From: a virus
Virus record (IMG/VR): IMGVR_UViG_3300020000_000028
Location: 1 to 45,460 of that record
Direction: 5' to 3' (one strand)
Length of the DNA stretch: 45,460 nucleotides
The translations under genes were made by a program, and so were the position numbers. The notes below the pieces were generated by a model. It had not been told where the DNA came from and ran no database searches. It was given only the letters and a program-made list of their open reading frames with translations. Positions 1 to 45,460 of the stretch are shown here, piece after piece (within the stretch, counting starts at the first letter, position 1; each line of letters begins with the position of its first letter).

Positions 1-141
1 CGGATGCCGATATTCGCGGGGCTAAAAATGGCCTTATGCGAATGGATAACATCCAACTAGATGAGCACGGTGCATTAACATTGTGTCGTGGAACTCGTTT
101 AGCTAATCCAGATACATTTCTTGGAGGAATTCATTCAATCT
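1..141. repeat. Terminal redundancy of the contig, left copy
   Basis: These bases repeat at 45320-45460 with an offset of 45319. Only two positions differ: base 7 (c here, a at 45326) and base 128 (a here, c at 45447). The overlap lies inside one continuous reading frame, so the contig closes into a circle of about 45,319 bp. The first mismatch changes Asp to Ala, the second is silent. This is most simply an assembly overlap of a circularly permuted or circular genome with minor strain variation. Confidence 0.93.
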
Positions 142-3100
142 ATTCTCGTGCATTAGGAAGTACAAAGTACCGCTATGTTGGATTAACAGATGGTTCTGTT
201 ATTCGAGATAATGGTGCAGGGGATTTTGGGACAGTAATTGCATTAGCTGGCAGTGGTTCTGCAACTAAGGCTGCTTTTGGCGCCGGGTTTGATTTTGTAT
301 TTGTTTGTTCTGGTTCTCGTAAAGTAAAAGATCTAGGCGCATCTCACGTTCAATTAGGCGTACAAACACCTCCTGGTGGCGTTGGAGCAGTTTCTGCGGT
401 GACTCCAGAATTGGCAATTCCAGATTCATACGACATTACACTTGCAGAGGGAAGTAATGAATCATCTAGTGGAACTCAGTTTACCGCTGATTCTGATAGC
501 ACTACATTTCGTGTTGATGCTTATCGTACTTTTGGTTCTCCGAAAGATACGATGGACTTTGGTGGAGGAAAATATGGTACGGATTTGGATTTCTTTATAT
601 TCAATGTTCGTATTCCTGACTTGCTTAAGCTGGTCCGTCTCCAAGTTATTTTCTACTTTGGCACTGTAGATGGGTCACCAGATTCTACACCTGACCTAAA
701 GGATTACTATTCTCATGAATGGCTCCCAACGGATGATTTTTTCATTCGAGACGGATTGGATCAGTGGTCAACTCTTGGAGCGCATCGTCCAAACTTTGAA
801 AGAATTGGAACCGATTACACTAAGAATTGGTCTAACATCGCTGGAATGCGAATTGTTGCTACTTTCAGTGAAGCGGTTACAGGTTTCGGTTTTACCGGCT
901 TAAAGATCGTAGGTTCAAATGCTGGCCCGTTGACAGGTAAATATGAATATAAACAGCTTAATGTTAACAATACAGGAAGTTATCTTGCTACTTCCGGACC
1001 TGGGCCTAGCGCTGGTGCGTTTACTGAAGTCTATCACTCATTCAACACAGTCACGCCTAATGTAGATGCAACAGATCCACAAATCAATCAAATTTGGATT
1101 TATCGACGGCAAGTTGACGGCCCGGAAACAAGTCCGCTTGCAAAATTCTTACGCGTTAAAATAATTGAAAGTTACAGCGCAACTCCATTTGATGATGCTG
1201 TCTCAAATGATGAAGCACTTGAAGAAGGCGAATTTCTCAATGAGAATCTGCACTCGTTATACGATACTGTAGATGCTCCTGATGACATATTTCCAGACGA
1301 TATCACATACATGGAGGTTAATCACTTCGAGCGGACATTATATATGTCCTCCAGAGATATCTGGGTTTCGGAGAAATTAAATCCCGATGCTGTTGACTTA
1401 CGTACTACCCTTAGAATCTCAGGCGATACGTTTGAGAAAAACCTCTGGATGGTTAAAGTTGGCCCTTCGACCATTCTTGTCGGAACGACGAATGACATCT
1501 ATGAGGTTTCAGGCACCCTTGCTGAATTACCTGACGGGACATTCGATGTTAACATTCGTGGCCTGGGCGTCAAACAACCTCCCATACAGGATTGTGTCTG
1601 TATATACGACAATGGAGTCTTTTATATTGCCAAAGATGGAATTCGGCGATATTCAGATTCGTCCGCCGCCTACAACGGGGCGCTTGATCTTTTATTTAGC
1701 AATCATACACGATACGGAATTAAGCCTGCTGAATTACAAGCAGCTAATCAAAGCGAATACTCTATTGCAGCCACCAGGGCAAAATTATTTATTCAAGTTA
1801 CATTAAAAGACAGTGGTGGAAGGACAATCTTTGTTTACGATTTTCAAAGACAATATTGGTACAATTATACTCTTGATTGCATTAGTTTATTTGCGGAGGA
1901 GGATGGAGAATTACTAGCTGGCGGTGACTCAACAGACAAGATGTTGAGGATCATTGACACTGAAACAGGTTTGGACACTGAGGAAGATGGAATGAGCATG
2001 AGATTGCTCTTCCCCAAACTTGATGACAACATGCCTTTGAATCGTAAGGATTCATATACGTTGAAGCTAGTTTTGGACACCGGCGGCGAAGAAATCACTG
2101 TCAACATTTATGAGGATTTAGAGAGAAGTTCCCCGACACTCATTTCTGCTACAGTAATGGCTAATGGTGAGACTGAAGTAGGCATCGACATTAGTAATCT
2201 CGTCGGCGTTGTAAAACGTTACCAGTTAGAAATCATCGGAACTGGATTACTGGTTTTCAAACTTTCAGAGTGGGATATCGAATATGACGCGCGGCCAAAA
2301 CAGACGTTGGCACTTCGTATTCCACCAAACAATTACGGCGTTGCAGGAAGAAAGCGATTTCCGACAATTCCGATGCTTCTTGATACATTAGGTGGGAATG
2401 TTGTCTTTACGCCTATTTTAGACGGGGTATCTTTACCAACATCGACGTTCAATACTCCTGATAAACAAGTTGTAGATCATCTCTTTACGTCTGAGAAAAA
2501 TGGATATACAATAGGAGGAATCCTAAGTGGTGCAGCCTATTTTGAGTTCTACGATCTCATTGTTCCAAGGCCGGAAGCAATTGAAGTACTTCCAGATCCA
2601 CAAAAATATTGTCATATTCCGTTTACTAACCTTGGTACGCAGAGCAGAAAACGGTTTATTGCATTCGCCTTTGTTATTAATACTAATGGGGCTAATGTTA
2701 CTTTCACTCCAGTTATTGATGGCGTGGCAGGGACTCCCAGCACTTGCAACACTGATGGTAAACTCACTTATATTCATTATTTCACTGCGGATACTGTTGG
2801 TACTGACATCGGAGGAATTTTAAGTGGTGCCTCACAATTCGAATTCTACACAGTTAACATCGGAGAATGTATCTCTGAAAAGATGCCTTCCCCAGCTAAG
2901 TTTTTACTTATCCCGCAGGATGATTATGGCACGCCTGCTCGAAAGAGATTTTCGTCTTATAAATTTCGCATTAACACAAAAGGACAAGACGTTACATTTA
3001 CCCCTAGAGTTGACGGAGTTGATAAAACACCATCTACTGTCAATACTACCGAAGCTGCCGTTCACGAACACTTCTTCACAGATGAGGATGTAATTGGTAT

Positions 3101-3830
3101 CAATATCGGAGGTACTCTTGACGGCGACACAGAATTTGAGTTCTACGGACCGTTACGCCCTAGGGTTGTTGAAGAAATTCCTGACAGACTCAAATACTTC
3201 GTCATACCAGAAAACAATTTTGGTGCTCCGTCTAAGAAACGAATTAGAACAATACCACTTGTTATCAACACAAATGGACAAAATGTTACGTTCACGCCGA
3301 TTGTCGATGGAGTTTCAGGAGTGCCTACGACGCTTAATACCCCTAGCAAAAGAACAACATTTCATTACTTTGCAGATGATTCTTTTGGAGTCGATTATAA
3401 AGGAGTACTTGCAATTGCACAATCACTCCCGTTTGAATTCTACGGGATGCTCAAACCAGAAGACGTTGAAATTATCCCGGTTGGAAAGTTATTTGACCAG
3501 ATTGGACCAATCGAGTTACCTAAAATTGGTAAATTGCTTGGCTTCCGTTTGCGACTAATTGCTGATGCAAGTGGAGTAATGACGTACACAATCTATTCTG
3601 AGGACACTCAAGTTGGGGCGCCGGGGACGATTACGACGGTTGCCAACAAAGATAAAATCTACGAAGTAAAATTGCCAAAAGGAGTTAATGTCAAGATACT
3701 TAGGATTGAGCTTTCAATGACGACTCCATTTCATAGGTACTATGGAAGATTACACGTCAACACAAGTGGAATGGAATTAGAACCCAAATGGATCATGTTT
3801 GGTGCAGATCCAGATGCGAAGCCTAAATAA
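3..3830 (+). CDS. Large tail nozzle/hub-like structural protein (C-terminal part; N-terminus at 45274)
   Basis: This frame is open from the first base and continues the reading frame that starts at ATG 45274. The full protein is about 1290 residues, 27 more than the first internal ATG at 36 would give. The N-terminal half is beta-rich with Gly-Thr strands such as YRYVGLTDGSVIRDNG, as expected for a beta-propeller-like tail nozzle or packaged-DNA stabilisation protein of podoviruses. The C-terminal third carries four tandem repeats of about 98 residues (see separate entry) and a divergent fifth. It sits between the fibre genes and further tail genes and is joined by a TAATG-type overlap to the gene at 3830. 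The nozzle role is inferred from size, fold character and position. A receptor-binding role for the repeat section is also possible. Confidence 0.8.
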   Translation, partial: DADIRGAKNGLMRMDNIQLDEHGALTLCRGTRLANPDTFLGGIHSIYSRALGSTKYRYVGLTDGSVIRDNGAGDFGTVIALAGSGSATKAAFGAGFDFVFVCSGSRKVKDLGASHVQLGVQTPPGGVGAVSAVTPELAIPDSYDITLAEGSNESSSGTQFTADSDSTTFRVDAYRTFGSPKDTMDFGGGKYGTDLDFFIFNVRIPDLLKLVRLQVIFYFGTVDGSPDSTPDLKDYYSHEWLPTDDFFIRDGLDQWSTLGAHRPNFERIGTDYTKNWSNIAGMRIVATFSEAVTGFGFTGLKIVGSNAGPLTGKYEYKQLNVNNTGSYLATSGPGPSAGAFTEVYHSFNTVTPNVDATDPQINQIWIYRRQVDGPETSPLAKFLRVKIIESYSATPFDDAVSNDEALEEGEFLNENLHSLYDTVDAPDDIFPDDITYMEVNHFERTLYMSSRDIWVSEKLNPDAVDLRTTLRISGDTFEKNLWMVKVGPSTILVGTTNDIYEVSGTLAELPDGTFDVNIRGLGVKQPPIQDCVCIYDNGVFYIAKDGIRRYSDSSAAYNGALDLLFSNHTRYGIKPAELQAANQSEYSIAATRAKLFIQVTLKDSGGRTIFVYDFQRQYWYNYTLDCISLFAEEDGELLAGGDSTDKMLRIIDTETGLDTEEDGMSMRLLFPKLDDNMPLNRKDSYTLKLVLDTGGEEITVNIYEDLERSSPTLISATVMANGETEVGIDISNLVGVVKRYQLEIIGTGLLVFKLSEWDIEYDARPKQTLALRIPPNNYGVAGRKRFPTIPMLLDTLGGNVVFTPILDGVSLPTSTFNTPDKQVVDHLFTSEKNGYTIGGILSGAAYFEFYDLIVPRPEAIEVLPDPQKYCHIPFTNLGTQSRKRFIAFAFVINTNGANVTFTPVIDGVAGTPSTCNTDGKLTYIHYFTADTVGTDIGGILSGASQFEFYTVNIGECISEKMPSPAKFLLIPQDDYGTPARKRFSSYKFRINTKGQDVTFTPRVDGVDKTPSTVNTTEAAVHEHFFTDEDVIGINIGGTLDGDTEFEFYGPLRPRVVEEIPDRLKYFVIPENNFGAPSKKRIRTIPLVINTNGQNVTFTPIVDGVSGVPTTLNTPSKRTTFHYFADDSFGVDYKGVLAIAQSLPFEFYGMLKPEDVEIIPVGKLFDQIGPIELPKIGKLLGFRLRLIADASGVMTYTIYSEDTQVGAPGTITTVANKDKIYEVKLPKGVNVKILRIELSMTTPFHRYYGRLHVNTSGMELEPKWIMFGADPDAKPK
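2290..3470 (+). repeat. Four tandem ~98-residue repeats inside the large tail protein
   Basis: Equivalent points fall at about 2316, 2613, 2907 and 3201, so the spacing is 297, 294 and 294 bases. Each protein unit has an IPxxNxG start, then (K/R)KR(F/I), INTNGxxVTFTP, DGV, a TxNT turn, HxFT and an FEFYG end. The DNA copies are clearly diverged, so this is an old duplication of a beta-sandwich-like module. Such modules often bind carbohydrate or decorate the virion surface, but the function here is inferred. Confidence 0.85.
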
Positions 3831-4411
3831 TGAGTGTCAGATCATTAACAACGCTTAGTGATTGTATTCGTGCCATCAAAGAGATGGATGATACATTAAC
3901 TAATCTTACAACTCGCAATTTGGATTTTCATCAGAGACAGATAAAGAATGCTCATCCGTCGATAGATGATTTTGATTATGTCGTTAGAAAAGAACTTAGT
4001 GATCTCATCGGTGGAGGAAAACCAGCTATCAATATTTCTGGTGGTGGTGCTGGTAATTTTTACTTACGCACTTTTGGTTATGGCGTTAATAGGGATCTTA
4101 CTACTGGGACTGACTTACTTCCAGATCTTATCATCCCGTTTCCGTCTACAACACTTCTTAAGATCTTTGCAAAATGTAAAGTCGCTCCCACTGGCGATGA
4201 CGTTATTGCTGACATTAATCTTCTTGGTGCATCTATTTTGGATGGAAGTAAAATTACTATTCCGGCTGGATCTGCTAGTGTAGTAATAATTAGTAGTTTT
4301 ACTACTGCTGGATTTACAGAAGGACAAGTTTTAACATTTGATTTAGATCAAATTGGATCAATTGATCCTGGACAAACACTTGTAGTAACAATGTTGTTTA
4401 AGAAAAACTAA
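3830..4411 (+). CDS. Tail-associated structural protein, unknown
   Basis: The 193-residue product has an alpha-helical N-terminal third (SVRSLTTLSDCIRAIKEMDD), a Gly-rich linker near residues 62-75 (GGGKPAINISGGGAGNFY) and a beta-rich C-terminal domain ending DPGQTLVVTMLFKKN. The helical stem plus beta-sandwich head is a common layout for small fibre or virion decoration proteins. Its ATG overlaps the stop of the large tail gene, and its own stop overlaps the next ATG, which implies translational coupling within the tail operon. No specific family is recognised. Confidence 0.75.
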   Translation: MSVRSLTTLSDCIRAIKEMDDTLTNLTTRNLDFHQRQIKNAHPSIDDFDYVVRKELSDLIGGGKPAINISGGGAGNFYLRTFGYGVNRDLTTGTDLLPDLIIPFPSTTLLKIFAKCKVAPTGDDVIADINLLGASILDGSKITIPAGSASVVIISSFTTAGFTEGQVLTFDLDQIGSIDPGQTLVVTMLFKKN

Positions 4412-5391
4412 TGGCTGATCTTGAGTTCTTAGATAGTTTCGGACATTACGATACAGCTACTTTGTATCAGAAGTATAATGGCCCTGCGAATGGTGCTGTT
4501 ACTGCTGGTGTAGGTAGATTTGGTGTACAAGGATTACAGCCCGGATTACAAGGGCCGCGCCGGACATTTAAACGTAACCTTGATACAATTTATTGCGGTG
4601 CTGCTTTTCAGCTTAATGTACTTTTAGATCGTGTTCTTTTTATTTTCTTAGATAATAATACACCACATGCAACAATCTCAGTTAGACCAGATGGGCGAAT
4701 TTCAATTTTAGGGCCGGGGAATACTGAAGTTGCTGTAAGTACTGCTGCTTTAGTGACTGGTACTTTTTATTACATTGAAGCAAATTTAATTGTTGCTAAC
4801 TCTGGCGGTTTTGTTGAGGTCAGAGTTAATGAAGTGTCCGTAGTTACTTACACTGGAGATACTCAAGGTGCATCAAATGCGTTTGCGACTAATATACAAA
4901 TTGGACAAGGTGCGTCGTCGGCTCCGGCGTATATTTCTGATTTCTATGTTCACACGACTCGTTACTTGGGCGACATTAAAGTTCGATACATTAAGCCTAA
5001 CGGCAACGGTACTAATCGTGACTTTTCTTTGTCTACTGGAACTGACGACTTTGCTGTGTTGGACGATGTACCACCTAACGGTGATACAGACTACGCTTAT
5101 TCCGAAACAGTAAACGATAAAATCTCTTGTGCAATGGAAGATGTAGATCTCCTGGGGGGAACGTGTGAAGGAATACAAGTTCTTGCGAACGTCCGTAAAG
5201 ACGAGGCAAACGTCAGAAAAATTAAAACGCTTATTCTCGAAGGAGGAACTGAGACGCTTGGAGATGAAGAATCCATTCCTACTGGATATTATTATGCGAC
5301 CACTTGTTACGATGAAAATCCAAGGACATCTGCTGCATGGACGGATGCTCAATTAGACGCAATTGAAGCTGGAATTAAGATAACTGCTTAA
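4411..5391 (+). CDS. Virion protein with LamG-like N-terminal domain, paralogue of the next gene
   Basis: The 326-residue protein opens with an FLDSFGHYDTATLYQKYN motif followed by AGVGRFG. This is the start of a concanavalin/LamG-like jelly roll seen in many phage structural proteins. The middle part is beta-rich, and the C-terminal part has an alpha/beta stretch ending ENPRTSAAWTDAQLDAIEAG. The next gene begins with the same pattern (FVDSFSDRADTHALKKRW then ASGVGRFPG), so the two are tandem paralogues. A tail-surface carbohydrate-recognition role is inferred from the fold, not shown. Confidence 0.75.
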   Translation: MADLEFLDSFGHYDTATLYQKYNGPANGAVTAGVGRFGVQGLQPGLQGPRRTFKRNLDTIYCGAAFQLNVLLDRVLFIFLDNNTPHATISVRPDGRISILGPGNTEVAVSTAALVTGTFYYIEANLIVANSGGFVEVRVNEVSVVTYTGDTQGASNAFATNIQIGQGASSAPAYISDFYVHTTRYLGDIKVRYIKPNGNGTNRDFSLSTGTDDFAVLDDVPPNGDTDYAYSETVNDKISCAMEDVDLLGGTCEGIQVLANVRKDEANVRKIKTLILEGGTETLGDEESIPTGYYYATTCYDENPRTSAAWTDAQLDAIEAGIKITA

Positions 5392-6495
5392 ATGGCTAGC
5401 GAATTTGACTTCGTGGACAGTTTCTCTGATCGAGCGGATACTCATGCTCTCAAGAAACGATGGACTGGAACAACTGGTTTCAATGCTGTATTTGCTTCCG
5501 GCGTAGGAAGATTCCCTGGACAAATAGTTCATCAAGTAAGTGGATTAACTGGACTCTTACTGGATTACGGCGGGTCTACTATTCGAGGTGCAAGCGGCTT
5601 CACTGGAAAATTTGGAGTAGGTGTTGCCGTTAAAGTTAGTGCTTCACAAGGGATTTTTGGTGGCGCGTCAGTATTTGCAACTGTACCAATTAATGCCGTT
5701 GGCGGTGGAGTTACATTTACTCTTAGCTTTACTAGAGATGGAAGATTAGCCATAGAGCATAGCGGCGTTGGAATAATTGCAGGTACTGAAACTAGTCCAG
5801 CGGTTTCACTCCATCTTGGAATTTATTATTTCATTGAGTGGGAAATGACTTTACATGAATCAAGCGATGATCTTATTCCACACACTTTTGACACACGAAT
5901 TTACATCGATGGCGTTGAAGTATTAAACGCTAGTGGAATTGATTTGGGAGTTCCTTCTATCCCTGGAAATCGGTATATTAACCCATCGCTCATTCGATTT
6001 AATGCTGGTCAAGAAGCGGGATTTGTTACAGAATATTGTGACTTTTACTTTCGTACGGCGGGCATTTTTGGGGCTGGATTACGTGTTTTGTGCCAACATC
6101 CTGAATCTGATTTCCTTATTGAATGGGATGAACCAGTAAGTGGAACTCACTTTGATGATGTAGATGAAGATTTACTTGATCTAAGTGATTTCATACGCGC
6201 CACTAGTTTTCCAGTTAAGGATCAATTTAACATGGAGGATCTTCCTGCGACAGTTCCTGGGACTCGCACTCTAAAGATGGTGCAATTTGAATACTATCTC
6301 GAAGGAAGTGAAGGCGGGGATGATGTTTTCGTCAAGCACTTTTTGACTCGCGGCGGAGATGTTAGAGATCCTAATGTTGGACTTACTGGTCTTTATAAAA
6401 TATGGGTTCATGACTCTGATCCATTTAGTGCAAGTACTTATTTAGCGAGTGAATTTAACGGCGACGTTGCTGGTGTAATTGCCGAGGTGGTGTAA
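5392..6495 (+). CDS. Virion protein with LamG-like N-terminal domain, second paralogue
   Basis: The product has 367 residues and starts directly after the stop of its neighbour. Its N-terminus matches the preceding protein in the DSF...HALKKRW and GVGRFPG blocks. The middle has alternating beta strands typical of a LamG or jelly-roll domain, including YFIEWEM and TRIYIDGVEVLNASG. The end contains a second conserved region with DSDPFSASTYLASEFNG. Both paralogues probably form exposed tail parts. No catalytic motif is visible. Confidence 0.75.
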   Translation: MASEFDFVDSFSDRADTHALKKRWTGTTGFNAVFASGVGRFPGQIVHQVSGLTGLLLDYGGSTIRGASGFTGKFGVGVAVKVSASQGIFGGASVFATVPINAVGGGVTFTLSFTRDGRLAIEHSGVGIIAGTETSPAVSLHLGIYYFIEWEMTLHESSDDLIPHTFDTRIYIDGVEVLNASGIDLGVPSIPGNRYINPSLIRFNAGQEAGFVTEYCDFYFRTAGIFGAGLRVLCQHPESDFLIEWDEPVSGTHFDDVDEDLLDLSDFIRATSFPVKDQFNMEDLPATVPGTRTLKMVQFEYYLEGSEGGDDVFVKHFLTRGGDVRDPNVGLTGLYKIWVHDSDPFSASTYLASEFNGDVAGVIAEVV

Positions 6496-6497
6496 AT

Positions 6498-6776
6498 TTG
6501 GCCGCCGATTGGAAAGTATACCAGTACCTTGCTGAAGTACTTGTTGCAACTGATGGAAATGTCAGAGTTACACAAGTTGATACAGAATTTGTATTCACTG
6601 GAGATGTTAGAAACACTCGACTCTCTCAGACAATTATTGAGTACATCAATGACATTCTAACTAGAAACGTATTTTTAACTCAAATAATTATTGAAGTTGC
6701 TTACAAACCAGCACATATCGCTGGAAACTCTAATGATTACTTGGATGAGTTTGCAGAATCTGACTTTACGTGGTAA
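6498..6776 (+). CDS. Small virion-operon protein, unknown
   Basis: The 92-residue protein uses a TTG start at 6498, behind GAGG in the end of the upstream gene. It is followed by the strong TAAGGAG site of the next gene. It has mixed alpha/beta character (WKVYQYLAEVLVATDG, LTQIIIEVAYKPAH) and no membrane segment. Position between tail and ejection proteins suggests a virion role. Not recognised. Confidence 0.65.
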   Translation: MAADWKVYQYLAEVLVATDGNVRVTQVDTEFVFTGDVRNTRLSQTIIEYINDILTRNVFLTQIIIEVAYKPAHIAGNSNDYLDEFAESDFTW

Positions 6777-6785
6777 GGAGAAATC

Positions 6786-7439
6786 ATGGCTGCATTTGCC
6801 GCACCGTTAGTTATTAGTGGAATTAGTGCTCTTGGTGGACTTCTTGGCAATCGAGATAAGAATGTTCAATCTAGTTCTACTACAGATCACAATAACACTG
6901 TTACTGGTTCAAGTACACCTACACTTGATCCATACAATCAACAATTACGTGATACGCTGATCGATTATTACCGGCGCTCACTAGATGACGATACAGACTT
7001 ATCTGGCTACAAAGCAAATGGATTGGCGACAATTACATCTGCTGGTAAAGCTAGAACGAACATGATTAAGAATTCACTAGCTTCTCGTGGATTGTCATTC
7101 TCTCCGCAAGCTGCATTGGCTCCGGCTATGTCTGAATCGGCGCGGATTGGTGATTCTGCACAATTCATTAACACAGTTCCAATGTTGGCACAACAATTGA
7201 AACAGCAGAGATTAAATGACGCTGCTAATTTCCAACGCGGGCTACCAGTTGGGACTTCAACAGTTGGAACTGACACTGGAAGAACTCAAATGGCAGGAAC
7301 TAATGTTCAACCTGGAAATCCTGCTGGTGGTGCGGTTGGAAATCTTGGACTTACACTTGCAGGATTACTTGGTAATGGTGCTTTCCAGAAACCTAAAGTA
7401 ACTCAACCTATGCCTGGTGATTGGCAACAAGGAACATAA
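6786..7439 (+). CDS. Internal virion (DNA ejection) protein, small
   Basis: The 217-residue protein begins with a hydrophobic Gly/Ala-rich segment (residues 1-22, AAPLVISGISALGGLLGN). It continues with a polar Ser/Thr linker and a helical section rich in Gln, Ala and Arg (TNMIKNSLASRGLSFSPQAALAPAMSESA). This layout is usual for small podoviral ejection proteins and pre-neck proteins placed just before larger internal virion proteins. The start has a good AAGGAG site. The assignment rests on composition and position. Confidence 0.6.
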   Translation: MAAFAAPLVISGISALGGLLGNRDKNVQSSSTTDHNNTVTGSSTPTLDPYNQQLRDTLIDYYRRSLDDDTDLSGYKANGLATITSAGKARTNMIKNSLASRGLSFSPQAALAPAMSESARIGDSAQFINTVPMLAQQLKQQRLNDAANFQRGLPVGTSTVGTDTGRTQMAGTNVQPGNPAGGAVGNLGLTLAGLLGNGAFQKPKVTQPMPGDWQQGT

Positions 7440-7440
7440 A

Positions 7441-8706
7441 ATGCCTGTAGATCTTTCGATTGGAAGTGGAATAATCAATGCTTATCTTGCTGGCTTAAGA
7501 GAGCGGCGAGAAAAAGAAAAGGATATCTCTGACAAGCAGGCAACTGCTGATGCTCTAAAGGAGCACTCACGTCAATTTGATTTGAAACAAAAGCAGGAGA
7601 ATGAGCACTTTGATAAGACGTTCAAAGCTGAATCTGCTGTACGTGCTTTAACTGCTCTTCAAATGCGAGCTGCTCTACAACGCCATGTTGAAGAAACTGG
7701 CTCATTGCCTCCCGGCGCGACAGAATTGCTTAAGACCAATACTTCTCCACAAGAAGATATTGATTCACTTAATGCTGGAACGTACAATAGTCCTGAGATG
7801 CGAGGACAATTACGTCCAGGAATGACTGGTCCATCTGTAACAAGAGATATTCAACTTCCAGATGAATTAGGATCAATGACTGCACTAGATCCAATTTCTG
7901 CTGCATTACGTGATGCTCAAAGAGAACAGATTCTACAAGCACCTAAGACGAATGAAGCAATTCGTCAAGCAACAGGAATTAAATCCGCTGAACATCCATT
8001 CCTGATGGACATGGAAAGGTTGAAAAATACCGATGTTAAATCATTACAAGATCAAAAAGATATAGCAGCAATGGCGCGGGCTAAATTGCTTGACGATGGT
8101 AGAGCAAGAGATGCCAGAACTCGGGCGGCGTCTAAAGTTACAGGTGGTGCAAATAAACATCTCAATACTTATCTTTCCACAGATGATTTAACTCGCTACG
8201 GAATGCCTCAAGGGACAAAGTATAAGGACATACAAGGTATGTCACCTGGCAAAATATTGTCGCCGACCGAAAATGACAAGGTAAATGTTCTTGCTGCGAT
8301 TGGTGAGAATTTAAACCATATTACTACTCTTGGGGATGAAATTGGTTGGAAAGGAATTGGCCCTGTTTCTGGACGTGTTGGAGGTTTACTTACTTCTGTC
8401 AATATGGGAAATGACAAAGAAGAAGAACTTCGACAAAGTTTTGCTAATTTAAAATCCGATATTGGTTTAATGCGTTCTGGTAAAGCGTTTACAAAGAATG
8501 AAGAAAGAATCATTGATGAGTTTGTAGGAACAGGAACATCATCATCTCAAAAATTAAAAGTGGCTTTAGGCAGATTAGTTCCTGTCATTGACTCAGCAAA
8601 GAAACGAATATTCCATCCTGAATCCCTTATTAAGGGTGGATCTAATAATGCAGGTGGCGGCGACAATATTGTAGATCAGCTAGTCAATAAACATCTAGGA
8701 AAATAA
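7441..8706 (+). CDS. Internal virion (DNA ejection) protein, medium
   Basis: The chosen ATG at 7441 follows AAGGAAC and gives 421 residues. Upstream in-frame codons overlap the previous gene and lack a site. The N-terminal 60 residues form a charged, amphipathic helix (AYLAGLRERREKEKDISDKQ). The rest is mostly helical with many Gln, Lys and Ala, and I see no enzymatic motif. It lies between two other helical proteins at the end of the late operon, matching the three-protein ejection cassette of podoviruses. Confidence 0.6.
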   Translation: MPVDLSIGSGIINAYLAGLRERREKEKDISDKQATADALKEHSRQFDLKQKQENEHFDKTFKAESAVRALTALQMRAALQRHVEETGSLPPGATELLKTNTSPQEDIDSLNAGTYNSPEMRGQLRPGMTGPSVTRDIQLPDELGSMTALDPISAALRDAQREQILQAPKTNEAIRQATGIKSAEHPFLMDMERLKNTDVKSLQDQKDIAAMARAKLLDDGRARDARTRAASKVTGGANKHLNTYLSTDDLTRYGMPQGTKYKDIQGMSPGKILSPTENDKVNVLAAIGENLNHITTLGDEIGWKGIGPVSGRVGGLLTSVNMGNDKEEELRQSFANLKSDIGLMRSGKAFTKNEERIIDEFVGTGTSSSQKLKVALGRLVPVIDSAKKRIFHPESLIKGGSNNAGGGDNIVDQLVNKHLGK

Positions 8707-10857
8707 ATGCCGATAGATACTTTAGTTGCTGATCCTGCTTTTCAAGGATTAGATGCTTCTAAGAAACGAGAAGTGCTATCTCGATTTGATCCATCTTTTA
8801 GTCGTTTAACTGACGATCAAATTGGAGAATTCTCGCTTAAAGCCACAAAATCATTCAACGCCGACGCCGCTCAAAATGCAATTGACAAAACACAACCTCG
8901 TCCTGGAACATTAAAGGGTAAAAAATCAATTGAAGTACCAAGACCACTTGACGATCAAATTGCTGATATGTATTCAATTATTGGAGGTATTGGAGGTGAA
9001 TATGTTGGTGGGCCTCCTGGAGCAATGGCCGGCGCTGGAATTGGAGAAACTATAAAACAAATCCCCACAATTATGAATGCCCTCAAGGGTAAATCCCCTG
9101 AGACACAATTTCCACTACAGCCTAATCCAAATCCTAGAACTCCGCAACCTCCTGCAATGACTCCAGATCTTCCAATCGATACAGATTCTCTTAAAGGAGC
9201 TATTGGAAGTATTATTTCAGAATCACTAATGCAGGGTGGATTCTCTAAAGGTGCAAAATGGATGGGAAATATTGGTGCTGAATTAAAGGCATCAATTAAA
9301 AATCATTCTTCGCTTGAGCGTATCCTTGGCAATCTTCCAATTGAAGGAGATGCTTTAGATGCTGCCGCGCTTGAAAAAAGCGGTATGCCGCATACAGTTG
9401 GTCAGAAAACTGGAAATAGCACGCTTAATTGGATCGAAGGAGCAACTGCACCAAAAGGACAACGAGTTGCGCTAAAGAATGCCCAAAATCAATTTATTGA
9501 TGAAAAAGTAGCACAGTTCAACACTCGTTTTGGAGTTCCGGCAGGGCCTGGGTCAAAACCATATTCTGATCTTGGGGATATGTCACAGACTAAAATTTTA
9601 CAAAGACAAGCTGCTGCAAAAAAGAGTGTTGGTAGGGCTTATGATGCCTTTGATAATGCATCTTCAAGCGAAGTTGTTTCAATACCTAAAGTACTTGAGC
9701 CGGAAAGAACAGTTGGGACTGGGATTATTGACCCAAATACAGGTAAGGAAGGCACAAAAATCATCCCCGCAGTGATGGGAGAGACAAAAATTGCACAGCC
9801 TATCTACACCAATGACGCCACTAATAAATTGATTACTAGACTAAAGCCCGAATTAGATGTAGTAGTTGCTAATTTGTCTAAACTTCCTGCTGATGCTAAA
9901 GCGTATGCTAGGTTGTCTAAGTTAAAAACTACACTTGATAATCTACAGGCGGGTACAGTCGAAGATGGAAGTCAAGTAATGCCTTGGAAAGCAGTTAAGC
10001 AATTGCGTACAGATATTAATGATGCAATTCGCTATGAATCAAAACTAGATAAAAGCCAAGGTTCTTTGAAGGCATTACGAAATGCACTTGGTACTGATAT
10101 TGATACATCAATTACAACCAAATGGGCTAATCCCGGCTCAATAAAAGAGCTTAAAATAGCAGATGCATTACATTCTGAATCAGAGAAAATATTTAACCCT
10201 AAAGTAATGCGATCTATTATTGAAGGACAATATGATCGAGTTGATCCTTCCCAGGTCTATAGAAGTGCAATGGAAAATCCTGATCGAGCACGAGAAATTA
10301 TTCGTGCATTAGGTCCTGACGAACAACGAATGGCTAAAGGGCATTTCTTTGCCGCCTTAGATGCAAAAGCTGGAAGTAATCCTAATGAAATTTTAAATCA
10401 ACTAGATTCGCCTTCTTACCGGGAAGTATTTTCAGCACATGACCATAGTGATTTGACAGATTTCTTTAGATCACAGCGACGTGTTCAACAGTATAGTACG
10501 GATGCTGGAAATCAAGCCGGATTAATTTGGCGTAAAGCAGGAGTTGCAATGGCGTTAGCTGGTGGCGCAGGAAACATTGCAACTGGCGGAGATTCAAATA
10601 TCTCTAATTATGCTTTGGCCGGCGGAACACTTATGTTGGGGGGAAGAACATTTGCAAGTAAGATACTTTTGAACCCTAAATATGCACGCGCCGCTGGAAG
10701 GTTGACAAGAGTGGCTCCATCTTCTGAAGAGGCTACTTTTCTTCGACGTGTCATTCTTACTGGACTACGCGGAAGTGAAGCAGTAATTAAGTATGAAAAT
10801 GGAAAAACACAGACTGTCAAAATTAACTCCAATGGAGAACCTGTTCCTATCGAGTAG
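8707..10857 (+). CDS. Internal virion (DNA ejection) protein, large
   Basis: The 716-residue protein has a Gly-rich, potentially membrane-active segment near residues 90-118 (IIGGIGGEYVGGPPGAMAGA) and another near 605-640 (AGVAMALAGGAGNIATGG). Long helical stretches lie between them. Such glycine-zipper segments are typical of ejection proteins that cross the host envelope. It is the last gene of the rightward late operon, and its end overlaps the last gene of the leftward operon by 11 bases. No lysozyme or transglycosylase motif is apparent. Confidence 0.65.
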   Translation: MPIDTLVADPAFQGLDASKKREVLSRFDPSFSRLTDDQIGEFSLKATKSFNADAAQNAIDKTQPRPGTLKGKKSIEVPRPLDDQIADMYSIIGGIGGEYVGGPPGAMAGAGIGETIKQIPTIMNALKGKSPETQFPLQPNPNPRTPQPPAMTPDLPIDTDSLKGAIGSIISESLMQGGFSKGAKWMGNIGAELKASIKNHSSLERILGNLPIEGDALDAAALEKSGMPHTVGQKTGNSTLNWIEGATAPKGQRVALKNAQNQFIDEKVAQFNTRFGVPAGPGSKPYSDLGDMSQTKILQRQAAAKKSVGRAYDAFDNASSSEVVSIPKVLEPERTVGTGIIDPNTGKEGTKIIPAVMGETKIAQPIYTNDATNKLITRLKPELDVVVANLSKLPADAKAYARLSKLKTTLDNLQAGTVEDGSQVMPWKAVKQLRTDINDAIRYESKLDKSQGSLKALRNALGTDIDTSITTKWANPGSIKELKIADALHSESEKIFNPKVMRSIIEGQYDRVDPSQVYRSAMENPDRAREIIRALGPDEQRMAKGHFFAALDAKAGSNPNEILNQLDSPSYREVFSAHDHSDLTDFFRSQRRVQQYSTDAGNQAGLIWRKAGVAMALAGGAGNIATGGDSNISNYALAGGTLMLGGRTFASKILLNPKYARAAGRLTRVAPSSEEATFLRRVILTGLRGSEAVIKYENGKTQTVKINSNGEPVPIE

Positions 10858-11098
10858 AACGAATAGGTGGATAATTTCCTTCGGGTAATCGCTCTAACAA
10901 CGATAGTTGATCGAAATTACTTACTTCATTACCTTCATTATTGAGGTAAACTGGGATTATAATTTCAATGTTGTCCTCGCTGTAAATTTTGGCGAGCGCT
11001 GTCCAGATTTCTTTCTGATTGTCCTGACAACGTACTTCAATTTCCAATCCACACTTAGTCTTCCACTTCCCTTTTAGATCTCCGAGATTCTGTGGCAT
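10847..11098 (-). CDS. Small protein at the end of the early operon, unknown
   Basis: The 83-residue protein starts at ATG 11098 with AAAGGAG ten bases upstream. It has a beta-rich start (KWKTKCGLEIEVRCQD) and reads like a small compact domain. It is the last gene of the leftward operon and runs 11 bases into the end of the convergent ejection-protein gene. No family is recognised. Confidence 0.65.
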   Translation of the reverse strand: MPQNLGDLKGKWKTKCGLEIEVRCQDNQKEIWTALAKIYSEDNIEIIIPVYLNNEGNEVSNFDQLSLLERLPEGNYPPIRSTR

Positions 11099-11303
11099 TT
11101 TCTTTTTGCTCCTTTAATTGATTTATTACTTCATTTGCTTCGTTGCAAAACAACTCATCACTGTAATTAACTGGTCGCCCACAGACCCTTTCCATATAGT
11201 CACGACGTTGTTTCAGCGTTTCTATTCCTATATCAATGAATAATGCCGCGATGTATTCCTGCTGTGCCGGCGTTGATTTTGGCTTTTGAAATATGATGTT
11301 CAT
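11055..11303 (-). CDS. Small helical protein, unknown (recombination-associated-like module)
   Basis: The best start is ATG 11303, which overlaps the stop of the upstream ATPase gene as ATGA and has GAGGAAG in front. The longer frame to 11333 lacks a site. The 82-residue product follows the pattern TPAQQ..I..L..DIGIETL..RRDY....GRPVNYSDEL...EA..VI..L. A similar short helical module occurs at the C-termini of several phage recombination and replication proteins. That resemblance is from memory of the pattern and is tentative. Confidence 0.65.
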   Translation of the reverse strand: MNIIFQKPKSTPAQQEYIAALFIDIGIETLKQRRDYMERVCGRPVNYSDELFCNEANEVINQLKEQKENATESRRSKREVED

Positions 11304-12496
11304 TGTATCTTCCTCGAAAAAACTTCCTTGCACTTCTTTGTCATGCAGATCAAATTATGAGTCCCGTCGAAACCATTCTCAATGTAACCAGCTTGTTCAA
11401 ATGTGAGAATTACCTTATCAAGTATTTCTGGATTTGTACAATCCGCCCAGTGTAATTGAAGGAACTCCGCTCTTGTAATTTTACCTCCGTGCTGCCATAA
11501 TTCATTCATCAAATGAGAACCTACCACTGACTCATTTGTCTTGCCAGGTGACATTGAGTACCCATCATAATTAGGCATCAGGGCAATACATTCGTGAATT
11601 GCATCTATGATGTGCTCTTTCTTTACAATCAATTCTCTTGTCTCGTCAATTGCCTTGATGACTGCAATTTTTAGCACGCCGGTATGGAGACGTTGAATGA
11701 CTCCTGTTTTGTCTGGTCGCTTTTCGTATGACTTACGTAATGGTAAATACCATTCATCATAAGCCACTTTTGCTGCCATTTCAAATCTTATCTTTCCTTT
11801 GAGTTTAGAGATTTCCTTAAGTTGCGCTGTGAGCGGTGCGATATCATATCGTATAACTCTTTCCGCTTCTTCTTCCTCAGTTTCCAGTAATGAATTCCCA
11901 GGTCTATATTCATCTGGTTTAATGAGAAACGTTCTACCCAACAACCCACCGAATACAGCCTCCCCAGTAAAAATCGTTTTAAGGAACTCGTCATTGGACG
12001 CTGCAAGCATCGAAATGCATAATCCCTTAACCTTAAAACCTGCACCCCGCAGCTTATAGTCAAACACCTCACGATATTCATAAACGTCTGTCATGATTCC
12101 GATTAAAGCGGCGTCGTCGACGAAAAATGACTTTAGCTCGTCTGCAACCAGTAAACATGAACCTCCTCTAACTGATTTCCCTGTTTGGTCATTCATTACA
12201 TTGGCTAACTCTTCTAAAATTGCTTGAATAGATCCACGGCCACGGATCACTTTTGTGACTTTGATGGGTTGTAATAGTCTATCAGCCATCTTTGGCCCAT
12301 TTCCTTTTCTATGTGTGGCTGAATCTGCGTTAAGGAGAACATAGATGTTAGGGCAAATCTTTTCACCCATTTGTGACCACCATACGTTATCTCGCAACGC
12401 CGCTGCAATAATCGCATAGCCACTCCATTTCCAAAATGAAGTTGGCGACTCAGATTCTTTTGTGAATTCTACTAAATTCTTTACGAAGCTACTCAT
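11300..12496 (-). CDS. DUF3987-like ATPase/helicase, probable replication protein
   Basis: The 398-residue protein starts with a helical segment containing FWKWSGYAIIAAALRDNVWW. Next come a predicted strand IYVLLNAD and a Walker A-like loop at about residues 58-66 (DSATHRKGN). A Walker B segment at residues 113-121 reads SCLLVADEL. This is the layout of DUF3987-type, DnaB/RepA-like phage ATPases. The P-loop is atypical: the first glycine of GxxxxGK is missing and Gly follows Lys. It is coupled by a 4-base overlap to DNA polymerase upstream, which supports a replicative helicase role. ATPase activity is not certain given the loop. Confidence 0.65.
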   Translation of the reverse strand: MSSFVKNLVEFTKESESPTSFWKWSGYAIIAAALRDNVWWSQMGEKICPNIYVLLNADSATHRKGNGPKMADRLLQPIKVTKVIRGRGSIQAILEELANVMNDQTGKSVRGGSCLLVADELKSFFVDDAALIGIMTDVYEYREVFDYKLRGAGFKVKGLCISMLAASNDEFLKTIFTGEAVFGGLLGRTFLIKPDEYRPGNSLLETEEEEAERVIRYDIAPLTAQLKEISKLKGKIRFEMAAKVAYDEWYLPLRKSYEKRPDKTGVIQRLHTGVLKIAVIKAIDETRELIVKKEHIIDAIHECIALMPNYDGYSMSPGKTNESVVGSHLMNELWQHGGKITRAEFLQLHWADCTNPEILDKVILTFEQAGYIENGFDGTHNLICMTKKCKEVFSRKIQ

Positions 12497-15069
12497 GCAG
12501 CGTGTTTATACCCTTGCTTCAATTCAACCATGTGGCCCCAATTTTCAGTCCCGATGGCTATTTCGTTAGGGATTATAAGCTCTATGTCGCGTGATAATGA
12601 GCAACCTAGAAAATTAATAGGTCTTTCACATTCTTTACGGAAGATCTCTCCAAACTCTTCTTCCCTTCCAATTGGAATTTCTGCCATTAAAGCATCGTGG
12701 CCTTCATAAACCCAATTAGCCCATGGCATACTTTCAGTCAAAGGAATTAAGGAGAATTTCATTAAGTCTGAAACAGTTGATTGTGGGATGTATGCGTATG
12801 CTTCTTTGAGGTTATGTTCAGTCACCCGCTCGAAAAATTGACGCTGGCGACCCCAAGGTGTGCGAAGAAATGCTTTTCTACGGACATTCTGTTCTACTTC
12901 TTTATGAAATACTTCTCGAACATTAGAGCAACTCTCATGGAATTTATTCAAAAGGAACTGACATTGTTTTACATCCACATGAGTCATTTGAGCCAAACGA
13001 AATGCACCCATGCCTAAATTGCCGGCGTGCCTAATTCGTTTGCCCATGTCATAGTACGCCATTCCAATTCCAGGGATCACAGGACTATCCTTGGTAATTA
13101 GATTTGGGTCCATGTCAAAAATCAGCCCGGCGGTTCTTGCATGGACTTTTGGTTTAATGTCGAATTGTTTAAGCAGTTCCCAATCTTCTGCAAGTACTGC
13201 AACAACTCTTGCCTCTGCTTGTGATCCATCTCCTTCCGCAAACACGTATCCTTTACGTGGGACAAACATCGATCGAAGATCCTGACCAAGTCGTTCATCT
13301 CCGACTGACTCAAATAATTCACCGTCGATATCGAATCCATGTTTTGTAATCGTTTGTAACGATCTCCCTAATTTTTTCATTGGCCATACTAATTTACCTT
13401 TAACATCAAATTCAATGAGCGTATCTGTCGTTTTGGACGCTGAGGATCTACCTGTTTCAGTTCCACCGAGATTGTAATTCGTTTTGAGAGTGCCATCTGG
13501 ATGAAGTGGTGACTTGATGTACTCGATAACTTTAATGATCTTTCTAATAGTAATAGCATAGCTAAGTACTCGCCTTCCGTCACCTCCAAGTTTATTTGTT
13601 TCGCCATATAGAATCATTAAGTCGTCAACGGTGTCTTTATCCGTTTTATACGACTTCTTTCCTCCTTCTGTAGTTTGATAACGCGGTGGATATTTGAGAA
13701 TGTCGTAAATGAGATGTCCTAACTTCTGAGGTGATTTAACTACTTTAATTAATTCCTCTGGAGAATCAAATGTAACGATTGGTTGTAACGTCCGCTGCAT
13801 TTGCATTGCAGTAGACAAGAGAAGAGTACGGTATTTGCTTAATAGATGGCTTTTAACTGTCTGGTCAACTAATAATCCACGGTCATCTATTTTCTTGTAA
13901 ATTGTAATGAGAGGAACTATCTTTTCATGGTACAATTTATCGACGCCGCATTCCTCCATCTCATCTAATTGCGCCCGATGAATTTGCCAAGTTGCCAAAG
14001 CATCTTTAGCGTTATACAAATAGAGAGAATCGCGAGTATACAGCTTAGGGTTGAAAGCAATTTCCTTTTTAGAGGATTCGTCCTTGAAGTAGGGGAGATT
14101 AGTGTATATAGATGTTTGGAAACCGAGGTTCTTAGGAAGTTCAGGATACAATAGATGAAATCCAAGCACAGTATCGCCACGAATGTTACGCATTCGAAAC
14201 CCAAAACGATCGCATATAGTCCAGTCATACCTAATATGTTGATTAACTTTAGGAATGCCAGAATCCAATATTTTAGCGATTTCAATCCAGAGCAAAAGTG
14301 AATTTGCAAAGTCAACTTTTTCCTCCATCATTGGAATAGATACGGCTTCTTTACCGTCGAAACTAAATCCAATAGCTGTAATGTAACCTAAGTACGTTTC
14401 AATATCAATTGTAATAAATCTGTCCTTTTCAGGACGCGACATTATGTCTCTATGTCTGGCAAGGTAGTTTCTGAATGCGTCAACGGTGCGGCAGACCCAG
14501 ATTTGTCCAGGAGGTTCGATAGGATCACAAACTTCTCTGAGGTTGACGATTTTATTATAATCGAGTTGGACATAAACACGACTTGTATAGTTTTCCCAAG
14601 TAGCTCTGGGGGAAAAGGTTCCAATAACTCGTACAAACTTTTCGGGGATTTGTTGTTGGAGATATGGATTAAGAGGTAGGACTGACCCCCTATACGCAGA
14701 AATCGGAGTGTAGCCGGAGAGGAATTTGAGAGATAAATCGCCCAGTGGTACGATAATGTTTGGACGAATAGAGAGAATTTCTTCCTTAAGTATCGCATTA
14801 TAATCTATTCCTTGTAAAATAGTATCATCGAACGCTTTTTTAATCGCCGCTTGCTTTAGCTTCTTTGATTTCCCATCGTAGTCAAGAATGTTCTTAATGT
14901 ACAATGTGCGATACGTATTTCGAACATTCCAATTTGCGTGTGAAAAGAATGAACCTAAAGTCTTTTCTTGTGAACCTGAAAGGGCGACGCCGGAGATTAA
15001 ATCCTCCCGCATTCCATAATCCCCTACAACCATTATTTCTGCACCATCACGACCTTGGCCTAGAATCAT
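12493..15069 (-). CDS. polA: DNA polymerase I (family A) with N-terminal uracil-DNA-glycosylase-like domain
   Basis: The 858-residue protein has three parts. Residues 1-175 resemble a family 4/5 UDG fold: VVGDYGMREDLISG near 14-27, RPNIIVPLGDLSLKFL near 102-117 and RVIGTFSP near 147-154. The usual catalytic His of the last motif is Ser. Residues 215-370 form a 3'-5' exonuclease with D222xE224, N276...D282 and Y352xxxD356. Residues 400-858 are the polymerase: motif A D614GSQAEAR, motif B around K677RIRHAGNLGMG, motif C H791DA. It replicates the phage genome. Similar UDG-PolA fusions are known in phages such as SPO1. The start overlaps the stop of the upstream small gene (ATGA). Confidence 0.93.
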   Translation of the reverse strand: MILGQGRDGAEIMVVGDYGMREDLISGVALSGSQEKTLGSFFSHANWNVRNTYRTLYIKNILDYDGKSKKLKQAAIKKAFDDTILQGIDYNAILKEEILSIRPNIIVPLGDLSLKFLSGYTPISAYRGSVLPLNPYLQQQIPEKFVRVIGTFSPRATWENYTSRVYVQLDYNKIVNLREVCDPIEPPGQIWVCRTVDAFRNYLARHRDIMSRPEKDRFITIDIETYLGYITAIGFSFDGKEAVSIPMMEEKVDFANSLLLWIEIAKILDSGIPKVNQHIRYDWTICDRFGFRMRNIRGDTVLGFHLLYPELPKNLGFQTSIYTNLPYFKDESSKKEIAFNPKLYTRDSLYLYNAKDALATWQIHRAQLDEMEECGVDKLYHEKIVPLITIYKKIDDRGLLVDQTVKSHLLSKYRTLLLSTAMQMQRTLQPIVTFDSPEELIKVVKSPQKLGHLIYDILKYPPRYQTTEGGKKSYKTDKDTVDDLMILYGETNKLGGDGRRVLSYAITIRKIIKVIEYIKSPLHPDGTLKTNYNLGGTETGRSSASKTTDTLIEFDVKGKLVWPMKKLGRSLQTITKHGFDIDGELFESVGDERLGQDLRSMFVPRKGYVFAEGDGSQAEARVVAVLAEDWELLKQFDIKPKVHARTAGLIFDMDPNLITKDSPVIPGIGMAYYDMGKRIRHAGNLGMGAFRLAQMTHVDVKQCQFLLNKFHESCSNVREVFHKEVEQNVRRKAFLRTPWGRQRQFFERVTEHNLKEAYAYIPQSTVSDLMKFSLIPLTESMPWANWVYEGHDALMAEIPIGREEEFGEIFRKECERPINFLGCSLSRDIELIIPNEIAIGTENWGHMVELKQGYKHAA

Positions 15070-15242
15070 ACCTCTAATTTCTTCTCCTTGAAGAGAATTG
15101 AAATGCCTGCCGGTTTTGATGGACCAATTGTTGCTAAGTCCTCACAACCTTTCAGCAATTCAATATGAGTTTCATCTCTTTTTGTCTCAGGCATTAAAAG
15201 TAACTCCGCCTGACCTTCTCTGTAATGGAATAGGATTTTCAC
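15066..15242 (-). CDS. Small protein before DNA polymerase, unknown (58 aa)
   Basis: A GTG start at 15242 overlaps the stop of the upstream zinc-ribbon gene (GTGA) and has AAAGGA just before it. The stop overlaps the polymerase ATG. The 58-residue product begins KILFHYREGQAELLLMPETK and ends with basic FKEKKLEV. Perfect stop/start coupling on both sides and a protein-like composition support it as real. Function unknown. Confidence 0.7.
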   Translation of the reverse strand: MKILFHYREGQAELLLMPETKRDETHIELLKGCEDLATIGPSKPAGISILFKEKKLEV

Positions 15243-15448
15243 ATTTTCCTTTTGATTGCTTTATGACTCAATTCTGGCCAACGATGATCCAATGTAGTTG
15301 TACTAACCGCATATGAACGCATAGTAATACATTGACCAGCATTCATGCGCGGCCAATAATCTACAAGTTCAAATTCTTGCGCGCCGCAACAGCTGCAACG
15401 GAGTGTTAATAGCTCATTGTTAGACTTGCAATAAAGACATTTCTTCAT
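15239..15448 (-). CDS. Zinc-ribbon small protein
   Basis: The 69-residue protein has C4xxC7 and C18xxC21 in its first third, a typical zinc-ribbon pair, followed by an unrelated tail with an RRxRM-like basic end. Its ATG overlaps the stop of the malectin-like gene and its stop overlaps the next GTG. It may be a nucleic-acid or protein-interaction adaptor. No specific family is assigned. Confidence 0.7.
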   Translation of the reverse strand: MKKCLYCKSNNELLTLRCSCCGAQEFELVDYWPRMNAGQCITMRSYAVSTTTLDHRWPELSHKAIKRKM

Positions 15449-16020
15449 GGCTGCGGCGTGGCCTCCAATAGATCTTTACAAGCCTCTGATATCGCACAAC
15501 CAAATACTACATTGTCTTGCATGATTGGAACAATTTCAATCGCTGAAATAACTGCATTATACTTAGTCCACAGCAATGAAATAACAATCTTTCCATTGTT
15601 ATCGATTACAGGATATCCAATCTGGCAACCAATTAAAAGTCCACACTTCTTAAAGACATCGAAGTTTGACTTCATTAGATCATCATTGATCCAAATATTG
15701 AATGTCCTAGTGCCAATTTTGACCGCCTGGTTCTGTTCTATGAAATGTAACTTCACAGAATAAACTCCATGAATAACAGAAAATGTGAACGTGAGTAGGT
15801 TCGTAGTATAGCATAGGTTGCCGTATTGTGCTCCAACTATATCTGGCTTGTTTTGAACAACATACGCTGTAGAGCCTACGGGGCAGGCTAATGGGGTGTA
15901 CAGAACTCCATTTCCGTCATTTACTTCTGTTGTAGATCCTAATGCGTAGCGGTTAGTTTGTGCCAGGGAATTTAGCCCCGTCGATAATGTCAATGCTAGA
16001 ATCATCGTCAATTTTTTCAC
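15445..16020 (-). CDS. Exported malectin-like carbohydrate-binding protein
   Basis: I choose the GTG at 16020, which has GAGAGG seven bases upstream. It gives 191 residues that begin with a signal peptide: KK, a hydrophobic run (TMILALTLSTGLNSLA) and a likely cut before Gln. The mature part has the malectin pattern: YSVKLHFIEQ, then GTRTFNIWINDD, a FDVFKKCG stretch, V-I-D-N-N-G-K-I-V-I-S-L and ISAIEIVP. Malectin domains bind sugars. Four to six cysteines could form disulphides outside the cytoplasm. It sits among replication genes, so it is expressed early. It may act at the host surface or periplasm, for instance to mask receptors. That role is inference. Confidence 0.72.
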   Translation of the reverse strand: MKKLTMILALTLSTGLNSLAQTNRYALGSTTEVNDGNGVLYTPLACPVGSTAYVVQNKPDIVGAQYGNLCYTTNLLTFTFSVIHGVYSVKLHFIEQNQAVKIGTRTFNIWINDDLMKSNFDVFKKCGLLIGCQIGYPVIDNNGKIVISLLWTKYNAVISAIEIVPIMQDNVVFGCAISEACKDLLEATPQP

Positions 16021-16270
16021 GTTTTTTCCTCTCTCGAAATTGTCTAAAGTCATTAAGTACGCCCTTAACATGATCCGGTTGCAAGTTAAGGTTAATTGTC
16101 ATATATTCGGCAAGAAATGCGTTGACTATTGATATGTCTGCATTTTCAATAATTGAGAGGGCATGCTGAACTGCTTCCGCCGGAGTTAAAATGGATTTTT
16201 GTCCTTTTAATTCCAGAATTATGAATGGCTGAAATGTTTTTGACACGGCTGTTCTTAGTTTAATGTCCAT
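15953..16270 (-). CDS. Small helical protein, unknown (105 aa)
   Basis: The 105-residue protein starts at ATG 16270 just downstream of a strongly structured element. It ends inside the first codons of the malectin-like gene, overlapping by 68 bases in another frame. It contains helical, charged segments (TPAEAVQHALSIIENADISI, FRQFRERKKREKIDDDSS). The long overlap is unusual for this operon but the protein looks genuine. Not recognised. Confidence 0.6.
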   Translation of the reverse strand: MDIKLRTAVSKTFQPFIILELKGQKSILTPAEAVQHALSIIENADISIVNAFLAEYMTINLNLQPDHVKGVLNDFRQFRERKKREKIDDDSSIDIIDGAKFPGTN

Positions 16271-16285
16271 ATTATTTCGTAGAAA

Positions 16286-16372
16286 CCTAGAGAATTCAAG
16301 ATAAGACTACGTCATTATAGAGACAGTCTCAGCTTATACGTTTATCGTCAACGATAGCTCAAATTCTCTAGG
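16286..16372. ncRNA. 87-nt multi-hairpin intergenic element
   Basis: The element begins CCTAGAGAATT and ends AATTCTCTAGG, an exact 11-bp inverted pair. Reading the minus strand, two G-U pairs and two more base pairs extend it to 15 bp. Inside are smaller hairpins: TATCG-TTGA-CGATA, an ATAAG/CTTAT closing pair and GAGA-CTG-TCTC. It occupies most of the 117-base gap between the DUF669-like gene and the 105-residue gene. As RNA it would be a closed multibranch fold, perhaps an RNase III processing site, an attenuator or a structured leader. No known riboswitch or ribozyme core was recognised. Confidence 0.55.
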
Positions 16373-16387
16373 AGAGTTCATCGATTG

Positions 16388-16789
16388 CTAGTACGGAACT
16401 ACTGTAGTTGCATCGTAAGGCAGAAATGCTTTGATCTTACTTATCAAACGACCCTCGAAAGCATCATTATCGAGTTTGACTTGACATTTCTTACCAATAT
16501 GTTCGTCGGGATCAAAACTCAAATCGGACAATGGCTTTCCTTCACTATCTACCGGAGTTTTCACTCCAGTAATAACTTCAATGAAAGGCTCCATCATCGC
16601 AATGAGTTTTGAATTCCATTGAGCATCCATCTCACGACCATCAACTTCCAACTCAAATGTTGCAACAAAGTTGGTTGATTTTTGATCCTTTGACGGTCTT
16701 GTCTCCATCTTTTTAAACACCGCCTTATACCATTCAGGAGGTAATGGACGATTTTTGAGGAGATCACCCTGCGGAATACTAATTTTCAT
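16388..16789 (-). CDS. DUF669-like protein, probable ssDNA-binding recombination partner
   Basis: The 133-residue protein has the pattern of phage DUF669-like proteins. It starts with KISIPQGDLLKNRPLPPEWY, has a FVATFELEVDGREM strand and ends IGKKCQVKLDNDAFEGRLISKIKAFLPY. Such proteins are usually found beside Sak4/RecT-type recombinases and are thought to bind single-stranded DNA. Here the Sak4-like ATPase gene lies about 900 bases upstream in the same operon, which fits. A GGA-containing site precedes the ATG. Family membership is by pattern recall and is moderately sure. Confidence 0.6.
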   Translation of the reverse strand: MKISIPQGDLLKNRPLPPEWYKAVFKKMETRPSKDQKSTNFVATFELEVDGREMDAQWNSKLIAMMEPFIEVITGVKTPVDSEGKPLSDLSFDPDEHIGKKCQVKLDNDAFEGRLISKIKAFLPYDATTVVPY

Positions 16790-16865
16790 CGTTTTTGTTT
16801 CCTTTATCCACTTTATTTTATAGCACTCAGTGGTGTGCTTTGTTTCTCCTTTTTGGAGGAGATTA

Positions 16866-16985
16866 TTACGTGGAGTCTTGTTCTAATCCCGTACAAGTTA
16901 GGACACCAGATATGTCAAGCCACCGCTCATAACGGATCTTGCTCAGAAAACAATCTGAATTTTTGATTCCCTTATTAAACGTCAT
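16866..16985 (-). CDS. Possible 39-residue protein
   Basis: An ATG at 16985 opens a 39-codon frame (start TFNKGIKNSDCFLSKIRYER) with GGAG about 14 bases upstream, longer than ideal spacing. It fills most of an otherwise empty 220-base gap. A TTGACA hexamer on the minus strand (16918-16913) lies inside it without a convincing -10. Coding status is uncertain. Confidence 0.4.
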   Translation of the reverse strand: MTFNKGIKNSDCFLSKIRYERWLDISGVLTCTGLEQDST

Positions 16986-17009
16986 TATTTAGGGAAACTC
17001 CACGATAAG

Positions 17010-17198
17010 TCATTGTTCTCGTCTAACAGCATCTCCACAATAACAATTCTGTGCGACGATTGGAAAATGCCCAGTCTTATTTCCTACACCCAGCAAAATC
17101 ACCGGCGATTGACTGTGACAAAATCCTAAATCCTTACGAGTATCCATTTGTTCAAAAAAGATACAGTCTTTGCAATGGATAATTTCTTCGATGGTCAT
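17010..17198 (-). CDS. Small cysteine-rich (zinc-binding-like) protein
   Basis: The 62-residue protein has C9xxC12, C27, and C52xC54 in the order CKDCIFFE...GFCH...FPIVAQNCYCGD. This matches a common phage pattern of C-x2-C...G-x-C...FP...CG proteins thought to bind zinc. Its ATG overlaps the stop of the C2H2 gene by four bases. Function unknown. Confidence 0.65.
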   Translation of the reverse strand: MTIEEIIHCKDCIFFEQMDTRKDLGFCHSQSPVILLGVGNKTGHFPIVAQNCYCGDAVRREQ

Positions 17199-17467
17199 GC
17201 TCTTTTCTTTGTCACCAATCTCATTCTACGTTCATGTGCCCCAGTTGCAGGATGCATTCTACGTACATGTACTCGTAGCCCCATTTCATTCTTAAATGAC
17301 TTTGGACATAACGTACATTTACCAGTAGCTTTAATTGGAAGCTCCTTTACATTCCCTGCAACAATCGATTTGATCGCCGCGATCTGGTCTTGTAATGTAC
17401 GAATTCCCATTTCCAGTCCCGGAATCATGAATTGTAACAGCTCGTTTGTGTTATAGTCGTTTTTCAT
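17195..17467 (-). CDS. C2H2 zinc-finger protein
   Basis: I take ATG 17467, which has GAGAGGG at a fitting distance and overlaps the previous gene; longer TTG or ATG starts leave no spacing. The 90-residue product has a helical N-terminal half (residues 10-40, likely oligomerising). A classical C2H2 finger follows: C51xxC54, twelve residues, H67, four residues, H72, with the canonical Phe58 and Leu64. The tail is basic (RRMRLVTKKRA). Classical fingers are rare in phages. It may bind DNA or act as a regulator. The finger is seen directly; the role is inferred. Confidence 0.72.
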   Translation of the reverse strand: MKNDYNTNELLQFMIPGLEMGIRTLQDQIAAIKSIVAGNVKELPIKATGKCTLCPKSFKNEMGLRVHVRRMHPATGAHERRMRLVTKKRA

Positions 17468-17624
17468 TGTCATCCCTCTCAACTATGATTTTGTAAATTG
17501 ATAAGCCCGGCTTTATTTGGCGTAATCTGTTTGCCTCCTCCCATGAATCAAAGTGTTCGTAATGCACAGCATTGAACATCGCATGGACGATATCTTCTGC
17601 CCAAATCCAAATTGTGTATTTCAT
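17451..17624 (-). CDS. Small protein, unknown (57 aa)
   Basis: ATG 17624 has GAGAGA upstream and gives 57 residues rich in aromatics (KYTIWIWAEDIVHAMFNAVH). Upstream GTG 17645 is less likely. Its end overlaps the start of the C2H2 gene by 17 bases. The pattern looks like a compact alpha/beta micro-domain. Not recognised. Confidence 0.6.
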   Translation of the reverse strand: MKYTIWIWAEDIVHAMFNAVHYEHFDSWEEANRLRQIKPGLSIYKIIVERDDNEKRL

Positions 17625-17667
17625 AGAAATCTCTCTACGATCCACCAGAGAATAATTCCCAAATTAA

Positions 17668-18456
17668 TTAAATCGCAGGCTTCAAAATTGCTTTTGCAAC
17701 TAGATCTTTCCATACGGGATAGAACTCCTTGTTTGTGATATCCACTTTGTTTCGTGGTAAATCATAGACTGATCTTGCGATGTTGCCGTGAAATTCAACG
17801 TAATGTTTTGTTCCATCATCATTCTTGGAGAAGCGATAGACTTCATCAAACATTCCAAGAACCGACTCCCCAAGATTAGGTGGTACTCCCGCAAGCATTT
17901 CTCCGACAACAATATTCTCTTGGTATTCAAGGAGATTTCCTGCTCTGTCTTTTTTGTCATCTTTTCCCCACTTGTCTTGTACCTGCGCTTCAATGATTAC
18001 GTGGCACGGTAACATTTTTAGGAAGTCAAATAAGTTGTAGATAGCTTGGTACGCAAAATTGTAATCTCCCGGTCCCGTAAGTTGCACGCCGCCTTTTTCA
18101 CGCCCGGCGCTAATAAGTCTTCGGCCATCATTAATTGCAATTCGAAGTAAAGATCCAATAGACGATAATTCAATTGTCTCATACGGTCTTTGTTTTGCAA
18201 CAAAGTAGAGGTTTTCAAGTGAAGTCATCTCCTTTTCAATCATTTCGATTGTTGTTTGTCTCGGCGGCCAAGGTTTCCAATCGTTTCCTTTTTTCTCCAG
18301 GAATTTGGCCCCAAGAAATCCTTTCCTTAAGTCAGCATCATAATTCTTTAACGGTTTTGGGAACGACGCCGCTGCTACTGACTTTCCACCTGAAGATCTC
18401 CCAATAAAGAGTCCAAAAAACTTTGAATCTGGTGTTACTTGATCCATTGCTGGCAT
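17668..18456 (-). CDS. Sak4-like RecA-fold ATPase (AAA_24 type), recombination
   Basis: The 262-residue protein has a Walker A loop G19RSSGGKS26 near its N-terminus. A strand YETIELSSIGSLL comes where Walker B is expected, and a HVIIEAQVQDKWGKDD stretch fits the sensor/ATPase core. This is the look of phage nucleotide-binding proteins of the AAA_24/Sak4 group, which resemble a minimal RecA and anneal or pair single-stranded DNA. GAAGGAAGG precedes the ATG. The DUF669-like and Cas4-like genes in the same operon complete a recombination set. Confidence 0.78.
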   Translation of the reverse strand: MPAMDQVTPDSKFFGLFIGRSSGGKSVAAASFPKPLKNYDADLRKGFLGAKFLEKKGNDWKPWPPRQTTIEMIEKEMTSLENLYFVAKQRPYETIELSSIGSLLRIAINDGRRLISAGREKGGVQLTGPGDYNFAYQAIYNLFDFLKMLPCHVIIEAQVQDKWGKDDKKDRAGNLLEYQENIVVGEMLAGVPPNLGESVLGMFDEVYRFSKNDDGTKHYVEFHGNIARSVYDLPRNKVDITNKEFYPVWKDLVAKAILKPAI

Positions 18457-18459
18457 TGG

Positions 18460-18714
18460 TTATGACCTTCCTTCTGTGAATGTGTGTAATTCTGTTTTAT
18501 CTGTAATCATCGGTTCAACTGCGCTTGCCAATTCTGCGTCTGTTTCTTTAAAGAAGATTAGGATGTCAATATCTAACCCCATTTCAATACCTCGAATTAG
18601 AATTGGATTTCCTTTTTCAAGACGAGAAACATTCCCTCTTGAAATTCCTAATCCAAGCAGCAATGGTGCTTCATTTGGTTGGTCTTGTCGTTGATCTGCA
18701 ATGAATTTTACCAT
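18460..18714 (-). CDS. Small protein, unknown (84 aa)
   Basis: The 84-residue protein starts in a TAATG overlap with the gene upstream. It contains GLGISRGNVSRLEKGNPILI, which faintly recalls an XRE-type helix-turn-helix recognition region, but the five-helix frame is not complete. The C-terminal part is acidic. A regulatory role is possible but unsupported. Confidence 0.6.
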   Translation of the reverse strand: MVKFIADQRQDQPNEAPLLLGLGISRGNVSRLEKGNPILIRGIEMGLDIDILIFFKETDAELASAVEPMITDKTELHTFTEGRS

Positions 18715-19148
18715 TATGTCCTCTCCACCTCAAATAGATTTTCTTGTTCTTCTTCTTCAAACAAATCAGGTTGTTCTGGCATTGGTTCTGGTTTCGGCTC
18801 TTCTAAAACAATTTCCATTTCAGGCGCAGGCAATGTATCTGCTGTGATGGTTGTTAATGACGGAGCATTGATTATGGCCTCCGCAAATTCCTCCGCCGCT
18901 GCTATTCGTTTTTGTCGCTTGTCACCAGAACAATTCGCACAAACCATGTTTTTTAAATGAAAGTGAATTTTAGGATTAATTGTAAACTCCTGTCCACACT
19001 TACATTTTGCCTTCTTTCCGGCTAACATGTCATGCTTATAGAATGACGAACAGCCGGGATGAACGCATTTATAGGTTCCGCCGTAGTGTTTGCTTTCCGG
19101 ATTTTTACGAAACCTTTCAAAAGTGTGTATGTGCTTTATTGCTGGCAT
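18714..19148 (-). CDS. Zinc-ribbon protein with acidic tail
   Basis: The 144-residue protein has six cysteines in ribbon-like order: C28 and C33, C49xC51, then C70xxC73. The first two groups sit in a YKCVHPGC...KAKCKCG arrangement. The last 45 residues are strongly acidic and Pro/Glu-rich (EEPKPEPMPEQPDLFEEEEQ). AAGGA precedes the ATG. It may bridge a nucleic acid or protein partner. No catalytic motif is seen. Confidence 0.7.
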   Translation of the reverse strand: MPAIKHIHTFERFRKNPESKHYGGTYKCVHPGCSSFYKHDMLAGKKAKCKCGQEFTINPKIHFHLKNMVCANCSGDKRQKRIAAAEEFAEAIINAPSLTTITADTLPAPEMEIVLEEPKPEPMPEQPDLFEEEEQENLFEVERT

Positions 19149-19159
19149 TGTGTTATTCC

Positions 19160-19378
19160 TTATAGGTATGGTGCAAAATCTCCTCTTGCAATTCCACGAG
19201 CAATTTGAGATTCAATCATCATTTCTAATGTCTTTCTCTCTTGCTCATCTAAATCACTTAAAGTTATGTTAAACTTCCTCATCATAAACCCAACACTTTC
19301 GATACGCATAGTTATATCTTCCATGCCATCGATTAACATCCAGCCTGAAACAATCTCTTCAAACCAAGGATGTGTCAT
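19160..19378 (-). CDS. Small helical protein, unknown (72 aa)
   Basis: The 72-residue protein overlaps its upstream neighbour by four bases (ATGA). It is largely helical in its second half (LSDLDEQERKTLEMMIESQI). No motif is recognised. Coupling on the upstream side and frame length support it. Confidence 0.6.
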   Translation of the reverse strand: MTHPWFEEIVSGWMLIDGMEDITMRIESVGFMMRKFNITLSDLDEQERKTLEMMIESQIARGIARGDFAPYL

Positions 19379-19584
19379 ACTGGTTCTACCGTCGCCGTTA
19401 CACGCATTAACTTTGCATGTGGCGCGTACTTTTTTACCTTTTCAATCTCAAATAAACTACCTTCATCATCAAACCATGTCGTCGCATGGCGGAAAGTTGA
19501 ATGAATTACATTCTTACCATTGCATTGAATGAAACCATCAACTCCGTCATCAAGGACTAAATATGTGTATGTTTCATTTTCCAT
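19375..19584 (-). CDS. Small protein, unknown (69 aa)
   Basis: The 69-residue protein begins MENETYTYLVLDDGVDGFIQ and has a mixed beta/alpha pattern with two conserved-looking aromatic pairs. It starts three bases after the preceding stop and overlaps the following ATG. Unknown function. Confidence 0.6.
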   Translation of the reverse strand: MENETYTYLVLDDGVDGFIQCNGKNVIHSTFRHATTWFDDEGSLFEIEKVKKYAPHAKLMRVTATVEPV

Positions 19585-19587
19585 TAT

Positions 19588-19758
19588 TCAATCTCCCAAA
19601 ATAATTTGTTTTGTTTGTTTCCAATCCATCTTTGCTAATTTTCTTGCTCGTTTATGTGCTTCTCGTTGTGAAAGAGATGGATCGTTCTTTTTTAGGTTCT
19701 TTGCTATAGAGACTATATGTAATCTAAAGAGCCGTGCCTCTTTTGTTTCACCTTGCAT
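19588..19758 (-). CDS. Small basic helical protein (56 aa)
   Basis: This 57-codon frame starts at ATG 19758, overlapping the upstream gene by 11 bases, and fills an otherwise empty gap. The product is basic and helical (SLSQREAHKRARKLAKMDWK) and could bind nucleic acid. Gene packing supports it. Unrecognised. Confidence 0.65.
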   Translation of the reverse strand: MQGETKEARLFRLHIVSIAKNLKKNDPSLSQREAHKRARKLAKMDWKQTKQIILGD

Positions 19759-19930
19759 TGGTATCATCCGTAAAGTATATTGGATACTTTTCTGATATTA
19801 CTTTTAGCACAGGCAAAAGAATCTCAAAGTTCTTCTGATCTGCACAAAAACAGGCCGTTGCGAAATTGCATACAAATGAGCCTCCGTAACGAATTGCATT
19901 ATTCAACCACAATCTTAGTTTTGGTGTCAT
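19748..19930 (-). CDS. Small protein, unknown (60 aa)
   Basis: ATG 19930 has a strong AGGGAGG ten bases upstream, so I prefer it to the GTG at 20038 that would give 96 residues without a site. The 60-residue product has an aromatic, Cys-containing middle (SFVCNFATACFCADQ). It overlaps the upstream frame by 32 bases. Unknown. Confidence 0.55.
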   Translation of the reverse strand: MTPKLRLWLNNAIRYGGSFVCNFATACFCADQKNFEILLPVLKVISEKYPIYFTDDTNAR

Positions 19931-20099
19931 TCCGAATAACCCTCCCTGCTTTGTATTGTTGTTCAAGATACCAAATTGCTTGTTGCCACGAACCAAGTTG
20001 AATTCGACATACCATTCCGTATCTTTGGTATGCAGCACAACTGTAGAATACTATCCAATAGCGACTTGAACGTCTACTTTTCAGAATTTGAGGTTTCAT
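19899..20099 (-). CDS. Small protein, unknown (66 aa)
   Basis: The ATG at 20099 overlaps the stop of the nuclease gene (ATGA), so it is translationally coupled. The product contains VCRIQLGSWQQAIWYLEQQY and a basic start. It competes with the longer GTG frame in the same stretch. Coupling and the strong site of the following gene inside it favour this frame. Confidence 0.55.
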   Translation of the reverse strand: MKPQILKSRRSSRYWIVFYSCAAYQRYGMVCRIQLGSWQQAIWYLEQQYKAGRVIRNDTKTKIVVE

Positions 20100-20998
20100 T
20101 CAATCTCCAATCCGATCTCATCAAAAGACCACGGCTCCCATGCTTTTCTTGGCATGTAGTTTAAACCAATTATTGCATTCCTTCGACCAATATCAAATTC
20201 AGAGCAAACATCGGTGAAGGGACACTTCTTTCCATAACCAATATCTGCACACGCGGGCTGAGGAAAGTCCTTGTCAACAAATCTCCCTTCCATTCGACTC
20301 GATGCAATCTTATAGAAGTAGTCAATTACCTTTTTCTTCCATCGTATCTGAAGCCAACGCTCCATGTAGTTCAACTTACGATCGAATGTATTTGGTTGGA
20401 CCTTCTGATGTAGTCTCACGTAATTATGCATGAACATATTCGTGTTGCTCACCAAAGTATAGTTGAGACACTGAACACTGTGCCCGAACAAAAAATAGCT
20501 CCGGCCCTGTGCTTTGTGGTCCCAAACTACATTATGTCCACTCATTACAGTTATCATGTCGATACGTCCTTCAAGTACAAAGTAGAACATATCGTTATCG
20601 ACAAGAACAACTGAAAATCCAACTTCTAATGCCGGCTTCTTTCCTTGTGGTGTATCGATTGTAGCAATCTCAATCTTGTCGTTCCGATACTTCATGCAGT
20701 ATTCCATGAAGCGCATTCCGAGTAATTTGTAGTCGTCGTCTTGTAAGTGTACTTGCTTCTTTAATTCATTCAACCCATTCACTGCAAAATTCATTGCTTC
20801 TGATGGTCCGAGTTTACCCCAAATACCATGATAGTATCTTTCGAGTAAACCATGCATTACCGTACCGCGATCCATTGCTACTTTATCTTCCCTTTTACGC
20901 GACAGATTTTGGACATACGCAAAATCGTGCGCCGTGGGGCATTTTAGTGCTAGGACCATTTGTGAGCTGTCAAGTCTTAATGTGAATTTACCGGGCAT
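20096..20998 (-). CDS. Cas4/AddB-like Fe-S PD-(D/E)XK nuclease
   Basis: The 300-residue protein has the RecB-type nuclease signature. GTVMHGLLERYY holds H49. E125, D147 (GRID) and D160HK162 form the metal site, and Q176xxxY180 is motif IV. Four cysteines (C20, C250, C259, C265) match the split arrangement that holds a 4Fe-4S cluster in Cas4, AddB and Dna2. The expected role is 5' or 3' end resection of DNA in phage recombination with the Sak4-like protein. The TAATG overlap with the upstream gene fixes the start. Confidence 0.85.
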   Translation of the reverse strand: MPGKFTLRLDSSQMVLALKCPTAHDFAYVQNLSRKREDKVAMDRGTVMHGLLERYYHGIWGKLGPSEAMNFAVNGLNELKKQVHLQDDDYKLLGMRFMEYCMKYRNDKIEIATIDTPQGKKPALEVGFSVVLVDNDMFYFVLEGRIDMITVMSGHNVVWDHKAQGRSYFLFGHSVQCLNYTLVSNTNMFMHNYVRLHQKVQPNTFDRKLNYMERWLQIRWKKKVIDYFYKIASSRMEGRFVDKDFPQPACADIGYGKKCPFTDVCSEFDIGRRNAIIGLNYMPRKAWEPWSFDEIGLEIE

Positions 20999-21231
20999 TA
21001 ATCCGTCCTCACTTCATAATAGTATTTCCATTTACTTGATTTAAATGTTCTGTCTTGTGCTAAATACTCTTCTCTTGTTGCCTCTCTCATAATCATGAAT
21101 CTTGTTTCTACTAATCTCCACTTTCCATTTGATAACTTTAACATTATTTCTCCAATTTCTCTTGGAATATACGAGCCAATAATAACAGATCCATGAATGT
21201 TCATGTAATCTTCAAGTGAGATTATGCTCAT
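20998..21231 (-). CDS. Small protein, unknown (77 aa)
   Basis: The 77-residue product (MSIISLEDYMNIHGSVIIGS...) overlaps neighbours by four bases and one base. It shows an alternating strand-helix pattern and a Lys/Arg/Tyr-rich end (SSKWKYYYEVRTD). No recognised family. Confidence 0.6.
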   Translation of the reverse strand: MSIISLEDYMNIHGSVIIGSYIPREIGEIMLKLSNGKWRLVETRFMIMREATREEYLAQDRTFKSSKWKYYYEVRTD

Positions 21232-21470
21232 AACGTCCTTACATTGTATTTTCGTTTGTGTTCTTCTAATTCATTGTGAATGTCTAACATTACTTGTAAA
21301 TCTTTTGCTGTAGGCTCTCTATCCTCATCAAAGAGATTCATGATGCAAATATAAAATGCATTTGCGCCAGCAAAGAAAGTCAGTCTTGTAGCTTCTAATT
21401 CTTTATCTGTCGCTCCACGTTTACGGAATTCTGACACTGATCTTTCAAATTCAATTTGTAGGTGTTTCAT
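21228..21470 (-). CDS. Small helical protein, unknown (80 aa)
   Basis: The 80-residue protein is mainly helical (ERSVSEFRKRGATDKELEAT) and could form a short coiled coil. It is coupled by four-base overlaps on both sides. Nothing more can be said. Confidence 0.6.
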   Translation of the reverse strand: MKHLQIEFERSVSEFRKRGATDKELEATRLTFFAGANAFYICIMNLFDEDREPTAKDLQVMLDIHNELEEHKRKYNVRTL

Positions 21471-21679
21471 AATTGTGGAACCTCCAAAAATTCGGACACA
21501 TTTTCCATTTTGCAGACTACTGCATACTTGTTAACTACAAGAACGTAATTCTGTCCTTCGTATTCAAAGTATGAGGTCTGACTGGCATATTTATAAATTG
21601 CTTGATGTACTATCTCACCTAACAAATCATAAACACAAATATGTATTTCGTGCCCTTGACGAATACCAATATGAAACAT
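21467..21679 (-). CDS. Small protein, unknown (70 aa)
   Basis: ATG 21679 shares a base with the preceding stop (TGATG); a GTG three bases earlier is an alternative. The product is beta-rich (HEIHICVYDLLGEIVHQAIY) and may be a small barrel-like domain. Unrecognised. Confidence 0.6.
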   Translation of the reverse strand: MFHIGIRQGHEIHICVYDLLGEIVHQAIYKYASQTSYFEYEGQNYVLVVNKYAVVCKMENVSEFLEVPQL

Positions 21680-21969
21680 CACTTGATATCCCCCATTGTG
21701 AATGGCTGAACTAAATTGTTACGCTTATTGTAGCAGCGTAAGCAATGTGTTTTATTGGCCGAAATTGTCGCGCCGCAGTCCTCACATTGTAGTGCGCTGT
21801 AATGTTTTCGTATCATGCGTTTTTTGTCCGCCGCAATCAATTCCTCTAATGGCTTGTTTTCAATTATTGCTTTATGAGCTAGCATCGCCATCCGACTTGG
21901 GAATTTTGATTCCCTCAGTCTCTCCTTTAATCTCTGTTGCGCTTTTTGTTTCTCTTGTGAGATTCCCAT
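21679..21969 (-). CDS. Zinc-ribbon small protein (96 aa)
   Basis: ATG 21969 follows AGGAGAG seven bases upstream. The N-terminal half is a basic helix (QKAQQRLKERLRESKFPSRM) and the C-terminal half has C62xxC65 and C76xxC79, a clear zinc ribbon. Its first 98 bases overlap the end of the upstream cysteine-rich gene in another frame. Confidence 0.68.
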   Translation of the reverse strand: MGISQEKQKAQQRLKERLRESKFPSRMAMLAHKAIIENKPLEELIAADKKRMIRKHYSALQCEDCGATISANKTHCLRCYNKRNNLVQPFTMGDIK

Positions 21970-22126
21970 ATTGTTTCTCTCCTAATCCATACATCATTCC
22001 TAATGGCCCTGGCTTACTCATGCCTGACATATGTTTTGCTTTGCATTCAGCAGAACACATTACTGAAAAACATATGTCACAAACATATTTCATTAATGCA
22101 GGTTTATCACACTCTTCGCATTTCAT
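21872..22126 (-). CDS. MYND/HIT-like zinc-finger protein
   Basis: ATG 22126 is coupled to the preceding stop (ATGA). The 84-residue product has C3xxC6, C16xxC19, C24, C28 and H32, the spacing of small MYND- or HIT-type fingers. The tail after residue 45 is polar and lies in the region that overlaps the next gene by 98 bases. Such fingers normally mediate protein contacts. The role here is unknown. Confidence 0.6.
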   Translation of the reverse strand: MKCEECDKPALMKYVCDICFSVMCSAECKAKHMSGMSKPGPLGMMYGLGEKQYGNLTRETKSATEIKGETEGIKIPKSDGDASS

Positions 22127-22278
22127 AATGGTCCCCATCCTGTCCACTGCATAATTAACTTACGCAGTATCATTTTGGCCACCCGCCGACGTGACATTCC
22201 GTAGCCACGCCCATGAATCCATATTTTAACAACGTCGTGAATTATTCCAGTCTTGAAATAGTATGGGTAACGGGTCAT
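22123..22278 (-). CDS. Small basic protein (51 aa)
   Basis: A 52-codon frame starts at ATG 22278, overlapping the upstream stop (AAATGA), and ends overlapping the next ATG. The product is strongly basic in its middle (WIHGRGYGMSRRRVAKMILR). Double coupling and complete filling of a gap support it. It may bind nucleic acid. Confidence 0.68.
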   Translation of the reverse strand: MTRYPYYFKTGIIHDVVKIWIHGRGYGMSRRRVAKMILRKLIMQWTGWGPL

Positions 22279-22553
22279 TTCGGTAGCTCCGGTGAATACA
22301 TTCGTTTTGCAATTTCGTATCCTTGAACTATAGAGCAGCGAATGATTGTACGTAATATTTTAATTGGATCTTCTCCAACTAATGTTAATACCATTGCCCA
22401 ACTAACAAGTCTTTCAAGCTGTTGTTTTGCCACTGGATTTTCATCAAGTTGTTTTAGAAGCTCTTTAACATTTATTGCTAATGTTCCTTCTAATGTTAGA
22501 TCTTCTTTACTTTTTGCCCCTAATTCAGTCATTACCTCTTCAAATGTTTTCAT
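22275..22553 (-). CDS. Small helical protein, unknown (92 aa)
   Basis: The 92-residue protein starts with GGAG ten bases upstream of ATG 22553. It has an N-terminal EEVMTELGAKSKEDLT segment and helical remainder. It overlaps its upstream neighbour by 14 bases. No family is recognised. Confidence 0.62.
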   Translation of the reverse strand: MKTFEEVMTELGAKSKEDLTLEGTLAINVKELLKQLDENPVAKQQLERLVSWAMVLTLVGEDPIKILRTIIRCSIVQGYEIAKRMYSPELPK

Positions 22554-22824
22554 TTCGTTTCTCCAATTTGAACATTTTCTCTAACTCCTGTGTTGTATTG
22601 TACTCTTCTTGATTCTTGACTATCATCAAACCTAAAACTACGCCATGAATGAAGTGCGGACACTGTGTTTGTGTTGCATCAATCAAAAATTGTTGTAGTT
22701 CTGGACATTGTGTTACGTGGGCGAAATTCATTACATGAAGATAAGGTGGTTGTGATCCTGCTATTGCCTCTTTTAATTCTTCCACTGACTTATCTATTGC
22801 TTCATGTGTGAATTTGTTTACCAT
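22540..22824 (-). CDS. Small protein, unknown (94 aa)
   Basis: The 94-residue product begins MVNKFTHEAIDKSVEELKEA and has a His/Cys-containing middle (HVTQCPELQQF, QTQCPHFIHG). The start follows GGAGTTTAGTTT. Metal binding is possible but not demonstrated. Confidence 0.6.
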   Translation of the reverse strand: MVNKFTHEAIDKSVEELKEAIAGSQPPYLHVMNFAHVTQCPELQQFLIDATQTQCPHFIHGVVLGLMIVKNQEEYNTTQELEKMFKLEKRNENI

Positions 22825-22827
22825 AAA

Positions 22828-22995
22828 CTAAACTCCTAACTCCCCAATCCATTCAAGTGGAATGCAAAGAAAATTAGCCAATGACTTATAATCTGGACAA
22901 TTAGATTCAGCAATTGCTTTTGCTGTTTCGTAATTATGGTGTCCAGAAATTGTATAATACGTTCCGTCACCCATTAATACGTACCAGCATTTCAT
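22828..22995 (-). CDS. Small protein, unknown (55 aa)
   Basis: ATG 22995 overlaps the previous stop (AAATGA). A slightly longer start at 23001 exists. The product (KCWYVLMGDGTYYTISGHHN...) is an alpha/beta mini-domain that fills the space between two genes completely. The C-terminus reads LCIPLEWIGELGV. Unknown. Confidence 0.65.
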   Translation of the reverse strand: MKCWYVLMGDGTYYTISGHHNYETAKAIAESNCPDYKSLANFLCIPLEWIGELGV

Positions 22996-23210
22996 TTCCA
23001 TGTCTTGAACTCCCTTCCTTCGATATATTCACCATAGATAATAAAGGATCGGTTTTCAACAGCAAGAATGAAATGTATACGTTTTCCGCCATGTTGCCTT
23101 ACTTGAGCGTTTGCTGCTTCCATAACGCCTTCAAGTAATAATCCAGTGCTTTTGGCAGAAGAATCTTTTGGTAATTCAAATTCGATTGTAACTTTTCCTG
23201 TCATTTCCAT
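22992..23210 (-). CDS. Small protein, unknown (72 aa)
   Basis: The 72-residue protein starts MEMTGKVTIEFELPKDS and alternates strands and helices like a small ferredoxin-like or KOW-sized fold. It overlaps the HExxH gene by 10 bases. Not recognised. Confidence 0.62.
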   Translation of the reverse strand: MEMTGKVTIEFELPKDSSAKSTGLLLEGVMEAANAQVRQHGGKRIHFILAVENRSFIIYGEYIEGREFKTWK

Positions 23211-23557
23211 AACGGTATCCCCTTAATTGTTTTATATTCTTTAACTGCTAAGTAAGCGTAATTGTTTGCTTCCCGCTCTAACTCTTCATGTCCGTGTAAT
23301 GCATTTGTAGTGTATTGAATGTGATGTATCAATTCATGGACTAGAGTATCAATGAAGTCTAAAACCGTATCGTGCGCCGTACTAATTCGTACCGTCCTAA
23401 ATACTGGATGATACAATCCGAATGCGCCGAGCATTTCTTGTTGCGGCAATAATGAAATTGAATCCAAATCGACCAGCATCCATGGATATTGGGCAGTCAC
23501 AAATTGGAGCGCCGCTTCAAATCCAGGGCAGTTAATTCCATTACGGTTGATTGTCAT
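23201..23557 (-). CDS. HExxH zinc-metallopeptidase-like protein
   Basis: I prefer ATG 23557, with GAGG eight bases upstream, over GTG 23584. The 118-residue protein has H74ELIH78 followed by GHEELEREANNYAYLA, where Glu94 or Glu96 could be the third zinc ligand. This is the minimal SprT/ImmA-like gluzincin arrangement. It could cleave a host or phage protein early in infection, for example a repressor or antitoxin. Motif is direct; substrate is unknown. Confidence 0.68.
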   Translation of the reverse strand: MTINRNGINCPGFEAALQFVTAQYPWMLVDLDSISLLPQQEMLGAFGLYHPVFRTVRISTAHDTVLDFIDTLVHELIHHIQYTTNALHGHEELEREANNYAYLAVKEYKTIKGIPLWK

Positions 23558-23601
23558 GTTTTGTCCTCGATTGTTTAATTCCACTCATTCATTGCTCAGG
23601 C

Positions 23602-25236
23602 TTATAGCCTCCCTGCAATTACTCTTTCGGATAAACTACGTAAACTGTTTTCATCGTCTGAAAATGACCAATTGCCTTCATTACCGTATGCATCTTTACA
23701 AATCTTTCGTTTGTCCTCAACCATTTCCTCAAAGTACTCATCGATTGTACCATGAGCCATTGGATATGTTACGAGTACTGGTTTAGTTTGCCCCGTCCGA
23801 CAGAATCGTGATTCGAATTGGTCCTCGTCTGATGCATTCCATTGGCGTTCCATTGCGTATACATCAGAACAACATTGTAGGCCGTCTAAACCAGTACCGC
23901 CGGACAATTCATTAATGATGAGTAGTCGATAATCAGGTTGTTTGAATTTCTGTACAATCCAATCCTTTGACTGTGCGCTATCTTCACCGCTTAGGGATAA
24001 TGGTTTGTATTCATCTAATTGAAACTTTAAGTCATCACGCACTGATTTGTGGTGAATGCCAATTGCCAGTTTACGGTCTTCTGTGTTCTCAAGAAACTCT
24101 TTCGCGTCTTCAACAATGAAAGGCACTTTTGCACTCGCCGTTAACCGTCGTAATTTGGCTAACCATCCTAATAGCTCAATTGCATTAATCTTACCTGCAT
24201 GGTTTAGGAAATTGTCAAATAGATCCAATTGCGAGTTATACGATTTCTTGATAACCGGATCTACAATCTCAATTCCCCGCGTTACTCTTCTTAGCGGTGG
24301 TAAATCCTTCTGTACGTCTTTTACTTCACGTCGGATAATCCATCGCGATGTTAACTTACGAAAATCAGCCAATGCATAGGGCCTTATTCTGGTTGGAATG
24401 CCTTTATCATTAGGCTCTAACCACCGGGAACAAAATTGACGCCACGATGGGAAATGACCCGGCGCTAATAGATTGAGTGCGGTAAAATACTCTCCCGCGC
24501 GGTTTTTGATCGGCGTCCCAGATAAAAAGATCTTGTGCTTTACACTGCCATGTTGACATAACTTGACTAGTGCTTTCGATCGTTTTGATTCTCGATTCTT
24601 GAATGATTGTACTTCGTCGCCAATGACTGATACCGGGTTTATGGCAATGAGCTTATCAACTACGTCCGGTAGCAGGTCCATCGAACATATGTAAATGTCA
24701 AATCCTGGGAATATTACATTCTTGCTCGACACTACCGGACATACTGATAATGGAGTATCCGCAAACCATTCCTTAATCATTCTTATCCACTGATAGATTG
24801 TGGATGCCTTGCCAGTTATTACGCAAGGTGAAATTTTGATCCCGTTACGCTGCGCCTCACGTAGAACTAATAACGATTGTGGCGTTTTGCCTAATCCTTG
24901 CTCATCGGCGCATAGAAAATTCAATCCTGTGTCTAATCCGAATTTGACTCCTTCAGTCTGGTAGTCGTATGATTCATATCCATGGATTAGGGATTTGTAC
25001 GCTCCTTGTGCTTCGTACTCAACTTTGGGCACGGTTACAGTATGTTTGCACGAATATGTAACTAGGATCGTATTGCCTAGGTGGAATTCCTTTTCCACGG
25101 TTACCGATTTTGGGCGCGGGATGGCGTTGATTGTAATGTCTAATACCTCGGACGGTATTGAGGTGTCTTGTTTGATTGTATTGACTTGTTTATCATAGCG
25201 CTTTTGGCACACGCTACAGTTTTGTTTTAGTTGCAT
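23602..25236 (-). CDS. SNF2-family helicase/translocase
   Basis: The 544-residue protein has the SNF2 set. Motif I is D111EQGLGKT. Motif II is DEVQ near residue 212 instead of DEAH. LSGTPIKN is motif III, GGTGLDGLQ motif V and QFESRFCRTGQ motif VI. An N-terminal CSVC and SCKH could bind zinc. It is a double-stranded DNA translocase that likely supports replication, recombination or protein removal. The start overlaps the upstream gene by 10 bases. Confidence 0.9.
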   Translation of the reverse strand: MQLKQNCSVCQKRYDKQVNTIKQDTSIPSEVLDITINAIPRPKSVTVEKEFHLGNTILVTYSCKHTVTVPKVEYEAQGAYKSLIHGYESYDYQTEGVKFGLDTGLNFLCADEQGLGKTPQSLLVLREAQRNGIKISPCVITGKASTIYQWIRMIKEWFADTPLSVCPVVSSKNVIFPGFDIYICSMDLLPDVVDKLIAINPVSVIGDEVQSFKNRESKRSKALVKLCQHGSVKHKIFLSGTPIKNRAGEYFTALNLLAPGHFPSWRQFCSRWLEPNDKGIPTRIRPYALADFRKLTSRWIIRREVKDVQKDLPPLRRVTRGIEIVDPVIKKSYNSQLDLFDNFLNHAGKINAIELLGWLAKLRRLTASAKVPFIVEDAKEFLENTEDRKLAIGIHHKSVRDDLKFQLDEYKPLSLSGEDSAQSKDWIVQKFKQPDYRLLIINELSGGTGLDGLQCCSDVYAMERQWNASDEDQFESRFCRTGQTKPVLVTYPMAHGTIDEYFEEMVEDKRKICKDAYGNEGNWSFSDDENSLRSLSERVIAGRL

Positions 25237-25532
25237 AAGGCTACGGTCTCCCGTATTTCCTTCGCTACTAATGCACCTAACAGATATCGTTCCTCTCTGA
25301 ACAACATACTTACTTTATCATTGTCGTATATGCCAACAATGTACACTGTAAGGTTTGTAGCCTCCGCTAATCCTAGTTGCGGCCAACTGTTTCGAACATT
25401 CTTAATTAATTCTAATAGTCTTAATTCGGGGACTAGAAGCGATTTATTGCACGTCGCGAACACTCTAAACTGTTCAAATTCCTTTGCAATTCGTTTTGCT
25501 CTACCGTTGTTTGTAAACCATCGATTTGTCAT
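25227..25532 (-). CDS. Small protein, unknown (101 aa)
   Basis: ATG 25532 has AAGGAG upstream, and codons before it lack a site. The 101-residue product has a basic start (TNRWFTNNGRAKRIAKEF) and a hydrophobic VYIVGIYDND section. It overlaps the SNF2 gene. Function unknown. The roughly 100 bases upstream hold only a 19-codon frame. Confidence 0.62.
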   Translation of the reverse strand: MTNRWFTNNGRAKRIAKEFEQFRVFATCNKSLLVPELRLLELIKNVRNSWPQLGLAEATNLTVYIVGIYDNDKVSMLFREERYLLGALVAKEIRETVALCN

Positions 25533-25632
25533 TTCATTGACTCCTTGTATTTGGAATTGTTTATGACACGTTGCGCTTACCAAGGGGTATATCTTGCACG
25601 ATACCAGCATCTAATGCACCAAATAATGTATT

Positions 25633-26271
25633 TCATTTCTTATCCTTTGTCTTGTCAATCGAAGTCTGTATATCTTCCTCTGTGATTGTGCTGTACGCCG
25701 GTGTCACCTTGACCATTGCGATAAACGATTTATCATCTAACATTGAAAATGTCTTACGTAAACCCATTAGCGCCTTATCAAGTTGACTCAGCTTTAACTT
25801 GGCCGTTTTGGTTTTTGGTTCTCGCCTTATGGCGTCTACCTCCTTCATTGCGGAGGCGTGTTTTTCTGCGCGGGCTATCTTAACGATTTTGTCTGATTTG
25901 TGCTTGTCGATTAATTCGGCCGCGCGTGAAGTATACCATAGATGCATCTTATGGAATTGGGATAATGTCTCTAACGTTGGGTCTTCTGCGATCATATCAA
26001 CGATAGATATGTCTACCCTGCTACAATTTGTAAGGTAGTCCGCTCCATTCCCACGCGGAAACATCATTAACCGATGGCAATTTAGCGCGCCGGTGAGTAT
26101 CTTGTTTTCGTGTTCGAGATTGCCTTTATCCTCTGTTAATTCATTAATCTCAGCTTGCATCTTTGCTAAGATCGTTAATAGGTGCTGTGCATCTGTCTCT
26201 TCTGGCATTTGGTTATCCTGTTTTGTATTTAGCGCTTCGCTGGTGTCGTTCAATATTAGGGGGGTAGTCAT
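25633..26271 (-). CDS. Coiled-coil protein at the head of the early operon
   Basis: The 212-residue protein is the first gene of the leftward operon. Residues 30-65 form a coiled coil (ILAKMQAEINELTEDKGNLE). The rest is helical and Lys-rich near residues 125-165. It starts at ATG 26271 with GAAAG nearby, directly after an operator-like palindrome. Its position makes it a candidate regulator or replication initiator partner, but no DNA-binding motif is clear. Confidence 0.65.
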   Translation of the reverse strand: MTTPLILNDTSEALNTKQDNQMPEETDAQHLLTILAKMQAEINELTEDKGNLEHENKILTGALNCHRLMMFPRGNGADYLTNCSRVDISIVDMIAEDPTLETLSQFHKMHLWYTSRAAELIDKHKSDKIVKIARAEKHASAMKEVDAIRREPKTKTAKLKLSQLDKALMGLRKTFSMLDDKSFIAMVKVTPAYSTITEEDIQTSIDKTKDKK

Positions 26272-26287
26272 CTTTCGTTTCGCTCTA

Positions 26288-26316
26288 TTTGTGTTTCAAA
26301 CCATTTGAAAAGTCAA
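26288..26316 (-). promoter_or_regulatory. Palindrome in the spacer of a weak early promoter
   Basis: On the minus strand TTGACT (26316-26311) is followed by exactly 17 bases that form a perfect 7-3-7 inverted repeat, TTTCAAAtggTTTGAAA (26310-26294). A poor -10 (CACAAA) comes next. The palindrome fills the spacer, which is a usual operator placement. The promoter itself is weak. Confidence 0.42.
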
Positions 26317-26357
26317 ATTACGTTTTTCGCGTTTTCGTGGGGGAGGCCCGGCGAGTT

Positions 26358-26432
26358 AGTGCCTCTGTGGTGCCTCTGGAGTACTAGTGTAGTGCCTCTG
26401 TAGTGCCACGTCAAGGGGTATAGTGCCTAGTG
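26358..26432. repeat. Left iteron array, 11-bp units
   Basis: Five abutting 11-base units start at 26358, 26369, 26380, 26391 and 26402, and one more at 26422. The form is AGTGCCTCTGT; the third unit is decayed (AGTACTAGTGT). Read on the minus strand the consensus is GGCACTACAGN. The period is one helical turn, so a bound protein would contact one face of the DNA. Confidence 0.8.
26386..26414 (-). promoter_or_regulatory. Early leftward promoter overlapped by iterons
   Basis: On the minus strand TTGACG (26414-26409) and TACACT (26391-26386) are separated by 17 bases. The spacer holds iteron units 4 and 5, so an iteron-binding protein would block it. It would drive the long minus-strand operon. 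Confidence 0.5.
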
Positions 26433-26520
26433 GCTCAGTCACTTACGGGTTATTTGCCGTACACTGTCCCTGTGTGTCCCTACCCCCTGTATTCATATAT
26501 TCTGTAAACGTATGAGAAAT

Positions 26521-26544
26521 AAGGAGGTTATGAAATACCCTTAA
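26521..26544 (+). other. Minigene-like site: strong Shine-Dalgarno with a four-codon frame
   Basis: AAGGAGGT (26521-26528) is followed by ATG-AAA-TAC-CCT-TAA (26530-26544). The spacing is short, and no long frame uses the site. It could be a leader or minigene, or chance. It lies close to the symmetry centre. Confidence 0.25.
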
Positions 26545-26686
26545 AAGTAAGATGATTGTATGTTGTAGTTCTATTCATAATAAAAAAAAATATAAGAATC
26601 AACAACATCGCCCACTGTACGCATGAAGGGGGGGGGGAGTGACAGGGACACTACGGAGTTTTTTCCTCCTAACTCGAACGCAATAG

Positions 26687-26762
26687 GGCACTTGCCCGTT
26701 TTGCCTTGGCACTCCAGCGCTACCCTAGCGATACCCCAGTGGCACTACAGCGGCACTACAGG
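26687..26762. repeat. Right iteron array, 11-bp units
   Basis: Five abutting 11-base units start at 26708, 26719, 26730, 26741 and 26752, with an outlier at 26687. The best copies read GGCACTACAGC and GGCACTACAGG; units two and three are decayed. The orientation is opposite to the left array. Confidence 0.78.
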
Positions 26763-26827
26763 AACGGGTGATCCGCAAGCACCTCAAAAGACGCGATTTA
26801 GACTTTCAAATGAAGTGAAAATAATCC

Positions 26828-26856
26828 TTGCAATCGACCTCAATTACCCCTATACT
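26828..26856 (+). promoter_or_regulatory. Rightward sigma-70-type promoter
   Basis: TTGCAA (26828-26833) and TATACT (26851-26856) are 17 bases apart. The expected start near 26863 is about 39 bases before the ATG at 26902. The right iteron array lies just upstream. Confidence 0.6.
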
Positions 26857-26901
26857 CTAAGGGTGGCTACAACCACTAAAAAACGACAAAGGATAATAAC
26901 A

Positions 26902-27369
26902 ATGTCTCCAACAAACGGCAATACAGAAAACATTTCGAACGTCCAGAAAAAGGTTGCAAAATCGAATTTATTTGACCTTGATAAGTTTGAACGCCGGACC
27001 GTCGAAAAGGAGTATGAATTTACTCCCGTTGATTCGATGGAAAAGGCTCTCGAATTTGTTGGCAATGACCAAGGCAAGCTGATTGACGTTATCAACACCG
27101 GGCTCGCACGGCTTGCACTGAGTGAAGCTAAACAGTCTCTCCGCACTGATTCTCTCGTTTCTCCCAAGGTGGTCGGCGGATTCGTAAAACAGTTTCAACC
27201 TTTGTACCCGGCTAAGAACGATTCCAAAGAAGCGAAAAAGGAACAGGCGCAGAAGATTTACGCTTTCATTCGGTCCCAGGAAGCGATTCTCACACTTATC
27301 AAATCGATTGCGGCGGCTACTGCGAACGAGGACGATGAAGACGATGACGCGGCCTCCGATGCTGTGTAG
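26902..27369 (+). CDS. Acidic-tailed protein next to the origin, unknown (155 aa)
   Basis: The ATG at 26902 follows AAAGGA. The open frame to 26623 is rejected because it runs through the iterons and the promoter. The 155-residue protein has a Lys-rich N-terminus (VQKKVAKSNLFDLDKFERR), a helical middle and a very acidic end (NEDDEDDDAASDAV), similar in layout to ssDNA-binding or DNA-mimic proteins. Its promoter adjoins the iterons, so it is a prime candidate for an initiator or iteron-controlled factor. The family is not recognised. Confidence 0.75.
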   Translation: MSPTNGNTENISNVQKKVAKSNLFDLDKFERRTVEKEYEFTPVDSMEKALEFVGNDQGKLIDVINTGLARLALSEAKQSLRTDSLVSPKVVGGFVKQFQPLYPAKNDSKEAKKEQAQKIYAFIRSQEAILTLIKSIAAATANEDDEDDDAASDAV

Positions 27370-27375
27370 TTTGTA

Positions 27376-27422
27376 GTATCCTTCAAGGGAGAGTCTGTAC
27401 GATCTCCCTTATATAAGGATAC
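27376..27422. terminator. Two-tier hairpin after the origin gene
   Basis: GTATCCTT pairs with AAGGATAC (8 bp), enclosing AAGGGAGA/TCTCCCTT (8 bp) with loop GTCTGTACGA. It begins seven bases after the stop. There is no T-run on the plus side, so it may be a rho-type or processing structure, not a classic terminator. Confidence 0.45.
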
Positions 27423-27426
27423 AAAA

Positions 27427-27440
27427 TGTAAGCGCTTACA
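27427..27440. promoter_or_regulatory. Perfect 14-bp palindrome resembling a LacI-family/cre operator
   Basis: TGTAAGCGCTTACA is its own reverse complement and fits the cre consensus TGWAANCGNTNWCA at every position. It lies between two convergent transcription ends, not in a promoter, so the role is unclear. Confidence 0.5.
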
Positions 27441-27450
27441 ATCCATAGCA

Positions 27451-27481
27451 ATTAAAAGGCCATTCGTATGGACATGGCCTT
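27451..27481 (-). terminator. Intrinsic terminator for two tiny minus-strand genes
   Basis: On the minus strand AAGGCCAT and ATGGCCTT form an 8-bp stem with loop GTCCATACGA and are followed by TTTTAAT. It starts eight bases after the stop of the 54-residue gene. Confidence 0.65.
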
Positions 27482-27488
27482 GAGACGT

Positions 27489-27653
27489 TTACCATTTCCA
27501 ATAGGGAGGCATCTCTTTTAAGTAGCCGATTGGGATCATTTGATATCGATACGCTGGGGTCTCAAATGCCCGAGATCCAAACGCCTCCCAGTATTCATCG
27601 TCAAAGTACAAATTGAGTGTAACCATGTTAGTCCTAACAACACTGTTCATCAT
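27489..27653 (-). CDS. Small protein, unknown (54 aa)
   Basis: The frame starts at ATG 27653 with GGAG nine bases upstream and ends just before an intrinsic terminator. The product is acidic-aromatic (NLYFDDEYWEAFGSRAFETP) and ends PPYWKW. The site, coupling to the upstream frame and the terminator make it convincing. Function unknown. Confidence 0.65.
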   Translation of the reverse strand: MMNSVVRTNMVTLNLYFDDEYWEAFGSRAFETPAYRYQMIPIGYLKEMPPYWKW

Positions 27654-27655
27654 AG

Positions 27656-27793
27656 TTAGTATCTCCTCTGCCCGAAGTATTGGGCGACCTGAATCCAGTC
27701 GCCGGGCGAAAGTTGCTTCTCAGCCTGTTTACGAGTACGGCATACCTTAATGGTTATGCCAAATCTGTTTACCACTTTATATACTGTTATCAT
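27656..27793 (-). CDS. Small protein, unknown (45 aa)
   Basis: A 46-codon frame from ATG 27793 ends two bases before the next gene. The product (ITVYKVVNRFGITIKVCRTR...) reads like a small beta-alpha unit with a PGDWIQVAQYFGQRRY end. It has no clear ribosome site. The 110 bases upstream are AT-rich repeats. Confidence 0.5.
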   Translation of the reverse strand: MITVYKVVNRFGITIKVCRTRKQAEKQLSPGDWIQVAQYFGQRRY

Positions 27794-27815
27794 AGTAGTA
27801 TGACATTAACATACA

Positions 27816-27915
27816 AGTACAATCAATACAAGTACCATTTGTTACTTAGTACATTAGTTCTAGTAAGTATAGTAATCTTAGTACGTAGTACATAGTAATA
27901 TGCCTGTAATAGTAC
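27816..27915. repeat. AGTAC-rich short repeat cluster
   Basis: AGTAC occurs at 27816, 27831, 27848, 27880, 27887 and 27911, with related AGTAA at 27862, 27871 and 27894. Several are 7 or 9 bases apart. The tract lies upstream of the minus-strand mini-operon and of the rightward gene at 28008, so it may bind a regulator. Confidence 0.45.
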
Positions 27916-28007
27916 TTTGAAGGGTACGGGTACTCCCCCAATCACGAGGATTCTATCCAGACGATTTCCGGCCTACCTCACACGAACACGAACACGCAAG
28001 GAGTTAT

Positions 28008-28292
28008 ATGGAACTTTCGAAATTACAACTCGCTACGCGCAAATTAAAACTAACTGAAAAAATTTTTTCTGACGAAGAGACAAAGAATTGTTATGAAGAA
28101 ATTTTTCCTGAGATTTTAATTGATGGTATTTATATCAACTACTTTACACTGCGTGACAATGACGTTAGGGAATTTTTTCAGGCGTGGCTTGAGAGAAAAG
28201 AGTTGGAAGGGCGCAAATTAGTTTTGCGTACAAAATTTTTTCGCGACGGGATGAAAGATCCTTACGGGTTCTATAGGGAGAATAAAAGATGA
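28008..28292 (+). CDS. Small protein ahead of the cytochrome gene, unknown (94 aa)
   Basis: The 94-residue protein has a strong AAGGAG site and overlaps the cytochrome gene by four bases. It is charged and mostly helical (LATRKLKLTEKIFSDEE, VREFFQAWLERKELEGRK). It opens the rightward middle module. I do not recognise it. Coupling implies co-production with the cytochrome. Confidence 0.68.
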   Translation: MELSKLQLATRKLKLTEKIFSDEETKNCYEEIFPEILIDGIYINYFTLRDNDVREFFQAWLERKELEGRKLVLRTKFFRDGMKDPYGFYRENKR

Positions 28293-28699
28293 AAACTAAA
28301 GAATTTTGGACAGGGCTTATTGGTGGAATTATTGGATGGGTATTTTTATATCCTTTAATTGCACAACAGGTGGAGAATCCTCTCTTACAACCGTCGGCCC
28401 GGCAGGTAATTGAGCGGCGCTGCACACGTTGTCATAGCGGGGAAAGGCCGCCGAATGGAATTAGGTTGGAGAATTTCTTAACTGTGAGTTTGTTTGTCTC
28501 TGCATACAATCCAGAGAAATCATGGATCATGCAGGCTATGACTGGAATGGGGAAAACACAAATGCCACCAATGTATCCTTTGGACTGGAAAGAAATCAAC
28601 GCCGTTAGACGTTGGATTATTGCTGGTGCAGATTCAAAATCCTATGAAGAAAGAATGCAGATGACTTCAATGGGTGGCCGCGAAGTGGATTCAAAATGA
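28289..28699 (+). CDS. Membrane-anchored mono-haem c-type cytochrome-like protein
   Basis: The 136-residue protein has an N-terminal membrane anchor (residues 7-25, WTGLIGGIIGWVFLYPLIA). A haem c attachment motif C45TRC48H49 follows. Downstream M92PPM95 provides the likely distal methionine, then PLDWKEINAVRRWIIAGA, the usual end of small c-type cytochrome domains of bacteria. The haem domain should face the periplasm, and attachment would need the host Ccm/Ccs machinery. It overlaps the preceding gene and lies near likely lysis genes. Phage-encoded c-cytochromes are rare. Possible roles are electron diversion or control of the proton motive force. Motifs are direct; the role is inferred. Confidence 0.8.
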   Translation: MKTKEFWTGLIGGIIGWVFLYPLIAQQVENPLLQPSARQVIERRCTRCHSGERPPNGIRLENFLTVSLFVSAYNPEKSWIMQAMTGMGKTQMPPMYPLDWKEINAVRRWIIAGADSKSYEERMQMTSMGGREVDSK

Positions 28700-28754
28700 T
28701 TAACCCCGTGACTGAACGAATGGGGTGGAAACAATGACAGTTACAAGGAGTGAA

Positions 28755-29156
28755 ATGACTTTCCCAGAATTTGATTCATTAATGGATCGCTACTATCAGA
28801 AAATGGTAGAGATGCGAAAGACGAAAGGCAAGGAGTATGCGAACTCAGACACAGATCGTCTTGCAAACTTCAAAGATATCGCGAAAGAAATTGGTATTGC
28901 TCCAGAAGCAGTTCTACTTGTATATAGCAAAAAGCATGGCCGGGCAATCGATAATTATTGCAAGACGGGAACCTCTCACTCGGAAGAATCAATCAAAGGT
29001 CGTATCACGGATCGTATTCTTTACGATTTCCTTTTGTTAGGCTTAATTGAGGATCAGGAAAACGAAGTATTGGGGGCTATGAATGCGCGAGGAAATTCAA
29101 GAGAAATTACAGAAAGTCCTGTTGAACAACTTCGAGAAGCGACAGAACGAACGTGA
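28755..29156 (+). CDS. DUF1599-like (nucleotide-modification-associated) protein
   Basis: ATG 28755 has AAGGAG four bases ahead; ATG 28734 and GTG 28725 are alternatives. The product of about 133 residues has RKTKGKEYANSDTDRLANFK and AIDNYCKTGTSHSEESIKGR, then a helical YDFLLLGLI segment. This order matches DUF1599 or MazG-like phage proteins linked with nucleotide metabolism. No all-alpha NTP-pyrophosphohydrolase metal motif is complete, so the activity is uncertain. Confidence 0.6.
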   Translation: MTFPEFDSLMDRYYQKMVEMRKTKGKEYANSDTDRLANFKDIAKEIGIAPEAVLLVYSKKHGRAIDNYCKTGTSHSEESIKGRITDRILYDFLLLGLIEDQENEVLGAMNARGNSREITESPVEQLREATERT

Positions 29157-29289
29157 ATTAAATAGATTAGCAACTAAAATTAGAGTTCAAGATTGGCGCG
29201 CTCGTCGAAAGGAAGTGTTACAGGCTCGTGGTTTCAGTCTGTTAGACCCCTCGACGGCGGCGGCTAAAAATGATACCCTGGACCATTAG
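29083..29289 (+). CDS. Small basic helical protein (68 aa)
   Basis: The 68-residue product is basic and helical (EEIQEKLQKVLLNNFEKRQN, RVQDWRARRKEVLQARG). It overlaps the previous gene by 74 bases in a different frame. Nucleic-acid or membrane-surface contact is possible. Coding status is fairly likely. Confidence 0.52.
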   Translation: MREEIQEKLQKVLLNNFEKRQNERELNRLATKIRVQDWRARRKEVLQARGFSLLDPSTAAAKNDTLDH

Positions 29290-29297
29290 CGAGAATT

Positions 29298-29507
29298 ATG
29301 TCAGATGTTGTTAAAATTGCATTAATCGTTTCTGCGGCGCCGACATTAATTGCACTCGGAGGAATCTTAAAGATTCTTTACGATATTAAACAATATCACA
29401 AAGCAGTTAATGGAAAGTTAGATCAGTTCATTGAAGTTAGTGGAGATGCTCGGGAAGCAATGGGGCATCTTGCTGGCGTAGCAGATCAAAAGAAAAAACA
29501 AGACTAG
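29298..29507 (+). CDS. Single-pass membrane protein, holin-like candidate
   Basis: The 69-residue protein has one N-terminal hydrophobic helix (VVKIALIVSAAPTLIALGG) followed by a basic, then amphipathic, tail ending KKKQD. This is the size and topology of small accessory holins. It is followed closely by another small membrane protein, suggesting a lysis or envelope pair. No endolysin lies in the module. Confidence 0.6.
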   Translation: MSDVVKIALIVSAAPTLIALGGILKILYDIKQYHKAVNGKLDQFIEVSGDAREAMGHLAGVADQKKKQD

Positions 29508-29516
29508 GAGAAGATA

Positions 29517-29702
29517 ATGCCATTACTTAATGTTATTGTTATCTTGATTATTATTGGCGTTGGTCTATATCTTATTAATCGTTTTATTCCGATGGCTGAG
29601 CCTATTAAGACAATACTTAACGTATTTGTAATTGTCGTTGTTTGCCTCTGGCTCTTGAATCTTTTAGGTTTTCTTAGTAATGTTTGGGTAGGAAGACATT
29701 AA
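29517..29702 (+). CDS. Two-helix small membrane protein, holin-like
   Basis: The 61-residue protein has two hydrophobic helices (LLNVIVILIIIGVGLYLINR and TILNVFVIVVVCLWLLNLLG) joined by FIPMAEPIK. It resembles the widespread Thivi_2564-type small membrane proteins and class II holins. AGGAGAAG precedes it. The next gene starts inside its stop (TAATG). Confidence 0.65.
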   Translation: MPLLNVIVILIIIGVGLYLINRFIPMAEPIKTILNVFVIVVVCLWLLNLLGFLSNVWVGRH

Positions 29703-29896
29703 TGTCCAAACAACCAAGACAGCACGATGAAGATTTGGCGCGGCGCCGAGTTGAGGAGTCCCCACTTCGTTTCTTCATTAGCCGATATAACGGTAACAAT
29801 CCAAGTTCTCAGAATTCTATTGAGCGGCCGGATAATTTCGTGCGTGACATAAGGAAGTCCGGCGATCAAATTCATACGATAGGGAGAGACGAGTAA
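29702..29896 (+). CDS. Small soluble protein, unknown (64 aa)
   Basis: ATG 29702 overlaps the preceding stop; the earlier in-frame start has no site. The 64-residue product is polar and Arg/Asp-rich (KQPRQHDEDLARRRVEESPL). Unrecognised. Confidence 0.6.
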   Translation: MSKQPRQHDEDLARRRVEESPLRFFISRYNGNNPSSQNSIERPDNFVRDIRKSGDQIHTIGRDE

Positions 29897-30249
29897 TGAA
29901 TGAAAAACAAGTTAAAGATCTTCTCGAATTTCTTCTTGTCGTAATTAACAAGTTCGACGAGCGGTATAACTACATGCGCGTTGAAGTAGTTGAACGGTTA
30001 GAGACTTTAGCCGCTCGACAGATTTTATTTCAAGAGGAGATAAGGAAAATGTTTTCTGACGCTGAAAAGAAGTTTGTGAAAGATTTGGACGAGCAGACAA
30101 CTCGCATTGCGGATTTTATTGCGAATCTTGTTGCTCAGGGTGGTGACAAAGACGATCCCGAATTCATGGCCGCATTGAATACAAGTTTGGATCAGTTGCG
30201 TGCGGTTGGAACTACTCCTCCTCCGCAGCCTCCGACTCCTGGAGTCTAA
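29896..30249 (+). CDS. Coiled-coil protein, unknown (117 aa)
   Basis: The 117-residue protein has a long helix (RYNYMRVEVVERLETLAARQ; DAEKKFVKDLDEQTTRIADF) and a short Pro-rich end (TTPPPQPPTPGV). It closes the middle module before a 195-base gap with hairpins. A structural or scaffolding role is possible. Confidence 0.6.
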   Translation: MNEKQVKDLLEFLLVVINKFDERYNYMRVEVVERLETLAARQILFQEEIRKMFSDAEKKFVKDLDEQTTRIADFIANLVAQGGDKDDPEFMAALNTSLDQLRAVGTTPPPQPPTPGV

Positions 30250-30287
30250 TCGAAACGATTTGCATGGACCCATTACTAATTACGGGG

Positions 30288-30324
30288 CAAAGGGAATTGG
30301 TTCCATCGATTCCAGTTCCCTTTG
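30288..30324 (+). terminator. Long hairpin after the middle module
   Basis: CAAAGGGAATTGG pairs with CCAGTTCCCTTTG (13 bp, one G-U) with an 11-base loop. It lies 39 bases after the stop at 30249. A T-run is absent, so termination may be rho-dependent or the stem may stabilise an RNA end. Confidence 0.45.
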
Positions 30325-30401
30325 AAACTTAATATCGAAATATAAAAAGGAAAAGGTACCGCTTAGAAAAAATCAGCAGGGATTGACTGAGAGTTCACTC
30401 T

Positions 30402-30432
30402 AGGGTGGTTTCACTGAGCGGTGGGCCACCCT
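30402..30432 (+). promoter_or_regulatory. Hairpin in the leader of the first late gene
   Basis: AGGGTGG and CCACCCT form a 7-bp stem 12 bases before the ATG at 30445. No Shine-Dalgarno sequence is seen between stem and start. Translation control or a transcript end is possible. Confidence 0.4.
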
Positions 30433-30444
30433 TAAAATAACAAA

Positions 30445-30804
30445 ATGAAACTAACTCCAATTATCAACGATGGTGCAATTGACGAGATCTTAAATGACTC
30501 TGGCCTTAAGAGAGAAGAGTCCAATGATCTTAAAAAGATTTTATCTCAAAACGGTTTAAGTTTAGAAGAAACAATACAAAACTTAGCGAATCTTGCATTG
30601 AATGGCGATGATGCAATTCGAATTCGTGCAACTGAAGGGGCTTTAAAGCTACACAAAGTTTTGGAACCAGAACAATCCACACAACCAATCATCAATATTA
30701 CGATTCAGTCTGGTGCGTCCCCAGATGGTCGAAGTATTCATGGGATTGCGTCGATCCTGGTTCCAAGAGTAATTGAAACTAAATCACAAGAGGTTTTATC
30801 ATAA
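30445..30804 (+). CDS. Possible terminase small subunit
   Basis: The 119-residue protein is helical in its first two thirds (DLKKILSQNGLSLEETIQNL, IRATEGALKLHKVLEPE) and beta-rich at the end. It resembles the helical phage small terminase proteins that carry A-EGAL-KLH-type helices. It lies upstream of the large subunit with three genes in between. The assignment is by pattern and position only. Confidence 0.5.
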   Translation: MKLTPIINDGAIDEILNDSGLKREESNDLKKILSQNGLSLEETIQNLANLALNGDDAIRIRATEGALKLHKVLEPEQSTQPIINITIQSGASPDGRSIHGIASILVPRVIETKSQEVLS

Positions 30805-31088
30805 TGACTGATACGAAAGACCCACTTGACACACCGTTAAAAGGAAAAGAAGCACGATTCTGGACTTTATGGTATCGATTTGGAACCATTCCAGTTGCTA
30901 CAAAGTCTTTCATTTTTGATGGGAACCTGCAAGATGCAACAATGCGAGCACGAAAACATTGCGAAGTTATGAAGTATCGCTACATTTTTGTGCGCCCAAT
31001 GATAGTTGATCTTGACTATCAAGAAGAGTTGTTTATTGCAGGGAAATATCGAGAACCTAATGCCCCTATGGGAACTTACGACGAGTAG
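30804..31088 (+). CDS. Small protein in the packaging module, unknown (94 aa)
   Basis: The 94-residue product overlaps the preceding stop (TAATG). It has TLWYRFGTIPVATKSFIFDG and RARKHCEVMKYRYIFVRP, an alpha/beta pattern. It is not recognised. Confidence 0.6.
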   Translation: MTDTKDPLDTPLKGKEARFWTLWYRFGTIPVATKSFIFDGNLQDATMRARKHCEVMKYRYIFVRPMIVDLDYQEELFIAGKYREPNAPMGTYDE

Positions 31089-31112
31089 TGAAATAATAAA
31101 GGAGTGTTTACA

Positions 31113-31397
31113 GTGGATAACGATGATATGAAAATTGAGCAGGGTGGACGTTCCGTTCCTGCATCAGAACAAGAAGTAAAGATGTATGCCTCACTCGAAG
31201 CTGAATTCAACCGCAAGTATAACCATATGCATGAAAGAGTTGAACATCTGAACTTTCGGATTAAACAACTTGAAGCAACTGTTGCTCGATTTCAACAAAT
31301 TTTTTCAGCAATTGTTCAAGACGAAGTTCTCCGAAAGTTTAGAGAGTCTTCTGAAAATAAAACCGCAGGTCAGTATGCTACTGAAAGGAGTTGGTAA
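31113..31397 (+). CDS. Coiled-coil small protein (94 aa)
   Basis: The GTG at 31113, eight bases after AAAGGAG, is the better start; another GTG lies at 31104. Residues 25-75 form a coiled coil (SLEAEFNRKYNHMHERVEHL, RIKQLEATVARFQQIFSAIV). It precedes the next gene with a TAATG overlap. Function unknown. Confidence 0.62.
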   Translation: MDNDDMKIEQGGRSVPASEQEVKMYASLEAEFNRKYNHMHERVEHLNFRIKQLEATVARFQQIFSAIVQDEVLRKFRESSENKTAGQYATERSW

Positions 31398-31873
31398 TGC
31401 AAGAACGAAAAAGATTAGTTTTTAAAAACACTCCTTGGGGTGACAGGATTCTCAATCCGTCAGTAATGGCTGATTGGAATTACGATGGTTGGCTTGCAGT
31501 TCTACTTGCGGAAGGGTGTAAACCGGAACCAGAACCATTTGTCCCAACTTTTATTACGGCGCGGGTCATTTCTGGTAACATGGGAGAAGTGAATCAGGAA
31601 ATTGGAAATGGTACGCAAGAAAACTTCATGGGGCATTTTGCTACTGAAGAGACGGCCAACGCGCTTGCAAAACGGTTCGGCGGAAAGGTAATTGAGATCA
31701 ATCCAAACTTTGAGGGTGGAGTTCGTACCGTGCCTGAAAAGGCTTACGGAATTCAAAAAGATGGAAAGATCTTTAATGCTGGAATATTAGCCTCGTACTT
31801 CATTCGGATGCCAGAGAATGAATTTCCTGGCGCGGCTGAGAAGGCTGTAAAGATTATTCTTGACGCAAAGTAA
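31397..31873 (+). CDS. Protein before the large terminase, unknown (158 aa)
   Basis: ATG 31397 follows AAAGGAG and shares bases with the preceding stop. The 158-residue protein has an N-terminal WGDRILNPSVMADWNYDGWL segment and an alpha/beta C-terminus (FGGKVIEINPNFEGGVRTVP). No known family. Confidence 0.65.
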   Translation: MQERKRLVFKNTPWGDRILNPSVMADWNYDGWLAVLLAEGCKPEPEPFVPTFITARVISGNMGEVNQEIGNGTQENFMGHFATEETANALAKRFGGKVIEINPNFEGGVRTVPEKAYGIQKDGKIFNAGILASYFIRMPENEFPGAAEKAVKIILDAK

Positions 31874-33366
31874 TGAATCTTGACATACGATTTCGCAATG
31901 AATTCCAAGAGAATTGCTTTTGGTTGAAAGAGCGAAATCAATGTGCATCGGGCGGGTTTAATAACGGTAAATCATATGTTTTATGCCAAAAAGCTGTTAC
32001 ACTCGCCCTCACATTTTCAAACTATAGATCAGTTATTGCTCGTCAAACTTTCAAAGATTTAAAAGCTACCACGCTTCAAACACTTCTTAAAGTATTACCT
32101 AAAGACGCCATTCGGACATTTGATACACAGTCTGGCGTTATCGTTCTTAAAAACAATTCAGTTTTTTATCTGATGCATTTAGATGCATTTGATGAACAAT
32201 CTCTGCGCGGCCTTGAAATTAACTCTGCGTTTATAGACCAGGCTGAAGAGATGATGGAAGCAATTTACATTGTCCTTGATGCTAGAATTGGACGATGGGA
32301 CAAAGCGGAAGTACCGAGTGAATATCTTGAGAAATTTCCAGAATGGCCAAAGAATGACTGGGGCATCCCGCGTGTTCCAAATTATATGTTCTTGGCCTGT
32401 AATCCTGATTCTCAGTTTCACTTTATTTATCAAAATTATCATCCAGAATCTGTCAATTTACAACCTGGGCATGTCATGCTTCAGGCGCCTACTGATGAAG
32501 CATTAGGTGATCCTGAAACAATGGCCCGAATGAAGGGCCGTGACGAAAGTTGGGTTAGGAAATACTTTAAGGGCGAATGGGGAATCAGTGAAGCACAAAT
32601 ACATTACGTACATCCATCCTCAATTCTTGACCCTAAAGATTGCGTTCAACTTTTTAAGGATATTGATCGACGTGGAAATAAGTATCGCGTATTGGATCAC
32701 GGTGAAACATCCCCGACTGCTTGCGGCTGGTACGCTGCCCTTAATTCCTGGCATATTGCTTATAGAGAGTATTATATGCCAAACACGGTTATTTCAAAAC
32801 ATCGGCAAAATATCTATGACTTAAGCGGCGACGAAATTTATGCAGGGAATTATGCTGATCCAGACATCTTTAATAAGCACTCACAAAAAGAGGGTGGATT
32901 TTGGACAGTTGCAAATGAATATGTTACCAAATCAATTGAAGGGCCGCCGCTGCCTTGGTCGCCGGCCGACAATAATGAGTTCGCTACTCGGAACCGTATT
33001 AACGAATGTCTTTCTCTCAATCCAAATGTCAGACATCCGATTACGGGGGAACTAAATGCTCCGAGATTTTATCTTATCAAAAGAACTAGAGAATATCCCA
33101 ACGGGATCTATCATGGGATTTCCGAGTTACAGTCCCAAAGAAGGAAGTTACTTACATCAATTAATGGAAAAGCAATCTATTCTGATGATCGTGAAGAGTC
33201 CATCACAGACCATTTTTATGACACAGAACGGTACTATTTCGCAATTCACGGATCAGGAAAATCGGTTGAGCCCATCCATATCCCAAGAAAATCCATGGCT
33301 TGGTATAATAGACTCTCGAAAAAACATGTAGGGGAAGTTTTAGCAGCATCGGACGAACGGAACTAA
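31873..33366 (+). CDS. terL: Terminase large subunit
   Basis: The 497-residue protein has the packaging ATPase and nuclease layout. Walker A is G27GFNNGKS34, Walker B is SAFIDQAEE near residue 121, and RVLDHGE near residue 273 begins the RNase H-like nuclease domain. It cuts and pumps concatemeric DNA through the portal. Its ATG overlaps the previous stop, and the small gene and the portal follow directly. Confidence 0.92.
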   Translation: MNLDIRFRNEFQENCFWLKERNQCASGGFNNGKSYVLCQKAVTLALTFSNYRSVIARQTFKDLKATTLQTLLKVLPKDAIRTFDTQSGVIVLKNNSVFYLMHLDAFDEQSLRGLEINSAFIDQAEEMMEAIYIVLDARIGRWDKAEVPSEYLEKFPEWPKNDWGIPRVPNYMFLACNPDSQFHFIYQNYHPESVNLQPGHVMLQAPTDEALGDPETMARMKGRDESWVRKYFKGEWGISEAQIHYVHPSSILDPKDCVQLFKDIDRRGNKYRVLDHGETSPTACGWYAALNSWHIAYREYYMPNTVISKHRQNIYDLSGDEIYAGNYADPDIFNKHSQKEGGFWTVANEYVTKSIEGPPLPWSPADNNEFATRNRINECLSLNPNVRHPITGELNAPRFYLIKRTREYPNGIYHGISELQSQRRKLLTSINGKAIYSDDREESITDHFYDTERYYFAIHGSGKSVEPIHIPRKSMAWYNRLSKKHVGEVLAASDERN

Positions 33367-33368
33367 CA

Positions 33369-33587
33369 ATGATACTTCAAAAACTTAACAATTTATTAGC
33401 TTCAGACACTCTACTTTCTGCAATTCAGACAGTGGAACCAGATGGAAGATTTTCCTGCGGGCTTCTTCGCAATGGCAAAATTGTAAGAGCCTACTCTGTA
33501 ACTCTTGATAGAGCAATTGAAATATGTATCGAAAACTATATCGAGAATCGTAAACCAGATCCACGACAAACGCAATTGGAAATGTAA
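33369..33587 (+). CDS. Small protein between terminase and portal (72 aa)
   Basis: The 72-residue protein has a GRFSCGLLRNGKIVRAYSVT beta section and a helical end with RKPDPRQTQLEM. Its stop overlaps the portal ATG. Unrecognised. Confidence 0.62.
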   Translation: MILQKLNNLLASDTLLSAIQTVEPDGRFSCGLLRNGKIVRAYSVTLDRAIEICIENYIENRKPDPRQTQLEM

Positions 33588-35395
33588 TGAATACATTTTG
33601 GAAGAACAGTATTAGTCGAGCAAATAAATACTACGAAGCATGGGAAACCATGTGGAGTTGTGACATTCTCGAAAAGTACTACAAGGGAAAGCAAACAGTG
33701 ACACCAATTAGGGGAGCAAAACCTTATCAGGTGAACCTCGTTTATTCGACAATCAAAACAAAATCAGCGAATATTCTTCTTTCATATCCACAATACAAAC
33801 TTACACCGCGCCCCGGAAATGCAGATTGGAATCAAGAGTTTGCAATGAAATCGGCGCAGTTAAAGGAAGATGTACTCAATACGGTTATAGCCAATGAAAG
33901 AGAAGCGTTTGCCAACACATGTGAAAGAATTTTCTTGGATTCCATGTGGCGTTTTGGTGTCTGTGAAGTTGGATACGCCGCAGACTTTATCAGAAATCCA
34001 CTTGCTCAAGCGCCGCTTAGAAAAGATCAAGTCACAAAAGTGGGCGAAGATCAAGAAGTCATTGACATTGAAGAGACTGGCATAGCAGAAATGCCTGAAG
34101 AATTACCTGAGAATGAAAAGATTTACACCAAGCGTATTCCGGCGAAGAGATTTCGTGTTGGTACTCGTGACGCGGAAGAATTAGATCATTGTGACTGGTT
34201 TGGGTATTACGAGTACTTTGACATAAGCGACTTAAAGAATATCAAGAATCTTAAGTCCGATTATTTAAAAGAGTCAGTAGTACTTTCGCCGGATGAATAT
34301 TCTGTCGTAGCATCATTATCGAGTGATGGACAGGAAAAGCCATTACAAAACACTCTTAAAGTTTGGCATATTTGGGACATGAGAGCTAAAAAGCGTTTCA
34401 TGTTTCTTGATGCGTCTTCTGAAGTAATTTGGGAAGTTGATTTTAAACGGAATCCAATTAAAACAGTACGGTGGGATCTTGATAATGATGGATGGTATCC
34501 AATTCCTCCGGTATATCAATGGCTATCCCCACAAAATGAGTACAATGAATCTCGCGAAATGATGCGAGCGTATCGAAAGAGATTTTTAAGGAAATATCAA
34601 TCAGTTGGAGCAAAACTTGACCAAGAAGAAATGGACAAGTTGACTTCTAATGAAGATGGAAGTATCATTAACGTCGAAATGGCGGATCAAATTCGCCCGA
34701 TATCTAATCCGGAGCTATCTGCGACGGTTAAAGAATCGCTTGTAATTTCACGTGATGACTTCAATGAAGTTGCGGGGCAAGGTTCTGCGGATCGCGGGAG
34801 AAGTGACCGTACAACTGCAACTGAGACACAACGAATTGCCGTAAAATCTGATATTCGTGACTCTGCTGAAGATGCAAAGATGATGGGTTTGTACAAAGCA
34901 GTTGGGCGCGAGGCACTTTTGTGTATGGCAGAAAGATTTACTGAAGGGGTTTGGGCGCAGCTAAGTCAAGATCCTGGTGAGGCATTTTTAGGTGAGGTTA
35001 ATCCTGATAAAACATATCAATACGTGGCTGGAGAGGAGATGGACGATGGTTATGATTTCAAAATTGATTGCGAGATCATCTCCTCTTCGCCTGAGAAAAA
35101 TGCAGAGGAAGAAAAGAAGTTCCTGAAATTCCTCTCTTATGTGAATCAATTTCCGCAAGTTGCCTTATCTCCTTTGCTTGTGCGTGAGTGTGCTTACCGT
35201 GCTGGCTATAGGAATGAAAAGATTATTCAGGAGATGCAAAAGACAGCCCAATTGACTTTACTTGGTGCAGCAAATCAAGCGTCAGGAAATCAAATGGGGC
35301 CGGGAGGAAATCAGGCGGCGCAGGCACAAGTAGCGCAACAACTTCCTCCAACTGGCGAAGAAATCCAAAATCAATTAAGTACTCAGCTACAATAG
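33587..35395 (+). CDS. Portal protein
   Basis: The 602-residue protein lies directly after the terminase and has features of phage portals. It opens with an aromatic helical N-terminus and IRGAKPYQVNLVYSTIKTKS, then a crown/wing section with FRVGTRDAEELDHCDWFGYY. Long helical stem segments follow, and the C-terminus is Gln/Ala-rich (LGAANQASGNQMGPGGNQAA). It forms the ring through which DNA enters and leaves. No frameshift is seen. Confidence 0.88.
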   Translation: MNTFWKNSISRANKYYEAWETMWSCDILEKYYKGKQTVTPIRGAKPYQVNLVYSTIKTKSANILLSYPQYKLTPRPGNADWNQEFAMKSAQLKEDVLNTVIANEREAFANTCERIFLDSMWRFGVCEVGYAADFIRNPLAQAPLRKDQVTKVGEDQEVIDIEETGIAEMPEELPENEKIYTKRIPAKRFRVGTRDAEELDHCDWFGYYEYFDISDLKNIKNLKSDYLKESVVLSPDEYSVVASLSSDGQEKPLQNTLKVWHIWDMRAKKRFMFLDASSEVIWEVDFKRNPIKTVRWDLDNDGWYPIPPVYQWLSPQNEYNESREMMRAYRKRFLRKYQSVGAKLDQEEMDKLTSNEDGSIINVEMADQIRPISNPELSATVKESLVISRDDFNEVAGQGSADRGRSDRTTATETQRIAVKSDIRDSAEDAKMMGLYKAVGREALLCMAERFTEGVWAQLSQDPGEAFLGEVNPDKTYQYVAGEEMDDGYDFKIDCEIISSSPEKNAEEEKKFLKFLSYVNQFPQVALSPLLVRECAYRAGYRNEKIIQEMQKTAQLTLLGAANQASGNQMGPGGNQAAQAQVAQQLPPTGEEIQNQLSTQLQ

Positions 35396-35404
35396 GAGAT
35401 CGAA

Positions 35405-35521
35405 ATGGCTAAAACACCAAAAGAACCAGATATGGACGACATGAAAAAGACAATTACGTCTAAGTTCATGAATAATTTTAATAAGAAAAAGGGTAAGAAG
35501 AAAGTTGTAAAACCGTACTAA
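35405..35521 (+). CDS. Small basic protein (38 aa)
   Basis: A 39-codon frame starts at ATG 35405 after AGGAGATCGAA. The product is strongly basic at its end (NNFNKKKGKKKVVKPY) and acidic-polar at its start. Perfect fit between portal and scaffold genes, with a good site, supports it. A capsid-interior or DNA-contacting role is plausible. Confidence 0.6.
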   Translation: MAKTPKEPDMDDMKKTITSKFMNNFNKKKGKKKVVKPY

Positions 35522-35543
35522 AACTTAACAAGGAGAATTCACA

Positions 35544-36335
35544 ATGAAGAAGTGGTGGTTAACAGGAGTTTTACAAGATGAGGCTGACGATGGAAGTGGC
35601 GGCGGCGGTGGCGATTCATCGGGTGATGATAAAGGCAGCAAGAAAGGCAAAGATGAATCCGATGAAGATGACGACGGCGGCGAAAAGGATGACCCCGAAG
35701 AAGTAAAGGAAGCATTAAATCTTTTTCGTGGATTGAAAGATCCTACTAAGTCAACTGGAATTTTAAAGTATCTTGCAACAGAAGCTGGTCTACTTGGTAA
35801 AGATGGTGATCTCACAAGTAAAGGTGAGAAAGCTACTGACGACAAGATTCTTAAAACGTTGGAAAAACATCTTGGAGAATACAAGTGGATTGCTCCGAAG
35901 TTTGCTGGCGCGTTGAAAGAACTTCTTGATGGTCAAAAAGAGGAAATGGAAACCAAATTTGGTGAACTTTCTCAACGTGACCAGCAACGTGAAGTTAACA
36001 ATGCAATTGGCGAACTTGCGAAAGAATTTAAGGATTTCAAGTTATATCATCCAAAGATTGTGAAATTGATGGATGAAGTGACTTGCGGAGAGAATACTCC
36101 TCCGAAGGTTTATCTCACAAAGTTATATCGTTTAGCAAAAGCAGAAGCCGGCGACACAAAAGACGGGACTTCTGACAAAGCAAATCGATTAAAGAAAAAT
36201 GTCCAAGATGCAACAGCGCGGCTGTCATCCAGTGGAGGAAAAGATGATGAACACAAAAAATCATCTAAATCCCTCCCCACTCGAAGGGAAGCCATAGAAA
36301 TGGCTATGAAACAACTCGAAGAAGAAGAGGACTAA
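35544..36335 (+). CDS. Capsid scaffolding-like protein
   Basis: The 263-residue protein is very acidic at its N-terminus (a long Asp/Glu/Gly/Ser tract, residues 12-56) and helical afterwards (ATDDKILKTLEKHLGEYKWI; QRDQQREVNNAIGELAKEF), with a charged end. This is the usual composition of phage scaffolding proteins, and it stands immediately before the capsid gene. The strong AAGGAG site supports the start. Confidence 0.75.
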   Translation: MKKWWLTGVLQDEADDGSGGGGGDSSGDDKGSKKGKDESDEDDDGGEKDDPEEVKEALNLFRGLKDPTKSTGILKYLATEAGLLGKDGDLTSKGEKATDDKILKTLEKHLGEYKWIAPKFAGALKELLDGQKEEMETKFGELSQRDQQREVNNAIGELAKEFKDFKLYHPKIVKLMDEVTCGENTPPKVYLTKLYRLAKAEAGDTKDGTSDKANRLKKNVQDATARLSSSGGKDDEHKKSSKSLPTRREAIEMAMKQLEEEED

Positions 36336-36340
36336 ATTAA

Positions 36341-37432
36341 ATGGGTATTACATTTGGTTCCGCTTCTGCTCCTTCTCAGATAACGATTAATTTTGATGCG
36401 CTGTTTACGCAATCACTTGCGAACTACGGCAAATCAATGGCAGATCAGATTTCGTCTGCTAATCCTTTTATGCACAAGTTGCGTTCAAGTGAATTTTATC
36501 AATCTGAGGATGGTGGAACGGACATTCGCTTACCGTTGTTGTATGCACTTTCACAAGCCGATTCGTATGCTGACTACGATGAACTTGGGGATGCAACAAC
36601 TGACGGCGTAACTGAAAGTGTTTGGGAATGGAGACAGCAAGCTGTTCCAATCTCATATTCGATGGCAGAAGTCTTGAAGAACCGTGGCAAGAAATTAATT
36701 GACATGGTTGATACAAAAATGATGCAAGCGGAAATGGGATTTCAAGAACATTGGCCGACAGTCTTTTTTCAAGGCTCCGGTGATGGTGCTCTTGCAACTC
36801 CAAAAACGAGTCCGGTAAATGGTTCAAGTAATATTGAGCCTTTGCCGAAACTTGTTGCATTTGATCCGACTGCATCTGTTTCCATTGGAAATATTAATCA
36901 GTCAACGTCAACTTGGTGGAGAAATAAAACCAAGGATATTAATGCTATAACGACGATGACTGGTTTGATGGCTGCAATGGACAATCTTTACAATTCCTGC
37001 GCGTTGGGAGTTGGCGGCCCGCCTGATTTGATTATTTGCGATCAGATTACCTACGAACTACTTGTTCAGGCGATCTATCTCAAGTACCGCAAGATCGATA
37101 ACTCGGAAGATAAGAATTTCCCCTTCGAGTACACTCGATTCAAGAAAGCCTACATCGTAATGGACGAGAAGATTCCGGATGTGAAATCCAATCTTGTCTC
37201 TGCTGCGACTTATGGCAGTCTTTACATGTTGAATACTAAGTTCTTTCGTGTGAAATACATGCAGGGACGCGAATTTGACATGCTCAAAGATGAAAATGGC
37301 AAGACTTTTGCCAAACCGTTAAAGGGCGATTCTCGTTTGGGCCACATGGCTTGGATGGGTCAAGTTTGTTTGAATAATCGCCGCAAACATGGTGTGATGG
37401 GCGGAATCCCGCGCACCCTTACTGCATCCTAA
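36341..37432 (+). CDS. Major capsid protein
   Basis: The 363-residue protein has an HK97-type composition. It shows an N-terminal TINFDALFTQSLANYGKSMA segment, a capsid-like strand and long-helix pattern with DLIICDQITYELLVQAIYLK, and a C-terminal YMLNTKFFRVKYMQG strand. It follows the scaffold and precedes a decoration-like gene, the standard order for head genes. GAGG lies upstream of the ATG. Confidence 0.87.
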   Translation: MGITFGSASAPSQITINFDALFTQSLANYGKSMADQISSANPFMHKLRSSEFYQSEDGGTDIRLPLLYALSQADSYADYDELGDATTDGVTESVWEWRQQAVPISYSMAEVLKNRGKKLIDMVDTKMMQAEMGFQEHWPTVFFQGSGDGALATPKTSPVNGSSNIEPLPKLVAFDPTASVSIGNINQSTSTWWRNKTKDINAITTMTGLMAAMDNLYNSCALGVGGPPDLIICDQITYELLVQAIYLKYRKIDNSEDKNFPFEYTRFKKAYIVMDEKIPDVKSNLVSAATYGSLYMLNTKFFRVKYMQGREFDMLKDENGKTFAKPLKGDSRLGHMAWMGQVCLNNRRKHGVMGGIPRTLTAS

Positions 37433-37445
37433 AGGAGAATGAAAC

Positions 37446-38000
37446 GTGAGAACAAATTCTTTAGGAAATGGAAAAGAAAAGATCATCAATCGTGTAAAGA
37501 ATGCGGAAACTTCCGCCACGATTCCTCGCGGAGTTCCGGTTGTTCTTACAATGACTGGGACTGATGACGGTTTAGCTGTAGTTCTTCCTGGAACTGCGGG
37601 AGCAGCTAAAGCGGCGGCGTTTGCTTTCGGCGTTGCCTTGGATGACATTGTTGCAGGTGCCTTTGGTGATGTTCAATCCTATGGTGTTTGCGATTATGTT
37701 AAATTGTGTTTGCAGTCTCGTTCTCAATCGACTGGCGCGAATACAATTCCAACGGCGGATACAGTTGCACTTGGAGCACAGTTATTGTTAGTTACCGACA
37801 CTCGTTTGGGTGGCGCGTTTTCGACAATTGCTTCCACTGTTGCGGCGGCTTCTTCAGATGCTCAAACTTTAACCAGAAATAATTTACAAAATGGATTTCT
37901 TGGTCAGAGCATTGCATCTGTGGATTCACTTCCTACCTCGACTTCAGAAACTCGTCTTGCAGTTACACAGGCTGTTAAGGCGTTTTTGAGGTTCATGTAG
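37446..38000 (+). CDS. Head decoration or stabilisation protein
   Basis: The 184-residue protein uses a GTG start with AAAGGAG upstream. It has a Gly/Ala/Thr-rich, beta-type pattern (ATIPRGVPVVLTMTGTDDGL; AAKAAAFAFGVALDDIVAG) like capsid cement proteins that trimerise at head symmetry points. It directly follows the capsid gene and ends in an intrinsic terminator. Confidence 0.7.
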   Translation: MRTNSLGNGKEKIINRVKNAETSATIPRGVPVVLTMTGTDDGLAVVLPGTAGAAKAAAFAFGVALDDIVAGAFGDVQSYGVCDYVKLCLQSRSQSTGANTIPTADTVALGAQLLLVTDTRLGGAFSTIASTVAAASSDAQTLTRNNLQNGFLGQSIASVDSLPTSTSETRLAVTQAVKAFLRFM

Positions 38001-38007
38001 TAAATCT

Positions 38008-38060
38008 GGGCAAGTTGTTGATTCTAGACACAAATCTAGGGTTGACAGCTTGCCCTTTTT
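38008..38060 (+). terminator. Intrinsic terminator after the head genes
   Basis: GGGCAAGTTGT and ACAGCTTGCCC form an 11-bp stem with one G-U pair, enclosing CTAGA/TCTAG, followed by TTTTT (38056-38060). It begins eight bases after the decoration-gene stop. Confidence 0.85.
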
Positions 38061-38070
38061 ATGGTATTGT
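38042..38070 (+). promoter_or_regulatory. Strong sigma-70-type promoter inside the terminator
   Basis: TTGACA (38042-38047) and TATTGT (38065-38070) are 17 bases apart with an upstream TG. The predicted start is 38077, the A of the next ATG, so the transcript would be leaderless. Confidence 0.7.
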
Positions 38071-38076
38071 GCTAAC

Positions 38077-38295
38077 ATGCGACTACAATATCGTCTTTTA
38101 AAGAAGTTTGACAATAAATATCTTCTTGAAGTGTGTTCTTTAAAATGGCAACGAGATTCAACTAGGAATCCACAAGAAGCAGAAAAAGAAGATATTACAT
38201 CTGTTGAATGGCAGTATCTTGGAACACTACTAGTTTCTAGTGTGACCTGGGAATTTATCAAAAATGGTAACATTATTATAGACAACGTGGAGTAA
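38077..38295 (+). CDS. Small protein expressed from a leaderless-type start (72 aa)
   Basis: The ATG at 38077 coincides with the predicted transcription start, and no ribosome site lies ahead. The 72-residue product is charged with aromatic strands (RLQYRLLKKFDNKYLLEVCS; GTLLVSSVTWEFIKNGNIII). It is followed by GGAG for the glycosyltransferase gene, so the promoter serves both. Unrecognised. Confidence 0.6.
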   Translation: MRLQYRLLKKFDNKYLLEVCSLKWQRDSTRNPQEAEKEDITSVEWQYLGTLLVSSVTWEFIKNGNIIIDNVE

Positions 38296-38300
38296 TTACA

Positions 38301-39083
38301 ATGGCAAAAATCTTAATTGCAGTAAACACACTTACAGCCGTAGACCAACTTGCATATTTGAATCACAATCAAATGTGGTATAGGCTTGGTAGATCTTATC
38401 CAGAACATGACTTTGCAATTTGTGCGCCACGTAGAATGTCAATTGACAACATGCGAAATTTTGCAGGCAAACATGCAGTAGAGTCTGATTTTGACTATTT
38501 ATTGTTTTTAGACGATGACGTTCTTACTCCCGTTCAAGTTAATCCGAACTGGTTGAGGAGAATGATTGACTACGATAAGGATGTGGTTGCTGGAGTCACA
38601 ATGATTCGTGGCTATCCTTATCATCCAATGATTTTCAGCTTCATTAAGCGCCAATTTAACAGTCTAGATACACATTTTATCGACAACTATAAAGAGCTTG
38701 CAAATGAAGCTGGGTTTTTGCAGTGTGACGCGATTGGATTTTCACTTTGTCTAATTAAAGTGGCGGTGTTAAGGAAGATCTCAAAGCCATTCTTCATTAC
38801 AGGAGTAAACCATACTGAAGATGTTTACTTCTGCAATAAGATGAGATCTGAGATTCCTGGAAGTCAAGTTTGGGTAGATACGCGATGCGAAACTGCACAC
38901 ATTCTCGGATCTGATATTATAATGCCCCTTAATGTTGAAGCTCGAAAGAAATTCGATGAGGATGAAAATCCGGGGCTAAAAGAAGCAGTCCAACGAGAAG
39001 AGTTACGCCAGCCTATTATCGATCCAAAGGTGTTTGGTAAACGAAGTTATGAAGAAGTTGTCATAAAGGAGACTTGGGGATGA
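38301..39083 (+). CDS. GT-A-fold glycosyltransferase-like protein
   Basis: The 260-residue protein has YLLFLDDDVL with D71DD73, the metal-binding DxD region. HTEDVYFCNKM near residue 168 is a typical acceptor/ED motif of GT-A enzymes. It resembles family-2-like or Anp1-like transferases. Its place among structural genes suggests it sugar-coats a virion protein or alters the host surface. Donor and acceptor are unknown. Confidence 0.8.
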   Translation: MAKILIAVNTLTAVDQLAYLNHNQMWYRLGRSYPEHDFAICAPRRMSIDNMRNFAGKHAVESDFDYLLFLDDDVLTPVQVNPNWLRRMIDYDKDVVAGVTMIRGYPYHPMIFSFIKRQFNSLDTHFIDNYKELANEAGFLQCDAIGFSLCLIKVAVLRKISKPFFITGVNHTEDVYFCNKMRSEIPGSQVWVDTRCETAHILGSDIIMPLNVEARKKFDEDENPGLKEAVQREELRQPIIDPKVFGKRSYEEVVIKETWG

Positions 39084-39304
39084 AAAGAGCATTAACAAAT
39101 TGGAAGACTGGTTTAGCAGCAATTATTGTTGCTGTTGGAACTTTTGGACCTTACACTGGGTTTATTAATGAAAAACAAGCACAATTGATTCTTGGCGCAG
39201 GCGCAACTTTCGGACTTCTTAAAGCAAAGGACGACAATGTCACCGGCGGCACAAAAGTGGACCCGAAAGATACTTCTGGTGTAACGGTAGCCCCTAAAAA
39301 TTAG
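39080..39304 (+). CDS. Small membrane or membrane-associated protein (74 aa)
   Basis: ATG 39080 follows AAAGGAG and overlaps the glycosyltransferase end. The 74-residue product has one hydrophobic stretch (GLAAIIVAVGTFGPYTG), a second weaker one near residues 37-48 and a polar Thr/Lys tail. A holin or a virion membrane-linked role is possible. Confidence 0.55.
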   Translation: MKRALTNWKTGLAAIIVAVGTFGPYTGFINEKQAQLILGAGATFGLLKAKDDNVTGGTKVDPKDTSGVTVAPKN

Positions 39305-39306
39305 TA

Positions 39307-39936
39307 ATGGCGACAAGAGATTCATTGGCGGCGGATATAAGGGATAACCTGGAAGATGCCGGGGTTACTTTTTATTCCGCCGCAGACGTAAATGATGCGA
39401 TTCAAGATGCCTACGATGATATCGCAGTTATCTCAGGCTGCATTCAGAAAAGTGCAACCATCAACTTCACATCTTTACTATCGTATTACGACTTTAGGAG
39501 TCTTATTTCTGATTATTTTGCTGTTGTTGCTATATTCAATAATAACACCAATCGTTGGCTTTATCCGGATACACGTCGCTCCTTTGATAAAATCCGTTTT
39601 GACTGGGAATTAATGGAAGGTCAGCCATACATGTTTTGTCCAATTGATTCAAAGCGAGTGGCCATTACACCTCGAATGACGATTGGGTCTGGAAACATGA
39701 CTGTATATTACAGAGCTACAGCAGACACTTTAGGTGCTACTGATACTCCACAAATTCATGTTGACATGACGACTTTGATTGAACATTACGTTACAGCCGA
39801 TCTTTTGGATCAAATGCAGGAATACATCAAGGCTGATGCATGGTTTCAGAAATATTTTGATGGCCTAATGGAATACAAACTTCGCATTGGGCGGCTGGCA
39901 TTAAGCGACTATCTACCACAATTACAGGTGAGATAA
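39307..39936 (+). CDS. Head-tail adaptor protein
   Basis: The 209-residue protein begins with an adaptor-like helical start (RDSLAADIRDNLEDAGVTFY; AADVNDAIQDAYDDI) and has a beta-rich central part (YYRATADTLGATDTPQIHV) with a helical end. This pattern is common in connector proteins after the capsid genes. Its stop overlaps the next ATG. Confidence 0.7.
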   Translation: MATRDSLAADIRDNLEDAGVTFYSAADVNDAIQDAYDDIAVISGCIQKSATINFTSLLSYYDFRSLISDYFAVVAIFNNNTNRWLYPDTRRSFDKIRFDWELMEGQPYMFCPIDSKRVAITPRMTIGSGNMTVYYRATADTLGATDTPQIHVDMTTLIEHYVTADLLDQMQEYIKADAWFQKYFDGLMEYKLRIGRLALSDYLPQLQVR

Positions 39937-40313
39937 TGTATACCTACGATCAAAGATCTGGACTATTTTTAAAGCCTAGCGGTGATGTTTTAACCACTGG
40001 GTATTCTGGTAGAGGATTAGGAAGAAATAATCCAATTTATCAAAATGTTAGGACTGTTGGTCCGGCGCCGAGAGGTTATTGCAAAATACTTCCTGGTGTA
40101 CAGCATGAAAAGCTAGGTCCAATTGCAATGCAGTTAGTGTATTTACAAGCAGACGGAACAGTTCTCAAATTGCTTAATGCTCGAACAGAATTCTTCATTC
40201 ATGGAGATAATGCAGCCAATGATGCCTCTCATGGTTGTATCATAGCCAATCGAACCGCAAGAGAGTATATCAATACGAATTTAGAGATTGATAGTTTACT
40301 TGAGATTGTTTAA
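39936..40313 (+). CDS. DUF2778/L,D-transpeptidase-like cell-wall protein
   Basis: The 125-residue protein has the catalytic motif of YkuD-type or DUF2778 (Tlde1-like) enzymes: H89GDN, then S98HGC101, with the Cys as nucleophile. The N-terminal part reads YDQRSGLFLKPSGDVLTTGY, which is the usual start of DUF2778 domains. These enzymes cut or exchange peptidoglycan cross-links. Sitting between two connector genes, it is probably virion-associated and may open the wall locally during entry. It is also the only visible peptidoglycan enzyme. Confidence 0.75.
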   Translation: MYTYDQRSGLFLKPSGDVLTTGYSGRGLGRNNPIYQNVRTVGPAPRGYCKILPGVQHEKLGPIAMQLVYLQADGTVLKLLNARTEFFIHGDNAANDASHGCIIANRTAREYINTNLEIDSLLEIV

Positions 40314-40957
40314 TGCCCATTTGGACAGCGGCGACAATAAATCGGTTCACGGCAGAAGGCGAGTCAGAAATTGCTTCTGTGGTGAAATGTGTTAAAGAGC
40401 GAGTTGCTTTAGATATCGTTGCTACTACTGCGACTTATGTATTACCTGACGATTGCATAGACATCACAAGAATAACTTGGAAAGGGATTAAAATTGATCC
40501 TTTTTCAGCAAGGGATTATCATGATCTCAATGACACTTCTCGTACTGCTTCTAGACCAGAAGGTTACATTTTTAACCAACAAGGACGTAATACTATCAGG
40601 TTTCATCCCGTGCCTGATAGTAGTATTGCTACTATTGGTTCTAACCTTTGGGGGTCGGAAATAGGTAATCGAGTAATCGTTGAATACAATCAAATTGGAA
40701 CTCTTCCAGATTATATTCGGCGCAGAATGATTAAGTACTTCGTTCTTGAACGCTGCTTCAGAATGGAAGGTGATGGACAGAATTTGAAGTGTGCAGCAAA
40801 GATGTTAAAGCGGTATCAATCTTATACTGAAATTTTCAAAAAAGCCTACCACGAAACATTCATCGCAAAGTTTCCGCAACTTTCACCAACTTCCGGAAGA
40901 TCTGTTATGGCCGGACCAGTTTTACCCTCAAGATTTGGTGAGTCTGCGGAGATTTAA
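40313..40957 (+). CDS. Tail adaptor/connector protein
   Basis: The 214-residue protein has an adaptor-type start (WTAATINRFTAEGESEIASV), then a beta section with VLPDDCIDITRITWKGIKID and FNQQGRNTIRFHPVPD, and a helical end. Similar proteins cap the portal of podoviruses. It overlaps the preceding stop by one base. Confidence 0.68.
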   Translation: MPIWTAATINRFTAEGESEIASVVKCVKERVALDIVATTATYVLPDDCIDITRITWKGIKIDPFSARDYHDLNDTSRTASRPEGYIFNQQGRNTIRFHPVPDSSIATIGSNLWGSEIGNRVIVEYNQIGTLPDYIRRRMIKYFVLERCFRMEGDGQNLKCAAKMLKRYQSYTEIFKKAYHETFIAKFPQLSPTSGRSVMAGPVLPSRFGESAEI

Positions 40958-40959
40958 CT

Positions 40960-42336
40960 TTGGCACTACCAGCATTATCAAAATGGTTAGTTAGATCAGA
41001 CGGTAACGACCTCAATGGCGGAGGATTTGTTACAGGTGCGTCTGGAACTGATTTTTCAAATCAGGCTTCTCCTCAACTTTCAAATACTGACCTTGTAATT
41101 GACGCAAATAATACAAAAATATCTTCTGCTGGCTCTCCTTTTGGGGCTACTTCAGTCGGTAATTTTGTTCAGATAAGCGCCGGAACTAATTTTACAACTG
41201 GATTTTATCAAATTACTGCTGTTGTTGGCGCGCTAGCTACTTTAGATCGGGCTTGTGGAACTGCCGGAGCAACGGGCGGAACATTCAGGATGGGTGGAGG
41301 ATTACTTACACTAGCTAAGAATCTTACTTCCCTTGTTGCAGAAAATAGAACATATGTAAAAGCTGGAACGTATACAATAACTGCAACTCTCTCGATTCCT
41401 GCATCTATTACAGGAGGGTTAACTTGGGAAGGGTTTGGAACTACGCCTGGTGATCTTGGGACACGTCCTCTAATTACAACAGCAACAAATAGCACGAAAT
41501 TATTTACACCAGCCAATCAAAGTACTCCATACAAGATTCTTAACATTGACATGTCAAATACTGCTGGGACTAGAGCAGAGGCATTAATCGCCTCTACAAG
41601 TAATCCTGGCCCCTTAGTCATTCTTGAAAAATGTATTCTTGATGGGTTCTCAGTTGCAATACGCGGAGATTTTAATGGAGATTATTACTTTTCTCCCCTT
41701 GTTTTAATTGGGGTTGAGATTAAGAATTCTACAAGTCATGCTATTTTCCAGAATGGTGATCTTTTGTGTTACGACTGTTACATTCATGATAATACTGGTA
41801 ATGGAATCTTTAGTGATTCTAATAACCAGGGATTGTCGATGAAAGTTTTTTTGCACACTAGAGTTGTTAGAAATGCTTATGGTATAGATCAGGCAGCACT
41901 TCACTTTACATCAACTTTAATTTTAATTAATAGTATTTTTCACGCCAATACTAATGACGGTGTAAGGACTACAGTAGCCACTTTACTCAATTTAATTCTT
42001 ATCAATAATTTATTTACAGATAATGGAGGGTATGGATTTAATTCCTCTTCTGTTCCACAAGTTTTTACAAGTTTAAATAACGCTTATCGGAATAATACAA
42101 CTGCGGCAAGGAATAATCTAGCCGCTGGAACTAATGACATTACATTATCTGCTGATCCTTATACAAATGCGGCTGGAAACGATTATACTCTTAATGCTAC
42201 TGCTGGTGGTGGGGCAGCTTTAAGAAGTGCTGGGTATCCTGCTTCAATTGATGTTGGTGCATTTCAAGCATTAATTTCAGGTGGTGGTGGAGGAATGAAA
42301 ATTCATCCTGGAATGTCTGGCGGATTAAGAGGATAA
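40960..42336 (+). CDS. Tail spike with right-handed beta-helix
   Basis: The 458-residue protein begins at a TTG (40960) after GGAG. It starts LVRSDGNDLNGGGFV, a common opening of parallel beta-helix repeat proteins. Many short rungs follow, with N-rich stacks such as AIFQNGDLLCYDCYIHDNTG and LILINSIFHANTNDGV. The end holds IDVGAFQ and a Gly-rich tail. It probably recognises or degrades surface polysaccharide. No catalytic Asp/Glu pair can be assigned by eye. Confidence 0.78.
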   Translation: MALPALSKWLVRSDGNDLNGGGFVTGASGTDFSNQASPQLSNTDLVIDANNTKISSAGSPFGATSVGNFVQISAGTNFTTGFYQITAVVGALATLDRACGTAGATGGTFRMGGGLLTLAKNLTSLVAENRTYVKAGTYTITATLSIPASITGGLTWEGFGTTPGDLGTRPLITTATNSTKLFTPANQSTPYKILNIDMSNTAGTRAEALIASTSNPGPLVILEKCILDGFSVAIRGDFNGDYYFSPLVLIGVEIKNSTSHAIFQNGDLLCYDCYIHDNTGNGIFSDSNNQGLSMKVFLHTRVVRNAYGIDQAALHFTSTLILINSIFHANTNDGVRTTVATLLNLILINNLFTDNGGYGFNSSSVPQVFTSLNNAYRNNTTAARNNLAAGTNDITLSADPYTNAAGNDYTLNATAGGGAALRSAGYPASIDVGAFQALISGGGGGMKIHPGMSGGLRG

Positions 42337-42337
42337 T

Positions 42338-43519
42338 ATGAAACAGACAATTAAGAAAGGCTCAACAAGTGTTTCACTTTATCTTTTTATCCAAGACTCA
42401 TCATCTACTACTGGTGCCGGATTAACAGGATTAGTCTTTAATACGGCATCTTTAACAGGATATTATGTTAGACCATTAGCCGCAGCAGTTTCAATTACAC
42501 TTGCTACTTTAGCTGCTGCAACTTCTGCATTTTCTTCTGGTGGATTTAAAGAGGTAGACGCCACTAATATGCCTGGAATTTATCGATTTGATATTCCAGA
42601 TGCTGCAATTGCAACAGGAGTCAATGGAGTGGTTGTAATGCTAAAGGGGGCAGCAAATATGGCTCCTTTAACTCTTGAACTTGAATTAGTGGCTTATGAC
42701 CCCCAAGCGGCGACCAATTTAGGGTTGAGCAATTTAGATGTTGTTTCAAGTACTTTGGCAACGGCAGCTAATTTAGCGACTGCTAAAACTGCAATTGATG
42801 CAATTAAAACCGTCGTTGACGCAGTTAAGGTTACGACTGACAAATTTGTCTTTACAATTACAAATAAAGTAGATGCAGGAATTGTTTCAGCAGCGTCGTT
42901 TACACAGGCAGCGGCGGACAAAGTTTGGGATACTACAGCAAGAACACTTACAGCATTTGGATTTACGGTTTCTGCTAATGTGGCAGATAAGACTGGATTC
43001 AGCTTAAGTACTGCTGGAATATTAGCAATGTGGCATCAATTGACTTCAGCGATTGCAACTGCTGGATCGATTGGAAAACTTATTAAGGATAACTTAGATG
43101 CGGCTATATCTTCGAGGGCATCTCAAACCTCAGTCGATACGATTGACGACTTTGTTGACAGCGAAGTTGGGGCGATCAAAGCAAAAACAGATCAGATTAC
43201 GTTTACTGGTGGGAAAGTGGACGCTGTTATTAGTGCTGCGGTCACAGTCGGCACAAACAATGATAAATCTGGGTATGCTCTTTCGTCCGCTGGCGTTGAT
43301 GCTATTCTTGATGATGCTCCTTCGGCACAACTAGCAGCCGTACCAAATACGACAAGTTCTTTACGGCAGATGATTCAATTCATCTTTAGTTATTTGAGAA
43401 ATAAGAGAACAGTCACCGCGACTACTGAAACGCTTTTTAAAGAAGATGCTTCGTCAACTTTAGGGACTGCAACTTTAAGTGATAGCTCTGGAACTGTCAC
43501 TAAGGGCGAGATGGATTAA
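42338..43519 (+). CDS. Tail fibre with coiled-coil stalk
   Basis: The 393-residue protein has a beta-domain (residues 1-125, including NMPGIYRFDIPDAAIATGVN) and an Ala/Lys/Asp heptad-rich stalk from about 130 on (LATAKTAIDAIKTVVDAVKV; EVGAIKAKTDQI). The end is LGTATLSDSSGTVTKGEMD. This layout is frequent in phage fibres. It starts two bases after the spike stop. Confidence 0.7.
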   Translation: MKQTIKKGSTSVSLYLFIQDSSSTTGAGLTGLVFNTASLTGYYVRPLAAAVSITLATLAAATSAFSSGGFKEVDATNMPGIYRFDIPDAAIATGVNGVVVMLKGAANMAPLTLELELVAYDPQAATNLGLSNLDVVSSTLATAANLATAKTAIDAIKTVVDAVKVTTDKFVFTITNKVDAGIVSAASFTQAAADKVWDTTARTLTAFGFTVSANVADKTGFSLSTAGILAMWHQLTSAIATAGSIGKLIKDNLDAAISSRASQTSVDTIDDFVDSEVGAIKAKTDQITFTGGKVDAVISAAVTVGTNNDKSGYALSSAGVDAILDDAPSAQLAAVPNTTSSLRQMIQFIFSYLRNKRTVTATTETLFKEDASSTLGTATLSDSSGTVTKGEMD

Positions 43520-43761
43520 TGCGGGTTTGGATTCTCAACGCTCCTAATGGAGTACTAACAACAGGTGCAAAACAGCAAATTGCACTCGGGCTGACACTTA
43601 CATCAGCTTTGACTTCAGACGAGGCATTTGAGAATTATCTACGTCGATATCTTAGCGATCCAACTTCAATTGAAGCAATTGGTCCAAGTCAAAACGTAGC
43701 GGCAGGAACAGAAGATGCGGATAGTTTATATATCCGTAGATATTTGGGAGATCCAGTTTAG
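43519..43761 (+). CDS. Small tail-region protein (80 aa)
   Basis: The 80-residue product overlaps the preceding stop by one base. It contains two similar short blocks ending in NYLRRYLSDPT and LYIRRYLGDPV, which look like internal duplicates. A fibre accessory is likely. Confidence 0.6.
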   Translation: MRVWILNAPNGVLTTGAKQQIALGLTLTSALTSDEAFENYLRRYLSDPTSIEAIGPSQNVAAGTEDADSLYIRRYLGDPV

Positions 43762-43770
43762 GAAATTACG

Positions 43771-44301
43771 ATGCCAATCACTGTTGCATATACTTACGAC
43801 ACACTAGGTAATGTTGTTCTTGCGCTTACCGAAAGTGCCGTTGATACTTTCGGAGCAAATGGTGCTCTTTCTCTTTCATCAGTTTCATTTACTGGTGCTC
43901 CAATTACTGGAGGAACAGCCACTACAAATGTTCCTTTAATTCTCATTTCTCCTGCGGGACAAGCAGTTTCAACGTCTTGGAATACTAATGGAACTTTTCT
44001 TGGATTCAATTCAACTTCTGGTTGGACTGGAAATTTTATTGATTGCCAAAAGAATGGAGTTTCTCAATTTCGGGTTTCTCAAACTGGCTGCTTAGTTGTT
44101 GGATCAGGAGGATTAACTGTAACAAATGGAGCAAATCTTGGAGTATTATGTCAGGCTACGCTATTTAGACTTACTGCGCTTTTAACCCCTGCAACAGCGG
44201 CAGCCACAGGAACACTTGGCGACATGAAGTATGACACAGGATTCATTTACATTTGTACAGCAACTGATACTTGGAAAAGGGTGGCAATTGCAACATGGTA
44301 A
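43771..44301 (+). CDS. Fibre-type protein with C-terminal assembly motif
   Basis: The 176-residue protein is Thr/Gly/Ser-rich and ends TLGDMKYDTGFIYICTATDT and WKRVAIATW. This C-terminal segment is common in short phage fibres and head-fibre tips. GGAAA precedes the ATG. It probably contributes to receptor binding. Confidence 0.7.
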   Translation: MPITVAYTYDTLGNVVLALTESAVDTFGANGALSLSSVSFTGAPITGGTATTNVPLILISPAGQAVSTSWNTNGTFLGFNSTSGWTGNFIDCQKNGVSQFRVSQTGCLVVGSGGLTVTNGANLGVLCQATLFRLTALLTPATAAATGTLGDMKYDTGFIYICTATDTWKRVAIATW

Positions 44302-44492
44302 AAATTAACAAAAATGAACTATCAGAATTACAGAGCTTTAACAAAGCATTAAAACTAGCAATTGAAAGACAGGAATTAGAACAAGCAAGAATGACTGCTT
44401 TCGTTCTTGGGGCGTTTGACAAATACAAAATTGATCGTCAAGAGTATGGACTTAATCCTGAAACTGGTGAATTTGTTAAGAAGCAAAAATAA
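44295..44492 (+). CDS. Small helical protein (65 aa)
   Basis: The ATG at 44295 overlaps the end of the fibre gene; longer starts overlap it further. The helical, charged product (ELSELQSFNKALKLAIERQE) could be a chaperone or capsid-interior protein. Its stop overlaps the next ATG. Confidence 0.58.
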   Translation: MVKINKNELSELQSFNKALKLAIERQELEQARMTAFVLGAFDKYKIDRQEYGLNPETGEFVKKQK

Positions 44493-45274
44493 TGCCGATT
44501 TCAACATTTGGAACGATTGACGCGGTTGGTAGAGCTAAGGATTGGCTTTCCAATTTAAACGATAATGACATCGACGCATTTTCGGATTCCGTCGATCGTT
44601 CTGGAATTGTTGACGCTATACCTGGTGGTCAAATTGCCCATGCAATGATGCCTATGGCAGTGGCACCGGCCGGTAAAATGGCAGTCAAGTTAATTCAAAT
44701 GTTGAACAAGTCTAGGCTGGCGAAAGTTGCTTCTAAAATGCCTGCTTTTAGGTATCAAGAGGAGGCAGGAAAAGATTTTGCATCTCAAACTGGGCGCGGC
44801 TCAATTTTTGCGACTATTGGGAACATTGCTGATCGATTGCATCCCAACTACAATACAAATCGCCCTGGAGGCATTCCTGGTGAGGGTGGAAAGAATTTTG
44901 TAATGAAATCAATTGAGGCAGCTAACCCCCTCATGTTAGACCCTCAGCAAGAAGGAATAGGTGCAAATACAGTTAGAGCACTTAAAGGCGGAAAGTTCAC
45001 AGAAGATTTAACTTCAGCGCTAGCAAATGCTAAAAGTTCAGATGAAGCATTAGACATTGCACGTAAGTTTGGTAAGTTTAATAATGTTGAATTAAGGAAT
45101 TTAGCTCGACATACTGCAATGGATGCTGGTGCTCGCCCTGAACAGAATTTTAGTAGGATGGCTTTAATTCGCGACGCAATGGCAGCAAAAGAAGGTAAGT
45201 TCTACGGATTCGATTCTATTCTCCCTAACTTGAAGAATAAGGGCCAAGCATCTGAGATGATGATTTTAAAGTAA
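44492..45274 (+). CDS. Virion protein, unknown (260 aa)
   Basis: The 260-residue protein has a hydrophobic-helical middle (AHAMMPMAVAPAGKMAVKLI) and a Gly-rich stretch with NRPGGIPGEGGKNF. It lies between the fibre genes and the large tail protein. No motif of an enzyme is visible; an internal or tail role is likely. Confidence 0.6.
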   Translation: MPISTFGTIDAVGRAKDWLSNLNDNDIDAFSDSVDRSGIVDAIPGGQIAHAMMPMAVAPAGKMAVKLIQMLNKSRLAKVASKMPAFRYQEEAGKDFASQTGRGSIFATIGNIADRLHPNYNTNRPGGIPGEGGKNFVMKSIEAANPLMLDPQQEGIGANTVRALKGGKFTEDLTSALANAKSSDEALDIARKFGKFNNVELRNLARHTAMDAGARPEQNFSRMALIRDAMAAKEGKFYGFDSILPNLKNKGQASEMMILK

Positions 45275-45460
45275 TGAATACTCTAATCGTTAATGATTTT
45301 AAATCTGGATGGCGTCCATCGGATGACGATATTCGCGGGGCTAAAAATGGCCTTATGCGAATGGATAACATCCAACTAGATGAGCACGGTGCATTAACAT
45401 TGTGTCGTGGAACTCGTTTAGCTAATCCAGATACATTTCTTGGAGGCATTCATTCAATCT
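45274..45460 (+). CDS. N-terminal end of the large tail nozzle-like protein (continues at base 3)
   Basis: ATG 45274 overlaps the previous stop (TAATG). Reading on through the repeated end joins the frame at the window start exactly, adding 27 residues that begin NTLIVNDFKSGWRPSDDDIR. The frame runs off the window at 45460 only because the circle is cut here. Confidence 0.9.
   Translation, partial: MNTLIVNDFKSGWRPSDDDIRGAKNGLMRMDNIQLDEHGALTLCRGTRLANPDTFLGGIHSI
45320..45460. repeat. Terminal redundancy of the contig, right copy
   Basis: This is the same 141-base segment as 1-141 with two substitutions. See the left copy. Confidence 0.93.

Follow-up and report, generated by a model that had tools for sequence, protein, structure and literature searches.

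In Escherichia coli oriC the unwinding element flanks the arrays of initiator sites on one side, and in phage P4 two iteron-bearing regions, ori and crr, are bound by one phage protein and lie kilobases apart. According to the summaries of Rozgaja 2011 in PMC4285127 and PMC6070618, the DnaA sites of oriC form two arrays of opposite orientation in which the sites are 2 bp apart. Sites of 9 bp with such a gap give an 11-bp repeat. The iterons of Vibrio cholerae ori2, too, are described as regularly spaced, at 10 or 11 bp (PMC6090056). In the ori of phage lambda and in the iteron plasmids P1, F, RK2 and R6K, replicon-specific iterons adjoin an AT-rich region, and the plasmid iterons are helix-phased (PMC5043065).

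Here we describe a block of repeats at 26353-26762 of a phage genome, in which two arrays of 11-bp units face away from each other around an AT-rich core. The original prediction, made from the letters of this DNA, took the block for a putative origin combined with a divergent control region, and remarked that known iteron origins seldom show opposed arrays; the two opposed DnaA-site arrays of oriC, as PMC4285127 and PMC6070618 summarise them, speak against that remark. The open-access literature that we searched yielded no description of a mirrored-array architecture. We consider it quite probable that the block is a bidirectional replication origin that works like opposed DnaA arrays, and we compare it below with equivalent regions in related phages and with alternative functions.

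The phage genome and its divergent point

The window, by which we mean the whole stretch of DNA that was analysed, comprises the 45,460 bp of record IMGVR_UViG_3300020000_000028, which is classed as linear. Its ends (1-141 and 45320-45460) overlap by 141 bp with 2 mismatches, so that the phage genome is effectively complete, at about 45.3 kb, and circular or circularly permuted. A replication arm runs leftward from about 26.2 kb and encodes an SNF2-like helicase, an exonuclease, a Sak4-like protein, a family-A polymerase and a primase (11300-12496); a structural arm runs rightward from 26.9 kb, and the repeat block sits between both arms (Table 1), whose other junction is at about 10.9 kb. The first gene of the replication arm probably starts at the ATG at 26208, after CAGGATAACCAA, rather than at 26271. 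No homology was found between the products of the two genes that flank the dyad.

Some products encoded farther away have features of their own. The 15445-16071 product, in the early arm, contains a malectin domain (Pfam PF11721, E 4.5e-9), the family-A polymerase (12493-15069) has a weak N-terminal match to uracil-DNA glycosylases (PF03167, E 0.0014, below the cut-off), and in the rightward arm 28289-28699 encodes a small protein in which a membrane segment precedes a CxxCH motif (RRCTRCHSG), reminiscent of a c-type cytochrome.

Table 1. Features in and around the repeat block, in window coordinates
Feature	Position	Strand	Basis or remark
SNF2-like helicase	23602-25236	-	1.3 kb from dyad; syntenic landmark among relatives
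First gene of replication arm	25633-26208	-	without known family
Left array, five outward 11-bp units: GGCACTACAGA, GGCACTACACT, AGTACTCCAGA, GGCACCACAGA, GGCACTAACTC	26353-26407	-	axis test and inverted pairing with right array
Weak leftward sigma-70-like promoter, TTGACG-17-TACACT, over left array	26386-26414	-	9/12
Extra isolated unit, GGCACTATAC	26418-26427	-	GGCACT at 26427 mirrored by 26687 with one-base offset
Inner inverted pair, left copy, TGTCCCTGT	26465-26473	+	
C5 run left of AT core	26483-26487	+	
AT core, putative DNA unwinding element, A9 at 26582-26590	26541-26600		least stable 60 bp genome-wide (nearest-neighbour dG)
G10 run right of AT core	26628-26637	+	
Inner inverted pair, right copy, ACAGGGACA	26642-26650	+	
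Extra isolated half unit, GGCACTTGCC	26687-26696	+	GGCACT at 26687 mirrors 26427
Right array, five outward 11-bp units: GGCACTCCAGC, GCTACCCTAGC, GATACCCCAGT, GGCACTACAGC, GGCACTACAGG	26708-26762	+	axis test and inverted pairing with left array
Weak rightward sigma-70-like promoter, TTGCAA-17-TATACT, outside right array	26828-26856	+	9/12
155-aa protein, first gene of structural arm	26902-27369	+	family of 15 loci, without known domain

Mirrored arrays around the least stable DNA

Read outward, the units of the left array start on the minus strand at 26407, 26396, 26385, 26374 and 26363, and those of the right array on the plus strand at 26708, 26719, 26730, 26741 and 26752. All mirrored unit pairs add to 53115, which gives an axis at 26557.5, and the two copies of the inner inverted pair add to the same sum, as the original prediction had it. 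The arrays that it described are real and form part of a larger block than was noted, but the unit is not uniform: the exact GGCACTACAG is present in only 3 of the 10 units, and units 2-3 on the right and unit 3 on the left are degenerate. Unit 3 has degenerated similarly in both arms (AGTACTCCAG / GATACCCCAG), indicating that the register is kept. In a gapped alignment the mirror likeness continues outward to a common GACTTTTCAAATG / GACTTTCAAATG box beyond the arrays and, more weakly, toward the two leaders with their ribosome-binding sites and start codons.

When all axes of the window were scanned, the sum 53115 came top for pairs 140-200 nt out (40/60, z 7.1), for pairs 70-205 nt out (71/135, z 6.9) and for pairs 0-280 nt out (130/280, z 7.6). 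For a 58-mer, the top inverted match scores 41/58, and the highest score among 1000 dinucleotide shuffles is 35 (0/1000 reach 41). The axis at 26557.5 is the strongest long-range inverted symmetry genome-wide, with z about 7.

Duplex stability was expressed as nearest-neighbour dG in 60-bp windows. The least stable window of the genome is centred at about 26571, between the arms and at most about 15 bp from the axis, and coincides with the A9-containing core for which weakness had been predicted. The inner region (26520-26550) also has a perfect Shine-Dalgarno-like TAAGGAGGT followed by ATG AAA TAC CCT TAA (MKYP), a frame that is either a leader peptide or a chance occurrence. A search of Rfam for an RNA element in the block returned no match, and DnaA boxes are absent from the arrays. 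Scanning the collection for the exact unit pair returned, besides one nearly identical contig, 2 unrelated matches without other similarity to the window; the unit is therefore private to this phage.

Conservation of the geometry in relatives

No relatives at the DNA level were found among annotated phages, and the one close viral contig, being 99.99% identical, is uninformative for comparison. Protein alignments reach farther, with 80 viral loci for the family-A polymerase, at about 22-37% identity, and 80 loci for the helicase with the dyad region in the flank. In the contigs that were examined in full, the replication arm (primase, PolA, Sak4-like protein, exonuclease and SNF2 helicase) is common and the structural arm is hardly shared. 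The helicase family was also tried as a route to the host or to a lysogenic context and was set aside, since only 2 relatives occur in 84,980 species genomes, both on short MAG contigs.

For comparison we used 52 distinct loci in which the sequence extends 3.5 kb or more upstream of the helicase. Distinctness was defined by shared 20-mers and not by a tree, so the numbers given here count loci rather than independent events. Detection thresholds were set by hand during exploration and not fixed beforehand, with control periods, shuffles and random positions serving as guards. Inverted array pairs are present in 23 of the 52 loci, with a period of 10 in 14 loci and of 11 in 9 (among the latter, L142 has weak arrays that are not at the AT minimum), compared with 0-2 loci for each of ten control periods (7, 8, 13, 14, 16, 17, 19, 20, 22 and 23; multiples of three were excluded because of codon periodicity). 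The period of one helical turn, 10 or 11 bp, is thus kept in relatives, and on this point, which the original prediction had offered as a possible refutation, the prediction held.

Unlike the period, the unit sequence is not conserved across phages. Paired 11-bp arrays with units of their own occupy the equivalent place in G004 (GTGGAYnnnTR), G010 (CAAGGCACTGC), G012 (GGAATCAGCCT), G002/L019 (AGCAATnnnCT) and L041 (AAGATGCT-type). Further inverted pairs are TTCGTCTAGTA / ACTAGACGAAT in L186, GGTATGTCTCG / ATACCCGAGAG in L202, TATCTGAGAG / CTCAGATTCA in L173 and TCGGAGGAAC / CCGAGTTCCT in L171.

We also used a test that is free of any period, in which the 60-bp window of lowest stability upstream of the helicase was located and the flanks 60-320 bp to each side were compared as inverted arms. 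In 49 of the 52 loci no DNA elsewhere in the locus is less stable than this minimum, which lies 0.9-4.9 kb from the helicase in 50. The arms that flank it are significantly mirrored in 27 of the 52 loci (z 4.2-15.6 against dinucleotide shuffles), and measured against random positions of their own locus, 28 loci reach a mirror z of at least 3. For the loci that bear arrays, the minimum at the dyad is the locus minimum in 21 of 24, and in most cases it falls no more than about 20 bp from the dyad midpoint. In roughly half of the 52 loci the AT core stands without detectable mirrored arms, so either the module can do without arrays or these have diverged beyond detection.

The arms match each other at a mean of 32/44 positions within one phage and at 23/44 between phages, indicating that both arms change together, as expected for sites that follow a drifting binder. 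The original prediction had described the block as one decayed inverted duplication; these figures are better described by two arms that are kept alike. That the block should be a product of chance, or the relic of an old inverted duplication without present function, appears extremely improbable: the arms in this phage are only about 70% alike, as a decayed relic might be, but the plan recurs in more than 20 diverged phages whose sequences differ while the arms are alike within each, and the dyad is centred on the stability minimum.

Other elements recur near the core. In about half the dyads the core is flanked by runs of at least 6 G or C, which are nearly absent elsewhere, and k-mer enrichment finds ACCCCCC in 12 of 24 dyads, with an expectation of 0.0; such runs beside the core could possibly form a quadruplex or mark a boundary. 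A second inverted element of about 25 bp, TAAGTCSTTnnnnnTCAACGACTTA-like, occurs in L173, L179, L202, L138, L160, L191, G005 and G011, no farther than about 150 bp from the core (in most cases 100-150 bp away), and its density there is about 7 times that in the rest of the loci. It is not clearly present in the window of this phage.

A relative with DnaA boxes

A distant relative by its polymerase (G014, E 3e-64) has no homologues of the primase and the SNF2 helicase, and its link to the other loci consists of PolA and layout only. Twelve DnaA-type boxes point outward at the divergent point of this phage genome, between 3516 and 3820. Those on the minus strand follow each other in exact steps of 11 bp (3516, 3527, 3538, 3549, 3560 and 3571), and those on the plus strand (3747, 3759, 3770, 3782, 3800 and 3812) in steps of 11-12 bp with one of 18 bp. 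To judge from these boxes, this phage may use the DnaA of its host. Clusters of DnaA boxes (TTWTNCACA) were found in this relative only; the 24 dyads are poor in such boxes, with 2 near-matches where 10.4 are expected from the loci's own density. One geometry is therefore filled either by known origin sites or by sites private to a phage.

Transcription and packaging as alternative functions

An alternative is that the dyad controls divergent transcription, each array being the operator or enhancer of one of two back-to-back early promoters, so that one phage regulator sets both arms. The layout in this phage is what such a function would produce, given that the block lies between divergent operons, that weak promoter-like sites overlap the arrays or lie next to them and that the mirror likeness extends toward both start codons; AT-rich minima, moreover, occur at promoters too. 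The leftward promoter of the original prediction does overlap the left array, but it is not a strong one, since matches of its quality number 4 per 800 bp here and 1.3 in shuffles. Comparison with relatives speaks against arrays that serve two back-to-back promoters. Of the 20 loci with a far-side gene of one particular family, 13 have this gene pointing the same way as the helicase, and ten of these 13 carry inverted arrays. The place of the promoter varies as well: phages of the period-10 group have, between the core and the array, a near-consensus sigma-70 promoter directed toward the helicase, in L202 and L041 the helicase-ward promoter is outside the array, and in the phage studied here it overlaps the array. 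What remains constant is that stability is lowest halfway between the arrays. Because the arrays persist with co-directional flanks and shifting promoters, twin operators of divergent promoters do not account for them, and we regard divergent control as an unlikely cause of the conservation of the dyad, even though its layout is present in this phage.

Cumulative GC skew, which the original prediction proposed as a check for the origin, does have a minimum near the dyad. We do not use it as evidence, because third-position skew in the co-directional far-side genes (0.19) equals that in the helicase (0.17); the skew tracks the coding strand and minima near the dyad carry no weight.

Another function to be weighed is that of a packaging or partition site, with the arrays bound by a small terminase (pac/cos) or by a centromere-binding protein. 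Many relatives have a helix-turn-helix, small-terminase-like family about 2-3 kb beyond the dyad, and the contigs of G001 and G012 end within the poly-A/T core. The presence of this family is unrelated to that of mirrored arms (p=0.78), however, and contig ends in long runs of A or T are expected from assembly. A mirror-symmetric site would give packaging no direction, the overlapping ends of the present window lie far from the dyad, and no parA/parB-type pair was recognised beside it. Packaging or partition therefore seems very unlikely to us.

Search for the binding protein

No Rep-, O- or DnaA-like domain was detected among the genes neighbouring the dyad, where no initiator gene was recognised. 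The 26902-27369 product, which the original prediction had put forward as a binder, was rejected as a general one, since a mirrored dyad accompanies it in only 2 of 13 carriers, compared with 25 of the 39 other loci (p=0.003). Its family has no match in Pfam or PHROG and no usable sequence match in the PDB, and an AlphaFold model of the 155-aa protein (pLDDT 73) matched no PDB or viral fold. The alignment of this family contains no segment with enough conservation for use in a scan. Profile comparison did not establish kinship among the far-side families of about 155 aa (clusters 3, 4 and 16). The primase and the helicase are other conserved candidates for the binder.

A proposed origin and its relation to known systems

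We favour a replication origin because the symmetry exceeds chance, the core is the genome-wide stability minimum and the plan recurs in relatives; because the gene set conserved with it is the replication arm, the structural arm being hardly shared; and because the relative with DnaA boxes has an equivalent layout. Comparative anatomy thus supports the central claim of the original prediction.

In the mechanism that we propose, an initiator would bind cooperatively along the five sites of each arm, all of which would face one side of the helix because their spacing equals one turn (11 bp). Two opposed oligomers would form, one on each side of the core, and the strain that they impose, together with the weak duplex, would open the AT core. 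At the opened core the replicative enzymes of the phage (a primase of the PHROG-14296 type and the family-A polymerase) would load, with helicase loading as a further presumed step, and they would depart both ways, with one fork for each arm of the genome. Such a mechanism would resemble that of the opposed DnaA arrays of bacterial oriC, with phage-specific sites.

Whether the block stands for an undescribed class of phage origins we regard as evenly balanced. In such a class, mirrored one-turn arrays would surround the weakest DNA and be recognised by a putative phage initiator whose specificity varies while the geometry stays fixed, with DnaA boxes in one distant relative. If the reading as an origin is right, the plan offers a signature by which origins could be recognised in a broad range of uncultured phages lacking an annotated initiator, and it points to an initiator family still to be found. 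It would also provide a natural series of initiator arrays with fixed geometry and varying sequence, so that comparison could test whether it is geometry (opposed one-turn sites and a weak duplex), and not sequence, that opens an origin; the distant relative would then appear to use host DnaA in an equivalent geometry.

Among the known systems, P4 ori and crr resemble this locus in having two repeat-bearing regions, presumably with a single binder for both, whereas the arrays described here are mirror images 300 bp apart round one AT core. The likeness to E. coli oriC extends to the opposed arrays, the 11-bp repeat, the AT-rich unwinding element (putative here) and the model of a cooperative oligomer; as in oriC, AT-rich DNA adjoins the arrays, with the stability minimum between them. 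Unlike in oriC, the AT core lies between the arrays, the sites are not DnaA boxes, the arms mirror each other and the unit differs from phage to phage. V. cholerae ori2, with its RctB iterons, is similar in that short iterons follow each other head to tail, regularly spaced at 10 or 11 bp, next to AT-rich DNA (PMC6090056), but it has one main array and a known initiator gene, rctB, where we find two opposed arrays. With the iteron origins the block shares tandem, replicon-specific and helix-phased sites (period 11 here and 10 or 11 in relatives, with a phage-specific unit), but the spacing is one helical turn, 10-11 bp, and not near two turns. Judged by its sites and their spacing, the block belongs neither to the DnaA-dependent oriC type, as it has no DnaA boxes, nor to the classical iteron family, from which its one-turn spacing sets it apart.

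Follow-up and report, generated by a model that had tools for sequence, protein, structure and literature searches.

What does a tailed phage do with a c-type cytochrome gene of its own? The question is raised by P0001, a small open reading frame in IMG/VR virus record IMGVR_UViG_3300020000_000028, which was analyzed over its full 45,460 nucleotides (the window). Photosynthesis is a well-known case of phage control over host energy metabolism. An earlier description made from the DNA letters, the sequence-only reading, had presented the P0001 product as a membrane-anchored c-type cytochrome that is translated with its upstream neighbour and sits in a module with holin-like genes, where it could drain the proton motive force or time lysis. 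Our analysis supports the view of P0001 as a phage-encoded, exported c-type cytochrome with a single haem, and lends no support to a lysis module around it.

The P0001 frame runs from an ATG to a TGA codon, and the frame, its CTRCH motif and its MPPM motif were all found as the sequence-only reading had described them (Table 1). CxxCH is unique to P0001 among the open frames of at least 60 residues in the 45,460-base window. H49 and M92 are separated by 43 residues, and M92 is likely the distal haem ligand, judging from its position and conservation. At the N-terminus, a positively charged MKTK stretch precedes a hydrophobic segment with a Kyte-Doolittle 19-residue mean of 1.69, and the orientation of the protein in the membrane would follow from the positive-inside rule. 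The hydrophobic stretch claimed earlier is thus present; it may be an anchor or a cleavable signal peptide, with LIA|QQ as the candidate cleavage site.

Table 1. Coordinates of P0001, its sequence elements and selected genes of the window.
Feature	Position	Strand	Remarks
94-aa soluble ORF, first gene of the run	28008..28292	+	AGGAG ribosome site; stop overlaps the cytochrome start as ATGA
P0001, exported c-type cytochrome with one haem; predicted class I fold resembling PSCyt1 / Cytochrome_CBB3	28289..28699	+	136 aa
Hydrophobic export signal, residues 6-24	28304..28360	+	signal anchor or cleavable signal peptide
CTRCH haem c attachment site, residues 45-49 (C45, C48, proximal H49)	28421..28435	+	from sequence; invariant in 18/18 aligned cytochromes
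MPPM, residues 92-95	28562..28573	+	M92 and P93 invariant in the alignment
C-terminal class I helix EINAVRRWIIAGA	28592..28630	+	W109 invariant in the alignment; AlphaFold2 with alignment
69-aa single-span membrane protein	29298..29507	+	termed holin-like earlier; without family match
61-aa membrane protein, probably two spans	29517..29702	+	without holin family match
Terminase large subunit	31873..33366	+	used for finding related phages

Pfam searches with P0001 at E values up to 1 returned two families, both of c-type cytochromes: PF13442 (Cytochrome_CBB3) at E = 4.8e-4, with 20.6 to 21.2 bits against a curated cut-off of 27, and PSCyt1 (PF07635) at E = 6e-3, with a cut-off of 22 bits against which P0001 scored 17.6 and its bare domain 19.3. 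Cytochrome c6 PetJ is among the weak NCBIfam matches. A scan of genome contigs identified relatives of P0001 encoded at 21 bacterial loci in Planctomycetota, Acidobacteriota, Chloroflexota, Verrucomicrobiota and Pseudomonadota; its seed alignment held two hand-written consensus rows, for seeding only, and the matches were confirmed by tblastn against P0001. When P0001 was aligned with 17 of these bacterial cytochrome domains, which come from several phyla, no variation was seen at residues C45, C48, H49, M92, P93 and W109; of the 18 aligned members, 17 are matched by PSCyt1. A profile built from the 17 bacterial domains only gave P0001 62.4 bits (E = 5e-19 over the 306 ORFs of the window), a figure that is optimistic because the domains were chosen for similarity to P0001, so that Pfam is the unbiased test; the next-best ORF among the 306 reached 5.1 bits. 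When the alignment profile was compared with solved structures, it matched FoxE (E = 5e-19) as well as cytochromes c6, c-552 and CcoP. The homology search that had been proposed as a check aligns P0001 with bacterial cytochrome domains, and the Pfam families, the invariant ligand residues and the profile score together bear out the c-type cytochrome identity.

We also modeled the structure of P0001. AlphaFold2 gave a poor model from the single sequence (pLDDT 48); with the alignment as input, pLDDT rose to about 79-94 over residues 31-110, and helices were predicted at residues 33-44 and 100-111. Structural matches of this model are nearly all c-type cytochromes. Individually they are weak, with Z values of 3-5.5 and Foldseek E values above 0.7, and the best cytochrome-sized match has a Z of about 4; because these values are low, it is the matches taken together, and no single one, that support the predicted fold. 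A fold search of BFVD produced no meaningful match for P0001. Structure prediction, another check suggested with the sequence-only reading, thus favors a cytochrome through the dominance of c-type cytochromes among the matches, and falls short in the single-sequence model and in the strength of each match.

The sub-threshold Pfam scores and the poor single-sequence model would fit a CxxCH motif that binds zinc or is fortuitous, in an unrelated small membrane protein. However, the similarity to the bacterial domains covers residues 37-115 and so extends well beyond the motif. The best of 5000 shuffled versions of P0001 in which CxxCH was held fixed scored 21.2 bits against the bacteria-only profile, about a third of the 62 bits of the real sequence. 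M92, P93 and W109, all outside the motif, are invariant, and almost every structural match is a cytochrome. We consider a zinc-binding or chance motif very improbable.

The window derives from a tailed phage with a genome of about 45.3 kb, as seen from its genes for terminase, major head protein, an SU10-type adaptor, DNA polymerase, primase, helicase and exonuclease; no integrase was recognised in it. The first and last 141 bp of the window (1-141 and 45320-45460) are 98.6% identical, with two mismatches between them. Most probably, then, the record represents a complete genome that has terminal repeats or was assembled as a circle with a small error. A second IMG/VR contig, IMGVR_UViG_3300019996_000018, carries an identical cytochrome gene in the same gene order. 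Over the stretches compared, two mismatches separate the contigs, at 33323 and 33326; they lie within the terminase gene and leave the cytochrome gene unchanged. The second contig is the same virus. This twin makes a chance assembly join unlikely, and since it is the same virus and no difference falls inside the gene, purifying selection on the cytochrome is not measurable from the pair. P0001 is a host-type metabolic gene within a bona fide phage genome, which is what defines an auxiliary metabolic gene. Matches of the terminase, head protein and polymerase were remote and mixed and pointed to no particular host.

Several other features of the window were recorded. A 208-aa protein encoded at 15445-16071 (minus strand), near the replication genes, contains a malectin domain (PF11721, E = 4.5e-9, above the cut-off), an unusual carbohydrate-binding domain for a phage. 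The 127-aa ORF at 23201-23584 (minus strand) is matched weakly by phrog_87, a phage metallo-protease family in PHROGs (E = 1.5e-3). An intergenic run of ten G residues at 26628-26637 lies between divergent gene blocks. A GC-rich hairpin, AGGGTGG...CCACCCT, occupies 30402-30432 (plus strand) just before the 30445 gene and has no clear T run; the minimum free energy of this region is -20.8 kcal/mol (z = -2.1).

Relatives of P0001 are rare among phages in the collections searched. None was found by tblastn in the 50,697 phage records of INPHARED or by a search of PHROGs, and three further motif-seeded IMG/VR scans, of limited sensitivity, added nothing new: one recovered the twin contig only, and the two run with bacterial alignments gave no match. 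The statement that few phages carry c-cytochromes is a fair one on these data, though a viral soxD has been reported (PMC8190135). Two related phages with a 50% identical terminase (L006 and L008) also encode relatives of the 26902 and 30804 genes, but the interval is filled by different small genes and lacks a cytochrome; in a closer, 84% relative (L004), the sequence stops short of the cytochrome region upstream. Upstream of the terminase, the cytochrome gene thus lies among small genes that vary between phages. Absent from related phages and from the collections searched, it has, in this lineage, the distribution of a rare cargo gene.

On the bacterial side, a first scan of genome contigs gave no relative, and samples of Acidobacteriota and Chloroflexota (strict thresholds), Pseudomonadota and Verrucomicrobiota contained no close relative, the two Verrucomicrobiota matches near 6e-7 included. 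The nearest homologues are PSCyt1-like domains of at most 38% identity in Planctomycetota, Acidobacteriota, Chloroflexota and Verrucomicrobiota. The P0001 branch, at 2.02 changes per column, is the longest end branch among the 28 rows of the tree, which left P0001 unplaced; such a long, unplaced branch gives no sign of recent transfer from a sampled bacterium. It is also the pattern of a protein that has changed its role, and together with the lack of a close bacterial relative and the frequency of such cargo genes in phages it would fit a cytochrome fold kept for a non-respiratory use in the envelope, such as haem or redox sensing, a block to superinfection, or a decoy inhibitor of a respiratory complex. 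P0001 nevertheless retains every haem-ligand position and the C-terminal helix, and we regard a non-respiratory use as unlikely.

The immediate neighbourhood bears on the proposed connection with lysis. The overlap behind the proposed co-translation with the upstream gene is present: the start codon of P0001 overlaps the stop of the 94-aa ORF, purine-rich ribosome sites precede both frames, and the site before the cytochrome start is GGGAG. Scans for promoters and terminators gave chance-level results only. The cytochrome shares its strand and a closely spaced run of genes with the membrane proteins at 29298 and 29517, and this arrangement invites the idea that it acts with them on the proton motive force, altering or draining it, and so helps to time lysis. 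However, neither membrane protein matches a holin family in Pfam or PHROGs, and no endolysin or spanin was recognised among the ORFs scanned, many of whose phage proteins are without assignment. Two genes for soluble proteins (28734 and 29083) separate the cytochrome from the first membrane protein, and in related phages (L005/L006) a homologue of the 29517 product is encoded directly after the terminase gene, without a cytochrome. Moreover, an electron carrier with one haem moves no protons by itself. What remains for the lysis reading is the proximity of small membrane proteins; the module as first proposed finds no backing in these genes, which leaves proton motive force drain and lysis timing as speculation. 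We judge a lysis-linked cytochrome very improbable.

We therefore favor, with a probability of roughly 0.7, a cargo (auxiliary) gene for a stand-alone, exported monohaem class I electron carrier that is matured by the host and acts in the periplasm. The N-terminal hydrophobic segment would carry P0001 across the host inner membrane, where the cytochrome c maturation system of the host would join haem to C45 and C48, with H49 and M92, both present, as the presumed axial ligands. The His/Met haem could then shuttle single electrons between membrane or periplasmic redox partners of the host; one conceivable route leads from a quinol-oxidising complex to a terminal oxidase. Among the genes of the window, none was recognised as encoding a redox partner, a maturation factor or another respiratory protein. 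The most likely use of such a carrier would be to maintain or divert host respiration in the infected cell, and the gene may, going by gene order, be expressed with the late genes. A more far-reaching proposal, which we offer tentatively and consider doubtful as a whole, is that this phage lineage has domesticated an exported, stand-alone cytochrome c with one haem and no close cellular counterpart, which joins the respiratory chain of the host and redirects its electrons at a late stage of infection.

Known cytochromes resemble P0001 to different degrees. PSCyt1 (PF07635) domains of Planctomycetota, Verrucomicrobiota, Acidobacteriota and other phyla show the motif order of P0001, namely CxxCH, G-x-R/D-L, P-x-x-S, MPP and R-x-WI-x-x-GA; these relatives mostly lie within open frames of about 250-1160 codons, whereas P0001 is a single-domain protein. 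In the same size class as P0001 are small single-domain c-type cytochromes of Anaerolineae (L027, L032 and L036), which likewise combine an N-terminal extension with one cytochrome domain in frames of 141-192 codons. They differ in having about 26-27% identity to P0001, MPK in place of its MPP, and an origin in bacterial genome assemblies. Cytochrome c6 and CcoP-type proteins (PF13442) have the class I fold predicted for P0001 and the same His/Met ligand positions, but sequence identity is low and structural agreement limited (Z 3-4), and P0001 has an N-terminal export signal or anchor and lies outside any oxidase operon.

Among viruses, sequences of cbb3 oxidase subunit I of viral origin have been described in ocean viromes (PMC3474794). 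The literature searched contained no description of a phage with a stand-alone monohaem cytochrome c, which is weak evidence given its partial journal coverage. If the favored reading is correct, an intact, stand-alone cytochrome c of respiratory type would allow a phage to supply an electron carrier to the host envelope, and phage replication would be tied to host haem and to the host cytochrome maturation machinery. A known parallel is viral soxD, a c-type cytochrome gene that phages carry as an auxiliary metabolic gene; the two viral copies reported are without one or both cytochrome (haem) motifs (PMC8190135). SoxD partners SoxC in sulfane oxidation; in contrast, P0001 stands alone and its haem site is intact.
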